Positions 1 to 61,682 of a DNA stretch of 61,682 nucleotides are shown one piece after another. This DNA comes from Mycoplasmatota bacterium (lineage in GTDB: Bacteria; Bacillota_I; Bacilli_A; Acholeplasmatales; Acholeplasmataceae): contig JANKMU010000010.1 in assembly GCA_024650045.1 (NCBI GenBank), positions 1 through 61,682 on the forward strand, read 5' to 3'. Within the stretch, counting starts at the first letter, position 1, and every line of letters begins with the position of its first letter. A program made the translations under genes and the position numbers. The notes below the pieces were generated by a model, which made no database searches, was not told the origin of the DNA, and was given only the letters and a program-made list of their open reading frames with translations.

Positions 1-12
1 AAGAAAGGAAGC

Positions 13-50
13 TATATTCAGTATCAATCAAATGCTACATACTGAATATA
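13..50. repeat. Perfect inverted repeat upstream of the first gene
   Basis: TATATTCAGTAT at 13-24 is exactly the reverse complement of ATACTGAATATA at 39-50, with a 14-base spacer. It ends nine bases before the ATG at 60. It could be an operator or a hairpin in the leader. There is no U-tract after it, so a terminator is less likely. Confidence 0.6.
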
Positions 51-59
51 CAAGAAAAT

Positions 60-455
60 ATGAATAAGAAAAACGGACTGATTATATCAAGTGTACTGTT
101 AATTGTAGTTATTTTATTACTTTGGGGTGATAGATTAGGTCTAAATACGATATTCCCAAGAATACTCATTATTTCTGTAGCACTTATAATAATTCACTAT
201 TTGCTTTATGTTCTAGTTAAACGCATGAAACATCCAAAAACGATTAACTTATTTCTTATCACAATATTTTTTGGATTGATAACCCTTATATTTATGATTC
301 CATTTGTTCTAAATTTTATACATAATGCTAGTAATAATGGTGGCTTTAATGAAGATTATTCAGGTGTATTTTTAATGATTGCGAGCATGATTACATTATT
401 GAGTTTCACCTTAAGTTATTTTTTCAAAAGAAAATTACTCAAACTAAATAAATAG
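60..455 (+). CDS. Small four-helix membrane protein, unknown function
   Basis: 131 residues with four hydrophobic stretches at about 8-22, 32-53, 64-88 and 103-121 and a basic C-terminal end, so an integral membrane protein. No recognised family. The ATG is preceded by a poor ribosome site; an inverted repeat lies just upstream. It converges on the DUF4349 lipoprotein gene and shares a bidirectional terminator with it. The window edge hides whether anything lies upstream. Confidence 0.6.
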   Translation: MNKKNGLIISSVLLIVVILLLWGDRLGLNTIFPRILIISVALIIIHYLLYVLVKRMKHPKTINLFLITIFFGLITLIFMIPFVLNFIHNASNNGGFNEDYSGVFLMIASMITLLSFTLSYFFKRKLLKLNK

Positions 456-474
456 TTATAATTTATATATCCAT

Positions 475-516
475 AAAAAAGAACAAAGAGATTTTACTCT
501 CCTTGTTCTTTTTTTA
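475..516. terminator. Bidirectional terminator between convergent genes
   Basis: AAAAAAGAACAA (475-486) pairs with TTGTTCTTTTTT (503-514), with an inner GAG/CTC pairing. There are A-runs on one side and T-runs on the other, so it can end transcription from both strands. It overlaps the last codons of the minus-strand lipoprotein gene. Confidence 0.75.
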
Positions 517-1291
517 TTTTCTTTCTTTGAATATATCTTTTTCTAAAATAATAAACTCCATACCCAATAGGTCCAAATACAAGAATAAATGGTGTTATAT
601 TTGCTATTACAATCACTAAACCATCTAAGACAGTAAATACAGCCCGGAATCCATTTAAAAATCCATTACCTAGTCTATTGAAAAAAGGTGATTTAGTAAC
701 AACAGAACTACCATACAATGTGATATTAACCTCACTATATTCAACAAGACTATCAAAAACACTTAACTCGCCTTCTAATGCCATTAATTCTACTTCAAGT
801 TCTGCAAGTTGTTGATTAATCGTTAATAAATTACTAAAGGTTGCTTCTTCATAAAGTTCTTGCAGTCTTGTAATTTGCAAGTTTAGAGATGCGATTCTAT
901 TGGTTTTATCTTGGTATTCCAGAGAAACATCTCGTCCTTGTTTACTAAAACTTCTAACTTGAAAATTAGATTTCAACTCTTCAATGAAATCATCTAATCT
1001 TTCCGTTTTAATTCTTACTTTGAAATTAGCATTAGATGAGCTAATGTTCTCATAATCAAACCATTCATCACTTTCAACAAGACTTTTTAAGGTTGCAACA
1101 CTTTGATTCAAATTACTGACATCAAATGTGCTGTTGACTGTATAAATGATTTTTCTTTCTGGTATTCCATTAGCAGTTAAGATAAATTGTTCTTGATCAT
1201 CGGGCTCATTATCTTCGAAACCTCCATCGGCATTGCATGCTGATAGCATTAATATTACCGTAAAAACGATTAGCAAATATAATTTTTTCAT
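494..1291 (-). CDS. DUF4349-type lipoprotein
   Basis: 265 residues. The N-terminal signal ends in the lipobox LSAC (Cys19), so it is a lipid-anchored surface protein. The body matches the DUF4349 layout: an alpha/beta region of about 45-125, a helical hairpin rich in Leu/Glu at about 130-185 (probable coiled coil), then a transmembrane helix at about 222-247 and a basic tail. DUF4349 proteins are extracytoplasmic and of unknown role. The start is supported by AGGAGGG just upstream of the ATG. It lies 33 bp after the next minus-strand gene and may be co-transcribed with it. Confidence 0.75.
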   Translation of the reverse strand: MKKLYLLIVFTVILMLSACNADGGFEDNEPDDQEQFILTANGIPERKIIYTVNSTFDVSNLNQSVATLKSLVESDEWFDYENISSSNANFKVRIKTERLDDFIEELKSNFQVRSFSKQGRDVSLEYQDKTNRIASLNLQITRLQELYEEATFSNLLTINQQLAELEVELMALEGELSVFDSLVEYSEVNITLYGSSVVTKSPFFNRLGNGFLNGFRAVFTVLDGLVIVIANITPFILVFGPIGYGVYYFRKRYIQRKKIKKEQGE

Positions 1292-1324
1292 ATACCCTCC
1301 TGGTATTAAACTACTTTATATCTA

Positions 1325-2170
1325 TTAGTAACTTAAATTTGATATCGTGTTAATTAAATTAGTAAGCTTGTTGCTTAAATCATTATAGCTTTGTTGGTCT
1401 AATCTTTTGATTTTCCTTTTTGGTTTATTTATATCTATGGCAATGTATATCTTTTGATTAATGACACTGACAAACAAATGCTTGGGATCTAATATATCTT
1501 TAACTTCATTAAATATAGACCTTATTTTCTCATTTGATTTCTCATGAGGTTTTTCGCAATAAACTTTTAATCCTTTTTCATTCTTGGTTTTTATATATTT
1601 TGTATGACTACCTGTAGGTCTACCTCTTGATCTAATCTGAATCGGATGAGCTTCTACATTATTTACAGTTATATAATAACCATTAAAATGAATAATAATA
1701 GAATTGTTAGTCTGTGTGTAATAATATGTATCATAAATTGATATTGATTGTCCATAATCGTTTTGATAATGAATACCACATCTTGTGATACTAGAAGCAA
1801 ACTTTGTAAATAGTTTCGATTCTTTGATTAACTCTTTGATCTTTGGATATGTTTCATATTTAAGATCATACTTCTCATTATATTGAATTTCTTCAAGAAC
1901 TTTAGGGTATAGGAATGTATAAAGTGGTTTCTCACTTGTAAATTGATATCTAACAATAAGGAAAGCTATCACTAAACTCACAAAAATAACCAAAAAAACT
2001 AAAATAAATACAAAAACCAATTGGTCATCAAATCTGTCGATAAAAAATAAAACAACAGCTATTGTCAAACTAATAAGTGCAAATACACCTATGGTATTGG
2101 AAATTTTCTTTGCTTTTTGATTTACCAAATCATCATATTTTTGAATTACATTAGATGTTAAATAGTTCAT
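1325..2170 (-). CDS. Membrane protein with large cytoplasmic C-terminal domain, unknown
   Basis: 281 residues. Two adjacent transmembrane helices (about 25-45 and 50-73) are followed by roughly 200 residues of soluble alpha/beta sequence with a lysine-rich region near 190-215 and again near 245-255. The layout faintly recalls DUF3137-type proteins, but I cannot confirm that. It sits between a DUF4349 lipoprotein gene and a P-loop kinase gene, all on the minus strand with short gaps. Function unknown. Confidence 0.55.
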   Translation of the reverse strand: MNYLTSNVIQKYDDLVNQKAKKISNTIGVFALISLTIAVVLFFIDRFDDQLVFVFILVFLVIFVSLVIAFLIVRYQFTSEKPLYTFLYPKVLEEIQYNEKYDLKYETYPKIKELIKESKLFTKFASSITRCGIHYQNDYGQSISIYDTYYYTQTNNSIIIHFNGYYITVNNVEAHPIQIRSRGRPTGSHTKYIKTKNEKGLKVYCEKPHEKSNEKIRSIFNEVKDILDPKHLFVSVINQKIYIAIDINKPKRKIKRLDQQSYNDLSNKLTNLINTISNLSY

Positions 2171-2191
2171 ATTGACTCACCTTCATGTTTT

Positions 2192-2752
2192 TTAAAGCGA
2201 AAAATATTTTTTTATCATACTTGCTACTTCTTTTGGATTAAGGTTTGTATTGTTAATCTTCATGTAGTGTTTTTTGTTGATTTCACCTTCATAAGAGTTC
2301 AAACGATATTTTTCTTCTATATTCTTGAACATTGTCTCAGAAAAATTAAGGTCTCTTTTTGTTGGCTTCTCTTTCAACCTGTTTTCAGTCACGTTTCGTT
2401 TTAATCTTAAATCATATTCAGCTTCTAACTCAACATAATATACTTCTGATCCACGTGATATGAATAAATCCTCTAATCTTTGAATGTATTCCCAATCTGC
2501 TTTTATATCAAATGCCCACATAAAAGTAAAAATAAGACCATAAGAATCACTTTTAGAAAAAACATCAAACACATCGTTTCTTATTCTTTCATTCAATTCT
2601 CTACCTTCAGGTGTAGAAAAAGGAAGCAGTGATGCTGTAAGTTCAATAGAAATATGATTATGGAACAACTTAAGTTTCGTTATTTTGGCAAGTTCTTGCC
2701 CAATAGTCATTTTGCCCACTGCATGTGGACCTGTAATGATGACAAGTTTCAT
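2192..2752 (-). CDS. P-loop nucleoside/shikimate-kinase-like protein
   Basis: 186 residues beginning directly with a Walker A loop, GPHAVGKMT (about 8-16), then an FHNH segment typical of small AAA/shikimate-kinase-like proteins that phosphorylate small molecules. Arginines near 115-132 could form the lid. The length fits the single-domain family. The substrate cannot be told from sequence. It is the first of three minus-strand genes running toward 494. It could equally be an ATP-binding protein of unknown target. Confidence 0.65.
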   Translation of the reverse strand: MKLVIITGPHAVGKMTIGQELAKITKLKLFHNHISIELTASLLPFSTPEGRELNERIRNDVFDVFSKSDSYGLIFTFMWAFDIKADWEYIQRLEDLFISRGSEVYYVELEAEYDLRLKRNVTENRLKEKPTKRDLNFSETMFKNIEEKYRLNSYEGEINKKHYMKINNTNLNPKEVASMIKKYFSL

Positions 2753-2851
2753 TTTCCCCTCGTTTATTATATTGATTTGTAGTAGTTTTCTTTATTATAA
2801 CTATTATATGTTATAAAGTAAGATAAAACAAGTTCACAATTTTAATGAATT

Positions 2852-2881
2852 AAAAAAATATCCATCGAACAAGATGGATAT
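2852..2881 (-). terminator. Rho-independent terminator
   Basis: ATATCCATC (2858-2866) pairs with GATGGATAT (2873-2881) around a six-base loop. On the minus strand the stem is followed by seven T (2852-2858). It lies just after the minus-strand gene ending at 2915. Confidence 0.8.
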
Positions 2882-2914
2882 CATTATTGCTTGAATCTAT
2901 AGCAAATATTTAAG

Positions 2915-3202
2915 TTAAGTAATACTTAAAGCAATCGCAATCGTCAGTGCACTAACTAACAATAATGCTAAATGAGAAAAGAAATAAAACTTCATATTTT
3001 TTATTTTAACTTTAAAAATGATAATAAGAAATGGTATTGTCAAAATGACTGCTGCAATCGCGAAGATGATTGCGATTAAAAAGAATCCTAAATCTGACCA
3101 ATCACCGCTAGCAGTTCCAAACAAAAATTGTCCCAACATCATTGCTGAAAATACTGCAAAAAACAAACTAATGAATCCAAGAACTTTTGTAGTTTTTTTC
3201 AT
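2915..3202 (-). CDS. Small three-helix membrane protein, unknown
   Basis: 95 residues, mostly hydrophobic, with helices at about 8-28, 35-62 and 72-93. A GGAG site precedes the ATG. It lies 15 bp after the SRPBCC gene on the same strand and before a good terminator, so the two are probably one transcript. No family recognised. A plus-strand reading frame overlapping it has no ribosome site and was not taken as a gene. Confidence 0.55.
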   Translation of the reverse strand: MKKTTKVLGFISLFFAVFSAMMLGQFLFGTASGDWSDLGFFLIAIIFAIAAVILTIPFLIIIFKVKIKNMKFYFFSHLALLLVSALTIAIALSIT

Positions 3203-3217
3203 CTTATAACTCCATCA

Positions 3218-3631
3218 TTATAGTGATTCAACATATTTCTTGAAATTGTTAACAATGGATTGCCATCCTCTTTTTTGCAATTCAACAGAATTCTCATTTT
3301 CAGCATCAAAAACAACTTCAACATATATGAACTCGCCATTTTTTTTAAATTTTATATTTACTTCTCTTTTGTCATCTAAATGATATTGGATACGATATGG
3401 TGGCTCAATTAAATCAAACTGTCCAGTAAAATCAAAGCCAGCAGACCCATCTTTTGCTTCCATACGATATGTAAATCTACCACCAACTCTAAAGTCTGAT
3501 TCAGCTTTTGGTGTATGCCAGGTATCACTAGCATAATTCCATTTTTCAATATGGTCTGGATCATGGTAAGTATTCCATACCGTTAAAATATCTTTATTTA
3601 TATTTGCATTAACTTTGATTCTTTTGCTCAT
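3218..3631 (-). CDS. SRPBCC (AHSA1/START-like) domain protein
   Basis: 137 residues from the ATG at 3631, chosen because AAAGGAG sits eight bases before it; an upstream in-frame ATG would add nine residues but lacks a ribosome site. The sequence has the AHSA1 pattern: an early helix with VWNTYHDPDHIEKWN, FRVGGRFTYRM, then a strand-rich region and the closing helix GWQSIVNNFKKYVE. These proteins form a hydrophobic ligand cavity; the ligand is unknown. First gene of a two-gene transcript with the small membrane protein downstream. Confidence 0.8.
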   Translation of the reverse strand: MSKRIKVNANINKDILTVWNTYHDPDHIEKWNYASDTWHTPKAESDFRVGGRFTYRMEAKDGSAGFDFTGQFDLIEPPYRIQYHLDDKREVNIKFKKNGEFIYVEVVFDAENENSVELQKRGWQSIVNNFKKYVESL

Positions 3632-3773
3632 TTTCACATCTCCTTTATATACTGTCATTATAGTTCTACTTGACTACTCAAACAATAAATGTGCATTTTC
3701 TATGATTTTACTTTGATATTCAATGCACATTCAAATTCAATTATATGCTAAAATAGAAATGTCATGTGAATTG

Positions 3774-3858
3774 AGCATACTTTTTAAAGTATGGATTCTA
3801 TTTATGTTAGATAAATCAATAATAACGATGATGAAAATGAAGCATACTTTGCTTCATT
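3774..3858 (+). promoter_or_regulatory. Two palindromes sharing a 10-bp direct repeat upstream of pntAA
   Basis: The palindrome CATACTTT-TT-AAAGTATG spans 3776-3793. A second inverted repeat, AATGAAGC (3836-3843) with GCTTCATT (3851-3858), lies 50 bp before pntAA. The word AGCATACTTT occurs in both, at 3774-3783 and 3841-3850. They lie in the pnt leader/promoter region and may be regulator sites or leader hairpins. No regulator is identified. Confidence 0.45.
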
Positions 3859-3907
3859 CAATATGTATATAACAAAGCCCACAATATGAACTAAAGGAGA
3901 TTATGAT

Positions 3908-5062
3908 ATGAATATTGGTATTTTAAAAGAAAGATCAAAAGGAGAAAATCGTGTAGCGGTTGTTCCTAATCATGTTTCTGTACTTATTAAACAAGGTTAT
4001 ACTGTATATCTTGAAAAAGATGCTGGTACAGCAGCGGGTTATAGTAATGAACTCTATAAAGAAAAGGGTGCAGTTATTATCGACTCACTGGATTCAATTA
4101 TAAAAAAAGTAAGTGTTCTTTTGACAGTTAGGTCTAGTGCTGCTGATGAACACGGTGAAACATTAGCGAGCCAGTTAAATGAAAAACATATTTTAATCGG
4201 ACTTCAAGAACCTTACCAGCCACACAAAGCATTTAACACGCTTCTTGAAAAAAGAGTCACTTCGTTTTCAATGGAACTCATTCCAAGAACAACACGTGCA
4301 CAAAGCATGGATGTGTTGTCATCAATGGCCAACTTAGCAGGATATGCTGCGGCTGTTTTTGGTGCTGAAAAAAGCACTAAAATCTTTCCAATGATGATGA
4401 CTGCAGCTGGAACAATACCACCTGCAAATGTCTTTGTTTTAGGTGTTGGTGTTGCTGGACTCCAAGCAATAGCAACTTCTAAAAGATTAGGTGCTGTTGT
4501 CAGTGCTTATGATGTTAGAAGTGAAGTTAAAGAACAGGTTTTATCTTTAGGTGCTAAGTTTGTTGAATTCGACTTAGAAAGTGCTAGTGGTGAGGGTGGA
4601 TATGCTAAACAAATGGATGAAGCATATTATAACAAACAACGTGAACTTATGAAAGAGGAATTATCCAATAAAGATGTTGTTATCACAACTGCAAATATTC
4701 CTGGTAAAAAAGCACCTATACTCATTACAGAAGTCATGGTTAAGGGTATGCAAAAAGGTAGTGTCATTATTGATTTAGCTGCAGAACGTGGTGGTAATTG
4801 TGAATTAACTGAAAGTGGTAAAACAGTAGTAAAACACGGTGTAACCATTGTTGGTTTAGAAAATGTAGCAGCACATTATGTCAATAACGCTTCTATGCTT
4901 TACTCAAAAAATATAACAACATTTTTAAATAATCTATGGAAAAGCAAAGAATTAGGAAATATCAATTGGGAAGATGATATTGTATTAGCAACCGTTGTTA
5001 CCCATAACAAAGAAATTCCTAATGAAAAGACACGTACCTGGATTGGAGGAAACGCATCATGA
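3908..5062 (+). CDS. pntAA: NAD(P) transhydrogenase subunit alpha part 1
   Basis: 384 residues, the NAD(H)-binding dI component of proton-translocating transhydrogenase, which passes hydride between NADH and NADP+ using the proton gradient. Visible are the family N-terminus GILKERSKGENRVAVVP, the RTTRAQSMD nucleotide-loop motif (about 127-135) and a Rossmann segment with GVGVAG at about 179-184. The length fits split-type alpha subunits. AAAGGAG precedes the ATG. Its stop overlaps the pntAB start (ATGA), so the two are translationally coupled. Confidence 0.95.
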   Translation: MNIGILKERSKGENRVAVVPNHVSVLIKQGYTVYLEKDAGTAAGYSNELYKEKGAVIIDSLDSIIKKVSVLLTVRSSAADEHGETLASQLNEKHILIGLQEPYQPHKAFNTLLEKRVTSFSMELIPRTTRAQSMDVLSSMANLAGYAAAVFGAEKSTKIFPMMMTAAGTIPPANVFVLGVGVAGLQAIATSKRLGAVVSAYDVRSEVKEQVLSLGAKFVEFDLESASGEGGYAKQMDEAYYNKQRELMKEELSNKDVVITTANIPGKKAPILITEVMVKGMQKGSVIIDLAAERGGNCELTESGKTVVKHGVTIVGLENVAAHYVNNASMLYSKNITTFLNNLWKSKELGNINWEDDIVLATVVTHNKEIPNEKTRTWIGGNAS

Positions 5063-5355
5063 TTATTATCTATTTAATAACTATATTTTTAATGACTGTA
5101 TTTTTAGGTATCGAACTGATTACTAAAGTCCCTGCAACACTTCATACACCTTTAATGTCAGGGTCTAACGCTATATCAGGGATTACGATCGTCGGAGCTA
5201 TCGGTGTTCTTCTTACACAACTAAGTTATGGAGATGTTGGTGTTCTTCCATTTATATTAGGAGCAATTGCTTTATTTTTCGCAACCGTCAATGTCGTCGG
5301 TGGATTTGTTGTTAGTCATCGTATGTTAGAAAAGTTTAGGGGGAACAAGAAATGA
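5059..5355 (+). CDS. pntAB: NAD(P) transhydrogenase subunit alpha part 2
   Basis: 98 residues with three transmembrane helices (about 2-20, 38-55 and 64-88) and the conserved HTPLMSGSNAISG segment. This is the small membrane subunit that, with PntB, forms the proton path. Four-base ATGA overlaps join it to pntAA upstream and pntB downstream, the usual three-gene layout of split transhydrogenases. Confidence 0.93.
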   Translation: MIIIYLITIFLMTVFLGIELITKVPATLHTPLMSGSNAISGITIVGAIGVLLTQLSYGDVGVLPFILGAIALFFATVNVVGGFVVSHRMLEKFRGNKK

Positions 5356-6809
5356 TCATCGACCAAAATTTTGCTGACTTAAAAGATATCATTGTCGCAG
5401 TCCTCTATTTAACTTCTTCTATATTTTTTATACTAGGCATTAAGAAACTATCAAAACCAAAAACTGCCTCAAGAGGTAACTCAATTGGTGCTGTTGGTAT
5501 GTTAATTGCTATTTTGACTGCATTTATTGATTTTGGAGTCGTTGTCAATGTTGCTGATGGTGTTATTGAAACATCATTCCAGTATTGGTACATATTACTT
5601 GCTGCAATCCTTTTAGGATCAATTGTAGGTGTATGGTCAGCCCTTAAGGTTAAAATGACTGGAATGCCTCAAATGGTCGCTATATTTAATGGATTTGGTG
5701 GAGGTGCCTCATTTTTAGTTGCCGGTGTTTATTTTGGTTTTGAATTAGCATCTCAAGCAACACTTGAAATGCCAATGCTACTCGCAACCGTTCTTTCAGG
5801 TCTTATTGGTGCAATTACTTTATCAGGTAGTTTTATAGCCTATGCGAAGCTTCAAGGATTAAAGATTATACCTGATAAACCTGTAACATTTAAGTTTGAT
5901 TTATACTTAAAACTTATTTTACTATTTGGTCTGTTAGCTCTTGGAGGTTTAATGATTACTTCACCTGATACAACCTTATGGTATTGGATTATTGTTGGTG
6001 GAGGACTCTTGTTAGGTATATTACTTGTTATCGGTATTGGTGGTGCTGATATGCCAGTTGTTATTTCATTACTCAACTCATACTCAGGACTAGCTGCAGC
6101 AGCAACCGGATTTGTATTAAACAATATTGTTTTAATTATTGCTGGTTCCCTCGTTGGAGCATCTGGTATTATCTTAACTTCGATTATGTGTAAAGCAATG
6201 AATCGATCATTAATCAATGTTTTATTCGGAGGATTTGGTGGTGCACCAAAATCGATTACGACAGATTCGATATATGAAGGAAAAGTAACATCAACATCAT
6301 CTGATGAAGTCGCAATGATTTTAGAATCTGCTCAACGTGTTGTCATCGTTCCCGGTTACGGTATGGCTGTAGCACGTGCTGCAACATCAGTTCGTCTTCT
6401 TACTGAAGCACTTGAAGCTAATGGTGTTGAAGTTGTCTTCGGTATTCATCCTGTTGCAGGACGTATGCCAGGTCATATGAATGTACTTCTGGCTGAAGAA
6501 AATATTCCTTATGAAAAACTAATTGAACTTGAAAATATCAATCCAACATTCCCAAACACTGATGTAGCAATCGTGATTGGTGCTAATGATGTTGTTAATC
6601 CTTTAGCGCGTGAAAAAGATTCTGAAATCGCAGGTATGCCTATTTTAGATGTCGATAAAGCAAGAACTTGTATCGTTATTAAGCGCTCATTAAGTCCAGG
6701 CTTTGCTGGAATTCCCAATCCGTTATTTACTAACGATAATACGCTCATGCTCTTCGGTGATGGTAAAAAGGCAGTCGATGAATTAGTTAAAGCTTATAAA
6801 GATTTATAA
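5352..6809 (+). CDS. pntB: NAD(P) transhydrogenase subunit beta
   Basis: 485 residues: about nine membrane helices in residues 10-290, then the soluble NADP(H)-binding dIII domain with VIVPGYGMAVARAA near 330 and VAGRMPGHMNVLLAE near 370, both diagnostic, followed by GANDVVNPLA. The full normal length is present. It ends 2 bp before a strong terminator, closing the operon. In an AT-rich organism without visible respiratory genes nearby, the enzyme probably supplies NADPH at the cost of the proton gradient; that role is inferred. Confidence 0.95.
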   Translation: MIIDQNFADLKDIIVAVLYLTSSIFFILGIKKLSKPKTASRGNSIGAVGMLIAILTAFIDFGVVVNVADGVIETSFQYWYILLAAILLGSIVGVWSALKVKMTGMPQMVAIFNGFGGGASFLVAGVYFGFELASQATLEMPMLLATVLSGLIGAITLSGSFIAYAKLQGLKIIPDKPVTFKFDLYLKLILLFGLLALGGLMITSPDTTLWYWIIVGGGLLLGILLVIGIGGADMPVVISLLNSYSGLAAAATGFVLNNIVLIIAGSLVGASGIILTSIMCKAMNRSLINVLFGGFGGAPKSITTDSIYEGKVTSTSSDEVAMILESAQRVVIVPGYGMAVARAATSVRLLTEALEANGVEVVFGIHPVAGRMPGHMNVLLAEENIPYEKLIELENINPTFPNTDVAIVIGANDVVNPLAREKDSEIAGMPILDVDKARTCIVIKRSLSPGFAGIPNPLFTNDNTLMLFGDGKKAVDELVKAYKDL

Positions 6810-6810
6810 A

Positions 6811-6850
6811 AAACAAACATCAGAGTCGCATGACTTTGATGTTTTTTTAT
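6811..6850 (+). terminator. Rho-independent terminator of the pnt operon
   Basis: AAACATCAGAGTC pairs with GACTTTGATGTTT (one G-T pair) around GCAT, with seven T after the stem. Confidence 0.9.
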
Positions 6851-6945
6851 TTAAATCGCATATGATGTTATTGCTAAAGACAAACTAAAGACTTATAATA
6901 TATCTAAATGATACTAACAAATTAAATCAAAGGGGTATTTTTTAT

Positions 6946-8187
6946 ATGAAGAAATTGCACATATTGTTCGTTTTTCTGATTATTTTATTTTTATCATCTT
7001 GCGATAAAACTGATACTGATTTATCTGATGATACAGTTCCAAGTGAAAACTTAATTGATTTGGTTATATCTTATCAAGCAAAACTCACTTCTATTATCGA
7101 AGATGATGAAGCATCAAATCAATTGCTTTCAACTATCCAGAATAATCTTGCTTTTGATGAAGAAGATCCTTACTATAACACAAGAGAAGCTTTCTTAGCC
7201 ACTTATAATACGCAAAGAGATAACGCACAAGATGTTCAACTTAGTTCTCATCTAATGATATACAAAGATTTGTTAGACGATGTTGTTGAAGAAATTGAAG
7301 CACAAAATATAGAATCTATTGAAGCACAAATCTATGTTGACTTCAGAGATTTTATGGAACTTGATGCTTATGTATCAATTACCAGTGACCAGGGTATACT
7401 CGTCAAATTAACGATATCAATTTATGGTTATGAATATTATTATGGTATTAAATTTGGATATGATGATGAAGATTTTTATTTACGAGAACTATCAATGGGT
7501 GAAGAACCTGGTCGTTTTGAATATTTCGAGTTTTTAGAAAATCATCAGATGATTGACATTAGATATACAGAGTACTCCTATTGGTATCGTTATCAAAATC
7601 AAAACGATAATACTTATTATGAAATTAGTAAAGAGGATTCTCAATATTATGATGATTACGTTTTATCGTGGTTCAATCCAAACACCAATATCAGAACTCG
7701 AATCATTAGAACTGGCGAAGGAAACAAGAATCATATTGAATTATTTAATTATCAAGGCATCGTTTTTTCATTTAGCGAATATATAGATAGTGAGCGTATT
7801 GATGTTGCATGGCAACTTCTTGAGGCTGCAGGATGGGATAGCGTTTACTATGAAGAAAATACAACGAATCCTTTAAATGGTATCTACAAAGATGGAGAAA
7901 AGATTTTTAGTGATGCACGAATGAACATCGATCTAACTCATATGTTTGCCAATGTGAGAGTACAATATACTTTTATGAAATCTGAATTAACAAACGATAT
8001 ACTTAATTTGTCAGCATATGGACTTGATTTTAATCATGAAGAGATCAATCTAGATTTTATTGAGACAACTATCGCAAATTCATTTGAAGAATCCGCATAT
8101 TTAAGCGTCTATAGAGGTATTGATTTTGTAAATGATGATTTATCACAAACATTATATGCTGCTATTGACGAAGACATCAAACCATAA
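6946..8187 (+). CDS. Acidic lipoprotein of unknown function
   Basis: 413 residues. The signal sequence ends in the lipobox LSSC (Cys19). The mature part is very acidic and rich in Tyr, with repeated YYE/YDD-type stretches, and has no recognised domain. AAAGGGG precedes the ATG and a strong hairpin terminator follows the stop, so it is probably a single-gene transcript. Likely an extracellular binding or structural protein; nothing more can be said from sequence. Confidence 0.65.
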   Translation: MKKLHILFVFLIILFLSSCDKTDTDLSDDTVPSENLIDLVISYQAKLTSIIEDDEASNQLLSTIQNNLAFDEEDPYYNTREAFLATYNTQRDNAQDVQLSSHLMIYKDLLDDVVEEIEAQNIESIEAQIYVDFRDFMELDAYVSITSDQGILVKLTISIYGYEYYYGIKFGYDDEDFYLRELSMGEEPGRFEYFEFLENHQMIDIRYTEYSYWYRYQNQNDNTYYEISKEDSQYYDDYVLSWFNPNTNIRTRIIRTGEGNKNHIELFNYQGIVFSFSEYIDSERIDVAWQLLEAAGWDSVYYEENTTNPLNGIYKDGEKIFSDARMNIDLTHMFANVRVQYTFMKSELTNDILNLSAYGLDFNHEEINLDFIETTIANSFEESAYLSVYRGIDFVNDDLSQTLYAAIDEDIKP

Positions 8188-8208
8188 TTAATAAATTATA
8201 CCCACACC

Positions 8209-8242
8209 AAAGACTTTCATTTATCATGTGAAAGTCTTTTAT
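8209..8242 (+). terminator. Rho-independent terminator
   Basis: AAAGACTTTCA (8209-8219) pairs exactly with TGAAAGTCTTT (8229-8239), followed by T-rich sequence. It ends the lipoprotein transcript. Confidence 0.85.
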
Positions 8243-8328
8243 TATTAATAAATATATCTTAATCACTCTAGAAAAATATAATCATTTATCGTATAATATA
8301 GATAATGTATAAACCAATGGGTGGAAAT

Positions 8329-8709
8329 ATGAATCAAGAACTGGATAACTTTTCAAAAAAACACCGTATGTGGCTTTTCTCTATGCACTTTGGTAAGGCT
8401 TGCGGATGTCATCAAAAACCAGAACGTTCACCATTCTTCAAAGATCATCAATTTTTTCTTTGTTTTAGATGTAGTGGTATATTTATTTCGGAAATAATAC
8501 TAGCACCACTCTTTTACTTACTAAATCTTCATTTCGGTTTTTATACATTATTGTTTGCCATTCCATTAATTATAGATGGAAGCATACAGCATTTCTTTCA
8601 CATTGAGTCTACTAATACCAGAAGACTTATAACGGGATGCCTTGGTGGATATGGTATCGGAATATTTGTTATTCACATGATAATAACGATTATAAAATAT
8701 ATTATATAA
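8329..8709 (+). CDS. DUF2085 membrane protein
   Basis: 126 residues from the ATG at 8329, chosen because GGGTGG lies just upstream. An earlier in-frame ATG at 8305 sits eight bases after a TATAAT box (8292-8297), where transcription probably starts. The DUF2085 signature is clear: CGCHQKPERS near 25-34, FLCFRCSGIF near 44-52, then membrane helices and an IDGSIQH motif. The Cys/His set suggests metal binding, but the function is unknown. It precedes an SPFH protein gene by 16 bp and may be part of its transcript. Confidence 0.8.
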   Translation: MNQELDNFSKKHRMWLFSMHFGKACGCHQKPERSPFFKDHQFFLCFRCSGIFISEIILAPLFYLLNLHFGFYTLLFAIPLIIDGSIQHFFHIESTNTRRLITGCLGGYGIGIFVIHMIITIIKYII

Positions 8710-8725
8710 ATGAGAGGTAGAAATT

Positions 8726-9784
8726 ATGGCAGTTTTAGACGTATGTAGATTTGAAGGCTTTACGGATCGCCGTTGGTTAGTTTATAAACATCCTAATAAT
8801 GAGTTTAATACTAAATCAAAACTAACTGTTGGTCCTGGTCAAATTGGTATCATCGTTCATGGTGGTAAAGTTGAAAGTATTTTTGAAAGTGGAACCTATA
8901 CAATGGATAGTGAAAACTTTCCATTCTTAAAAGCACTACAAAAAGGTGTTTATGGGGGTAATGTTCCATTTACCTTAGAGGTTTACTTTGTAAACAAGAC
9001 CATGAAACTAGATATGCTATGGGGAACTAAAGATCCAATTCAACTATTAGATCCTAAATTCCAAGTCAAAATCAATGTTAGAGCAAGAGGTCAATATGCA
9101 TTAAGAATTAGCAACTATCAATTTTTGATTACTCAACTGGTGGGTTCTCTTGGTGGTAAAAGTATTATTGACTTTGATGTATTAACTGACTTTTTTAGAT
9201 CCATCATAAATACAAAAATTAAAACATTACTAGCGCAATACTTCATAAAAAATCAAGTTAGCATATTAGATATAGCAATGTATTTAGATGAAATATCTAA
9301 TAGTTCATTTGATTCACTTAAAGATGCTTTTGAAAGATTTGGATTAGAAATCGTTAATTTCTATTATGAAAGTATCAGTATTCCAGATGAAGACCTTGAA
9401 GTCATTAACGATATCTTAAACCGCAATGCTGAATTTAATATCATGGGTGAAAATCGTTATCGTACTGCACGTGGTTATGATGTCTTAGAATCAGCTGCTA
9501 AAAACGAGGGTGCTGCAGGTAACATGGCAGGTCTTGGAGTTGGTTTAGGTGTTGGTCTAGGTGTCGGTAAACATGCAGCAGGTATGGCAAGTGAAGTCAT
9601 TCCATCTGAAGAAAAAAAGAAAACCGTTAATTGCGTCAAATGCAATTCACTCATTGAATCAGATGACAAGTTCTGTCCTGATTGTGGAGCACCACAAATC
9701 ATTAAATGCGAAAAATGCCATTCAGAATTAGCTCCAAATGCTAAGTTTTGTCCTGAATGTGGCACACCAGTAAAGAAGGGGTAA
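8726..9784 (+). CDS. SPFH-domain protein with C-terminal double zinc ribbon (YdjI-like)
   Basis: 352 residues. The first 250 or so match the SPFH/virion-core-like family typified by B. subtilis YdjI: an N-terminal WLVYKHP region, a beta-rich SPFH core, then a helical segment. A Gly/Val/Leu-rich stretch (about 265-285) may dip into the membrane. The end carries two zinc ribbons, CVKC...CPDC and CEKC...CPEC. In B. subtilis ydjGHI accompanies PspA in the membrane stress response. The two following genes, a membrane protein and a zinc-ribbon protein, make a similar module here, but no PspA is visible nearby. Confidence 0.8.
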   Translation: MAVLDVCRFEGFTDRRWLVYKHPNNEFNTKSKLTVGPGQIGIIVHGGKVESIFESGTYTMDSENFPFLKALQKGVYGGNVPFTLEVYFVNKTMKLDMLWGTKDPIQLLDPKFQVKINVRARGQYALRISNYQFLITQLVGSLGGKSIIDFDVLTDFFRSIINTKIKTLLAQYFIKNQVSILDIAMYLDEISNSSFDSLKDAFERFGLEIVNFYYESISIPDEDLEVINDILNRNAEFNIMGENRYRTARGYDVLESAAKNEGAAGNMAGLGVGLGVGLGVGKHAAGMASEVIPSEEKKKTVNCVKCNSLIESDDKFCPDCGAPQIIKCEKCHSELAPNAKFCPECGTPVKKG

Positions 9785-9787
9785 TGT

Positions 9788-10276
9788 ATGAAAAATAAAT
9801 TATATCTAAGTATTATAATTCTTATCGTCTTCGCATTTTCTTTAATCTTAGGGTTTGTGCTAGATGGCATGGAAAACATGGCAATTACTTCGGGAACTCC
9901 AACCATTATATATTGGATTTCAAAAGGCATTGCATTAGGCTTATTACTGATTGTTGCTTTATATGTTGTCTTTAGAAAACAAGATGTTGGTAACATTTAT
10001 ATACTTCTTTATATGACATTGGCACTACAACTACTACCATTTATCGAAAGACTTCTTTTAAGAGGCGATTCACCTCGTATTATATGGTCATTAATTGTAT
10101 TGTTCATCGTCACGGTCGGTTATTTATCTGTAATATTTGGTCTTGATATCTTAAATGATAAAATACAAAAAGTTGAAGAAAGTCTAAAAGGCAAATCAAT
10201 TCCAGTCGTTGATGAAGATTTATATAACGATGAAAATGGAAATTTCGTTAGTGCTAAGAAAAAGAAGGTAGATTAA
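9788..10276 (+). CDS. Membrane protein of the SPFH/zinc-ribbon module
   Basis: 162 residues with hydrophobic helices at about 5-25, 40-62, 70-88 and 97-120, then a charged cytoplasmic-type tail ending in a run of lysines. AAGGGG inside the end of the SPFH gene is its ribosome site, and the next gene starts 1 bp after its stop, so the three are one operon. No named family; a partner role at the membrane with the SPFH protein is inferred from position. Confidence 0.6.
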   Translation: MKNKLYLSIIILIVFAFSLILGFVLDGMENMAITSGTPTIIYWISKGIALGLLLIVALYVVFRKQDVGNIYILLYMTLALQLLPFIERLLLRGDSPRIIWSLIVLFIVTVGYLSVIFGLDILNDKIQKVEESLKGKSIPVVDEDLYNDENGNFVSAKKKKVD

Positions 10277-10277
10277 T

Positions 10278-10556
10278 ATGTCGGAGCATCAATGTAAATC
10301 TTGTGGGAACATATTAAATACAAAACAACAAAAATGTCAGTATTGTGGAACCTCAAATCCGATATATAAAGTTGAAACACCTAAACAAGAACCAAGCCGA
10401 TTATTTCAACCTATCACACCACCTACTGGTTCTAATTCAAACACTACGACAAGTGAATCTAATGATGAAGGTATTAATGTTTGTATTTTAATTCTTCTTA
10501 TTATTGTATTTTGGCCAGCAGCAATCGTTTATGCGATTGTCAAAATGAAAAACTAG
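10278..10556 (+). CDS. Zinc-ribbon protein with C-terminal membrane helix
   Basis: 92 residues: an N-terminal zinc ribbon (CKSC at about 6-9 and CQYC at about 20-23), a flexible Ser/Thr/Pro-rich middle, and one membrane helix at about 68-88. This is a tail-anchored arrangement. Last gene of the SPFH module, followed by a long terminator hairpin. The zinc ribbons shared with the SPFH protein suggest joint assembly or shared metal dependence; that is inference. Confidence 0.65.
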   Translation: MSEHQCKSCGNILNTKQQKCQYCGTSNPIYKVETPKQEPSRLFQPITPPTGSNSNTTTSESNDEGINVCILILLIIVFWPAAIVYAIVKMKN

Positions 10557-10590
10557 GTACTCTTAAAAATATAGATAATTCAATTAAAAA

Positions 10591-10652
10591 CCCCCTTTAA
10601 CATAAACACTATGAATCATAAATTTAAGTGTTACTGCAAGGGGGATTTTTTT
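10591..10652 (+). terminator. Long rho-independent terminator
   Basis: CCCCCTT (10591-10597) pairs with AAGGGGG (10638-10644), with an inner AACACT/AGTGTT stem, followed by A and seven T. It ends the SPFH operon. Confidence 0.85.
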
Positions 10653-10714
10653 GTATATTTTTGATTATTCATTAATCATATGAGGCTATATTACTCAAAA
10701 CATTTCTTAGAATC

Positions 10715-10741
10715 AAAAAAACGCACCGATTAAGGTGCGTT
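10715..10741 (-). terminator. Rho-independent terminator
   Basis: AACGCACC and GGTGCGTT form an eight-base stem around GATTAA; on the minus strand a T-run follows. It lies 23 bp after the lipoprotein gene ending at 10765. Confidence 0.9.
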
Positions 10742-10764
10742 AATCTTAATGTTCTTTTATTTAA

Positions 10765-11799
10765 TTAAAATCTACCAATAATAACTTGTTCTTCTGTAAT
10801 AATACCTGCAGCAACTAACGCTCTTTGAAATGATGTGGATTCACGTGACATCCGAACAGTTGCTCCTGCTATTGTGTCGTAAGAATCTTGTGCTGTTCTT
10901 GTTCCGCCTGCTTGAACATCAATTCCAAACTCATTGCTTTCGTTTATACCTAAGGCATAACGTTCAAAACTCCAATCAATAATCGAAATCATTTGTGAAG
11001 CATTTTGACCAATTAAAGTTTCAGCTATTGCTTCATAATTGCCTTTCCATCCACCAAGACCGAAAAAACCATATGATTCAGCTTTTTCTTGAGCAACACC
11101 TTCAACAAACGTAATCTCTAGAGCTTCTAATAATTGACGTACTGTTGAATTTTGGTTGATTCCTTCAAAAACACCTGTCTCAGTCAACACATGTGAAAAG
11201 CTATGAACATTAAATACGTTTTTCGTAACATACGAATCCCATGATGTTGGTTTAACCAATCCAAATGATGAAACTCTAGTTGTGGGTACATTTAACTCGT
11301 TCCCAACATTAAGTGCACTTAGTTTTTGAGTATAATCAAAATCCGCATCCAATCTTGTTTCAAACATAAAACGTGTTACAGGATCTACAATTGCCAAAGC
11401 AACAACACCTTCACTATTTACGCCATATGCATAAAAACTCATGAAATCTTGTGTTTGGACAGTAAACATCGAATCACCATTAACAACAGTATCTCCAACT
11501 GTAGCAATCGTTGGAACAACAGCGTAATCAATTGAAACTGTTGAGGTTTGATCTAGTCTTGACACCCAATTATCGCCTCTTTTAACTTTGAAATCTATCT
11601 CAAGATTAGTGATAATACCATCTTTATCTAAAGTCATCTTTGTCTCTATATATTGAGTAGCTTCTTCAAATGTTACACCTGAAGCTTCACCTGACCACGA
11701 GTAACCAATATACTCTCCTGCATAACCTGTATCTTCATTGCATGCAAACAATACTGCAGCAACTAAAAGTAAAATCATAATTAATGATATTTTTTTCAT
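10765..11799 (-). CDS. Lipoprotein with probable FMN-binding C-terminal domain
   Basis: 344 residues. The signal peptide ends in LFAC (Cys20), so it is lipid-anchored outside the membrane. Near the C-terminus the sequence SYDTIAGATVRMS (GAT at 312-314, Asp308 before it) fits the D-x-x-x-GAT motif in which threonine receives FMN from ApbE in NqrC/RnfG/PplA-type domains; the residue after Thr is Val rather than the common Ser/Thr. No ApbE gene is in the window. A good GGAGG site precedes the ATG, and the gene ends in its own terminator. If the motif is real the protein is an extracellular electron carrier; otherwise it is an uncharacterised lipoprotein. Confidence 0.6.
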   Translation of the reverse strand: MKKISLIMILLLVAAVLFACNEDTGYAGEYIGYSWSGEASGVTFEEATQYIETKMTLDKDGIITNLEIDFKVKRGDNWVSRLDQTSTVSIDYAVVPTIATVGDTVVNGDSMFTVQTQDFMSFYAYGVNSEGVVALAIVDPVTRFMFETRLDADFDYTQKLSALNVGNELNVPTTRVSSFGLVKPTSWDSYVTKNVFNVHSFSHVLTETGVFEGINQNSTVRQLLEALEITFVEGVAQEKAESYGFFGLGGWKGNYEAIAETLIGQNASQMISIIDWSFERYALGINESNEFGIDVQAGGTRTAQDSYDTIAGATVRMSRESTSFQRALVAAGIITEEQVIIGRF

Positions 11800-12008
11800 T
11801 ATTTTCCTCCATCTCTATATTAATGACAATTTGAGTATAGCATATAAAAAATGTATGCTCTAACAAAGTAATAACACTTTATAAATAGCATTATAAATAG
11901 GATATCTTATTTATAAAACATATTTTATGAAATAACTTTTACTAATTTAAATGCGTATAATTAGTATTTATATAAAATAAGAATTAAACTAAAATCAGGA
12001 GTGATAAT

Positions 12009-12962
12009 ATGGAAAAAAGTAAAGTTGTTATTATTGGAACTGGTTTTGTTGGCATGAGCTATGCTTATGCATTATTAAATCAAGGTGCTGTAGAAGAAAT
12101 AGTTCTTATTGATATTGATCAAAGAAAAGCTGAAGGCGAAGCAATGGATCTAAATCACGGTTTAGCGTTTGCCCCAAGAAAGATGAGTATTAAATCCGGA
12201 ACTTATGAAGATACAAAAGATGCTGGATTAGTCGTCATCACTGCAGGTGTCAATCAAAAGGAAGACGAATCCAGAATAGATTTATTAAATCGTAATGCAA
12301 GAATTATGCAAGATGTTGTGCGTCAAATTATGAAATATAAATTTAATGGTATTATTTTGGTAGCTACAAATCCTGTAGATATTTTGACTTATGTTGCTTG
12401 GAAAGCATCTGGCTTATCATCTTCAAGAGTCATAGGTAGCGGTACTTCTCTTGATACAGCAAGACTTAGATATGAGATCTCACAATACATCCATATTGAT
12501 GTACGTAATATACATGCATATATCCTAGGCGAACACGGTGATTCGGAATTCGTGTGTTGGTCAAATGCATATGTTGGCGGAAAACCATTTAGAGATGTAA
12601 TTGAATCTATGCCAGCTCAAATTAAGTTTTCCGACTTAAATGAAATATATAAAGATGTAAAAAACGCTGCTTATGATATTATCTCAAGAAAGAAAGCCAC
12701 ATACTATGGTATAGGCATGGCTTTGGTCAGAATTACATCAGCCATCTTTAATAATGAAAATAGAATTATACCTATATCTGTTTATAATAATGGTGTTTAT
12801 GATATTGAAAAAGATTTATACATAGGATTACCTGCTGTTTTAAATAGGGATGGTGTTCATCACATTGTTAAACTAAAACTTGATGAAGAAGAAACAAAAA
12901 GCTTAAAAGCATCAGCTTCAATTCTCAAATCAAGTCTTGATTTAATTAAGTTTGATGAGTAA
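12009..12962 (+). CDS. ldh: L-lactate dehydrogenase
   Basis: 317 residues, the family length, NAD-dependent. Seen directly: nucleotide loop GTGFVG (10-15), specificity Gln83, Arg89 on the active-site loop, TNPVD (120-124), Asp149 and Arg152, and the catalytic His176 in GEHGDSE. Gln83 marks lactate rather than malate use. It reduces pyruvate to lactate and regenerates NAD+ in fermentation. AGGAGTG precedes the ATG. Single gene with its own terminator. Confidence 0.95.
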   Translation: MEKSKVVIIGTGFVGMSYAYALLNQGAVEEIVLIDIDQRKAEGEAMDLNHGLAFAPRKMSIKSGTYEDTKDAGLVVITAGVNQKEDESRIDLLNRNARIMQDVVRQIMKYKFNGIILVATNPVDILTYVAWKASGLSSSRVIGSGTSLDTARLRYEISQYIHIDVRNIHAYILGEHGDSEFVCWSNAYVGGKPFRDVIESMPAQIKFSDLNEIYKDVKNAAYDIISRKKATYYGIGMALVRITSAIFNNENRIIPISVYNNGVYDIEKDLYIGLPAVLNRDGVHHIVKLKLDEEETKSLKASASILKSSLDLIKFDE

Positions 12963-12988
12963 AATAATAAATTTCATCGGAGACTAAA

Positions 12989-13026
12989 CAAAAAAGCTAA
13001 TAATCAATTTGATGATTGGCTTTTTT
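12989..13026 (+). terminator. Rho-independent terminator of ldh
   Basis: AAAAAGC (12991-12997) pairs with GCTTTTTT (13019-13026), with further partial pairing of TAATAATCA with TGATGATTG inside. Confidence 0.85.
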
Positions 13027-13157
13027 CTATCTCTCGAAATGATGGTCTATACCAAAAACTTATTGAATCTAACACAATAAATAAACTTTGAATCATTGTG
13101 TTATCAGCTTATAATGGTTATAATAAAACTATATGATTTCTATTAAAGGAGAAAACT

Positions 13158-14354
13158 ATGCCAGTTATTAAAGATATCAAAACGATTCTAACAGCGCCAG
13201 ATGGAATTAATTTAATTGTTGTTAAAGTTATCACTGACCAAGAAGGGTTATATGGACTTGGTTGTTCTACATTTGCATATAGAGAACTTGCTGTTAAAAG
13301 TGTCATCGAAGATTACTTAAAACCATTACTTCTCAATAGAGATGTTAGTAAAATTGAAGATCTATGGCACTTAATGTATAACAACGCATATTGGCGTAAT
13401 GATGCGATATCCAATAATGCTATCTCTGGTGTTGATATGGCTTTATGGGATATAAAAGGTAAAATAGCAGGACTTCCTGTTTATGAATTGTTAGGTGGGA
13501 AATCTAGAGAAGGTGTTCCTTATTATACACATGTTAATGGTTCTACCCTAGATGAAATTGTTGAGAAAGTCGAATCACTTAAAAAACAAAATGTCAGACA
13601 TATTCGTATCCAATGGGGATTATATGGTGGTATACCTACAAACTTAAATACACCTCCTAACTCAGAACCTGGTTTTTACCTAAATCCAACACAATATATT
13701 TTAGATACCATTAAAATGTTTGATTATGTTAGAAAACAATGTGGTGACGAAATTGAGTTAATTCATGATATCCATGAGAGATTAGCTCCATCTGATGCAC
13801 TCTATTTAGCTAAGCAATTAGAAAAGTATAGATTATTCTTTTTAGAAGATTCACTTCCACCCGATCAGACTGATTGGTTAAAAAACCTTAGAAAACAATG
13901 CGCAACACCAATTGCTATTGGTGAGCTATTTAATAATCCAAAAGAATGGGAATATTTAATCAAAGAACGCTTAATAGATTTTATTCGTGTGCATATTAGT
14001 CAAATTGGTGGATTTACACCCGCTAGAAAACTTGCCATTCTGGCAGAACACTTTGGTGTTCGTACTGCTTGGCACGGACCTGGTGATGTATCACCGGTAG
14101 GACATGCAGCTAATGTTCACTTAAGCATCAATGCTCATAATTTTGGAATTCAAGAATGGTGTGGCTTCTCTGATTTAATGTATCAAGTATTCCCAGGCAT
14201 GCCACATGAAAAAAATGGGTATCTATATACTAATGAAAAACCTGGATTTGGAATTGATATTGATGAAGACCTAGCAAAAAAATATCCAATCAAAACCAAT
14301 GTTACAAAATGGACTCAAACCAGATTACCTGATGGTACACTGGTCAATCCTTAA
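13158..14354 (+). CDS. Enolase-superfamily sugar-acid dehydratase, ManD/RspA type
   Basis: 398 residues with the layout of the mannonate dehydratase (ManD) subgroup: an N-terminal capping domain, then a barrel with Asp204 and His206 in HDIHER, Glu230 in LEDS, Glu256 in GELF and His306 in WHGPGD. These are the Mg ligands and acid/base residues of the group. Members dehydrate D-mannonate or D-gluconate to 2-keto-3-deoxygluconate, though many are weak or use other acids. AAAGGAG precedes the ATG. First gene of a tight five-gene operon of sugar-oxidation enzymes. The exact substrate is not determined. Confidence 0.85.
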   Translation: MPVIKDIKTILTAPDGINLIVVKVITDQEGLYGLGCSTFAYRELAVKSVIEDYLKPLLLNRDVSKIEDLWHLMYNNAYWRNDAISNNAISGVDMALWDIKGKIAGLPVYELLGGKSREGVPYYTHVNGSTLDEIVEKVESLKKQNVRHIRIQWGLYGGIPTNLNTPPNSEPGFYLNPTQYILDTIKMFDYVRKQCGDEIELIHDIHERLAPSDALYLAKQLEKYRLFFLEDSLPPDQTDWLKNLRKQCATPIAIGELFNNPKEWEYLIKERLIDFIRVHISQIGGFTPARKLAILAEHFGVRTAWHGPGDVSPVGHAANVHLSINAHNFGIQEWCGFSDLMYQVFPGMPHEKNGYLYTNEKPGFGIDIDEDLAKKYPIKTNVTKWTQTRLPDGTLVNP

Positions 14355-14366
14355 GAGGTGAGTAAA

Positions 14367-15140
14367 ATGTCAAAAAAAGCTTTTATTACAGGTGGTAGTC
14401 GTGGCATTGGCCGTGGTATAGCGCTACGATTAGCTAAAGCAGGATATGATATAGCATTTACTTATCATTCTGAACAAGATGAGGCTGAATCACTAAAAAA
14501 TGAAATAACAAAAATAGGACAAAAATGCTTCTACTATCAAGCAACACTTCAAGATGCAGATGTTCCTGAACTGATAACAAAACAGGCTATTGAGGATTTA
14601 GGTGGACTTAATGTCTTAGTATGTAATGCTGGAAAGACTAAATTCACGAGTATTCGTACACTAGATTTAGAGACAATTGATTTCGTATACGGTTTAAACT
14701 ATAGAAGCTATATCCTTTGTACAAAGATAGCTGCTAATCATATGATTGAAAATCAAATACCAGGTCGTATTATCCACATTTCATCAACTAGAGGTATTCG
14801 TGCATACCGAGATGATGCAATCTATGGATCCTTAAAAGCTGCATTAAACCGACTTGTTCAATCCCTAGCTATAGAACTAGCAGAATTCAACATCACGGTA
14901 AATTCAGTAGCTCCCGGGGCTACTGCTACTAGAGATAATTATTCTCTTGAGGAGTTACAAAGTGGACATATTAGTTCTTTAATACCTTTAAAACGAAAAG
15001 GTAAACCTGATGATGTTGCTGGACTGGTAGAATACCTTGTCTCTGATGATGCAAGTTATATTACCGGAGAAACTATAAAAGTAGATGGTGGTCTTATTTT
15101 ATATGGACCAAATGAAAGACCTAACGGAGGACAGTTTTAA
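14367..15140 (+). CDS. Short-chain dehydrogenase/reductase (SDR)
   Basis: 257 residues from the ATG at 14367, which follows AGAGGTGAG; a GTG nine bases earlier is inside that ribosome site. Classical SDR motifs are present: TGGSRGIG for NAD(P) binding, NAG near 90, the catalytic Ser in HISS near 140, and YGSLK near 155. The closest sense is a FabG-like or glucose/gluconate-type oxidoreductase. In this operon it probably oxidises a sugar or sugar acid. Its stop overlaps the next start by one base. Confidence 0.88.
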   Translation: MSKKAFITGGSRGIGRGIALRLAKAGYDIAFTYHSEQDEAESLKNEITKIGQKCFYYQATLQDADVPELITKQAIEDLGGLNVLVCNAGKTKFTSIRTLDLETIDFVYGLNYRSYILCTKIAANHMIENQIPGRIIHISSTRGIRAYRDDAIYGSLKAALNRLVQSLAIELAEFNITVNSVAPGATATRDNYSLEELQSGHISSLIPLKRKGKPDDVAGLVEYLVSDDASYITGETIKVDGGLILYGPNERPNGGQF

Positions 15141-15928
15141 TGGATGTAAAGATCATAGCAAAAGGATTAAAATTTCCTGAAGGACCAGTAGTCACAAACA
15201 ATGGAAATATATATTGTGTAGAGTTATTGGGTGGAGCAATTGCAGAGTATCATCGTGATACTAAAACTATTTCAAGATATGATGTTGGTGGTGCACCTAA
15301 TGGGATGATGGTTAAAGATGATCGCACGTTAATATTTTGTGATTCAAAAAACAATGCCATTCGATCATTAGATGTTAAAACAGGTGAAACCAAAACATTA
15401 GCTAATCAAGTCAATGGTATGCCTTTAAGAGCTCCAAATGACTTGATTCAAGATAGCGAAGGTAATATCTTGTTTACATGCCCAGGTGGTTCACAAAAAC
15501 AACCTATAGGTTATATGTGTGCATTAAATAAAAACAATGAGGTTTCAATCATTGCAGAGAACATGTATTTTCCTAATGGGTTATTATTGATCAATGATGA
15601 AAAAAATATGATTATCAACGAGACGTGGCAACACCGATTACTTATTGGTGACTGGAATAAGAAAACTTTAAAAATAGAAAACATAAAACCTTTCTATACA
15701 ATTGGTGGAACTGCTGAACCAGATGGACTAACTTTATCAAAAGATAATCTCATCTATGCTGCAGTTTATGGAACAGGTATGGTATGGGTGTTTGATACGA
15801 AAGGAACTCTTATCAATCAAATACAATTGCCAGGAAACTGTCCAACTAACCTATATTTTGATCATGTAGGAGATTTAGGATTAATCGTTACAGAAGCTGA
15901 AAAAGGTTTACTATTATCAATTAAATAA
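15140..15928 (+). CDS. SMP-30/gluconolactonase-family lactonase
   Basis: 262 residues with the SMP-30 beta-propeller pattern: LKFPEGPVV at the start (metal-binding Glu in PEGP), APNDL near 100 (Asn/Asp ligands), and EPDGLTLSKDN near 195-205 (Asp ligand). These calcium- or zinc-dependent enzymes hydrolyse sugar lactones to sugar acids, which fits between the oxidoreductases and the ManD-like dehydratase. GGAGG lies at 15126-15130 inside the SDR gene, and the ATG overlaps its stop. Confidence 0.85.
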   Translation: MDVKIIAKGLKFPEGPVVTNNGNIYCVELLGGAIAEYHRDTKTISRYDVGGAPNGMMVKDDRTLIFCDSKNNAIRSLDVKTGETKTLANQVNGMPLRAPNDLIQDSEGNILFTCPGGSQKQPIGYMCALNKNNEVSIIAENMYFPNGLLLINDEKNMIINETWQHRLLIGDWNKKTLKIENIKPFYTIGGTAEPDGLTLSKDNLIYAAVYGTGMVWVFDTKGTLINQIQLPGNCPTNLYFDHVGDLGLIVTEAEKGLLLSIK

Positions 15929-15956
15929 CTGCAAAATAAAAAACGGAGGATTCAAT

Positions 15957-16787
15957 ATGAAAGTTTTAAACCAAGTATACACATTGAGCAATGGTGTTCA
16001 ACTACCTAAAATTGGATTAGGTACATGGCAAACCAAAAAAGGTGAGGAAACTTACCAGTCTGTTATGATGGCATTAAAAAATGGCTATCGACACATTGAT
16101 ACTGCTGAAGGTTATCAAAACGAAGCAAGTGTTGGACAAGCGGTAAGAGATTCTGGCATCCCACGTGAACAAATATTTGTAACATCAAAACTTGAATCAC
16201 ATATTAAAACTTATGAAGGTGCTCTAGAGGCTTTCGAAAAAACAATGAAGGAATTACAGTTTGACTATCTAGATCTTTTTCTAATTCATGCACCATGGCC
16301 ATGGAGTGAAATGTATAAAGATTGTAGTGAGGGTAATGTATTAGCATACAAAGCGATGGAGAAGTTATATAAAGAAGGACGTATTCGTGCAATTGGTGTT
16401 TCAAACTTTTCACCAAAGGATATTGAAAACATCATTGAACATTGCGATGTTGTACCTCATGTCAATCAAATCGGTTATTTCATAGGTATTGATCAAAGTG
16501 AAACTATCAATTACTGTCGTGAAAAAAATATATTTATCGAAGCTTATTCTCCCCTTGGAATTGGTTATCTATTAAGTAATGAGGATATTCAAAAAGTTGC
16601 TAAAAAATATAATGTGTCGCCTGCACAAATCTGTATCCGTTGGTGTATTCAAAAAGAAACTGCACCACTTCCAAAATCTATCCATGAAAATCGTATCATT
16701 CAAAACACTGAAATTGACTTTGTCATCTCAGATGAAGATATGGCATTTCTAGATACGATTAAAGGCGATCCAAGACGTTGGGATTGA
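15957..16787 (+). CDS. Aldo/keto reductase (AKR5-like)
   Basis: 276 residues with all four AKR catalytic residues: Asp and Tyr in HIDTAEGYQNE, Lys in VTSKL and His in LIHAPWP; the C-terminal KSIHENRI loop binds NADP. The length is typical. GGAGG precedes the ATG. It probably reduces a keto or aldehyde sugar made or used by the neighbouring enzymes. Its TGA stop shows that TGA is not read as tryptophan here. Confidence 0.88.
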   Translation: MKVLNQVYTLSNGVQLPKIGLGTWQTKKGEETYQSVMMALKNGYRHIDTAEGYQNEASVGQAVRDSGIPREQIFVTSKLESHIKTYEGALEAFEKTMKELQFDYLDLFLIHAPWPWSEMYKDCSEGNVLAYKAMEKLYKEGRIRAIGVSNFSPKDIENIIEHCDVVPHVNQIGYFIGIDQSETINYCREKNIFIEAYSPLGIGYLLSNEDIQKVAKKYNVSPAQICIRWCIQKETAPLPKSIHENRIIQNTEIDFVISDEDMAFLDTIKGDPRRWD

Positions 16788-16791
16788 TTAT

Positions 16792-17763
16792 ATGATTAGA
16801 TTTGGTGTTATCGGTGCAGGTAATATTGCAAGAAAATTTTGTGAAGCTGCAAATGGTGTTGAAGCGAACCTTTATGCGGTTGCTTCAAGAAATATAGAAA
16901 AAGCTAAAGATTATCAAAAAACTTATGGTTTTGAAAAAGCCTATGGTAGTTATGCTTCTATGTTTGCAGATCCATTGGTGGATTGTGTATATATAGCAAC
17001 ACCACATGGTTTACATTATGAACACATGATGCTAGCACTTGATTATAATAAACATATCTTGTGTGAAAAAGCTTTTACATTAAATGAAAAACAAGCAAAA
17101 GCTGTGCTTGATAAAGCACACGAAAAAGGATGTTTTGTGATGGAAGCCTTATGGACTAGATTTATTCCAACCATGAGGGAAGTTCAGTCACTTGTTAATG
17201 AAGGTATCATAGGTGATATCACAAAAGTTGAGGCAAACTTTTGTTTTAAAGCATCTAAAGAAGATGATAATCGATTGTTCGCTCCACACTTGGGTGGTGG
17301 TGCTCTCTTAGATATTGGTATATACCCATTAACATTTGCTAACTTATTCTTGGGTTCCCCTAAAAAAATAGAAAGCAAAGTAGATTTTTATCATACTGGT
17401 GTAGATTTATCTAGTGAAATCAAATTTATCTATAACCATGCCACAGCACATTTAATATCATCATTTGATTATACCCTACCTATTGATGGTTTTATCTATG
17501 GAACTAAGGGTTATATTCATATGCCTATGTTCTTAGAATCAAAGCAAGCATTAATTTATGATGAAACTAATAATCTGATTAAAGAAATTAAACAAGATCA
17601 TATGGTTAATGGTATGGAATATGAGATTCTTGAAGTTATTAAATGTATCACAGATGGTAAACTTGAAAGTCCAATAATGCCTCACAGTGAGACACTGAGT
17701 ATCATGAACCAAATGGATGAGATCAGAAAACAATGGAATCTTGTTTATCCTCAAGAAAAGTAA
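16792..17763 (+). CDS. Gfo/Idh/MocA-family oxidoreductase
   Basis: 323 residues: an N-terminal Rossmann fold with GVIGAGNIA (5-13), the family's active-site lysine in CEKAFTLN near 100, then the alpha/beta C-terminal domain with HLGGGALLDIGIYPL near 165-180. It resembles the dihydrodiol-dehydrogenase/sugar-dehydrogenase branch. It starts 4 bp after the AKR stop and ends the operon before a perfect 12-bp terminator stem. Substrate unknown, probably a sugar or inositol-like polyol. Confidence 0.88.
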   Translation: MIRFGVIGAGNIARKFCEAANGVEANLYAVASRNIEKAKDYQKTYGFEKAYGSYASMFADPLVDCVYIATPHGLHYEHMMLALDYNKHILCEKAFTLNEKQAKAVLDKAHEKGCFVMEALWTRFIPTMREVQSLVNEGIIGDITKVEANFCFKASKEDDNRLFAPHLGGGALLDIGIYPLTFANLFLGSPKKIESKVDFYHTGVDLSSEIKFIYNHATAHLISSFDYTLPIDGFIYGTKGYIHMPMFLESKQALIYDETNNLIKEIKQDHMVNGMEYEILEVIKCITDGKLESPIMPHSETLSIMNQMDEIRKQWNLVYPQEK

Positions 17764-17787
17764 GTCATTAAAAACAATTCATAAGTA

Positions 17788-17820
17788 AAGCCATTTGCAA
17801 ATGCTGCAAATGGCTTTTAT
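17788..17820 (+). terminator. Rho-independent terminator of the sugar-acid operon
   Basis: A perfect 12-bp stem, AAGCCATTTGCA with TGCAAATGGCTT, around a five-base loop, then TTATT. Confidence 0.88.
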
Positions 17821-17937
17821 TCATTAATTAAATGGCTTAAGTCAAATCAACTTATACTTTAAAACTGATATGCTATAATGAATTTAATCTTATATACATC
17901 AATGTTCTCAACCAAAGATTAAGAACGTGAGGTAACG

Positions 17938-19299
17938 ATGAAATCCATAGACTTAACACAAGGGGATATTTTAAAACATATCAAACGAGTATCGATTCCA
18001 GCATCGATTGGCTTTTTATTTAATACACTATTCAATGTTGTTGATACATATTATGCTGGACAGTTATCAAGTGATGCTTTAGCTGGTTTAACATTATCTT
18101 TTCCTATATTTTTTATAGTCATTGCTTTAAGTTCTGGTTTAGGAAGTGGAACAACTGCTTTAGCCTCTATTGCTCTTGGCAAAAAAGATCCCAAGTATTT
18201 TCATAATCTAGCAAGAAACGCATTATTCTTATCATGTATTGTAAGTGCTATAATCTCTATATTTGCTCCAATGATTACAATACCATTATTTCAGTTATCT
18301 GGTGTATCAGGTGAGCCTTTACGTTTAGGGGTTTCATATACCAATACCATTTTTTATGGTAGTATATTTTTCATCTTCAATTTTACACTTAATGGACTAC
18401 TCAACGCTCAAGGCGATACAAAATCTTTTAGAAACTTTTTAATTGTTGGCTTCTTCTTAAATCTAATATTAGATCCATTGTTTATTTATGGTTGGTTTGG
18501 TTTACCCGAGTTAGGTTTTAGAGGTATTGCTTTCGCTACAGTATTTGTTCAATTTATCGGAACTGTTTACTTATCGCTTCGATTAGTTAAATCATCTGAA
18601 TTTTTTGTTAACATATTTAAACAAGCCAAAATCAATTTTAACATTATTGTTGATATACTAAAACAAGGTGTGCCAGCATCATTAAACATGGCAACCATTG
18701 CTTTAGGTGTATTTGTTATTAATTATTTTGTCGTAAGATACGGTGGAGCGGATGCTGCAGCTGGATTCGGTGCTGCATTACGCATCGAGCAACTCGCCTT
18801 ATTACCTGCGCTTGGTCTCAATGTTGCTACATTAACCATTGTTGGTCAAAACTTTGGTGCTAGTCAATATGAACGTATTGTTGAGGTTAGAAAAAAAGCA
18901 ATTCTTATAGGCATATCAATCATGACCGTAGGAATTATTGTTATTTATCCTTTAGCACCAATACTAGTAGGACTATTTTCTGATAGTGCAGATGTTATCA
19001 ATTATGGTTCTGGATACTTAAGAGTTGAAGTCTTCGCTTTCTTTACATATATATTTTTGAATATCAATATCTCGCTATTACAGGGTATTAAGAAACCCTT
19101 TTTTGCAATCATTATAGGTGTATTTAGACAAATCCTTCCGATTGCGTTATTCTACTATCTAGGAACAACACTTAATATGGGTGTTCATGGTGTTTGGTGG
19201 GGTATTGTTATTATTAACTGGTTAGCAGTCATTATTGTTTTATTCTATACATCTTATGAACTCAAGAAATTAAAAAAGACACTCAAAGTGTCTTACTAA
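17938..19299 (+). CDS. MATE-family multidrug/toxin efflux protein
   Basis: 453 residues, about 12 membrane helices in two similar halves, starting with the usual ILKHIKRVSIPASIGFLFNTLFNVVDTYYAGQL segment in which the family's first helix and VDTYYAG motif are seen. It exports cationic drugs or metabolites using a Na+ or H+ gradient. GTGAGG precedes the ATG. The last codons contain an inverted repeat that works as the terminator of the genes on the other strand. Confidence 0.9.
   Translation: MKSIDLTQGDILKHIKRVSIPASIGFLFNTLFNVVDTYYAGQLSSDALAGLTLSFPIFFIVIALSSGLGSGTTALASIALGKKDPKYFHNLARNALFLSCIVSAIISIFAPMITIPLFQLSGVSGEPLRLGVSYTNTIFYGSIFFIFNFTLNGLLNAQGDTKSFRNFLIVGFFLNLILDPLFIYGWFGLPELGFRGIAFATVFVQFIGTVYLSLRLVKSSEFFVNIFKQAKINFNIIVDILKQGVPASLNMATIALGVFVINYFVVRYGGADAAAGFGAALRIEQLALLPALGLNVATLTIVGQNFGASQYERIVEVRKKAILIGISIMTVGIIVIYPLAPILVGLFSDSADVINYGSGYLRVEVFAFFTYIFLNINISLLQGIKKPFFAIIIGVFRQILPIALFYYLGTTLNMGVHGVWWGIVIINWLAVIIVLFYTSYELKKLKKTLKVSY
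19271..19294 (-). terminator. Terminator embedded in the 3' end of the MATE gene
   Basis: AAGACACT (19276-19283) pairs with AGTGTCTT (19287-19294). On the minus strand the stem is followed by TTTTTTAATTT. It serves the minus-strand transcript ending at 19345, so the two genes overlap at their 3' ends. Confidence 0.75.
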
Positions 19300-19344
19300 A
19301 AACCAATTAATAGCAATATCTTTATATGATTTTCTAATATGTAT

Positions 19345-19851
19345 TTACACAGTCTGTACGATGAAAAATAGATAAAACGGTAAAAACAACATAACTTGAA
19401 CAATGACATAAAACAAGAAAGTATAAATACTTGATAAGATAATAGAATCATTAATCATTTCAATAAATAGAGATGGTAGGTAGATAATCAATACAGCGAT
19501 CACTGTTATTATCAAATAGTTCATATAATCTATAAATGTGTAAACATAATCGTTAAAAACTGAAGAGATCGATGTATACAATACGTTAATTACAAAGTAT
19601 CCTAGAAACAAAAAATAATAAGGGCGAACATGATCTTCATTTATGATTGATTGTTTATCTCTTTTATATCTATGCAGCTTAAATAACACAAAAAGCATGC
19701 TAATAAGTGAAAAATAAATAAGGGATCTCCATATAAAATCTACGGGGATCCATGATATTAATAGCAACCTACTATTATATAACAAGATATATAATAAAAC
19801 GGATGAAACAACAATTAATGACTCAACAACATGTTTTTTAGTTTGTTGCAT
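19345..19851 (-). CDS. Membrane protein of unknown function
   Basis: 168 residues with four or five hydrophobic helices (about 12-30, 37-58, 78-98, 107-127 and 135-163). A GGAGAG site precedes the ATG. It follows the 100-residue gene by 23 bp on the same strand and probably shares its transcript. No family recognised. Confidence 0.55.
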   Translation of the reverse strand: MQQTKKHVVESLIVVSSVLLYILLYNSRLLLISWIPVDFIWRSLIYFSLISMLFVLFKLHRYKRDKQSIINEDHVRPYYFLFLGYFVINVLYTSISSVFNDYVYTFIDYMNYLIITVIAVLIIYLPSLFIEMINDSIILSSIYTFLFYVIVQVMLFLPFYLFFIVQTV

Positions 19852-19874
19852 TTAATCTCTCCTATATATTGAGT

Positions 19875-20177
19875 TTATTCTTTTACAATCTCTAAAGCAC
19901 ATAAACTATCATTGAGTTCTTTGAAATATAAGTTTTTCTCTTCTTCTAATTTATTATAGACCCATTGAATTAACTCTTGATCATATATAACATTCGCATA
20001 AACTTCCTTAAAATCAGGATGCTTAAGCTCATAAGAAATTAATAATTTATTTGTATCTTGGATATCCCTAACTTTAGGTGTATCCTTTTTTACTAATGTA
20101 TAATAATGATTCGACTTTTCAACAACACTCAAAAAGCCTTCTGTATCTTGAAACTTAAACTTAACTATTTTCTTCAT
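19875..20177 (-). CDS. Small soluble protein of unknown function
   Basis: 100 residues from the ATG at 20177. GGAGG lies eight bases upstream, which rules out the in-frame TTG at 20195 because that codon precedes the ribosome site. The sequence is charged, alpha/beta, without membrane segments or Cys pairs. Not recognised. First gene of a two-gene unit with the membrane protein at 19345. Confidence 0.55.
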   Translation of the reverse strand: MKKIVKFKFQDTEGFLSVVEKSNHYYTLVKKDTPKVRDIQDTNKLLISYELKHPDFKEVYANVIYDQELIQWVYNKLEEEKNLYFKELNDSLCALEIVKE

Positions 20178-20269
20178 TACCTTTTCCTCCATCAATACTT
20201 CTTACGTAAATTATAGCATAGATAGAATGATTACTTTGTGTATCTACAACGAACTAAGACAATTTTACA

Positions 20270-20308
20270 ACAAAACCGATAGAGCAATCCACAGATGCTC
20301 TACCGGTT
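20270..20308 (-). terminator. Terminator after the RCC1-repeat gene
   Basis: AACCG-x-TAGAGCA pairs with TGCTCTA-x-CGGTT around a nine-base loop (one mismatch). On the minus strand a T-rich stretch follows. It lies about 30 bp after the gene ending at 20340. Confidence 0.7.
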
Positions 20309-20339
20309 AAGTAGTGAATACAGATTATCAGGTGATAAA

Positions 20340-22019
20340 TTAGTCATGTCCTCCATATAATATCAAATCTTGAGCTGGCATATGTATATAATCAGATATA
20401 ATAGTCATCTCTTTATCCAAGTACCACATATTGAAATCATTTACAATTGAATAGTCAATCTTAGTTCCCCAAACTAAATCTTCTTGGTGAGCTAATGTCC
20501 ATGACTCATAGAAGGTCGCATCAACAGGTTTATGACGGTCAAACGTGTCATTCAAACTTAAAAGACCATACTGGTTTCTACCATGAACGAAAAGTCTATT
20601 TTCTGTTGTGAATACATAGGTTGCGAAATGTCTCATAATATTCGCTGTATACTCAACGTATTCACCTTCATTAAGATCATATCTTTCTGTAATATCAATA
20701 GGATAGGATGATGTCCAGGTAGTTCCATCCCCAAGTTGTCCATTTCTATTGTCTCCCCACATAAAGACTCTATGCTGTGAAGTTATGACAATAGTTTGGA
20801 ACCCCGAAGCCCTAACCCAAGTAACAAACTCATCTTGATTAAGAGGAATTATTGGATTTACACAAATTGGCCATGGATTATAATATGGTGCTAAATAACC
20901 AATTTGTCCACGACCGTTCCATCCCATAGCAATGACACGGTGATGTGATGTTAAAAGCATGTTATGATGTACACCAGCGGTGATTTGGATTAATGTTTCA
21001 TCGGGTTCAAGACCTAGATTGGCAGTGACATCTACTGGGTATGGGCGATTCGATCGAGTTCCATCACCAACAGATCCATCATAGTTATATCCCCAACCGA
21101 AGAATCGCTTATAATTCGATAGTGCCATGATATTCCCCCAAGCACCAACAACTTCTACAAGATACTCTCCATCCTGAAGTCCAAAGTTAGCAGTAATATC
21201 TACTGGTAAAATTTGATCATACCATGTACCGTTACCAATTTGTCCACGCATACCCCACCCCCAAGACAACACATGGTGATTTGAAGTAAGAACCATTGAG
21301 TGATTTGATGAGAGTGAAATTAAAGTCGCATGCTCATTTACTTCTAATCCTAAAAATGGTGTTATATCTAAAGGTAAAGCTTGATTGGTTCTTGTTCCAT
21401 TACCAATTTGTCCATAGCGGTTATATCCCCAAGTAAAGACACGATGATTAGATGATAAAGCCATTAGATGTGAATCCCCTGTTGAAATATCAACAATCAT
21501 TTCTCCTTCATCTAAATCAAAAAATGATGTCACATTTTCAGGAAGTAAGCGATTAGCAAATATACCATTAGCTAATTGTCCCTCAAGTCCGAATCCCCAA
21601 GTGAATACTTCGCCTTGAGGTCCTAGTGCGACTCCGTGGTGCGCACCTCCTAACAATTTTTTAAGTTTGCCACTTCTAATCAAAAAAGATAACTGATAGG
21701 ATGGTAATACCCACTCATCGGATAATTTACCAGTATTTACGTAATTAACGACATGAATTAAATCTTGCATTGGCATTTGTAATGCTTGTTCTAATGTTGC
21801 TATGTTGAGATCCTCAGAAACAATCAATGCCAAGCGCATATGCTGTGTATTTACCCCATATGTCTTCGCAAGCTTGGTGACTTCTCTCATATCATGTGTA
21901 CTAGAAAATATTCCTATTGGGTGAGCTTGTTTATCTGCCTTTGCAGAAACTGAAAAAGAACTAGATGCGCTAAAAATAACAAGGATACAAAGAAGTAAAG
22001 TTAATACTATTTTTTTCAT
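20340..22019 (-). CDS. Secreted RCC1-like beta-propeller protein
   Basis: 559 residues from the ATG at 22019, chosen because AAGGGG precedes it; eight extra residues upstream lack a ribosome site. It begins with a signal peptide (MKKIVLTLLLCILVIF...) with a likely cleavage after AKA. About seven RCC1-type repeats of roughly 50 residues follow, with cores such as VFTWGYNRYGQIGNGT, enough for one propeller blade ring. It has no lipobox or anchor, so it is probably released or held by partners. RCC1 repeats bind proteins; in bacteria such secreted copies are of unknown role. Single gene with its own terminator. Confidence 0.82.
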   Translation of the reverse strand: MKKIVLTLLLCILVIFSASSSFSVSAKADKQAHPIGIFSSTHDMREVTKLAKTYGVNTQHMRLALIVSEDLNIATLEQALQMPMQDLIHVVNYVNTGKLSDEWVLPSYQLSFLIRSGKLKKLLGGAHHGVALGPQGEVFTWGFGLEGQLANGIFANRLLPENVTSFFDLDEGEMIVDISTGDSHLMALSSNHRVFTWGYNRYGQIGNGTRTNQALPLDITPFLGLEVNEHATLISLSSNHSMVLTSNHHVLSWGWGMRGQIGNGTWYDQILPVDITANFGLQDGEYLVEVVGAWGNIMALSNYKRFFGWGYNYDGSVGDGTRSNRPYPVDVTANLGLEPDETLIQITAGVHHNMLLTSHHRVIAMGWNGRGQIGYLAPYYNPWPICVNPIIPLNQDEFVTWVRASGFQTIVITSQHRVFMWGDNRNGQLGDGTTWTSSYPIDITERYDLNEGEYVEYTANIMRHFATYVFTTENRLFVHGRNQYGLLSLNDTFDRHKPVDATFYESWTLAHQEDLVWGTKIDYSIVNDFNMWYLDKEMTIISDYIHMPAQDLILYGGHD

Positions 22020-22078
22020 TTTCAATACCCCTTCTTGATGCATAAATAATTTAGACTCCTTTCTTTAGAATATGAAAA

Positions 22079-22132
22079 ATGAGCCCTATACATGGATGCT
22101 CATTTTTTTAATGTAAACGTATCGCTGTTTAC
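22079..22132 (-). promoter_or_regulatory. Hairpin and operator-like palindrome ahead of the RCC1 gene
   Basis: The 520-bp gap 22020-22539 has no convincing gene. It holds an ATGAGC/GCTCAT hairpin flanked by A- and T-runs (about 22079-22110), then GTAAAC (22113-22118) and GTTTAC (22127-22132), an interrupted palindrome resembling LacI-family operators. Further right is an AT dinucleotide stretch near 22310-22328 and the AAAAGGGG ribosome site of the next gene. Promoters for both divergent genes must lie here; none is clear enough to place. Confidence 0.4.
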
Positions 22133-22539
22133 CTTCTTTATATCAAATTTAATCTGTAATGTCAATATAATGCAATAAATTATTAACACTGCAAGCATAT
22201 CTGTTTACTAGAATTAAAACTTTGTGATACTCGGTTATATGATTTTCGATTGAAAAAACAAGCAAGATATTCATTATTGAGATGCACCAATGACATCGAG
22301 AGTTCTTATTATATATATATAAATATATGTCACATAGATATTACAAAATGTTTTCAATATTATACTTACATATCATATGTGATACAATGTAGACAAAGAT
22401 ATTTGACTTAGATATCAAAGAACTTTACACCGATAGATGACATAATCATGCATATGCTTATTGAGTATTAAAAGAGGTTTGTTAGTATAAGTAGAGATAA
22501 GTGCTAAATTAAAGCTATCAACAAAAGGGGAGAAAAAAT

Positions 22540-25227
22540 ATGAAGAATTTGTTCAAGAAATCATGGTTTATTGGAACATTAATTATTGGCTTAATTGTTA
22601 TCGTTTTTTTCATTAATTTATGGATTATGTCATTAAAATTGACACAACCCTATGAAGATGATAATTTTTGGTCATTAGCAAGCAACTTAGCTCAGGGGGA
22701 TTATGTTAATATTTTCGCCTTCATTTTGACTCTGGTGTTTTATATTTCTATTGTTCCTGTATTGTTATCTGGTTTAAGTTTCTTCAAGAAAAACAGTTGG
22801 GGCTTTATAATTGCTGTGACATATTTTCTAGGATTTGCTACTACATTAATCGTTTTCCAATCCGCTTTTAATTATATGTCTGCATTTGCAATAGTCTTAA
22901 TTGTTTTTAACATTATCTTTATGATGGGTACCTTTGTCTTAATTATATTTAGAAAAAGAACTCTGGATGTCACAAAAGACCAACAAGAAAATGAAAACAC
23001 ACTCAATCTAGAACAAACTAAACTTCCATTGAATGTATTAATTATCGATATCGTTTCAATCCTTGTATTTTTGACAACATTTTTTATTCCGCTATATGCA
23101 ATCGTTGAATTTCAGTCTGTTACAAATGCAACCATTATTCATGTTTTGTTATATGGAGATACAAGTATTGAACTTATCACCTACTTCCTAATCAATTTCA
23201 CTATCTTTTTAGGTATATTCTTATACTTTGCTAGTTGTATATCTAGTTATTTCTTTGACAAAGAGCTATTTATCAATAAATCAAAAGCTTTGATTGCTTC
23301 TACTTTTATAGCAACATTATTATTTTTCCTGACAGGATTAGCGCTATACATGTATTACACACTTGATGGTGAGATTGCACAAACAGTTTCGTTTATCCCA
23401 CTTTCAATGATGGGTGTCGTTGTTTTCATATATGCTGTTTTTAAGGGTCAATATAATGCCTTAATTCAAAAATCTTATGTGGATACAAAAGCTAAGTATG
23501 CTGAAATAGAACCACTGATATATGTTTTCATATTGACAGCAGTTACTGTATTGATGTTGTTCCTTAAGCTTATTAAAATTAGAATTACCTCTGGTCTTAG
23601 TACATACTTCGTTGATTTAACAGGTATTGATATTTTAAGAGACTATGCACTATTAGATCCTGGTTACCGTATTATTGCATACATTCTTGTTGTAATGCTT
23701 ATTTCTATTGGTCTTTGTTTGATTATTGCTGTAGCTAGTTATTTATCTAAGTATAAGTATTTTAATTCCGTTGTTAAATTTGCAACAGCAACCAATGTTT
23801 TCTTTGTATTTATCATCGCTATATCAGGATACTACTTCCAAATTGCAAAAGAAATCAACCAAGTTGTTATATTAGATATATTTAGTTTATACGGGATTAA
23901 TTTGCCCAATCTGATTGATTATAATTACTCAATCAGTACCGATGCTATTTATGCCTTAATCGCATCTGTCTTTGTATTAATCATCATGTTTGTAAGAAAA
24001 GCATTTGATAGAGATGAAATGAGTTTAGTAGAGGGTAATGTTTTACCTTTAAATGGACAAGCAGATTCAAGTGGAGCATCATCACTAAGTGATATAGAAG
24101 ATGAGATTGATCATGAATTTGATCCATGTCCAGCATTTACTGAACTAGACTCAAAAGTTGATCTGTTTAAACAAGAATTAGATAAGCGAAAAGTACTCAA
24201 AACAACTGAAAAAACACTTAATGATCTTGTTCATTTTATCGTAGAATATGCGAGAAACTCAAGACTTCATCTATCTTATACACCTGAACATATAGCGGCT
24301 TTCGTTGCAGGCTTAGGCGCAAGCAAACTATCAATTCTACAAGGTATGTCCGGAACAGGAAAAACCAGTTTACCTAAGATTTTTTCAGAGGCTATATATG
24401 GTAATTGTGACATTATAGAAGTTGAATCTTCATGGAAAGATAAAAATGAATTATTAGGATATTATAACGAGTTTTCAATGAAATATACACCTAAAAAATT
24501 CACATTAGCATTATATAAAGCAGCACTTAATCAAGAGATTGTTACCTTTATACTTCTTGATGAAATGAATCTATCTAGAATCGAGTATTATTTCTCAGAT
24601 TTTCTATCACTGATGGAAAATGAGGAGAATCAAAGAGAAATCAAATTGATTAATATTAAACTCAATAGAAAAGATAAGGAACAAGAAATTGAATACTTAG
24701 CTTTAGATCATGGGCATACATTAAAAGTTCCACCAAATGTTTGGTTTATCGGTACAGCAAATCGTGATGAATCAACATTTGTGATCTCAGATAAAGTATA
24801 TGACCGTTCTCATACGATGAACTTTACTAAGCGTGCTCCTAAAGTTAGAAACTACTCAAGCCCTATTTCAAGGCAATATTATGATTATGAAACGATTAAC
24901 AAACTATTTACTGAAGCAAAACAAAAAGGTAATTTCGATGCTGAAAGCAACGAACTTATTAAAAGTGTTGAGGCATTACTTGAACCATATAATATTTCAT
25001 TTGGGAATCGTATCTTAAAACAAATCGAAGATTTTGTTAATATTTATAAAGAGTGTTTTTCAAATGAAGATGTAGAAAATGAAGCGATTGAAAAGATTTT
25101 ATTAAGTAAGGTAGTTGCTAAACTTGAAGTTAAAGCGATTGATGACAAAGAAAAACTTGAAATGGAATTTGAAAAACTGAACTTAAATCAATGTGCTGAC
25201 TTTATTAGACGTCTTGATAATGAATAA
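22540..25227 (+). CDS. Polytopic membrane protein with C-terminal McrB-like AAA+ ATPase
   Basis: 895 residues. The first 490 or so contain about 12 membrane helices (for example 10-30, 57-79, 88-107, 113-136, 166-188, 217-237, 250-272, 376-401 and 468-486). An acidic linker (about 510-545) leads to an AAA+ domain of the McrB/GTPase-like clade: Walker A GMSGTGKT (602-609), Walker B ILLDE (Asp674, Glu675), GTANRDES (738-745) and DKVYDR (751-756). Known McrB proteins are soluble with DNA-binding N-termini; here that part is replaced by a membrane domain. The stop overlaps the next gene, a DUF2357/McrC-like partner, by 8 bp. Probably the motor of a membrane-bound defence or stress complex; that role is inferred. 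Confidence 0.85.
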   Translation: MKNLFKKSWFIGTLIIGLIVIVFFINLWIMSLKLTQPYEDDNFWSLASNLAQGDYVNIFAFILTLVFYISIVPVLLSGLSFFKKNSWGFIIAVTYFLGFATTLIVFQSAFNYMSAFAIVLIVFNIIFMMGTFVLIIFRKRTLDVTKDQQENENTLNLEQTKLPLNVLIIDIVSILVFLTTFFIPLYAIVEFQSVTNATIIHVLLYGDTSIELITYFLINFTIFLGIFLYFASCISSYFFDKELFINKSKALIASTFIATLLFFLTGLALYMYYTLDGEIAQTVSFIPLSMMGVVVFIYAVFKGQYNALIQKSYVDTKAKYAEIEPLIYVFILTAVTVLMLFLKLIKIRITSGLSTYFVDLTGIDILRDYALLDPGYRIIAYILVVMLISIGLCLIIAVASYLSKYKYFNSVVKFATATNVFFVFIIAISGYYFQIAKEINQVVILDIFSLYGINLPNLIDYNYSISTDAIYALIASVFVLIIMFVRKAFDRDEMSLVEGNVLPLNGQADSSGASSLSDIEDEIDHEFDPCPAFTELDSKVDLFKQELDKRKVLKTTEKTLNDLVHFIVEYARNSRLHLSYTPEHIAAFVAGLGASKLSILQGMSGTGKTSLPKIFSEAIYGNCDIIEVESSWKDKNELLGYYNEFSMKYTPKKFTLALYKAALNQEIVTFILLDEMNLSRIEYYFSDFLSLMENEENQREIKLINIKLNRKDKEQEIEYLALDHGHTLKVPPNVWFIGTANRDESTFVISDKVYDRSHTMNFTKRAPKVRNYSSPISRQYYDYETINKLFTEAKQKGNFDAESNELIKSVEALLEPYNISFGNRILKQIEDFVNIYKECFSNEDVENEAIEKILLSKVVAKLEVKAIDDKEKLEMEFEKLNLNQCADFIRRLDNE

Positions 25228-26776
25228 AAACATTAACAAATCAAGGTTAGAGGAATATAATCGCTTCTCTTCACTTTTAGAAGGTATTCAAGAGTTTGTC
25301 AAAAAGCACCAAATCATATCTTATATTGAATTTGATTACTATGTCGTTCATGATATGACATTATTTTCAATTGAACCAGACTTTGATTTTGAAAAGTTAA
25401 ATGAAAAGATTCAACGTATCAAAAAATCAACTTCAGCAATTAAAAGAATATTCAATAAACCAATCATTGTTTTAAAGGATTCTGATGATGTGTTACCAGT
25501 TGAAAATGCACGTGTTATTAACCAAAACACTTTGTTGCATTTAGCTAATCATGGTCAATATGTATCAAATATAACAAAAAAAGGCATTAAGCCTAGAAAA
25601 TTACTAACAAGAATCTATGAAGATGATTATAGTATTTATGAAAATGTTATCTTCTGTAATTTTATTGATGAAATCCTATCTATCATTAAGAAAAATAGAA
25701 GAACATTAAATAGTCTATTATATGCTAGTAACATTATGAGTTTTAACTTGCTAGAAAAAACGAATCATTTGAATTACTTTTTAGCTTTAGGTAAACTACA
25801 TACTGGTTATATTAGAGACTTTAGTCAATATTTTAATTTATCTAAAGAAATGCTAAATGAACTATCATTGATCAGCTATGCGATTAATCCGAGGTTAAAA
25901 AAACCTATTTATCGTAAAAACATCAATCGAAACAGACATTTAACACTTAAAAAAACCAATATCTTTTTGATGCAAAAAGATTATCATTTGGTTTATATAA
26001 CATATAAGTACTTATTAAGTAATCAAACTAAAGTCGAAACAGATGAATCATCTATTGATTTTGATTCTATGAAAGAAAATTATATGATGTATGTTCAATT
26101 GCTTACAATTTTCTCAGTTGGACACTTTAACTTTGAAATTGATCCTCAATTTAAAATGAATTTGAGATCTCTAGATATTACTTTTATATTTAAAAAATGG
26201 AAATTGGAAATCTTTAATACAAACAAAAAGGAAATATTACTTCATTTTAAAAAAGATAAAACTTATAAAATCATACTCATTGTTAATGAAAACAATGTCA
26301 AAGCATTCAATTATTATAAAAAGAATTATGATGTTGATGAAGTTATTATTGTCAATCAATTTGATGAAGGTTATATTGATAGAGATGATGTCCATATCAG
26401 TATGGAAGATATTGATTCTTTTAGAAGAATTCAACAAATCGTTCTTAGAGGCATGATCTATTCTGATACTAAAAGAGATGTATGTCCGTTCTGTGGTGGA
26501 AAACTTCATAAAGATCCTTATCATAATTTTTATCAATGTCATGAATGCATGACACAGATTAAGGAGCGTGTTTGTGATGTAACTGATAAGTCGTTTTTCT
26601 ATACCGATATTGCTCACCATAAAAGTTATGTGGCTAGCAAATCTAGTTTTAAGCATGATGAAGACTGGTACTATGAAAAACAAGTTGAGTCTTTAATGTA
26701 TTTTAGAAATATCACTAAGATTAATCATAGTGGTGAAGTCATTTGTCCATATTGTAATAAAATACATAAAAGCTAG
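25220..26776 (+). CDS. DUF2357/McrC-like protein with zinc-ribbon C-terminus
   Basis: 518 residues from the ATG at 25220, which overlaps the ATPase gene by 8 bp; a longer start at 25193 has no ribosome site either. The segment RKLLTRIYEDDYSIYENVIF (about 126-145) matches the DUF2357 region shared by McrC relatives. In the nuclease position, LRSLDITFIFKKWKLEIFN (about 315-333) keeps the strand pattern but I see no D/E-x-K triad, so nuclease activity may be lost. The C-terminus adds CPFC (422-425), CHEC (440-443) and CPYC (509-512), probable zinc ribbons. Partner of the membrane AAA+ protein upstream; a strong terminator follows. Confidence 0.75.
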   Translation: MNKNINKSRLEEYNRFSSLLEGIQEFVKKHQIISYIEFDYYVVHDMTLFSIEPDFDFEKLNEKIQRIKKSTSAIKRIFNKPIIVLKDSDDVLPVENARVINQNTLLHLANHGQYVSNITKKGIKPRKLLTRIYEDDYSIYENVIFCNFIDEILSIIKKNRRTLNSLLYASNIMSFNLLEKTNHLNYFLALGKLHTGYIRDFSQYFNLSKEMLNELSLISYAINPRLKKPIYRKNINRNRHLTLKKTNIFLMQKDYHLVYITYKYLLSNQTKVETDESSIDFDSMKENYMMYVQLLTIFSVGHFNFEIDPQFKMNLRSLDITFIFKKWKLEIFNTNKKEILLHFKKDKTYKIILIVNENNVKAFNYYKKNYDVDEVIIVNQFDEGYIDRDDVHISMEDIDSFRRIQQIVLRGMIYSDTKRDVCPFCGGKLHKDPYHNFYQCHECMTQIKERVCDVTDKSFFYTDIAHHKSYVASKSSFKHDEDWYYEKQVESLMYFRNITKINHSGEVICPYCNKIHKS

Positions 26777-26796
26777 GTTTAATTAAGTTAATCCGT

Positions 26797-26832
26797 AAAA
26801 AGGGTTTATTCGTTTGAATAAGCCCTTTTTCA
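26797..26832 (+). terminator. Rho-independent terminator of the McrBC-like pair
   Basis: AAAAAGGGTTTATTC (26797-26811) pairs with GAATAAGCCCTTTTT (26816-26830) with one G-T pair. Confidence 0.9.
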
Positions 26833-26922
26833 TATGATTGACAAATAGATAGTAAGACTATGTGCTCTTCGTTCGTTGTATCAATAGTATCTCTATCTAT
26901 AAAATCTAATGAAAAAAGATAG

Positions 26923-26953
26923 AAAAAAAGCTTAACCTAAGTTAGGAAAGCTT
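26923..26953 (-). terminator. Terminator after the ABC-F gene
   Basis: On the minus strand AAGCTT-T-CCTAA pairs with TTAGG-T-TAAGCTT around a one- to three-base turn, then a run of T. It lies about 20 bp after the gene ending at 26974. Confidence 0.7.
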
Positions 26954-26973
26954 CACATATATGTTGATTTTTT

Positions 26974-28599
26974 CTATATTATCTTTTTATATAACTGTTT
27001 TCTTTTTTCCTTGATGTCCGTATCACTGATATAGTGATCAAAACTACCCTCATAGCTATATGCACCTAAATCGCCAATTTCAACAATCTTATTACATACA
27101 GATTCTAGCAGATCATGATCATGTGATGCGACGATAAGTGCTCCCTTATAATCCTCTAAACCTCTATTAACGGATTGAATGGCTTCAAGGTCTAAATGGA
27201 TGGTTGGAGAATCAATTAATAATGTGTTTGCATGAGATAACATTAACTTAGAATACATGCAACGCATTTTCTCACCACCGGACAAGTACTTAACTTGTTT
27301 TAAAGGTTGATCGCCACTGAAAAGCATACGACCTAAAAATCCTCTAATGTAAGACTCTGCAGGTTCTTTAGAATATTGTCTTAGCCAATCAATTAGATTT
27401 TGATCTTTACCGACAAAATATGTATCATTATCACTAGGAAAATATGACATCGAAACAGTTTGTCCCCACTTGATTGTACCTGTTTCAGGTTTTAGTTCAC
27501 CTGCTAATATTTTAAGTAATGCTGTTTTTGCTAAATCATTATTCCCAAGGAGGGCAACCTTATCGCCTCTGTTCATAATAAACGAGACATTTTCAAAAAG
27601 TTTCATACCGTCAAGTGAGAAACTTAAGTCTTTAACTTCTAAGACATCTTTACCCAATTGTTTTTCAATTTCAAAGCCAATAAAAGGATATTTTCTAGTT
27701 GATGGTATGATTTCATCCAATTGGATCTTCTCTAACGATTTCTTTCTAGATGTTGCTTGTGAGGACTTAGATAGATTGGCACTAAATCTTGCAATGAATG
27801 TTTTAAGTTCTTGCATGCGTTCTTCTTTTTTCTTATTTTTATCAGCCATTAACTTTTGAATGAGTTGTGAAGATTCCATCCAGAAATCATAATTACCTGC
27901 ATAAAGTTTGGCTTGATAATAATCAATATCAACCATATGTGTACATACATTGTTTAAAAAGTGTCTGTCATGGGATACGGTGATGACTGTATGATCGTAA
28001 TTGACTAAAAAGTTTTCTAGCCAGGCAATAGCTTCAAAATCAAGATTATTGGTTGGCTCATCTAATAACAATATATCTGGATTTCCAAACAATGCTTGTG
28101 CTAAAAGAACCTTCACTTTATTTTTAGGCAAGACATCGCTCATCTTTTTATTGAAGTCTTCTTCAGGAACATTCAAACCGTTTAACAGTTTTTCTGCATC
28201 TGGTTCAGCATCCCATCCATCAAGTTCCATGAACTCAGCTTCTAGATTTGATAATGCGTAACCTTCTTCATCTGTGATAACTTCTTTTTGGTAGATATGC
28301 TCTTTGGCTTGCATTATCTCGAAAAGTCTCTTATGCCCCATAAAAACAGTTTCAAGCACTGTGTATTGATCAAAAGCATTTTGATTTTGACTTAAAAAAG
28401 CAAGTCGTTTATTTTTTTCAATAATAATATCTCCAGAGGTTTGTTCCTTTTCTCCGGAGAGCAGTTTTAGAAATGTAGTTTTACCAGCACCATTAGCGCC
28501 AATTAGACCATAGCAATTCCCTAGTAAAAACTTTAAATTGACATCTTCAAATATTTTTTTATCTGAAAATATTAAACTTAGATTTGATACAGTAATCAT
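26974..28599 (-). CDS. ABC-F family ATPase (YkpA/YbiT-like)
   Basis: 541 residues, two ABC domains, no membrane part, with a charged linker (about 245-300) as in ribosome-associated ABC-F proteins. Site 1 is intact: Walker A GANGAGKT (34-41), Walker B LLLDE (Glu181) and LSGGE (439-443) from the second half. Site 2 is degenerate: Walker A GNNDLAKT (352-359), signature LPKN (157-160) where LSGG is expected, and Ser464 where the catalytic Glu should be. ABC-F proteins act on the ribosome in translation or antibiotic protection; which applies is unknown. AAAGGGG precedes the ATG. A structured leader lies upstream. Confidence 0.88.
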   Translation of the reverse strand: MITVSNLSLIFSDKKIFEDVNLKFLLGNCYGLIGANGAGKTTFLKLLSGEKEQTSGDIIIEKNKRLAFLSQNQNAFDQYTVLETVFMGHKRLFEIMQAKEHIYQKEVITDEEGYALSNLEAEFMELDGWDAEPDAEKLLNGLNVPEEDFNKKMSDVLPKNKVKVLLAQALFGNPDILLLDEPTNNLDFEAIAWLENFLVNYDHTVITVSHDRHFLNNVCTHMVDIDYYQAKLYAGNYDFWMESSQLIQKLMADKNKKKEERMQELKTFIARFSANLSKSSQATSRKKSLEKIQLDEIIPSTRKYPFIGFEIEKQLGKDVLEVKDLSFSLDGMKLFENVSFIMNRGDKVALLGNNDLAKTALLKILAGELKPETGTIKWGQTVSMSYFPSDNDTYFVGKDQNLIDWLRQYSKEPAESYIRGFLGRMLFSGDQPLKQVKYLSGGEKMRCMYSKLMLSHANTLLIDSPTIHLDLEAIQSVNRGLEDYKGALIVASHDHDLLESVCNKIVEIGDLGAYSYEGSFDHYISDTDIKEKRKQLYKKII

Positions 28600-28621
28600 T
28601 TGAGTAACCCCTTTGCAAACA

Positions 28622-28697
28622 AAAATGGCCTTGCATCATGTACATTTTGGCCATATTCGCACCATATAACTTTACCTTAATCAAAAGGATTTGTCAA
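28622..28697 (-). promoter_or_regulatory. Promoter and leader hairpin with possible leader peptide upstream of the ABC-F gene
   Basis: On the minus strand, TTGACA (28692-28697) and TAAAGT (28669-28674) are 17 bp apart. The leader then forms ATGGCC/GGCCAT (28649-28654 and 28625-28630) with an 18-base loop followed by TTTTTG, like an attenuator. A nine-codon frame, MVRIWPKCT, lies at 28636-28665 and ends in the loop, but its ATG nearly coincides with the predicted transcript start, so its translation is uncertain. The rest of the 28600-28917 gap shows no gene. Confidence 0.5.
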
Positions 28698-28917
28698 TGG
28701 TTTTATCTATTGATTTGTATTCATGTTGAATTCCACATTAATATTTAAAAACTTTTTCTACTTTCATCATCAACACCATGCCTAACTGTTAAATGAATAT
28801 GAACTGTTTCTTGTTGTAAATGATGTTTATTCGTTCAACTCTTAGAATGATAGAAAAAATTACATAATTCCAAAACATATATTCTCTTTTATTTAAATGT
28901 ATCATCAAAACTCAATC

Positions 28918-29316
28918 TTAAGACATTTCAATAGAATAACCTGCATCAACCCACGCAGAGTAATTGCCTTCCAGTCGATTTACGGTTTCAAATCCAGCTT
29001 CAATCAATTTTTCTGCTCCAGCAATTGCAACACTATCAACATGGCAATAAACCAAATAAACTTTACTTTTATCGAGCATAGGTATGGCTTCATCAAGCGA
29101 ACCATCTCCTAAGTAACAACTGATTGCTCCAGGAATATGACCTTGAGCATAATAAGGTGACACATCAATGATAATGATATCAGGGTTATTATCTATGAGC
29201 TCTTTTGCTTCCATAGCTGATATGTCAGTATAAGTATTTGTATATCCTGGAGTACACCCAAATAGGACAAATGAAATGCCAATGGTATAAACTAAAATAC
29301 TAATAGAAAGTTTCAC
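28918..29316 (-). CDS. Rhodanese-domain lipoprotein
   Basis: 132 residues beginning at a GTG codon, supported by AAGGAGG ten bases upstream. The signal peptide ends in the lipobox LFGC (Cys21), so the domain faces outside. One rhodanese domain follows, with IIIIDVSPYYAQGHIPGAIS (about 47-66) and the active-site loop YCHVDSVA with Cys91, then the closing GNYSAWVDAGY. It may carry sulfur or act in extracellular thiol chemistry; the substrate is unknown. Single gene. Confidence 0.85.
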   Translation of the reverse strand: MKLSISILVYTIGISFVLFGCTPGYTNTYTDISAMEAKELIDNNPDIIIIDVSPYYAQGHIPGAISCYLGDGSLDEAIPMLDKSKVYLVYCHVDSVAIAGAEKLIEAGFETVNRLEGNYSAWVDAGYSIEMS

Positions 29317-29468
29317 AGTATAAGCCTCCTTTTCTTTTAAGATATTTTAATTTATATCATTTTTATTATCAATTGAAATGCATATGATAACACAATGATC
29401 CGTTATTTAATTTACTTTCCTTCCTATAGGCTCTATTTATTCATTATATTCAATCCATTTAATAATCT

Positions 29469-30005
29469 TTACTTGTAGTTCTTCTCATATTCAGTCTTTA
29501 ATAAAGCATAATAATAACTATTTATATATATTGGGTTATCATATATATCTTTTTTAAATGCAACATCTTCAATAAAGTGCCCCTCTAATCTAAACTTTAG
29601 TTTCTCAAGCAACTTGCAAGACGCAATATTGCCTTCAGTGACTCCAGCAGTAATTCTTCTCGCATTTAGCTTAAAAAAGATATATTCAAGAACTTTTTCA
29701 CCTGCTTCTGTTGCGTATCCTTGTCTAGTGTATTTTTCATTTATATCAAAACCAATCTCATAAGAATTATATGATTCTTCTGAAAAATTGAAAAGACCAA
29801 TCACTTTATGCTCATCGATGAGTTCAATTGCTAAATAGTTATCATTACCAATAAATTTTTTTATTTTTTGTTGACACTCATCACGTGAATAAGGCTCAAA
29901 AACTTCATATTTCGCAGTACTTTCTGAAGACATAAATTCAAAAAAATCATTGAGATCAGTTTCTTTGAAATTCCTTAATATAAGTCTTTTTGTCTCTAGT
30001 TTCAT
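29469..30005 (-). CDS. GNAT-family N-acetyltransferase, RimJ/RimL type
   Basis: 178 residues with the RimJ/RimL pattern: the opening TKRLILRNFKETDLNDFFEFM, the acetyl-CoA loop in YEIGFDINEKYTRQGYATEA (about 80-100), and NIASCKLLEKLKFRLEGHF near 125-145. Members acetylate N-terminal amines of ribosomal proteins or small amines; the target is unknown. The gene stands alone between the rhodanese lipoprotein and the cold-shock gene. Confidence 0.85.
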   Translation of the reverse strand: MKLETKRLILRNFKETDLNDFFEFMSSESTAKYEVFEPYSRDECQQKIKKFIGNDNYLAIELIDEHKVIGLFNFSEESYNSYEIGFDINEKYTRQGYATEAGEKVLEYIFFKLNARRITAGVTEGNIASCKLLEKLKFRLEGHFIEDVAFKKDIYDNPIYINSYYYALLKTEYEKNYK

Positions 30006-30111
30006 AATTTATTCCCTTTCCAAATATAAGTTCATTATCATTATATCAAAAACAAAAGCTCCCCTAAATCTTGTGTTACCTTTCAAACTAATACAAACCT
30101 TTGATTGTCTA

Positions 30112-30212
30112 GAAAAAACCCTTCCCACGAGTGGGAAGAGCGTTCTATAAATTATAGATATTTAAATTAAATGGTAGATATAAACCTATTCATAATTAGG
30201 TGATTCACCAAT
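30112..30212 (-). repeat. Unit repeat A: degenerate distal copy of the tRNA-end/terminator repeat
   Basis: The hairpin CTTCCCACTCGTGGGAAG followed by T (minus strand) is the same terminator as in copies D, F, G and H. About 40 bases before it lies TCACCTAATTATGAATAG, which aligns with TCACCAATAATATTATGAA of the other copies. It follows cspA and marks the far end of the repeat-separated region. Confidence 0.55.
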
Positions 30213-30246
30213 CTTTTTAAAGAGCCTATTTATAGACTCGTTGAAA

Positions 30247-30444
30247 TTATAATTTAATAACGTTTGCTGCTGTTTCGCCGCGATCGCTATTTACAACATC
30301 AAATTCAACTTTACTACCTTCTTCAAGTGACTTGTATCCTTCAGTTTGAATTGCGCTAAAATGTACGAATACATCTTTGCCTTCTTCTGTAGAGATAAAT
30401 CCATATCCCTTATCTGAATTAAACCATTTTACTGTTCCTGTCAT
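30247..30444 (-). CDS. Cold-shock protein (CspA family)
   Basis: 65 residues, a single cold-shock domain with RNP1 KGYGFIS and RNP2 VFVHF, the normal full length. Binds single-stranded nucleic acid and loosens RNA structure. AAGGAG lies eight bases before the ATG. The AT-rich upstream leader (30445-30719) has no other gene and contains the perfect palindrome TATACTAGTATA at 30498-30509 close to where the promoter is expected. No symbol is given beyond family level. Confidence 0.93.
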
Positions 30445-30719
30445 GTCGATTACTCCTTTTTATTTATTCTGATTTTAGTCTTTGACGACCATAACCATAT
30501 ACTAGTATACTATATCATTCCATAATATCCTAATTTTTAGACACTTAAAACCATAAAAAGATGAAAAACACTATTTTTTTTACTATTTACCATTAAATGA
30601 CACAGAAGATATATTTTCTTAATTCTACTTATTGAATTCAAAGCTTTCTCTTTTAAATCATTATTTGTATCAATTTGTTTAATGTGAGCATGAGTTAAGC
30701 TCTAAAAATGATTAGAGGC

Positions 30720-31532
30720 TCAATTCATATGCTTAATGGTTTCCCTATCCTTCTTTGTTAGTTCGAAATCAAAAATATCGATGTTTTCAAATTGATGTTG
30801 TTTATTGTGCGATTTGGGAATCACTACTAAGCCTTCATTGACTTGATAATTTAAAATGATTTGACTCCATGTTTTCTTATATGATTTCGCCATTTCTATT
30901 AGTATATCTTTAGTCTTTGCATCCAGCTTAGCAAACGATTGATATGCTTCAGGAATAATATCATTTGCTTTACAAAAATCGATTAGTGATTGTTGGTGTT
31001 TACCAGGATATGATTGGAATTGATTGAGTACAGGTTTAATTTTAGCATGCTTAATTAAATACGATAGTTGGTCTTCTTTGAAGTTGGATACACCAATCGA
31101 TTTTATAAGACCTTTTTCAACAAATGTTTCTAGTATGCGCCACACTCTTAAGTTCTCTTCGTTTGATTCATGTGGAAAGTGAATTAAATAAAGATCAATA
31201 TAATCTAAGTCAATTGCATTAAGCGATTGTTCTACATGGTGTTGAACAAGTTCATTCGTTTCAATATATTCTTTATCTGTAGGAATTTTTGAAGTAATAA
31301 AGAATTCACTTCTATCAATATTGGATTCTTTAACTGCTTTCCCAATGACTGCTTCATTGCGATAGTAAATAGCAGTATCTATTGATCTATAACCTAATTC
31401 AATTGCAGAACGTAGTTCTTTTGTATCATAAGTGATTTTGCCATTAAAACTGCCATTCTCTTTCCCAAAAGTATTTGTTCCCGTTCCTAATATGGGAATT
31501 GTTAATCCATTATTCATAGTAAGGTATTTCAT
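30720..31532 (-). CDS. Aldo/keto reductase
   Basis: 270 residues from the ATG at 31532, which follows AAAGGATG; the frame extends 22 codons further up but without a start signal. AKR residues are present: SIDTAIYYRNE (Asp, Tyr), ITSKI (Lys), LIHFPHE (His) and IPKSHNKQ for NADP. It differs from the AKR at 15957 and stands alone with cspA in the last unit of the repeat region. The substrate is unknown. Confidence 0.85.
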   Translation of the reverse strand: MKYLTMNNGLTIPILGTGTNTFGKENGSFNGKITYDTKELRSAIELGYRSIDTAIYYRNEAVIGKAVKESNIDRSEFFITSKIPTDKEYIETNELVQHHVEQSLNAIDLDYIDLYLIHFPHESNEENLRVWRILETFVEKGLIKSIGVSNFKEDQLSYLIKHAKIKPVLNQFQSYPGKHQQSLIDFCKANDIIPEAYQSFAKLDAKTKDILIEMAKSYKKTWSQIILNYQVNEGLVVIPKSHNKQHQFENIDIFDFELTKKDRETIKHMN

Positions 31533-31660
31533 ATAAACACATCCTTTTCTTAAATATATTATACCAGTTAAACCAAGCATATCATAAGTTGCAAACATTG
31601 GGATAGTAGCAGATTACTAGATAATATTATATAAATAGATACACGTATAGATATTAATGA

Positions 31661-31787
31661 AAAACCCATCACATAGTGAGATGAGCTTTTCATGATATTA
31701 TTGGTGACACGTAGGGGTTCACACAATCATCCGTGTGTTACTGACTAGATTGATATAGAAATCTAAATTTCACGGATAGTTTGGTGA
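31661..31787 (-). repeat. Unit repeat B: tRNA-end/terminator repeat with the 80-95-bp block
   Basis: Reading the minus strand: TCACCAAAC (31781-31787 region), a diverged 80-bp block, then GTGAACCCCTACGTGTCACC (31702-31721), ATAATATCATGAAAAG and a CATCTCAC/GTGATG hairpin (31661-31690). It follows the RelE-type gene. The remaining part of the 31533-31866 gap holds no gene. Confidence 0.7.
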
Positions 31788-31866
31788 TGCTTATACATTT
31801 GTGAAATCATTTTTGAGTTTCTTTTTAGTTTTTCAAGCGTCTCGATGAAAGTCTTCACTTGATACA

Positions 31867-32178
31867 TTACAAGTCTTGAAAATAATTAGTCTTAGAATAT
31901 ATTACTCTAACTATTTCTACCAGCTTATTCTTTTCATTACAATAATAGACAATGATATAATTATCAACAATACATTTTCTTAAATCTATTTGGAAAATGA
32001 GTTTACTTTCTATAAGTGGGTAAGATAATGGAAATATCAAAAGTTCTTTAAACTTACTTTCAAACTTATTGATTAGATTTGATGCCGCTTCTGGATTTAC
32101 TAGTTCTACTGCAATATAATAAAAGATATTTTCTAGATCCTCTTGAGCCTTAGGTAATAATACAAACCTATTTTCCAT
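31867..32178 (-). CDS. RelE/ParE-family toxin
   Basis: 103 residues with the small RelE/ParE fold pattern: an N-terminal strand, two helices (AQEDLENIFYYIAVEL and PEAASNLINKFESKFKEL), PLSYPLIE, then the strands RKCIVDNYIIVYYC and VEIVRVIYSKTNYF. Such toxins cut mRNA on the ribosome (RelE) or poison gyrase (ParE); which applies is not clear. It overlaps the antitoxin gene by 11 bp, the usual coupling. Located in a repeat-bounded unit. Confidence 0.85.
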   Translation of the reverse strand: MENRFVLLPKAQEDLENIFYYIAVELVNPEAASNLINKFESKFKELLIFPLSYPLIESKLIFQIDLRKCIVDNYIIVYYCNEKNKLVEIVRVIYSKTNYFQDL

Positions 32179-32431
32179 ACTTAGTTTTCATTTCATTTAA
32201 AAATAATGTACCGTCAACCTTACGATCGAGATTATCGATGTCTTTAAGTGATTCATTGATAAATTCAATCATTTGTTTTTTTGCAATCTCTTTTTCGTAA
32301 ACATCAATACTCATGATGACCATTGATCCATATCCATTTTTAGTAATAAAAACAGGTTCATTAGTCTCCTCTACATACTTTGAAATTGATGCAGTGTTCT
32401 TAAGTTCCCTAATTGGTATAATTTTTGGCAT
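32168..32431 (-). CDS. Phd/YefM-family antitoxin
   Basis: 87 residues. The N-terminal half matches Phd/YefM: IIPIRELKNTASISKYVEET, then EPVFITKNGYGSMVIMSIDVYE; the charged C-terminus would wrap the toxin. AAAAAGGAG precedes the ATG. It probably binds its own promoter, where repeats are seen at 32432-32468. Confidence 0.88.
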   Translation of the reverse strand: MPKIIPIRELKNTASISKYVEETNEPVFITKNGYGSMVIMSIDVYEKEIAKKQMIEFINESLKDIDNLDRKVDGTLFLNEMKTKYGK

Positions 32432-32468
32432 AATTGTGTCTCCTTTTTATACCACAATTATACCACAG
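32432..32468 (-). promoter_or_regulatory. Autoregulatory-type repeats at the Phd/RelE promoter
   Basis: On the minus strand TGTGGTATAA occurs twice (about 32449-32467), each containing a TATAA box. AATTGTG (32432-32438) and CACAATT (32453-32459) make an inverted repeat across the ribosome site. This is the position where a Phd-type antitoxin would bind. Confidence 0.5.
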
Positions 32469-32530
32469 TTCTTTATCTTATCAACTCCAACTTAATAATA
32501 AAGACTTTCTAGACTAAAATAAACTATATT

Positions 32531-32995
32531 TTAGGATACTTTTTTTCCTGAAAGAAGTTTTCTTTCATAAATATCTTCAGGTAACCTATTTTCTCTTTCT
32601 TCTACTATTTTTTGTTCATCCAGTTTCTGTTTTTCATATATGTTCTCAATTAGTGCACCTGCTAACAACATGAAAATTGCATTGATTTGTGAAAAATCAA
32701 GACTACTATTATTTATTTCATTAATGTACACTTTTAAAAATATACCCGTCAAAACTAATAAAACTACCCATAAAAATATAATTCTAAGATTTGCAAAAAA
32801 TCTTTGAAAAATAATTCTCTGAAGTTTCATAAACCCAAACCCTAACAAACCTACAAAATGTATAAAGAAAATTGTCTTGATAACCCTCCAAACTAAAACC
32901 CAAGTACTCAAATAATCAATTACAAAATATAGTCGAATTATGAGTAAGCTTAATGATGCAATTAAGCCAACAAAATATATTTTTTTTATCCCCAT
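32531..32995 (-). CDS. Membrane protein of unknown function
   Basis: 154 residues with hydrophobic helices at about 5-27, 32-54, 68-90 and 101-118 and a long charged cytoplasmic-type tail with EKQKLDEQKIVEERENR. AGGAGAGG precedes the ATG. It lies directly after repeat C and 99 bp ahead of the antitoxin gene, in the same direction. No family recognised. Confidence 0.55.
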   Translation of the reverse strand: MGIKKIYFVGLIASLSLLIIRLYFVIDYLSTWVLVWRVIKTIFFIHFVGLLGFGFMKLQRIIFQRFFANLRIIFLWVVLLVLTGIFLKVYINEINNSSLDFSQINAIFMLLAGALIENIYEKQKLDEQKIVEERENRLPEDIYERKLLSGKKVS

Positions 32996-33030
32996 TGTAG
33001 AACCTCTCCTTATTTGTATAGCTGTTTCAT

Positions 33031-33126
33031 GATTTTATTGGTGACCCGTAGGGGTTCACGTTTTTTTCAGTGTTTGTCGGACTAGGTTGATATAAACATC
33101 TTTATTTCATGTATAGTTTTGGTGAC
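33031..33126 (-). repeat. Unit repeat C: tRNA-end repeat with the 80-95-bp block, no hairpin
   Basis: Bounded by TTGGTGAC (33038-33045) and TTTTGGTGAC (33117-33126) on the plus strand. The inner sequence matches copies E and F closely, including CCGTAGGGGTTCACG followed by T7CAGTGT. The downstream terminator hairpin is missing here; the next gene begins within 40 bp. Confidence 0.75.
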
Positions 33127-33153
33127 AGTATATCAACTTCATATACTTTTTTA

Positions 33154-34137
33154 TTACTTCTTTATATATCTTTGATTTCTACTCATAGGTTTTTCTGGAA
33201 TTGTCATTTCAATCATACCTGATTGTAGAAGCGGATCTAAATAATTCTTTTTGAAAGATGCTCTAGACTTTATACCAACTTTATCCATAAGCTCTATAGT
33301 AGTATATGGAATACCTTTCTCTATAACGGTAAGTAACTTCTTCGCTTGAATGGATAGGCTTCCTTTTTCTATATTTGATTGCTTTAGGGTTTCATTCATC
33401 GTTTCTATAATAGCATCCAACATAAACTCAATAAATACTGTAGATGTACCTTCTTGATTCGATTTCGATATTGCATCATAATATGCTTTTTGTTTTTGTT
33501 TAATGATGGATTCAACAGGCAAATAGTAAAAGAGTTCTTCTTCTTTAGCAAGCAAGCATGTTTGAAAAAGTCTACCCATTCTACCATTGCCATCACTAAA
33601 AGGATGGATGAACTCAAATTCGTAATGGAATACACATGACTTGATGAGTATGTTTTCATCGTAATGATTCAAGTAATCATAGAGATTATTCATTAAAGCT
33701 GGTACTCTATCCGCAGGAGGTGCCATAAAGATTGCTTTTTCATCATCAAATACATCAACTTGTCCTTTTCGATATGAACCTGCATCAGAGACGAGGGATG
33801 TCATAAGTATTTTATGGTATTTAAGTAGGTCTGTTTGAGCGTATGGATTAATATCCTGTAAGTGTTCATAAACATTGATTGCGTTTTGAACTTCTAATAT
33901 ATCTTTTTGTGGTCCGATGACAAGTTTGCCATTGATTAAATCTTTGACTTGAGATTCTGATAATTGATTATTTTCAATGGCTAGAGATGAATGAATAGAT
34001 TTTATTTGGTTTTTTCTTCTTAACAAGGGCTGGCTACTTAAGTTATTCATAGAAGAAAACTTACCAATCATTTTCATGATGGCAGCAACTTTATTAAGTA
34101 TTGATGTAGTTATTTCATAAGATGGTTTATAGGTCAT
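33154..34137 (-). CDS. Fic-domain protein (probable AMP transferase)
   Basis: 327 residues: an N-terminal helical region carrying the inhibitory motif SSLAIEN (50-56, Glu55), the Fic core with the complete active-site motif HPFSDGNGRMGR (178-189), and a C-terminal winged-helix-like region (about 265-325). Fic enzymes move AMP from ATP to a protein hydroxyl; the N-terminal Glu holds the enzyme off until relieved. The target is unknown. Single gene of its unit, between repeats D and C. Two tandem copies of ATGTTTTCTTGT lie upstream at 34189-34212. Confidence 0.9.
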   Translation of the reverse strand: MTYKPSYEITTSILNKVAAIMKMIGKFSSMNNLSSQPLLRRKNQIKSIHSSLAIENNQLSESQVKDLINGKLVIGPQKDILEVQNAINVYEHLQDINPYAQTDLLKYHKILMTSLVSDAGSYRKGQVDVFDDEKAIFMAPPADRVPALMNNLYDYLNHYDENILIKSCVFHYEFEFIHPFSDGNGRMGRLFQTCLLAKEEELFYYLPVESIIKQKQKAYYDAISKSNQEGTSTVFIEFMLDAIIETMNETLKQSNIEKGSLSIQAKKLLTVIEKGIPYTTIELMDKVGIKSRASFKKNYLDPLLQSGMIEMTIPEKPMSRNQRYIKK

Positions 34138-34227
34138 ATATGAGCGACTCCTCTTAAGTATATTATACCACGAAGTAGTTTATCTTATATGTTTTCTTGT
34201 ATGTTTTCTTGTATGCTACATCTGTAT

Positions 34228-34310
34228 ATAAAAAGCCCTTCCCACATATGAGAAGAACGTTTCATGTTATTATTGGTGACCTGAAGGGATTCACGCTTCT
34301 TCACGAGAAA
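34228..34310 (-). repeat. Unit repeat D: tRNA-end/terminator repeat
   Basis: Plus strand: AAAAGCCCTTCCCACATATG with AGAAGAACG (hairpin, 34228-34260), then TATTGGTGACCTGAAGGGAT and TCACG (34271-34295). The flank after it is diverged from B, C, E and F but shares CGAGAAAT with copy G. It follows the broken hepT gene. Confidence 0.7.
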
Positions 34311-34344
34311 TAAATAGCATTTCAGTTAGTTAACTTATGTACGA

Positions 34345-34692
34345 TTAATCATTTGAACTTTTCAAATCAATTAATTGTTTCAATAGTATAGGCAAATCTT
34401 CTTTAACAGTGTCATAAACAACACTCATATTGATTTAATCATAATCATGGATTATACGATTTCTAAAGCCGTACATTTCATGCCACGGAATATGTTTGCT
34501 CATTTCTTTAAAGCTAGATGATACTCTAAACTTTGATATTTCTCCTATTTGAGATAAGTTGAATACGACTGCATCGACTATAAGCTGATTTTGATTGAAA
34601 TCGTTTAGTGATCTAATTGGTTTCATGTATTCTACTATATTTTCGATATGTACAATAATTCTTGATATACCCTTAATGTCCCTATCGTTCAT
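34345..34692 (-). pseudogene. hepT: HepT-like HEPN toxin (DUF86) with an in-frame stop
   Basis: The frame from 34692 gives 85 residues ending RNRIIHDYD, which contains the HEPN catalytic motif R-x4-H-x-Y. A TAA at 34435-34437 follows at once. Reading on in the same frame for 29 more codons gives VVYDTVKEDLPILLKQLI to a second stop at 34345, which is the normal C-terminus of this family (about 115 residues). One base change would explain it. The truncated product might still fold or be inactive. It overlaps the mntA-like gene by 11 bp. In intact pairs HepT is an RNase silenced by AMP addition from MntA. Confidence 0.8.
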
Positions 34693-35173
34693 ATAGCACG
34701 ATACCCTTCATGATACTTTCATAGATTTCAGAATTTGTGTTAATTTGTGAAAGATGAATCAAATCAACAGATTTCACAAAGGTGTTATTTATATCTTCAA
34801 GCAATCCAAAAAACTTGATACCTTTAATACCTCCATCAACCACTAGATCGATATCGCTTTGAGGTTCTTGTTTCCCCTTAGCGTATGATCCATATAATAT
34901 AAATCGTTTGATGTCATACTTAAAGGTCAGTGGCAATAAGGCCTCTCTAATTTGATTAACTTCGTAGATACCTTTTGTTTCAGTAATAATTCCATACTGA
35001 TTTTTGGGATACTGTTTTAGATAATTATATACCATTTTTTCAACCCAAGGACTCGGCGTTCGTTTTCCGCTTTCCCAATTTTCAATGGTTCTTAGTGGTA
35101 TATCTGTGATTTCACTTAACTCCTTTTGGGTTAATCCGTATTCTGCTCTAGCCTCTTTTATGATCATATCCAT
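34682..35173 (-). CDS. mntA: MntA-like nucleotidyltransferase antitoxin fused to an XRE helix-turn-helix
   Basis: 163 residues in two parts: an XRE-type helix-turn-helix (about 1-50, with GLTQKELSEITDIPLRTIENWESG) and a minimal nucleotidyltransferase with the GS-x10-D-x-D motif (Gly95-Ser96, Asp107, Asp109). The second part is the AMP transferase that silences HepT. The added HTH suggests that it also represses its own promoter, which plain MntA lacks. GAGGTGA lies before the ATG. Partner hepT downstream carries a premature stop. Confidence 0.85.
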   Translation of the reverse strand: MDMIIKEARAEYGLTQKELSEITDIPLRTIENWESGKRTPSPWVEKMVYNYLKQYPKNQYGIITETKGIYEVNQIREALLPLTFKYDIKRFILYGSYAKGKQEPQSDIDLVVDGGIKGIKFFGLLEDINNTFVKSVDLIHLSQINTNSEIYESIMKGIVLYER

Positions 35174-35384
35174 GTTAAATCACCTCAACAATATTGTACC
35201 ACTCATTGGGTGGTTTATCAAGTGTATTATTTAAAGTAATAAATTCTCACTTATCGTGTCCATTTATTGATATAAAAGTAGAGTATGTCTTAGATCATAT
35301 TCAAGCAAAGTTAATTAAATATTTACTATCTTACTCACCAAAATTTTATAACTCACTAAAACCACATAGAAATCCGCCATTTTC

Positions 35385-35405
35385 CACCAGGTGAGATTTG
35401 AACTC
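35385..35405 (-). repeat. tRNA T-arm remnant, serine/leucine-like
   Basis: On the minus strand GGAGTTCAAATCTCACC matches the T-arm of the tRNA-Ser at 42941 (shared GAGTTCAAATCTC) and is followed by TGGTGG. No other tRNA parts are near. It lies in the 35174-35523 gap, which otherwise shows no gene. Confidence 0.5.
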
Positions 35406-35523
35406 CTATAACAAAAAACCTTTGAGAGCCATCTCTAATTGTTGTTTCCTCTTAGATGGTGTTAATATTTGACGTTTACTGAGAATTCGCTTCGACTACA
35501 AATGCAAATATTGCTATATAAAG

Positions 35524-35657
35524 AAAAAAAGACCCCATTTCGATGTGAAATGAGGACACTGACAGCGATGGTGACCCGTAGGGGTTCACGTTTTTTTCAG
35601 TGTCTAACAGTCTAGACTAGTATGAATATCTTTATTTTACAGGTGTTTTTGGTGACC
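35524..35657 (-). repeat. Unit repeat E: tRNA-end repeat with the full block and a different hairpin
   Basis: The block runs from TGGTGACCCGTAGGGGTTCA at 35569 to TTTTTGGTGACCC at 35646-35658 (plus strand) and holds AGTCTAGACT at 35609-35618. The terminator (35524-35557) has the same position but another sequence, CCTCATTTC with GAAATGGGG followed by T. It follows the 174-residue membrane protein gene. Confidence 0.8.
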
Positions 35658-35678
35658 CTTAGACAACAAAGTAAGTGT

Positions 35679-36203
35679 TTATTCATACTGTTTTAAAATA
35701 TTCCTTGTTCTAGATTCTACACGAGATTTTGAAAATATAATGAATGGGATAAGTACAACAAATATGGAAACAGGAATGAAATATCTAACTATATTGCTTG
35801 TGACGATAGAGAAATAATTTAATTCATAAAACAGACTATTGATTCCAGCAATTATAAAAAATCCTATAGCAAATATGAGGAATACCCTGTATATGTTTAT
35901 CCTAAAATAAACGGAGTAGTAAATCGATTTGATAAACTTTCTAATAATCTCATTAAACTCTGTCTCATCAAGCTTGTATTCTGAAAAAAGATTATTGAGA
36001 GAAATCAAGGGTGTGTCAAAACCAAATGTTGATCTTATTAACTCTTCATGTTGATGTAAATCTTGATTTTTCGTTAATATTGTTTCAATTACTTTTTGAA
36101 TATAATTAGATGAAAGTTTTGGGTGCTTATGTTTCTTGATATTTTTTCCATCTCTATTTTCGGTATATAATTTATTGTAAAATTGACTATATGAATTTTC
36201 CAT
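35679..36203 (-). CDS. Membrane protein of unknown function
   Basis: 174 residues from the ATG at 36203, because GGGGAGG lies seven bases upstream; nine further in-frame residues precede that site. The N-terminal 105 residues are soluble and helical with several His; two membrane helices follow at about 105-127 and 139-160, then a basic tail. Not recognised. Its promoter region holds a clear palindrome and a copy of the second intergenic repeat. Confidence 0.55.
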   Translation of the reverse strand: MENSYSQFYNKLYTENRDGKNIKKHKHPKLSSNYIQKVIETILTKNQDLHQHEELIRSTFGFDTPLISLNNLFSEYKLDETEFNEIIRKFIKSIYYSVYFRINIYRVFLIFAIGFFIIAGINSLFYELNYFSIVTSNIVRYFIPVSIFVVLIPFIIFSKSRVESRTRNILKQYE

Positions 36204-36246
36204 AATTAACCTCCCCATTTCTGTATACAAATATCGTGTTTTTTTA

Positions 36247-36276
36247 ATTATATCACGAGTCGTGACTCATTAACAA
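36247..36276 (-). promoter_or_regulatory. Promoter with palindrome in the spacer
   Basis: On the minus strand TTGTTA (36271-36276) and TATAAT (36247-36252) are 18 bp apart. The spacer contains overlapping palindromes, GAGTCACGACTC and TCACGACTCGTGA (36253-36268), a likely repressor site over the promoter of the 174-residue gene. Confidence 0.55.
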
Positions 36277-36280
36277 AAAC

Positions 36281-36378
36281 TACAAAACTTACACCAACAT
36301 AAGTTGGTTTTTTTGGAAAAATTTAAAAACTAAACATGAACATCTTTTTTTTGGTTGTAATTATGCTTATGTTGATAT
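36281..36378. repeat. Second intergenic repeat, copy 1
   Basis: Plus strand: AAACTTACACCAACATAAGT and then a T-rich stretch, AAACTAAACATGAAC and TATGCTTATGTTGATATAA. It aligns along its length with copies at 38481 and 42207, all in the same place: upstream of a gene and about 100 bp past a unit repeat. A minus-strand reading frame over it was judged not to be a gene. Confidence 0.65.
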
Positions 36379-36480
36379 AAATTTTGATTGATTGAGTCTT
36401 TTTCATTAAATGCAATCAAACCAACAAGTTTTCTAACTTTTGTGGTTTCAAAGAAATTTAAACTACTTATGAATATCAAT

Positions 36481-36612
36481 AAAAAAAGCCCTTCCCACGG
36501 GTGAGAAGAGCGTTTCATAATATTATTGGTGACCCGTAGGGGTTCACGTTTTTTTCAGTGTATATCAGTCTAGACTGGCATAAATATCTTTACTTCACGT
36601 ATGGTTTTGGTG
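36481..36612 (-). repeat. Unit repeat F: complete tRNA-end/terminator repeat
   Basis: The most complete copy. Plus strand: hairpin with CCCTTCCCACGGGTGAGAAG (36481-36511), ATTGGTGACCCGTAGGGGTT (from 36525) then CACG, T-run, CAGTGT, the 12-bp palindrome CAGTCTAGACTG (36566-36577), and TTTTGGTG ending at 36612, 16 bp before the stop of the next gene. Confidence 0.82.
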
Positions 36613-36627
36613 CTCCTTGATATTTCT

Positions 36628-38289
36628 CTATCTCTCAAACTCTTTTTTAGACTTTTGGACGTATCGCAACAACTCACTTGTTGAAATAGCGATAACTAAT
36701 AGACTAGAACTAATCAATAGACCGACCTTAATATCTAAATATTCTAAAAGTATATCACTTCCTGTAATTGTCCCAATTTTTAAAAGTCTATCCCCATAAA
36801 AATTATCAAAATTATTGCCATCAACCAATATATCGATGATCTTTTTTTCATCTGCATCGCCTGATATAAATTTTTGTGTTCGAATAACATAAAAGTCATA
36901 TTCTTCATGTGCTATTTCAAATGATGGATAATCTTTAAAATGAAACGGAATATACACATAAGAGTCTATCTGCAATTCATTTGGATCAACACCGTTTGAA
37001 ACTGCTCTTTCTAAAAAACTTTCAGCTGCTTTTGTATTTGATACAACTCCTATGACCTTCCATTGCTCTTGATTTATAGAGATGAGTTCTCCTACTGCAT
37101 CAACTTTACCAAAAGTGTTTAAAGCTGTATCTTTATCAATGACTATAACTTTTTTGGTTGAATCTTCTTCCCAAACTTCTCCATATAAAAGTGATACTTG
37201 TTCTATATGATTGAGACTAGAAACCGTGTTTACAACAACTCCGTTTTCAATAAAATTTGAGGTGTACGCATAAATTTGAAGCTCTGATGTGATTTCTACA
37301 TATCTACTTAAAGTTACATTTTCTTTGCCATAAAGATCTATAATTGCATTTGTTTGTTCATCAGTAAAAGAGTCATCGTAGTAAGATTTCCATACATATA
37401 TACTACTCATGTCAATATGTCCAACAGTTAATTTAATACTTGTAGCAGTAATTACACTTAATAAGAGTATTAAAATGGAAACTCCAGAAACACTTAAAAG
37501 TTTACCTTTAATGTTCTTTACAACTTTATCCTGATAATTTTTATTTACATATAAATATTGGTGTAAAAACAATAACAGTATTAAACAAAAAACATAAATG
37601 ATAAACCCTGGTTGTTTATTTACTAGTATGACAGTTTCACTATTAATCGTAGTGTATTTTATTGTAAATGAACTTAAATAGATAAAAGTAGCAAGTAATA
37701 GATTCCAATTTCCTAAAAAATCAACCAGAAAGATATCGTCTTTCAATTTATTTTGCTTTATGATATATATAATCATCATCATGACTATACCTATAAAAAA
37801 TATTGCAGTAAAAAGATAAATTAACTCAAATTGAACCCAAGAACTGATTATGATTGTAAATACAAAAATAAGAACCATTGAGTTTATAGCATACCATCTT
37901 GAATATTTGACTGTTAGGTATATGGTATAGAGGAATAGAGAAATCATGCTCATGAAATATGTCACTTTGGTGGGTGCAAGCAAAATGAAAATTAACCCTA
38001 GAAATAAGATTGTTGAAGAGATTAATAGATGTTTATGACTATTAAAAAATATGATTATTTTATTCCATGAATTATTTTTCCCGTCGCTATAATGTTCTCC
38101 ATCTATGAGTAATCCATAATCTACTTCTAAAATATCAGCAATTTTCTTAATTGTAATTATATCTGGTACACTTCTACCGCTTTCCCACTTGCTAATCGTT
38201 TTGTCGCTAACATACAGCAAATCTCCAAGTTGTTTTTGTGTCAGTTTCTTTTGTATTCGACATATTCTAATATTATCAGATATTGCCAT
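36628..38289 (-). CDS. XRE helix-turn-helix fused to a membrane protein with MacB-like extracellular domain
   Basis: 553 residues from the ATG at 38289, just after GGTGGGAG. Domains: an XRE helix-turn-helix (about 5-60, KLTQKQLGDLLYVSDKTISK), then about six membrane helices (roughly 83-285), a seventh near 270-292, an extracellular region of about 295-515 and a last helix near 520-545. The extracellular part contains VSLLYGEVWEEDSTKKVIVI ... FGKVDAVGELI ... WKVIGVV, the pattern of the MacB/FtsX periplasmic core. No ABC ATPase is adjacent. It looks like a membrane-bound transcription regulator with a MacB-type sensing domain; I know no named family of this layout. Confidence 0.75.
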   Translation of the reverse strand: MAISDNIRICRIQKKLTQKQLGDLLYVSDKTISKWESGRSVPDIITIKKIADILEVDYGLLIDGEHYSDGKNNSWNKIIIFFNSHKHLLISSTILFLGLIFILLAPTKVTYFMSMISLFLYTIYLTVKYSRWYAINSMVLIFVFTIIISSWVQFELIYLFTAIFFIGIVMMMIIYIIKQNKLKDDIFLVDFLGNWNLLLATFIYLSSFTIKYTTINSETVILVNKQPGFIIYVFCLILLLFLHQYLYVNKNYQDKVVKNIKGKLLSVSGVSILILLLSVITATSIKLTVGHIDMSSIYVWKSYYDDSFTDEQTNAIIDLYGKENVTLSRYVEITSELQIYAYTSNFIENGVVVNTVSSLNHIEQVSLLYGEVWEEDSTKKVIVIDKDTALNTFGKVDAVGELISINQEQWKVIGVVSNTKAAESFLERAVSNGVDPNELQIDSYVYIPFHFKDYPSFEIAHEEYDFYVIRTQKFISGDADEKKIIDILVDGNNFDNFYGDRLLKIGTITGSDILLEYLDIKVGLLISSSLLVIAISTSELLRYVQKSKKEFER

Positions 38290-38480
38290 ATCTCCCACCT
38301 CTTCAATAACTATTGTATCATTTTAAAGTATGATCTACTATTTTTTCATGTATACATTTTGGAGAGTTCTTTTTCAACTTTGCAAACCCTATTTATTTGT
38401 AATATTATAAGAAAGAATTATAGAATCTCAATGGTTTTATTTGCAATTAATCATAAGGTAATACCTTAATGTGAAAACAA

Positions 38481-38586
38481 CTAGATTTTATCTTAACATA
38501 AGTCACCTTTTTTGAACAAATTCCAAAACTTATCATGGACTTACTATATTTGGGTTTAATTTTACTTATGCACACATAAGTTTTTT
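38481..38586. repeat. Second intergenic repeat, copy 2
   Basis: Plus strand: TTAACATAAGTCACCTTTTT, then CAAAACTTATCATGGACTTA and TTACTTATGCACACATAAGT. The last part is the hairpin ACTTATG/CATAAGT. It lies upstream of the XRE fusion gene within the 38290-38682 gap, which shows no other gene. Confidence 0.65.
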
Positions 38587-38682
38587 TAGAGTTTTATTTC
38601 AACTGATCAAAATCAGTTATCCTCTTTATTTATGTCTAAATAGATGTCTAATTTAGAGTTCAAACAACATATTTATATCGAG

Positions 38683-38770
38683 AAAAAAAGCCCTTCCCAC
38701 GGGTGAGAAGAGCGTTTCATATCATTATTGGTGACCCGTACTGGTTCACGATTTAACCCGAGAAATCTAG
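38683..38770 (-). repeat. Unit repeat G: tRNA-end/terminator repeat with diverged block
   Basis: Hairpin CCCTTCCCACGGGTGAGAAG (38690-38709) identical to F and H, then ATTGGTGACCCGTACTGGTT and CACG (38727-38750). Beyond this the block differs from B, C, E and F and shares CGAGAAAT with D. It follows the InlB-repeat gene. Confidence 0.75.
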
Positions 38771-38865
38771 GCTAACTGAGAATAGAAGTCTTTTTTTCTG
38801 TATGTAAATCGAGCATTGAATAAAACTTAAGATCTTTAGTGTTCATAAAACAAATTAATTAATAC

Positions 38866-41800
38866 TTAAGACACTGTATGTTTATCCAACAATAAAGGGT
38901 ATACGCCATTAATAATATCAATGTTGCTGAAATCCCATATCAATGCATTCCAAGTAAGTGTGTTTTCAAAAAATATCATATTTATCTGAGATAAATCGCT
39001 TATCAAAATACCAACATTGTTTGTTGTGGTGTTTGGTGTAATACTGCCAGTATAATAAATTTCATCATGATCGATATCAACTATACCACTTTTACCTATA
39101 ATTCCTCCAACATCGATAGTATTACTGTAAGCAGAGTAAACATTTCCAAAGTTGATCGAATAATATACATATATACTTGAAGCAAATCCTACAAGTCCAC
39201 CAGTATATGAACTATATGTTGATAGTGTTTTTACAGTACCACTATTGAATGATCTCCAAATAGTAACCTTATTTACTGATCCAACTAAACCCCCAGCTAC
39301 ACTCGAACTAGCGGTAACATTACCTGAATTAAATGAATCTTCAATATTTAAGTCATTAGCACCACCAATTAATCCACCGACAATAGACCCATTACCTTTA
39401 TTTGATACATTTCCACTGTTATATGATCTGAAGATATTTACTTTAGATCTTGATTCGGCTGCACCGACCAATCCACCAACATAATGATCATATCCTGTAA
39501 TTGAACCTTCATTAAATGAGTCTTCTATGTTTGTAATTGAGTCATAATATAAACTGCCAACTAATCCACCTATTCTATATACTGCATATCCAACCGCTAG
39601 AACATTAACATCACCAAAATTTGAAGAGTTTGTTATTAATGCGGTGTAACGAACTTCACCTATCAAGCCACCTGCATTGCTGAAATATGTATCAATCATT
39701 CCAATATTATGTGTGTTATTCATGTTTATATTTTCTACATAACCAATTATGCCACCTACATATGAGTTGCCATACACATAACCCTGGTTGTATGAATCCT
39801 TTATATATAAGTTCTTAGATGAAGCAACTAATCCTCCTACGTAATCAGATAGTCCAACAACTTCTGCTTGATTAATTGTGTTAGTTATGTCAACTTTATT
39901 TGAGCTAAAACCAATTAATCCTCCAACATATGAAAATCCGTTTATATTGCCTCTTAAATCTAAATTATTAATATTGGCATAGGCCTCTGTATATCCAAAA
40001 AGCGCTCCTGTATATGTCGTCAAAGTCCCAGTCATGATTATGTCAATAACCATATTTTCAGTATGAAAGTCAGTGGAATTATATCCCGAAATTCCTCCTA
40101 AAAAACCTTCAGCACCTGCCCGGACTTGTAGACTTAGTTCTCCCTGTAAATTACTAATTTGGTTAATTTGACCTTCGTTGTAACCTGTGATAGTTCCAGT
40201 ATAAATAGTTTGACCTATGTCACCAATAATTCTTATGTTAACATTCATTAAACTTAGGTTTTCAACAACTCCACTATTGTAACCCAGCAATCCAACATAA
40301 TCATGACTGCTTAAAATTGTTAAATTATTGATTGAAAAACCTTGCCCATTTATTACACCTCTAAATGGGTTGTTTGCATCACCAATTGGTATCCATTCTA
40401 ATCCTAAAAGATCTATATCATTCATCAAGTAATACGTTGCATCTAAGTTATTTCTTATATTATTTAAGTCTTCAGCGGTCGAAACCTCAATATAAAATAT
40501 TGCGACTAATGTGATATCTGTTGTTTGGTTGTAAGGAACCAACATCTCCCCTTGTTCGTTGCTGAACTTTGCATCATCTAGATACCATCCATAAAAAGGA
40601 ACGCCTGTATATGTAGGGATCGGGAGAAAATCTACTATGTCATATGTCGCTGTGAATGTTGTTGGCTCTGTCATTTCACCACCATTCAAATCAAATGTAA
40701 TTGTGTACGTATTTGGAGTCCATTTTGCCACTAGATTCAAATTTTCTTGTCTCAGCCAAATATCACCCTCGTAAAGTTGATCGCTATCTGTATACCATCC
40801 GCTGAATGTGTAACCTATACGATCAATTGAAATGGGAGCATACTCTTCTCCATAGAGCGCAGTATCAATATTTGTTAAATCACCATAACCAAAATTATAT
40901 AAAACTTGATATTCTTTTTGAATCCAATAAGCTGTTAATTCTACATTTTTGGTCATAGACCATAAGCCTGATTCAATTAGTTGATGGTCGTAATACCAAC
41001 CCATGAAATAATTGTCTTCTGATATTGGTGTTGGTAGCACAAAATATGAATCATAAGTTACAACAATTTCATCGGGAGTCACTAAACCTAACCCTGGAGT
41101 TAGAGTTATAGTGTATTCATTGGCAATCCAATGTGCAGTAAGTGTGATATCTTCAGTGACACTAAAACCACCAAATACCCATTTTTCATCTCCGTTGATA
41201 TACCACCCATCAAACGTATAACCTTCTTTTATTGGATTTTCTGGTTTAGTCGCCTTGTTATTTGGTTCAATGACTTGCTCTTCTACCGATGTTCCTCCAT
41301 TTGAATCAAATGTTACTTTAAATGTCTGTTTGGTACCTAATCTGTTATTTACTAAATCGTCCAGCCATTGCTGTTCATCACCGATATAATCAGGATTATT
41401 TTCTTTATATAAATCGTATGCTGATTTCCCATTCTCACCAGTGTTACCGGTTAATGTAGATATTTCTATCAGATTGGTCCATGTTTCATCACCTACATAT
41501 TGCCATTGGATATATCCATCAGCTACTTGCAGCGTTATGTTTAAACCATTTATTCCATCTTCTCCCCTTATACTATTAAGATCAATTAGTCTGATCCAAA
41601 TGTCATCGCCTTCAAGTTTCCATTCAATATAGCCATCATTTAGTCTAAGAATCGCAGATTTCCCATTTTCTCCAGGTAGTCCTTGTGGCCCTCTGACTGT
41701 CTCTAGCCATTCTTCGTATGTTCCTGTGAAGAGGTCTGACTCCAATGCTAAATTATATATATGCTTTAATTGTGTGGTAAGTTCACTGTCTTCTTGAATA

Positions 41801-42096
41801 ATCCACTTCGCATATACTGTTATGCTTCCGCCTTGTTCCACTCTTTCCAATAGAGATGTAATCGAGAGCGGAATTTCAAAGGTGTCATCATCAAAAAACC
41901 ATCCATCAAAAACAAACCCCTCTAATATAGGATTTTCGGGGATGTTGAGTTGGCTTCCACCATTAAAACGAATACTTTCAACAGAGTTTCCTCCTTTAGA
42001 ATCAAAGCTGATTGTGATTGGGTTGATTAACTCTGTACATGAAACTAAAATCATCACGAAATTTAATATTAATATAATACGGAAAAAATTTTTCAT
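38866..42096 (-). CDS. Large InlB-repeat/GLUG-repeat surface lipoprotein
   Basis: 1076 residues from the ATG at 42096, with GGAG ten bases before it. The lipobox LVSC (Cys20) anchors it. Order: one InlB B-type repeat (about 25-100), a segment with GPQGLPGENGKS and GEDGINGLN collagen-like patches interleaved with WxxxxxxxxxWxxL strands (about 125-245), four more InlB-type repeats (FDGWY, FMGWYY, FSGWYT, FYGWYL; about 260-535), then an AEDLNNIRNNLDATYYLMND start and many GLUG repeats (VGGLIG/YVGGLVG; about 590-1030). Such proteins are adhesins or wall-associated structures. Lone gene between repeats H and G. Confidence 0.85.
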   Translation of the reverse strand: MKNFFRIILILNFVMILVSCTELINPITISFDSKGGNSVESIRFNGGSQLNIPENPILEGFVFDGWFFDDDTFEIPLSITSLLERVEQGGSITVYAKWIIQEDSELTTQLKHIYNLALESDLFTGTYEEWLETVRGPQGLPGENGKSAILRLNDGYIEWKLEGDDIWIRLIDLNSIRGEDGINGLNITLQVADGYIQWQYVGDETWTNLIEISTLTGNTGENGKSAYDLYKENNPDYIGDEQQWLDDLVNNRLGTKQTFKVTFDSNGGTSVEEQVIEPNNKATKPENPIKEGYTFDGWYINGDEKWVFGGFSVTEDITLTAHWIANEYTITLTPGLGLVTPDEIVVTYDSYFVLPTPISEDNYFMGWYYDHQLIESGLWSMTKNVELTAYWIQKEYQVLYNFGYGDLTNIDTALYGEEYAPISIDRIGYTFSGWYTDSDQLYEGDIWLRQENLNLVAKWTPNTYTITFDLNGGEMTEPTTFTATYDIVDFLPIPTYTGVPFYGWYLDDAKFSNEQGEMLVPYNQTTDITLVAIFYIEVSTAEDLNNIRNNLDATYYLMNDIDLLGLEWIPIGDANNPFRGVINGQGFSINNLTILSSHDYVGLLGYNSGVVENLSLMNVNIRIIGDIGQTIYTGTITGYNEGQINQISNLQGELSLQVRAGAEGFLGGISGYNSTDFHTENMVIDIIMTGTLTTYTGALFGYTEAYANINNLDLRGNINGFSYVGGLIGFSSNKVDITNTINQAEVVGLSDYVGGLVASSKNLYIKDSYNQGYVYGNSYVGGIIGYVENINMNNTHNIGMIDTYFSNAGGLIGEVRYTALITNSSNFGDVNVLAVGYAVYRIGGLVGSLYYDSITNIEDSFNEGSITGYDHYVGGLVGAAESRSKVNIFRSYNSGNVSNKGNGSIVGGLIGGANDLNIEDSFNSGNVTASSSVAGGLVGSVNKVTIWRSFNSGTVKTLSTYSSYTGGLVGFASSIYVYYSINFGNVYSAYSNTIDVGGIIGKSGIVDIDHDEIYYTGSITPNTTTNNVGILISDLSQINMIFFENTLTWNALIWDFSNIDIINGVYPLLLDKHTVS

Positions 42097-42206
42097 TAAC
42101 TTATACTCCATTCTCGATTATTTGATTCAATTTTATCATTTATTACTATTAAATGAAATACTATTCTGATTTGATACTGTTTCAAATAATTTGATTAATG
42201 AGAAAT

Positions 42207-42314
42207 CTGCAAAACTTATATCTACATAAGTTGACTTTTTTTACAAAAACAGGAAACTTGATATAGACTTCTAATAATTGGCTTAAAATTTGCTTATGCT
42301 CACATAAGTTTTAA
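42207..42314. repeat. Second intergenic repeat, copy 3
   Basis: Plus strand: AAACTTATATCTACATAAGT and TGAC, T-run, GGAAACTTGATATAGACTTC, then TTTGCTTATGCTCACATAAG. Both ends carry CTTAT/ATAAG inverted words that can form hairpins. It lies upstream of the InlB-repeat gene. Confidence 0.65.
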
Positions 42315-42408
42315 CAAGTTTTCTCAATTTGATTAAACTCTGTCAAATCTCAAATTTTCACCAATATTTGCCTGATAATGAGTTTAAAAACTCTATATAA
42401 ATGTCTAG

Positions 42409-42482
42409 AAAAAAAGCCCTTCCCACGGGTGAGAAGAGCGTTTCATATCTATATTGGTGACCCGTAGGGGTATCGAACCCGT
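42409..42482 (-). repeat. Unit repeat H: terminator plus intact tRNA T-arm
   Basis: The minus strand reads ACGGGTTCGATACCCC then TACGGGTCACCA (42454-42482), a complete T-arm, acceptor 3' strand and CCA of a tRNA-Glu-like gene, followed by the same hairpin as F and G. It is the copy nearest the tRNA genes and the least degenerate. Confidence 0.78.
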
Positions 42483-42494
42483 ATATATAAAAAA

Positions 42495-42692
42495 TTAAAC
42501 GCCAATAAATATAAAAACAATACCTACAATAATAGTTACGCCTCCACTAAACCTCATAAGAATTATAGCAGCGTCAGAATAAGTACGCTCCCCTTTTAAT
42601 CTAATCAAATCTTCAATATGCAAAAATGTATCTGGTTTTGCTATTATAGCAATCCCCAAAAATATAAGAATGCATCCAAAAAATATTTCCAT
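42495..42692 (-). CDS. Small two-helix membrane protein, unknown
   Basis: 65 residues from the ATG at 42692, after GAGGTGG; an in-frame ATG four codons earlier overlaps that ribosome site. Two hydrophobic helices (about 3-19 and 44-64) enclose a charged loop with a KGERTYSDAA segment. Unknown function. It is the first gene after the tRNA genes and its stop lies 12 bp from repeat H. Confidence 0.6.
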   Translation of the reverse strand: MEIFFGCILIFLGIAIIAKPDTFLHIEDLIRLKGERTYSDAAIILMRFSGGVTIIVGIVFIFIGV

Positions 42693-42816
42693 ACCCCACC
42701 TCATTATATGATAATTTGTTATTTATCGTTTTTATTATTATAACACATGAACAAAGTTTTTTCCCGGTTGATTTTACTCATCAACTATCACTTATGATCA
42801 CATATTTTTTAAAAAT

Positions 42817-42848
42817 AAAAAAGTTCATCTCAATCAGAGATAAACTTT
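42817..42848 (-). terminator. Terminator of the tRNA operon
   Basis: AAGTTCATCTC (42821-42831) pairs with GAGATAAACTT (42837-42847) with one mismatch; on the minus strand T-rich sequence follows. It lies 11 bp after the tRNA-Glu 3' end. Confidence 0.75.
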
Positions 42849-42858
42849 GATTTTTAAA

Positions 42859-42934
42859 TGGTGACCCGTACGGGGTTCGAACCCGTGAATGCATGCGTGA
42901 AAGGCATGTGAGTTAACCGTTTCTCCAACGGGCC
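42859..42934 (-). tRNA. tRNA-Glu (UUC)
   Basis: 76 bases with encoded CCA. The minus strand starts GGCCCGTTGG and ends ACGGGTCACCA: acceptor GGCCCGT with ACGGGTC (one G-U), anticodon stem CATGC/GCATG around CTTTCAC with anticodon TTC, T-arm CGGGTTCGAACCCCG. A complete cloverleaf. Its 3' end is the sequence copied in the unit repeats downstream. Confidence 0.95.
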
Positions 42935-42940
42935 TAAAGG

Positions 42941-43031
42941 TGGCGGAGTAGGAGAGATTTGAACTCTCGCGCCAGTTTCCCGACCTACACCCTTAGCAGG
43001 GGCGCCTCTTCAGCCACTTGAGTACTACTCC
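42941..43031 (-). tRNA. tRNA-Ser (GCU)
   Basis: 91 bases with encoded CCA and a long variable arm, class II. Acceptor GGAGTAG with CTACTCC, anticodon loop TGCTAAG with anticodon GCT, T-arm GAGAGTTCAAATCTCTC. Six bases separate it from tRNA-Glu, so they are one transcript. Confidence 0.95.
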
Positions 43032-43066
43032 ATAACCTATTCTATATGTCGCTTTCGCGCTAATAT

Positions 43067-43095
43067 AGAATAGCGTATTTTTATCTTATTGTCAA
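43067..43095 (-). promoter_or_regulatory. Promoter of the tRNA-Ser/tRNA-Glu operon
   Basis: TTGACA (43090-43095) and TATTCT (43067-43072) on the minus strand are 17 bp apart, directly after the tex stop. An 11-bp inverted repeat, CTATTCTATAT with ATATAGAATAG (43037-43047 and 43063-43073), overlaps the -10 box and leader; no T-run follows, so it is not a usual terminator. Confidence 0.65.
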
Positions 43096-43096
43096 C

Positions 43097-45268
43097 CTAT
43101 TTATTATCTTTTAACATCGTTAATCCGACTTTACCTCTATTTAAATCAATATTCAATACATAGACAGTAACAATGTCACCAACATTTAAGACATCCTTTG
43201 GATGTTTAATGTAATGTTTCGCTATTTTGGAGATGTGTAATAACCCATCTTCTTTTAATCCAACATCGATAAATGCTCCAAAGTCTACAACATTTCTAAC
43301 GGTACCTTGAAGTTCCATTCCAACACTTAAATCTTCAAGTTTTAAGATATCACTTCTAAGAAGTGGTTGTGCGAACTGGTCTCTTGGATCTCTTAATGGT
43401 GCAATAAATGCATCCAAAATATCATCTAGAGTATACTTATCAACTTTAAGTTCATCTTGAAGTTTTTTTCTATCGATTCCATCAATTAACAGTTTAACGA
43501 TATCCTTGCCAAACATATCACCAATAATCTTATACATCTTCATAATCTGTTTAGCAACACCATAACTCTCAGGGTGAACTGCAGTCATATCAAGTGCTTC
43601 ATCGCCTTCTGGAATTCTTAAGAATCCTGCAGCTTGTTCAAATGTTTTAGCACCTAGTTTAGGTACGCCTAGGATATCTTTTCTATTTCTAAACTTACCT
43701 AATTTATCTCTATGTTTTACAATGTTTTGTGCACTTGTTTTGTTTAACCCAGAAACATACATTAATAATGCTTTACTTGCTGTATTAACATTGACGCCAA
43801 CTTGGTTAACTGCTTGAGTAACAACAAAGTTTAAAGAATCATTTAATTTCTTTGGTGCAACATCATGTTGATATTGACCAACACCAATACTCTTAGGATC
43901 TATTTTAACTAATTCTGATAATGGGTCTTGTAGACGTCTTGCTATGCTCGCTGCTGATCTTTCTTCAACAGAAAAATCAGGGAATTCTTCTCTAGCGAGT
44001 TCACTTGCAGAATAAACGGATGCTCCAGCTTCGTTAACAATAACATACTGAACTTTCATTTGTGTACTCTTTAACAGTTCAGCAACGAAACTTTCAGTTT
44101 CTCTACTTGCTGTACCATTACCGATTGCAATGATTTCTACTTTATATTTATGAATAAGTCTAATCAGTTCTTTTTGTGAATCTATAATTTGTTTATCACT
44201 AATAGATCCTCCCATGGTTTTCTCATGTGGATAGATCACACCTTTTTCCATCACTGTGCCTTGCTCGTTGACAACACTTAATTTACAACCCGTTCTAAAT
44301 GCAGGGTCAATACCTAATACAACTTTACCTTTTAGTGGTGGTTGTAATAAAAGCTTTTGTAGATTGTTTGAAAAAACTTCAATGGCTTGTTCTTCACCTT
44401 TTTCAGTTAATTCACTACGAACTTCTCTTTCTAAACTTGGATAGATAAGTCGTTTTAGTGCATCCTCAATAGCTTCTTTCATATAAGGGGTAACTGGTGA
44501 GTTTTCATTTCTAATTAACTGTCTTTCTAAAAATGAAATCATTCGTACTTTATCTACATCAATCTTACATGTAATAACTTTTTCGTTTTCAGCTCTATTG
44601 ATTGCTAAAATACGATGAGGTTTCATTTTGCTTACAGGTTCATTGTAATCATAATACATCTCATATGTTTTTCTTTCATCAACTGCATTTTTCTTAACAC
44701 TTGTAACAACAAGTCCTGAATTTTTCATTTCTTCTCTTAGTGCTTTTCTATAATCCGCTTCATCTGATATAAATTCAGCAATAATATATTTAGCACCTTC
44801 GATAGCTTCTTCAACAGTTGGAACTTCTTCCGTGATATATTTCTTAGCTTCCTCAACGACATCATCCATTAAAAACATCATCATCCAGGTTGCTAATGGT
44901 TCAAGACCTTTAGCAATAGCTTCAGTAGCTTTTGTCTTTTTCTTTTCTTTATATGGTCTATACAAGTCTTCAACTTCTACAAGTTTACTTGCTTGCATAA
45001 TTTCTTGCTTCAAATCATCTGTCAACATACCTTTTTCATCAATTAGACGAATCACTTGTTCTTTTCGATCTAATAGATTATTTGCGTACTCCCAAGTCTT
45101 AAAGATCTCATTGATTTGCTCTTCATCAAGACCTCCAGTCGCTTCCTTACGGTATCTAGCAATAAAAGGAATCGTATTGCCTTCATCTAATAAATTAAGG
45201 ACTGAAACGATTTGTTTTTCAGAGATTCGTAAAGCTTTCTTTATTTCTAAAATAATTTGTTCGTTCAT
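43097..45268 (-). CDS. tex: Tex-family RNA-binding transcription accessory protein
   Basis: 723 residues with the Tex architecture: an N-terminal helical region (about 1-200), the YqgF/RuvC-like domain with VVLGIDPAFRTGCKL (near 315), helix-hairpin-helix units (LNKTSAQNIVKHRDKLGKF and LGVPKLGAKTFEQAAGFLRI) and a C-terminal S1 domain from LSVGMELQGTVRNVVDFGAF. Tex binds RNA and affects transcription and toxin expression in other bacteria. GGGAGAG precedes the ATG. Last of the long minus-strand gene run and directly ahead of the tRNA promoter. Confidence 0.94.
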   Translation of the reverse strand: MNEQIILEIKKALRISEKQIVSVLNLLDEGNTIPFIARYRKEATGGLDEEQINEIFKTWEYANNLLDRKEQVIRLIDEKGMLTDDLKQEIMQASKLVEVEDLYRPYKEKKKTKATEAIAKGLEPLATWMMMFLMDDVVEEAKKYITEEVPTVEEAIEGAKYIIAEFISDEADYRKALREEMKNSGLVVTSVKKNAVDERKTYEMYYDYNEPVSKMKPHRILAINRAENEKVITCKIDVDKVRMISFLERQLIRNENSPVTPYMKEAIEDALKRLIYPSLEREVRSELTEKGEEQAIEVFSNNLQKLLLQPPLKGKVVLGIDPAFRTGCKLSVVNEQGTVMEKGVIYPHEKTMGGSISDKQIIDSQKELIRLIHKYKVEIIAIGNGTASRETESFVAELLKSTQMKVQYVIVNEAGASVYSASELAREEFPDFSVEERSAASIARRLQDPLSELVKIDPKSIGVGQYQHDVAPKKLNDSLNFVVTQAVNQVGVNVNTASKALLMYVSGLNKTSAQNIVKHRDKLGKFRNRKDILGVPKLGAKTFEQAAGFLRIPEGDEALDMTAVHPESYGVAKQIMKMYKIIGDMFGKDIVKLLIDGIDRKKLQDELKVDKYTLDDILDAFIAPLRDPRDQFAQPLLRSDILKLEDLSVGMELQGTVRNVVDFGAFIDVGLKEDGLLHISKIAKHYIKHPKDVLNVGDIVTVYVLNIDLNRGKVGLTMLKDNK

Positions 45269-45291
45269 TTTTCTCTCCCTTTAATAGCACA

Positions 45292-45308
45292 AAAGGGCAT
45301 TGCCCTTT
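45292..45308. terminator. Short hairpin between tex and the upstream gene
   Basis: AAAGGGC-ATT-GCCCTTT is a perfect seven-base stem; on the minus strand TTTTG follows. It is a weak terminator or attenuator between the gene ending at 45321 and tex. Confidence 0.5.
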
Positions 45309-45320
45309 ATATGATTAAGC

Positions 45321-45977
45321 TTATGATTGAAGCTTAGTAACTTCAATAACAATATGGTTTGTCAAAACCCAAGTCTCAAATTTATCTTCATCAGCTTCAA
45401 CTTCGAAAATGACTAACATGTTGTCTCTATCTTGATCTAATTCTAAATGTGTTAATTTAGGTTGTTCAAATAGATTACCATTGCCGGTTGCATCCATATC
45501 AACAAATAAGAATGCTGTATCTTCTAAATTATCAACGCTCATGATAGCTTCATAAATTGGATCATTGATTTCGCTACTTCTATAAAAATAGAAATATATA
45601 TGTGTTTGCCCGTCAATCAAAGCTTTTAAATCTTCATATTCTTCTTTACCATCAAGTTGTGAAAAATCTCCATAAACGCCATGAATTTCATCATATCCTG
45701 CAAGAATAATTAATTCAGTTGCTGTAATATGCATATAATCATCATATGGTCCAGCTTCTGGTTCTTGATTCATAAAATACTGAACAATGAAAATAATAGT
45801 AACGACGACAATTGTTAAAGCAATAATTGAGATTCCTAATCTAAAGAATAAGATTTCATTTTTAGTTGCTTCACGCTTTGGATTTGTCTTTGCGAGTTCG
45901 GTTTTGCTTTTAGCATTTTTTTGTGATGCTTGATTTGTATTTTTCTTCTTTGGTTGTACCTTTTGTACACGCGCCAT
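45321..45977 (-). CDS. Membrane-anchored protein with possible thioredoxin-like extracellular domain
   Basis: 218 residues: a basic cytoplasmic N-terminus (about 1-42, many Lys), one membrane helix (about 46-68), then an acidic outer domain. Its pattern, a YFYFYR strand near 128-135, a helix with DPIYEAIMSV, FLFVDMDATG, and a final strand pair, recalls a thioredoxin fold, but there is no CxxC pair, so redox function is unlikely. This is a weak comparison. It lies between acpS and tex on the same strand. Confidence 0.55.
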   Translation of the reverse strand: MARVQKVQPKKKNTNQASQKNAKSKTELAKTNPKREATKNEILFFRLGISIIALTIVVVTIIFIVQYFMNQEPEAGPYDDYMHITATELIILAGYDEIHGVYGDFSQLDGKEEYEDLKALIDGQTHIYFYFYRSSEINDPIYEAIMSVDNLEDTAFLFVDMDATGNGNLFEQPKLTHLELDQDRDNMLVIFEVEADEDKFETWVLTNHIVIEVTKLQS

Positions 45978-46046
45978 AATGTCACATCCTATCCATTAGA
46001 ATTATACCGAATTACCCATAAAAACACAACACTATGGATAAATATG

Positions 46047-46403
46047 TTAAAGTTTCTCAATCATCACGTATGCAATGGCATGCATATCGGTATGTGTGAT
46101 GGTGATATGAATAATTTCTTGATTTGAAAAATACTCGGTTTTAACAAACGGTGTCCCGTTTTCTTCATTTAAAATAGAGAAGTCTGTATAATTTGTTTTA
46201 CCGTGACCTTTACTAATTGCTTTAAACAAAGCTTCTTTTGCTGCAAAGCGACCACCAATAAATGACAACTTTGTATTTTCAGCAGCAATATTCTCATATA
46301 ACTTTTTTTCTTCAGGGCTCAAAATACGATCAATAAATCGGTCACTGAGTAGTTCTTTAATTCGATTTAAATCAACTAAATCAATACCTATACCTAAGAT
46401 CAT
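46047..46403 (-). CDS. acpS: Holo-[acyl-carrier-protein] synthase
   Basis: 118 residues from the ATG at 46403, one base after the whiA stop with AAGGAAG upstream; a longer frame into whiA is not used. Motifs: MILGIGIDLVDLNRI with the Mg-binding Asp8, and GRFAAKEALFKAI with the catalytic Glu/Lys. It moves the 4'-phosphopantetheine arm from CoA to acyl carrier protein. The presence of acpS implies fatty-acid synthesis or another ACP-dependent path. Confidence 0.93.
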   Translation of the reverse strand: MILGIGIDLVDLNRIKELLSDRFIDRILSPEEKKLYENIAAENTKLSFIGGRFAAKEALFKAISKGHGKTNYTDFSILNEENGTPFVKTEYFSNQEIIHITITHTDMHAIAYVMIEKL

Positions 46404-46404
46404 C

Positions 46405-47340
46405 TTATTTTCTTCCTTCCCTGATTTGCTCAGCCATTTGTTTAATTTTAACCAAACGGTGATTAATTCCAGACTTACTAATGGTTTCACCATATGTCTC
46501 TTCATATATATCAGTTAGTTCTCTTAAACTAACTTCTGGATTATCTTTTCTTAATTTCATAACTTTTTTGATTTTTTCATCGATATGATGTTCTGGGATA
46601 AATTTTTCTATCACTTCAATATCTTCTAATTGTTCATTAGCAGCAATAAAGATTTTCTTCTCATTTGCAATCTCACAATTCATAATTCGATTGATTGAAT
46701 TATTAAAATCTCTTTTAATTCTAATATCTTCAAACTTAAAGACTGAATTTTGTGCTCCCATAATTTGAATCAAATCACTAATGCCTTCAGCATCTTTTAA
46801 GTAAACGATATATCCATTTCGTCTTTTTGTTATTTTCGCATTTAAATCAAAACTATTCATCAATTGTTGCATAAAAACAATTTGATCAGAATTTCTTGCA
46901 AATATTTCTAAATGATATTCAGCTGTTTTGGGGTGGTTCACTGAACCACCTGATAAAAATGCTGCTCTTAAATATGCTTTTTTCGTTTCAGGGGATTGTG
47001 TAATCAGTTCTTGACTCTCAACTGGATTTTCAAAGTACCCATGTTCATTCACAATATCTTCTACTTTGGATTCAATTCTAACAATAATGGTTTGCCTTTG
47101 TTTGAGTTTATTTTGTTTTTGGGTAATAAGACTTGTCTCAGCTTGATAAAGGGTTCTTACAAGCTGTAAAAACCGTTTAGCAACGGTTGGATTGTTGGTT
47201 TTGAAATCAAACATCTTGAGTTTGTTTTCAATATGAAATTCGGTATTGAGATTTAAGAACGCAGAAAACTCTGCAAGTTGTTCTTCAAACCCAACCGGAA
47301 TTGTTACCAATTCCTCTTTTACAGTTCTAGCAAAACTCAT
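46405..47340 (-). CDS. whiA: WhiA-family DNA-binding regulator
   Basis: 311 residues: an N-terminal LAGLIDADG-like region in two parts (about 1-195, with AYLRAAFLSGGSVNHP) and a C-terminal helix-turn-helix with EVSLRELTDIYEETYGETISKSGINHRL. WhiA acts in cell division and chromosome segregation in Bacillota. It starts 1 bp after trxB and stops 1 bp before acpS. Confidence 0.94.
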   Translation of the reverse strand: MSFARTVKEELVTIPVGFEEQLAEFSAFLNLNTEFHIENKLKMFDFKTNNPTVAKRFLQLVRTLYQAETSLITQKQNKLKQRQTIIVRIESKVEDIVNEHGYFENPVESQELITQSPETKKAYLRAAFLSGGSVNHPKTAEYHLEIFARNSDQIVFMQQLMNSFDLNAKITKRRNGYIVYLKDAEGISDLIQIMGAQNSVFKFEDIRIKRDFNNSINRIMNCEIANEKKIFIAANEQLEDIEVIEKFIPEHHIDEKIKKVMKLRKDNPEVSLRELTDIYEETYGETISKSGINHRLVKIKQMAEQIREGRK

Positions 47341-47341
47341 A

Positions 47342-48256
47342 TTACTCCCAAGATTCTATATATTTTAATGCATTTTGTGCAGCAACTGCTCCGTCACCTG
47401 TTGCAGTAACAACTTGACGAATTTGCTTAACGATCACATCACCAGCTGCATAAACACCTGGAACTTTCGTTTCCATTTTTTCATTGGCAACGATATATCC
47501 ATATTCATTGGTTATACCCAAATCCTTAACCATACCGGTTACTGGAATTAAACCAACATATTCAAAGACACCATCTACTAAAATAGTTTCTTCCCTACCT
47601 TTTTCATCAGTGATGATAACACCTGTAAGTCCTTTTTCATCTCCTAAGAATTTTTTAACTAAAGAACTATATCTAAAATCAACATTTTTAAACTTTCTTA
47701 AAATGTCTTGTGATTTTTTATCAGCTGTTAAATCTTCTAAGTTTTGTACGACAGTAACATGTGTTGTAAAACTTGCAAGATATGAAGCTTCTTCAACTGC
47801 ACTGTTTCCGCCACCAACTACAAGAACTTTTTTACCTTTATATAATGGTCCATCACAAATCGCACACCAACTAATACCGTTCATCGCGAATTGATCTTCA
47901 TTTTCTACACCTAATCTTCTAGGTACAGTACCAGAAGCTACAATAATAGCTTTTGTTTCATAAGTTTGATTATCAGTAAATACTTTTTTTACATTACCAT
48001 CTAATTCAACTTTGGTAATCTCTTCATAAATCACTTCAACACCAATATCATAAGCATGATCAATCATCAACGTAGCAAGTTCATAACCTGCCATCTTTTT
48101 TGACCCTGTGTAATTTTCAATTTCATTGGTATTCACAAGCTGTCCACCTGGAGCTCCCTTTTCAAACATAGCAACTTTCAAGTTTGCTCTTTGTGCATAA
48201 ATAGCTGCGGTGATGCCAGCTGGACCAGCACCAATAATTAATAAGTCATATAACAT
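47342..48256 (-). CDS. trxB: Thioredoxin-disulfide reductase
   Basis: 304 residues with the FAD motif GAGPAGITAA (9-18), the redox pair CAIC (Cys131, Cys134), the NADPH motif VVGGGNSAVEEASYL and the late FAD motif VYAAGDV. It reduces thioredoxin with NADPH. Ile in CAIC replaces the common Thr. The neighbour order HAD phosphatase-trxB-whiA is as in other Bacillota. Confidence 0.93.
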   Translation of the reverse strand: MLYDLLIIGAGPAGITAAIYAQRANLKVAMFEKGAPGGQLVNTNEIENYTGSKKMAGYELATLMIDHAYDIGVEVIYEEITKVELDGNVKKVFTDNQTYETKAIIVASGTVPRRLGVENEDQFAMNGISWCAICDGPLYKGKKVLVVGGGNSAVEEASYLASFTTHVTVVQNLEDLTADKKSQDILRKFKNVDFRYSSLVKKFLGDEKGLTGVIITDEKGREETILVDGVFEYVGLIPVTGMVKDLGITNEYGYIVANEKMETKVPGVYAAGDVIVKQIRQVVTATGDGAVAAQNALKYIESWE

Positions 48257-48271
48257 TTTTGTTTCTCCTTT

Positions 48272-48910
48272 TTATACGAAATCTTTTAAGTTAGTTAGTT
48301 CATCGATAACAAATTCAGGTTGTTCCATAAGACATGCTTTTAAGCGGTGACTATAGGTCACTGCACATGATGAAATACCAGCTTTTTTTGCTGCGATGAT
48401 ATCATTTTCATGATCGCCCACATAAACTGTGGTTTCTTTATCTGCATTAAATAGTTTCAATGCTTTTTCAACAGGTTCAGGATTTGGTTTATGATGAACA
48501 ACATCCTCATATCCAATTAACCCATCTATGTAATCAATTAAACCTGTTAGTTCGAGATGATAAAGTGCAACTTTTCTCATCTTGGATGTAACGATACCTA
48601 TCGTACAGTTTTTACTTTTTAAATATTTCAAAGTCTCCACTGCACCAGGATAAGCTTTTAATCCGTTTTCTATTTTTTGATTAGATATAAGTCTATAATA
48701 TTCAACAATTTTATTGACTTCATTCGGGTCATCAGTATAAAATCCGAATGTCTTAAATAAAGTTTGTCCTAATAAGTTTGTAAGTTCTTCATCTTTTAAT
48801 TCAATATGTGGATAAAACTTTTCAAAGGTCTCTTTAAATGTGTCCAGTATAATTTCGGTGGTTTGAATTAATGTTCCATCTAAATCAAGCAGGATTGTTT
48901 TCAAGCGCAT
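48272..48910 (-). CDS. HAD-family phosphatase, PpaX/phosphoglycolate-phosphatase-like
   Basis: 212 residues from the ATG at 48910, which lies inside the end of lgt (26-bp overlap) after GAGG. HAD motifs: LLDLDGTLIQT (nucleophile Asp), VTSKM, and the VYVGDHENDIIAAKKAG loop. The lgt-linked position is that of ppaX, whose product clears pyrophosphate released by HprK. It may do so here, but a phosphoglycolate phosphatase role is equally possible from sequence. Confidence 0.85.
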   Translation of the reverse strand: MRLKTILLDLDGTLIQTTEIILDTFKETFEKFYPHIELKDEELTNLLGQTLFKTFGFYTDDPNEVNKIVEYYRLISNQKIENGLKAYPGAVETLKYLKSKNCTIGIVTSKMRKVALYHLELTGLIDYIDGLIGYEDVVHHKPNPEPVEKALKLFNADKETTVYVGDHENDIIAAKKAGISSCAVTYSHRLKACLMEQPEFVIDELTNLKDFV

Positions 48911-49841
48911 CTTCCTCAATTAATATATCAACATAATAAGGTTGGTTTTTATAGAAATATTTTTTCGCCACAATAATTGCAACACCACCAAGCATAAATA
49001 GTGTAAGCGATAAAACGATATTTGCAGGTAATCCAAACATTCTTAATGCATCACCTGGATGACCACCAGTTCTAAGTGGTTCAATAATTGCCCCACGTCC
49101 TAGTCCATACCAAATCAAATATAATCCGATGGTGTCACCAATTCTAAACCATCTTTTTCTTCTTGCAACAAGTAAGAACACAAGACCTATAAAGTTCCAA
49201 ATGCCTTCATACAAAAATGTTGGATGATGATAGTTTCCAGCAATAAACATTTGTTCTTTAATAAATCCGGGCAATATGTTTAAAATAAATTGACTTTCGA
49301 TAACTGGCCCATATGCTTCTGCGTTCATAAAGTTTCCCCAACGACCAACAATCTGTCCAACAAGAAAACCAATTGCTAGCATATCAGCTAATATCCAGAA
49401 ATTAATCTTTTTCTTTTTCGTAAAAATAACAACAAATATAAACGCGGTGATAACGGCTCCATGAATAGATAATCCACCACTTGTAATATTGATAACATCA
49501 ATAAACGAATTATAACTTGGAGTAGGATCAAAGAGAACATAGTATAGTCTTGATCCTATAATCGATAATGGAACAGCATAGAGTAATGCATCAAATAAAA
49601 TCTCTGTATCCCAACCAACTCGTTTAAATTCCCAATAAGTAAGAAATGCTCCTAATGATATACCTGTTAATATAAAAACTGCATACCAAGCAATTTGAGC
49701 GAACCCAAAATCAACAGCAATATTGTTATAAGGCGTTCCTGTTTGTGTTGCCACTGCTAATATAATCATTAACATGAAAACTGCAAACGCACCTCCATAA
49801 ATATAAAAAGATTTTTTGTTTTTCTTAAAGTAATCAATCAT
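48885..49841 (-). CDS. lgt: Prolipoprotein diacylglyceryl transferase
   Basis: 318 residues, about seven membrane helices, with the Lgt signature VGRWGNFMNAEAYG and the HGAV and RPLRTGGHPG-type segments. It attaches the lipid to the lipobox Cys of the several lipoproteins in this window. Its start overlaps hprK by 8 bp. The C-terminus extends about 25 residues beyond the last helix with an acidic tail. Confidence 0.94.
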   Translation of the reverse strand: MIDYFKKNKKSFYIYGGAFAVFMLMIILAVATQTGTPYNNIAVDFGFAQIAWYAVFILTGISLGAFLTYWEFKRVGWDTEILFDALLYAVPLSIIGSRLYYVLFDPTPSYNSFIDVINITSGGLSIHGAVITAFIFVVIFTKKKKINFWILADMLAIGFLVGQIVGRWGNFMNAEAYGPVIESQFILNILPGFIKEQMFIAGNYHHPTFLYEGIWNFIGLVFLLVARRKRWFRIGDTIGLYLIWYGLGRGAIIEPLRTGGHPGDALRMFGLPANIVLSLTLFMLGGVAIIVAKKYFYKNQPYYVDILIEEDALENNPA

Positions 49842-50775
49842 CTTCGTCTTCTTCCCTTCCTAGTCCGCTTGCCTTGAGGGCAACCGCTTGTGTTAATTCA
49901 AATGCTGCATTATAACCTAAGAATTTTAGCTTTTGATTCATTGCTGCACTTTCAACTAATGTTGCAACGTTTCTTCCCGGTAATATAGGAATCGTTATTT
50001 TAGCAACATCAGTATTAAAGATTTTCATCGTATCAGTTTCAATACCTAAACGATCATAGTCTTTTGCTTTTTTCCAATGTTCTAATTCAACAACTAATCT
50101 TATTTTCTTATTTTCACGATAAGCACCGGCACCAAACATTGATACAACATCAACAATACCAATACCTCTTACTTCAATAAACTTCTCTAATATTTTTGGA
50201 GCGCTACCTATGAGTACACCAGGTGCTGCTTCAAATATATCAACTCGATCATCACTTACTAAGATATGTCCACGCTTAATTAATTCTAATGCTGTCTCAC
50301 TTTTACCGATACCACTTTTCCCTGTAATTAGAGTTCCCATGCCATGTATATCAATTAAGACACCATGTAAACTTGTTCTTGGTGCTAACTTACTATGCAA
50401 GTACTGATAGAGTTGCCCACTCAATGGTGTTGTTCTAACTTTACTTTTTAGAATGGCAACATTATTTTGGTTTGCCAATTCTAAAAACATTTCTTCAATT
50501 TCAACATTGATAGAAAAGATAACTCCAGGAGGTTTCTTCATAAAAATGTCTTCGATTCTTTGTCTTCTAATGTCATAAGGCAACAACTTCATAAAATGAT
50601 GTTCTTTTGATCCAATCAAGATCATTCGATCAGGATCAAAAAAATCAAGGAAACCAGCAAGTTCAACACCTGGTCTACTTAACATTTCAGATTTAATTTC
50701 TCTATTCAATGCTTTTTTATCTGATAAAAGTTCGAGGTCTAAATCTTGTATCAAATGTTTGATTTTAAGTTTCAT
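49834..50775 (-). CDS. hprK: HPr kinase/phosphorylase
   Basis: 313 residues: an N-terminal MurF-like domain and the C-terminal kinase domain with Walker A GKSGIGKS, the DDRV segment and the HprK signature LEKFIEVRGIGIVDV. It phosphorylates HPr on Ser46 and links sugar uptake to catabolite control, so a PTS is expected in this genome. It overlaps its neighbours on both sides by a few bases. Confidence 0.94.
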   Translation of the reverse strand: MKLKIKHLIQDLDLELLSDKKALNREIKSEMLSRPGVELAGFLDFFDPDRMILIGSKEHHFMKLLPYDIRRQRIEDIFMKKPPGVIFSINVEIEEMFLELANQNNVAILKSKVRTTPLSGQLYQYLHSKLAPRTSLHGVLIDIHGMGTLITGKSGIGKSETALELIKRGHILVSDDRVDIFEAAPGVLIGSAPKILEKFIEVRGIGIVDVVSMFGAGAYRENKKIRLVVELEHWKKAKDYDRLGIETDTMKIFNTDVAKITIPILPGRNVATLVESAAMNQKLKFLGYNAAFELTQAVALKASGLGREEDEDD

Positions 50776-51314
50776 TTTTTACCTCCACTTAAAAATACAA
50801 TTCTATCGTTATACAACCATCTTCTTAAATAGGTTGCAAAAACAAGTCTTAAAATTGAAAATGAAAACGCAAAGATTAAGATGTTTTCTACACTTATAAA
50901 ATGGAATCCATCTACCAAAATCATATCAATCATATATAAGATTAATATTTGAACGGTAACAGATAATAAACCCATAGATAAGATCATTGCTCTTGCTAGA
51001 TATTTAAACAGCAAGATTTTAACAAAGTTCTCAATTAATGTTAATAACATAATTGCCATGATAAATCCTGTAACATTCATTGCAACCAATGGTTGATTGA
51101 TTCCAATCGTTAATCCAAAAACGACTGCTGCGATTAATAAATTGACACCTAAAGATAAAAGCATGTGAATCATATAATTTCTATGCAGCAGAAAACCAAG
51201 GCTAACCGACACCTTTTTAGATTGTTTTCTTTTCTTTAATTCATCTAGCAAAGCTAGGATTTCTTCTTCATCTAACTTTTTAGGATCTTTATCCTTATTG
51301 TCATTAGAACTCAT
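50772..51314 (-). CDS. Membrane protein between uvrA and hprK, possibly holin/YvlD-like
   Basis: 180 residues from the second of two close ATGs (51314), which is better placed after GGGGG; the first at 51320 is possible. An acidic and then basic N-terminus (about 1-42) precedes four membrane helices (about 50-72, 80-105, 110-133 and 140-162). In Bacillota small membrane proteins such as YvlD occur at this position; I cannot confirm homology. It overlaps hprK by 4 bp. Confidence 0.55.
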   Translation of the reverse strand: MSSNDNKDKDPKKLDEEEILALLDELKKRKQSKKVSVSLGFLLHRNYMIHMLLSLGVNLLIAAVVFGLTIGINQPLVAMNVTGFIMAIMLLTLIENFVKILLFKYLARAMILSMGLLSVTVQILILYMIDMILVDGFHFISVENILIFAFSFSILRLVFATYLRRWLYNDRIVFLSGGKK

Positions 51315-51363
51315 AGACATGCCCCCAACATCATTTATTATAACAAAAATAGTTTAGTTTTTG

Positions 51364-57440
<6,077 letters not shown>

Positions 57441-57478
57441 CATATCACCCATTTTATAATAGATAAATAATGATGTTA

Positions 57479-59557
57479 TTACTTCATCATTTTTCGAATT
57501 GCGGGATGACTCTCTAAAATTTTCTTGATTCCGTGTGGCATTGCAAATGCTATGGTTGCTATATCATCATCTACTCGAATAACGACACCAACTCCGAAAA
57601 CATTATGTTCAACTTTATCACCTTGTTTTAACAAGTGTGATACATAGTCTCCTTCGTATACTGTCTTAGGTTGATCTAATTTAACTCTAGATTCTTGAAT
57701 AAATCTAGAAGGATAACCGTAACGCATTGAACCATATACCATACGCTTATCAGCATATGACATATATAACTTTTCTTTAGCTCTTGTAATACCAACATAT
57801 GCAATTCTTCTTTCTTCTTCTAATTCGGCTGGATGCATAAGCGCTCGATCACTTGGAAATATATTTTCTTCCATAACAACCATAAAGACAACTTTAAACT
57901 CTAATCCTTTAACTTGATGGTATGTCGAAAGTTTCACATGATTGAAATCTTCGACATCCTGATCTTGATCAGTGTATAGTGCAATTTGATCTAATTGTTC
58001 AGTAAGTTTCTCAATAAAAGAACCTTCGTAATAGATGTCACCTCTTGTAAATACAGATTGAAGTTCTCTTAAGTTGTTGATTCTATCATCACTGATTTCA
58101 CTACCTTCAGCTTTAAGCATTTCTAAGTATCCAGTTTTCTCCATAAGATATGGCATGATTTGAGATAACTCAACCATATCACCAAAATCCTGATTCATTT
58201 CTAGAATTAACTTTTTAAAATCTAATAAACTACTTTTAGCTTGAGGTGTGACTTTAACATAATCAATCGCATCAAACATGGAAACTCCAAGTTCTCTTGC
58301 TTGTTGTTCTAGCTTTTGTAAACTGACTAAACCAATTGATCTTTTTGGAATATTAATAATCCTTTTTAAATAGAAGTCTTGAGATTGATCTAAGATAACA
58401 CGAATATATGCAATCGCATCTTTTATCTCTTTTCTTTCATAAAATGATAATCCCCCATATATGATATACGGAATACTTGATTTAATAAATGAATCTTCAA
58501 ATAATCTTGATAGCGCATTGTTTCTATATAAGATTGCGATATCGTCATACTGATATCCACGTTGGATTAATTTATGAATTTCATTCACAACAAAGAATGT
58601 TTCTCTATAATCTGATTCTGCATGATGATAGATAGGAGGTTCTCCAACTCCTAAATCACTTTCTAAGTTTTTAGCACTTGGTCTGTCAAAGTTATATTGA
58701 ATCAATTGATTTGCTGCTTTAAGGATTTGATTAGTTGAACGATAGTTTTGTTCTAGAATAACTTTGTCTGCACCAAAATCTTTTTCGAAGTGTTTGCTAT
58801 TTTCATAGTTCGCTCCACGGAATGCATAAATACTTTGATCTGGATCACCTACAACAAATACATTTTTATGTTTAATGCCTAAAGTTTTTAGTATTTTATA
58901 TTGTATAGCATCAGTGTCTTGAAACTCATCAACTAAAATATGTTCAAAATGAGATTGATACCTTTCTCTAACAGATGGTATTTCTTCAAGTAATTCTAAT
59001 GTGTATAATAATAAATCATCAAAATCTAATAACTGATTCTCTTTTAAATAATCTTGATACTTTTGATATATTTTCTCTTCATCGGTTCTTTCAAATCCAT
59101 CCATACGATTGCTTTTGTATAAAGAAATAAGATTTTTAAGAAGTCGAATTGAATACTCTTTTGTATCTAATCCAAGTTCTTTGATTTGATCTTGAATAAT
59201 TTTTTTACCATCATCCTCATCAATGACCGTAAAATTAGGTCGATAACCATAAGGTAGTTCAGCAATATGTCTTCTTAAAATTTGTAATCCAAATGCATGA
59301 AATGTGTATAGCCATACGCTCATTGCGTGTGGTCCAGTCATTTCAATGACTCTTTGTTTCATTTCTCTTGCTGCTTTATTCGTAAATGTTACTGCCAAGA
59401 TACGTTTAGCTTCGACACCGTTCATAATTAAATAAGCAATTCTTGAAGTTAAGGTTTTTGTTTTACCTGTACCTGCTCCAGCAACAACAAAAAGCGGTCC
59501 ACCCGGGTGGATCACCGCTTTTAACTGCGATTCATTTAAAGTAGCTAGCCAATTCAT
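57479..59557 (-). CDS. pcrA: ATP-dependent DNA helicase PcrA
   Basis: 692 residues with motifs AGAGTGKTKT, TFTNKAA, LVDEFQDTD, VGDPDQSIYAFRGA, QNYRSTNQI, TYHQVKGLEFKVVF and GITRAKEKLY. Full family length with 1B and 2B regions and the C-terminal Tudor-like end (GDKVEHNVFGVGVVIRV). It unwinds DNA in repair and plasmid replication and clears RecA and RNA polymerase. The ATG is 15 bp after the glnS stop. Confidence 0.96.
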   Translation of the reverse strand: MNWLATLNESQLKAVIHPGGPLFVVAGAGTGKTKTLTSRIAYLIMNGVEAKRILAVTFTNKAAREMKQRVIEMTGPHAMSVWLYTFHAFGLQILRRHIAELPYGYRPNFTVIDEDDGKKIIQDQIKELGLDTKEYSIRLLKNLISLYKSNRMDGFERTDEEKIYQKYQDYLKENQLLDFDDLLLYTLELLEEIPSVRERYQSHFEHILVDEFQDTDAIQYKILKTLGIKHKNVFVVGDPDQSIYAFRGANYENSKHFEKDFGADKVILEQNYRSTNQILKAANQLIQYNFDRPSAKNLESDLGVGEPPIYHHAESDYRETFFVVNEIHKLIQRGYQYDDIAILYRNNALSRLFEDSFIKSSIPYIIYGGLSFYERKEIKDAIAYIRVILDQSQDFYLKRIINIPKRSIGLVSLQKLEQQARELGVSMFDAIDYVKVTPQAKSSLLDFKKLILEMNQDFGDMVELSQIMPYLMEKTGYLEMLKAEGSEISDDRINNLRELQSVFTRGDIYYEGSFIEKLTEQLDQIALYTDQDQDVEDFNHVKLSTYHQVKGLEFKVVFMVVMEENIFPSDRALMHPAELEEERRIAYVGITRAKEKLYMSYADKRMVYGSMRYGYPSRFIQESRVKLDQPKTVYEGDYVSHLLKQGDKVEHNVFGVGVVIRVDDDIATIAFAMPHGIKKILESHPAIRKMMK

Positions 59558-59572
59558 GGCACACCAACTTCC

Positions 59573-61273
59573 CTATTTGTAAGAACTCTTTAGTGGTACT
59601 GTTTCGTTAAATATGAGATGGTCTTCTTTACTATCTTTATCTGTGCAAAAATATCCGTTTCTCATAAATTGAAATTTATCAAGTGGTTGTGTCGTTAATA
59701 ATGCATATTCAACATAACCTTTTTTAACTTCCCAAGAATCATCATTAAAACGATCAAGTAAATCCATATCCTCATCGCCGTGAATCATTGGTCCAAAGAA
59801 ATTAAAAGATGCTTTCTTTGCTGTAGTAGCTTCAACAAAATGAATCGTTCCATTAGGTTTTCTTTCGTTAAATCCACTACCACTTCTCGTATTTACATCA
59901 TATGTTGCTAAAACTTCTATAACTTCTCCATCTTTATCAAAAACAACATCATTAGCTTTAATAAAATATGCATGGAATAATCTAACTTCATCACCAACTG
60001 ATAACCTTTTATATTTATTATTAGGTTTAGTAACAATAAAATCATCTTTTTCAATATACAAGTGTCTTGAAAAAGGAATTTTTCTAGTTCCCATTTCAGG
60101 ATGGTTTTGGTGATAATCAACTTCAATAAATTCTATTTTATCTTCTTCATAATTTGTAATGGTTACTTTAAGTGGATTTATAACTGCCATGACACGTTTA
60201 GCTTTTTCTGCTAAATCATCACGAACTGCAGCTTCAACCATATCATAACCTGCTGTTGAATTAACTTTAGATAACCCTGTTGATAAAATAAAATTTCTAA
60301 TAGATTCAGGTGTAAACCCTCTTCTACGTAATCCTGAAAGTGTCGGCATTCTTGGATCATCCCAACCAATGACTTTATTGGTTTCAACTAGTTCCCTTAA
60401 GAATCTTTTACTCATAACGGTATTTTCAATATTTAAACGACCAAACTCAATTTGTCTTGGGACATTAGGCATTTCTGTTTCTTTAACAAACCAATCATAT
60501 AGCGGTCTGTGGTCTTCGAATTCTAAACTGCATAAACTATGTGTAATTCCTTCAATTGCGTCTTCTAGGGGGTGTGCATAGTCATACATGGGATATATAC
60601 ACCATTTCTTACCTGAACGATGATGTTCAGCAAATGATATTCTGTAAATTGCTGGATCTCTCATATTCATATTTGGAGATGCCATATCGATTTTAGCACG
60701 TAAAACACATTCACCTTCTTTAAATTTACCCTCTTTCATTTGATGGAACAATTCAAGATTTTCTTCAATTGTTCGATTTCTATATTTAGAAGGTTTTCCC
60801 GGTGTATTAATGTTTCCTCTATCTTTTGCCATTTCTTCAGCAGTTGAATGATCAACATAGGCTAACCCTTTTTTAATTAATATGATTGCTCTTTCATACA
60901 TTTCATCAAAATAATCAGATGCGAAGAATATGTTTTTAGGCTCATATCCCAACCATCTAATATCTTCAATCATTGATTGAACGAAAACATCATCTTCTTT
61001 AACGGGATTGGTATCATCAAAACGAAGGTTAGTATATCCTCCAAAAGTTTTAGCAAGCTCAAAATCGGTCACGATAGCTCTAGCGTGTCCGATATGTAGA
61101 AAGCCATTAGGTTCAGGTGGAAATCTTGTTATTATTTCATCGTGTTTTCCACTAGCTAAATCTTGTTCAATGATTGTTTTAATAAAGTTGGAATTGTTTT
61201 CCATGAAATTCATGTAAGATTTAAATTGTATTAAGTTAGATTTAATACGTTTTAAATCTTTACTCCTTTTCAT
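59573..61273 (-). CDS. glnS: Glutaminyl-tRNA synthetase
   Basis: 566 residues from the ATG at 61273. Class I motifs HIGH (60-63 from that start) and VMSKR; GRLNIENTVMSKR and the two-lobed C-terminal anticodon domain mark GlnRS rather than GluRS. It charges tRNA-Gln directly, which is unusual because most Bacillota use the GatCAB route. The first 20-23 residues are unlike the family; starts at 61213 or 61204 are possible, but none of the three has a clear ribosome site, so the 5' end is uncertain. Confidence 0.93.
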   Translation of the reverse strand: MKRSKDLKRIKSNLIQFKSYMNFMENNSNFIKTIIEQDLASGKHDEIITRFPPEPNGFLHIGHARAIVTDFELAKTFGGYTNLRFDDTNPVKEDDVFVQSMIEDIRWLGYEPKNIFFASDYFDEMYERAIILIKKGLAYVDHSTAEEMAKDRGNINTPGKPSKYRNRTIEENLELFHQMKEGKFKEGECVLRAKIDMASPNMNMRDPAIYRISFAEHHRSGKKWCIYPMYDYAHPLEDAIEGITHSLCSLEFEDHRPLYDWFVKETEMPNVPRQIEFGRLNIENTVMSKRFLRELVETNKVIGWDDPRMPTLSGLRRRGFTPESIRNFILSTGLSKVNSTAGYDMVEAAVRDDLAEKAKRVMAVINPLKVTITNYEEDKIEFIEVDYHQNHPEMGTRKIPFSRHLYIEKDDFIVTKPNNKYKRLSVGDEVRLFHAYFIKANDVVFDKDGEVIEVLATYDVNTRSGSGFNERKPNGTIHFVEATTAKKASFNFFGPMIHGDEDMDLLDRFNDDSWEVKKGYVEYALLTTQPLDKFQFMRNGYFCTDKDSKEDHLIFNETVPLKSSYK

Positions 61274-61346
61274 CTAATTTAATATACTAATAATGTACTG
61301 TGGATTTGTGTCCATTTATTATAGCCTAGACTATTTCGAGGTGACG

Positions 61347-61439
61347 CTTACCACGGTCTTTATTTTAATCAGCAATAGTTAGTTAGCGCATGACGCTTTT
61401 TACATGATTATGAGATAAAGACTCGCTGGACTTACCACG
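61347..61439 (+). ncRNA. Candidate IS110 bridge RNA region
   Basis: Nested stems: GTCTTTAT (61356-61363) with ATAAAGAC (61415-61422); inside, TAATCA (61366-61371) with TGATTA (61405-61410); inside, AGCG (61385-61388) with CGCT (61394-61397). The internal loop between the last two stems is 13 and 7 bases. The 9-mer CTTACCACG flanks the structure on both sides (61347-61355 and 61431-61439). IS110 elements are known to encode bridge RNAs with target- and donor-binding loops ahead of the transposase; this fits in place and shape, not yet in loop pairing. Confidence 0.5.
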
Positions 61440-61469
61440 CGTACAAATTTAATTTTTGGAGGTGTGCTT

Positions 61470-61682
61470 ATGAACTATATCGGCATCGATATCTCTAAGT
61501 ACAAGCACGACTGTTTCATCGCCACCGAAACAGTTGATCATCAGTTCTCATTTGAGAACAGTCAATCCGGGTTTAATGAACTATTAGGAAACTTTAAACC
61601 CATGGTCAAACAAGAAATGATAATAGGCCTTGAGGCTACAGGTCACTACGGCGAAAATCTTAAGTCATTTCTTACCTTCCAT
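61470..61682 (+). CDS. IS110-family transposase (partial)
   Basis: 71 codons to the window edge. IGIDISKYKHD (first acidic residue Asp7 of the RuvC-like DEDD site) and GLEATGHYGENL (second acidic residue) are the IS110 signature. GGAGGTG at 61458-61464 is a strong ribosome site. The codons use more G and C at third positions than neighbouring genes, a sign of separate origin. The C-terminal catalytic serine domain would lie outside the window. Confidence 0.9.
   Translation, partial: MNYIGIDISKYKHDCFIATETVDHQFSFENSQSGFNELLGNFKPMVKQEMIIGLEATGHYGENLKSFLTFH

What the first reader, a model, noticed from the sequence alone, without database searches (positions are those of the whole stretch)
22540..26776. 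Membrane-embedded McrB-like AAA+ ATPase paired with an McrC-like protein
The ATPase keeps the McrB-clade Walker A, Walker B and GTANRDES motifs but carries about 12 membrane helices in place of a DNA-recognition domain. The coupled downstream gene has a DUF2357/McrC-like region. Classical McrBC cuts modified DNA in the cytoplasm; tying the motor to the membrane suggests sensing at the membrane or an abortive membrane response. I know no described system with this layout.
Basis: partly seen in the sequence, partly recalled or inferred. Interest (0 to 1): 0.8.

Follow-up and report, generated by a model that had tools for sequence, protein, structure and literature searches.

The report
Membrane-embedded McrB motor with dead-nuclease McrC
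Two coupled bacterial genes encode a relative of the McrBC DNA-cutting machine in which the motor is built into the membrane by twelve helices and the cutting partner has lost its cutting site; the pair moves between species and is probably a membrane-based defence or surface device not yet described.

Summary
Gene A (22540-25227, 895 aa) has 12 membrane helices, N- and C-terminus inside, joined to an intact McrB-type AAA+ domain. Gene B (25220-26776, 518 aa) is an McrC homologue. The pair lies in an Acholeplasmataceae-type genome. I found 73 loci in other genomes, all Bacillota/Mycoplasmatota; wherever the upstream DNA is held, A sits directly before B.
New here: (1) the signature is N-x-D (GTANRDES), not the N-x-x-D of classical McrB, so A belongs to the branch with CoCoNuT and CoCoPALM; (2) A is a separate clade (SH-aLRT 100), nearest to a CoCoNuT-type protein; (3) the membrane domain is a 4-helix unit repeated three times, and shorter clostridial forms lack exactly the first unit; (4) B keeps the McrC stalk and a nuclease-like fold without conserved catalytic residues, plus two Zn sites; (5) the pair is patchy (10 of 20 genomes in the genus) and horizontally transferred (AU p = 4.7e-5).
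It is not in defence islands and has no partner nuclease. I read it as a membrane-tethered NxD McrBC motor that cannot cut DNA with B. An immune role is the best guess (about 0.4); a cell-surface role like CoCoPALM is the main rival. New variant of a known kind.

The parts
22527..22532 (+). Shine-Dalgarno-like GGGGAG, 7 nt before the ATG of gene A
   Evidence: read from sequence
22540..25227 (+). Gene A: 895-aa polytopic membrane protein with C-terminal McrB-type (NxD) AAA+ domain
22540..22995 (+). membrane repeat unit 1 (TM1-4, res 1-152); absent in ten 8-helix clostridial forms
23002..23487 (+). membrane repeat unit 2 (TM5-8, res 155-316)
23488..24009 (+). membrane repeat unit 3 (TM9-12, res 317-490)
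24115..24150 (+). conserved cytoplasmic linker motif FDPCPAFTELDS (res 526-537), after a disordered linker 492-524
24205..25209 (+). AAA+ domain (res 556-890)
   Evidence: PADLOC PDC-M26A E = 1.3e-51
24343..24369 (+). Walker A GMSGTGKTS
   Evidence: invariant in 53 members
24550..24567 (+). Walker B ILLDEM
   Evidence: D674 and E675 invariant in 53 members
24751..24774 (+). GTANRDES, the N-x-D signature followed by E
   Evidence: definition in PMC11090510
25220..26776 (+). Gene B: 518-aa McrC homologue, start ATG overlapping the stop of A (ATGAATAA)
25313..26032 (+). helical stalk region, DUF2357/McrC-like (res 41-280 in GTG numbering)
   Evidence: 6ut5 McrC Z 8.5 over res 63-276; homology to DUF2357 proteins
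26054..26476 (+). nuclease-like fold without conserved PD-(D/E)xK residues (res 288-428)
26483..26548 (+). zinc ribbon, C431/C434/C449/C452 (invariant)
26573..26767 (+). second probable zinc site, C461/C518/C521/H525

Best explanation
The pair is a stand-alone, membrane-tethered branch of the N-x-D McrBC motors. Shown by sequence or model: twelve helices, built as three 4-helix units, hold the AAA+ domain on the cytoplasmic face in the place where classical McrB carries its recognition domain. The AAA+ catalytic residues are intact. B carries the McrC stalk that in McrBC enters and stimulates the ring, a nuclease-like fold with no conserved catalytic residues, and two zinc sites. Inferred: six A subunits form a ring under the membrane, B docks as the asymmetric activator, and the fast-changing membrane domain recognises or engages something in or at the membrane. 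Nucleotide hydrolysis then drives a mechanical action on a substrate bound by the B zinc ribbons (entering nucleic acid, or a protein) or on the membrane itself, not DNA cleavage by B. Because the cassette is patchy, self-contained and horizontally exchanged, its most likely role is an accessory defence against phages or other mobile DNA acting at the cell membrane.
For: A directly upstream of B at every locus where the upstream DNA is held, gap about -37 to +13 nt in 61 of 62 measured (49 in one), and next gene on the opposite strand in 27 of 68 loci, so two genes are the whole unit. N-x-D motif in all 53 A proteins checked; separate clade, SH-aLRT 100, nearest a CoCoNuT-type protein at 83. 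B shares the FRRxQ plus zinc-ribbon end with that protein's partner (segment E = 1.5e-16). AAA core 75% identical across the family, membrane helices 26%: constant motor, variable membrane domain. Half of the genus has the pair. The sister genus, a clade in rpoB, is broken up in A (AU p = 4.7e-5) and B (p = 0.016). Two families 59% alike in RpoB are 59-64% alike in B, although B otherwise diverges much faster.
Against: No defence-island association: neighbours are mixed housekeeping genes with only single defence hits (no matched control was run). No relative of B in 2.9 million viral contigs. No partner nuclease or toxin. Variable flanks are weak evidence of mobility, since an ordinary ABC-F gene next to the pair also lies in different surroundings across the genus. 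Other membrane-anchored N-x-D McrBs in this class sit in surface-protein operons. Ring formation, A-B contact and zinc binding are inferred from homology.
Confidence: 0.4

Rival explanations
1. Envelope device: like CoCoPALM, the pair uses an N-x-D McrBC motor to remodel, extract or help export membrane or surface proteins; it is an accessory surface trait, not immunity.
For: In the same class, 1-helix N-x-D McrBs sit with SipW-like peptidases and TasA-like secreted proteins, and 4-helix ones with SipW-like, secreted and ABC-transporter genes. In one genome (L245 = L090) the pair lies 126 nt upstream of such an operon, and in G109 one lies on the same contig about 6.5 kb away. MoxR-type ATPases, a neighbouring AAA clade, remodel proteins (own knowledge).
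Against: In the about 8-kb flanks of 74 loci only one has a SipW-like gene and none a TasA-like gene by this search; two proximities are about what chance gives. The AAA tree puts A nearer a soluble CoCoNuT-type protein than CoCoPALM. The 4-helix domain of the surface-operon McrBs is not detectably related to the A repeat units.
Confidence: 0.3
2. Membrane-tethered Type IV restriction: B or an unlinked nuclease cuts modified DNA or RNA as it enters through the membrane.
For: Homology to McrBC/CoCoNuT; B keeps a nuclease-like fold and nucleic-acid-type zinc ribbons (weak hits).
Against: No conserved acidic pair plus lysine in the nuclease-like fold over 66 B proteins; no conserved neighbouring nuclease, whereas CoCoNuTs with dead McrC nucleases always have one nearby (PMC11090510).
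Confidence: 0.12
3. Housekeeping AAA+ chaperone or transporter regulator of these bacteria.
For: Strong purifying selection; chromosomal, among housekeeping genes.
Against: Absent from half of the genus, including genomes 97-99% complete, and horizontally exchanged; one frameshifted A gene and one internal A-B deletion fusion show that loss is tolerated.
Confidence: 0.12

Closest known systems
CoCoNuT (coiled-coil nuclease tandem) CnuB/CnuC, Bell et al. 2024, PMC11090510
   Same: N-x-D McrB motor followed by E or D; partner with DUF2357 stalk, (often dead) PD-(D/E)xK fold and CPxC zinc ribbons; nearest AAA relative in the tree is a CoCoNuT-type protein
   Different: 12 or 8 membrane helices replace the coiled coil; no adjacent HEPN or other nuclease, no CnuH/CnuE/TerY genes; two genes only
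CoCoPALM (same paper)
   Same: N-x-D McrB fused to a membrane domain, DUF2357 partner, present in the same genome (contig C22)
   Different: CoCoPALM has one helix plus coiled coil and lies with SipW-like signal peptidases and pilin/TasA-like proteins; here 12 helices, no coiled coil, no such neighbours; separate AAA clade
McrBC Type IV restriction enzyme (E. coli K-12)
   Same: coupled mcrB-mcrC order, AAA+ motor and stalk activator; structural match of both proteins
   Different: N-x-x-D motif and methylcytosine-recognition domain in McrB, active nuclease in McrC
PADLOC candidate PDC-M26A
   Same: profile matches the AAA domain (E = 1.3e-51); the family is listed only as a candidate
   Different: profile also matches the CoCoPALM ATPase, and B matches no PADLOC model, so it does not identify this system

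Membership tests
McrBC, N-x-D branch | AAA+ of the MoxR/McrB clade with Walker A, Walker B and N-x-D (E/D) signature | tested here: met
   GTANRDES in A, GTANR/KDES in all 53 members; E. coli McrB has NTAD
McrBC, N-x-D branch | adjacent McrC/DUF2357 partner | tested here: met
   B homologous to DUF2357 proteins and matches McrC structures; adjacency at all loci where upstream DNA is held
Classical Type IV McrBC | N-x-x-D motif | tested here: not met
   N-x-D
Classical Type IV McrBC | active PD-(D/E)xK nuclease in McrC | tested here: not met
   no conserved catalytic acids and lysine in res 288-428 of 66 B proteins; prediction, not assay
CoCoNuT | coiled coil fused to McrB or in a separate gene | tested here: not met
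   model shows only a disordered 40-residue linker between membrane and AAA domains; no conserved third gene
CoCoNuT | active McrC nuclease, or an adjacent HEPN or other nuclease | tested here: not met
[quoted passage not shown]
   12 helices, no coiled coil
CoCoPALM | linked signal-peptidase/pilin-type genes | tested here: not met
   SipW-like gene near 1 of 74 loci, TasA-like near none by this search
Anti-phage defence system | enrichment in defence islands | tested here: inconclusive
   184 neighbours scanned, only single defence hits; no matched control
Anti-phage defence system | protection against phage | not testable with these tools
   needs experiment

The most novel reading that the evidence does not exclude
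A previously unrecognised class of membrane-embedded McrBC motors: a ring of 12-helix subunits senses or grips incoming mobile DNA or its carrier at the membrane and acts mechanically, with a nuclease-dead McrC as activator, so that restriction works without cutting.
Probability: 0.3. Interest if true: 0.85.

Novelty: new variant of a known kind. Interest (0 to 1): 0.6.

Why it matters
It would show that the McrBC motor has been moved from cytoplasmic DNA cutting to the membrane. Together with CoCoPALM and the 4-helix forms seen here, it suggests that N-x-D McrB motors form a broad set of membrane machines whose function nobody has tested. No N-x-D McrB has been characterised biochemically (PMC11090510), and this two-gene unit is small enough to clone.

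Tried and rejected
Pfam, NCBIfam and PDB sequence searches with single proteins gave only weak hits. Profile searches of PDB gave only zinc-ribbon lookalikes for B and nothing useful for A. The membrane domain matches no Pfam family above cut-off; one member has DUF4064 at E = 0.014 over the first 4-helix unit. I considered that the 4-helix repeat might be an artefact of hydrophobic composition: unrelated 4-helix segments reach probability 19 at most in hhalign against 83-90 for units 1-2 and 2-3, so I kept it; units 1-3 give only 23. I looked for an empty site in relatives that lack the pair: none was found, as gene order around the flanking genes is not conserved in the genus, so flank variability is not used as proof of mobility. 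I considered linkage with CoCoPALM loci (L245, G109): two cases, about chance. PDC-M26 is in no paper of the library. The membrane domain alone could not be folded (both jobs used), so its fold is untested.
Full report
OBSERVATION. The two ORFs are present as described. A is 895 aa. Kyte-Doolittle scanning gives 12 helices, and 10-12 are found in nearly all full-length relatives recovered from the order. Averaged over 53 members, net loop charge alternates: N-terminus +2.2, then -0.7, +2.2, +0.1, +0.75, -1.7, +1.0, -0.1, +0.8, -0.9, +2.8, -2.2. This is what a protein with both ends inside should show, so the AAA+ domain is cytoplasmic. B starts at ATG 25220, overlapping the stop of A (ATGAATAA); a GGGGAG ribosome-binding site precedes A.

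FAMILY. A search of 160 genomes of the order found B proper (E of 1e-39 or better) in 33, and a distant DUF2357-type paralogue in most others with a match. A scan of 84,980 species genomes returned 73 loci in Acholeplasmataceae, Anaeroplasmataceae, Izimaplasma, other Bacilli, Clostridia, Erysipelotrichaceae and Oscillospiraceae. None was found in viral contigs, and only AAA-domain relatives on plasmids and in two unannotated phage-labelled contigs. Wherever upstream sequence is held, A lies directly upstream of B; the gap is between about -37 and +13 nt in 61 of 62 loci. In 27 of 68 loci the next gene is on the other strand, so no third gene is needed.

THE MOTOR. Walker A, Walker B, the GTANRDES signature and the GNR motif are invariant or nearly so. 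The AlphaFold model (pLDDT 81) matches the MoxR/dynein/McrB clade, E. coli McrB at Z 15.0, 21% identity. The signature is N-x-D followed by E. Bell et al. 2024 (PMC11090510) use this deletion to define a branch of McrBC that contains CoCoNuT and CoCoPALM. In a tree of 56 AAA domains the A family is one clade (SH-aLRT 100), next to a CoCoNuT-type protein (83, long branches, so tentative), apart from CoCoPALM-like proteins and from cyanobacterial and proteobacterial CoCoNuT-type proteins.

THE MEMBRANE DOMAIN. Profile comparison shows a 4-helix unit repeated three times: units 1-2 probability 90, units 2-3 probability 83; 4-helix windows slid along the domain keep finding the same shift of four helices. 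Unrelated 4-helix segments from neighbouring transporters score 19 at most. Ten clostridial A proteins are about 100 residues shorter with about eight helices, and lack exactly unit 1. Membrane helices are 26% identical across the family, the AAA core 75%. No Pfam family covers the domain.

THE PARTNER. The model of B (pLDDT 83) matches McrC of Thermococcus gammatolerans (Z 8.5 over residues 63-276) and E. coli McrC (Foldseek probability 0.80; about 244 residues aligned, but with rmsd near 17, i.e. two domains at a different angle). Z below 13 for helical stalks is weak alone, but it agrees with sequence homology to DUF2357 proteins and to the partner of the CoCoNuT-type protein on MT835511 (stalk segment E = 6e-29; C-terminal FRRxQ plus zinc-ribbon segment E = 1.5e-16). 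Residues 288-428 have the helix-strands-helix-strand-helix order of a PD-(D/E)xK fold, with middling matches to Kpn2I, Ecl18kI and EcoT38I (Z 4.4-4.5). No conserved acidic pair with lysine is present in the relevant strands, so I predict it cannot cut. Invariant C431/C434/C449/C452 and near-invariant C461/C518/C521/H525 are two probable zinc sites.

DISTRIBUTION AND TRANSFER. Ten of 20 genomes of the genus carry the pair; some that lack it are 97-99% complete. In rpoB the sister genus g10 is a clade (SH-aLRT 97). In A and B it is not: a g1 genome (G036) groups with two g10 genomes at 100/100 (A) and 100/99 (B), and holding g10 together is rejected (AU p = 4.7e-5 for A, 0.016 for B). Two families 59% alike in RpoB are 59-64% alike in B, although B otherwise diverges much faster than RpoB. 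So the cassette has been transferred. Both genes are under purifying selection, yet broken copies exist: a frameshifted A in G022 and an in-frame deletion that fuses the A helices to the B end in G080.

SURROUNDINGS. Among 184 near neighbours no family recurs more than three times; they are mixed housekeeping genes with a few single defence hits (DRT, HEC-06, Type IV restriction). This does not support a defence island, though I ran no matched control. Flanks of an unrelated ABC-F gene also vary across the genus, so variable flanks are not used as evidence.

MECHANISM. Shown: architecture, intact motor residues, absence of conserved nuclease residues, two-gene unit, transfer. Inferred from McrBC: ring of A, B stalk in the pore as activator. 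Inferred from position and rate of change: the membrane domain is the recognition part. Speculative: the output. B probably does not cut, and no conserved third gene supplies a nuclease, so a mechanical action at the membrane is the simplest reading. An accessory immune role is my first choice (0.4), a surface role like CoCoPALM second (0.3).

KNOWN OR NEW. It is a member of the N-x-D McrBC branch, but fails defining features of CoCoNuT (coiled coil, nuclease), CoCoPALM (single helix, signal peptidases) and classical McrBC (N-x-x-D, active nuclease). The passages of Bell et al. that I read do not mention a polytopic form; their supplementary files could not be read here, so it may be listed there without comment.

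Noticed in passing
L034, L035 (own genome, contig C22): Two tandem CoCoPALM-type loci: 1-helix N-x-D McrB ATPases (504 and 511 aa), a DUF2357 partner seen after the second, SipW-like peptidases, TasA-like secreted proteins and giant secreted proteins (2347 aa in one); EAL/GGDEF proteins upstream.
   Followed up: partly
L243-L254: A further N-x-D McrB type with four membrane helices (about 600 aa) plus a 360-480 aa partner, mostly in operons with SipW-like peptidase, secreted proteins, an ABC transporter and a secreted protein of about 810 aa; conserved across a Bacilli family. I know of no description.
   Followed up: partly
L245:106-12902 (same contig as L090): An A-B pair lies 126 nt upstream of, and on the same strand as, one of these 4-helix McrB surface operons.
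   Followed up: yes
L065:4694-6007 (G080; = L136): In-frame deletion joins the A membrane helices to the C-terminal half of B: probable decay product, or assembly error.
   Followed up: no
L178 (MT835511.1): A contig deposited as 'Bacteriophage sp.' carries a CoCoNuT-type operon; it may be bacterial DNA or a prophage cargo.
   Followed up: no
L050-L055, L092-L099: In six Anaeroplasmataceae genomes B is followed by the same two unknown genes (about 168 aa, and about 220 aa with two helices), possible local accessories.
   Followed up: no
L177:5768-9964: Two N-x-D AAA proteins (403 and 431 aa, 1-2 helices) flank one DUF2357-like partner, followed by three large membrane-anchored proteins.
   Followed up: no
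window 20340-22043 (-): Secreted RCC1-repeat protein (567 aa) divergent from gene A; in the genus only one weak relative (38% over part of it).
   Followed up: no
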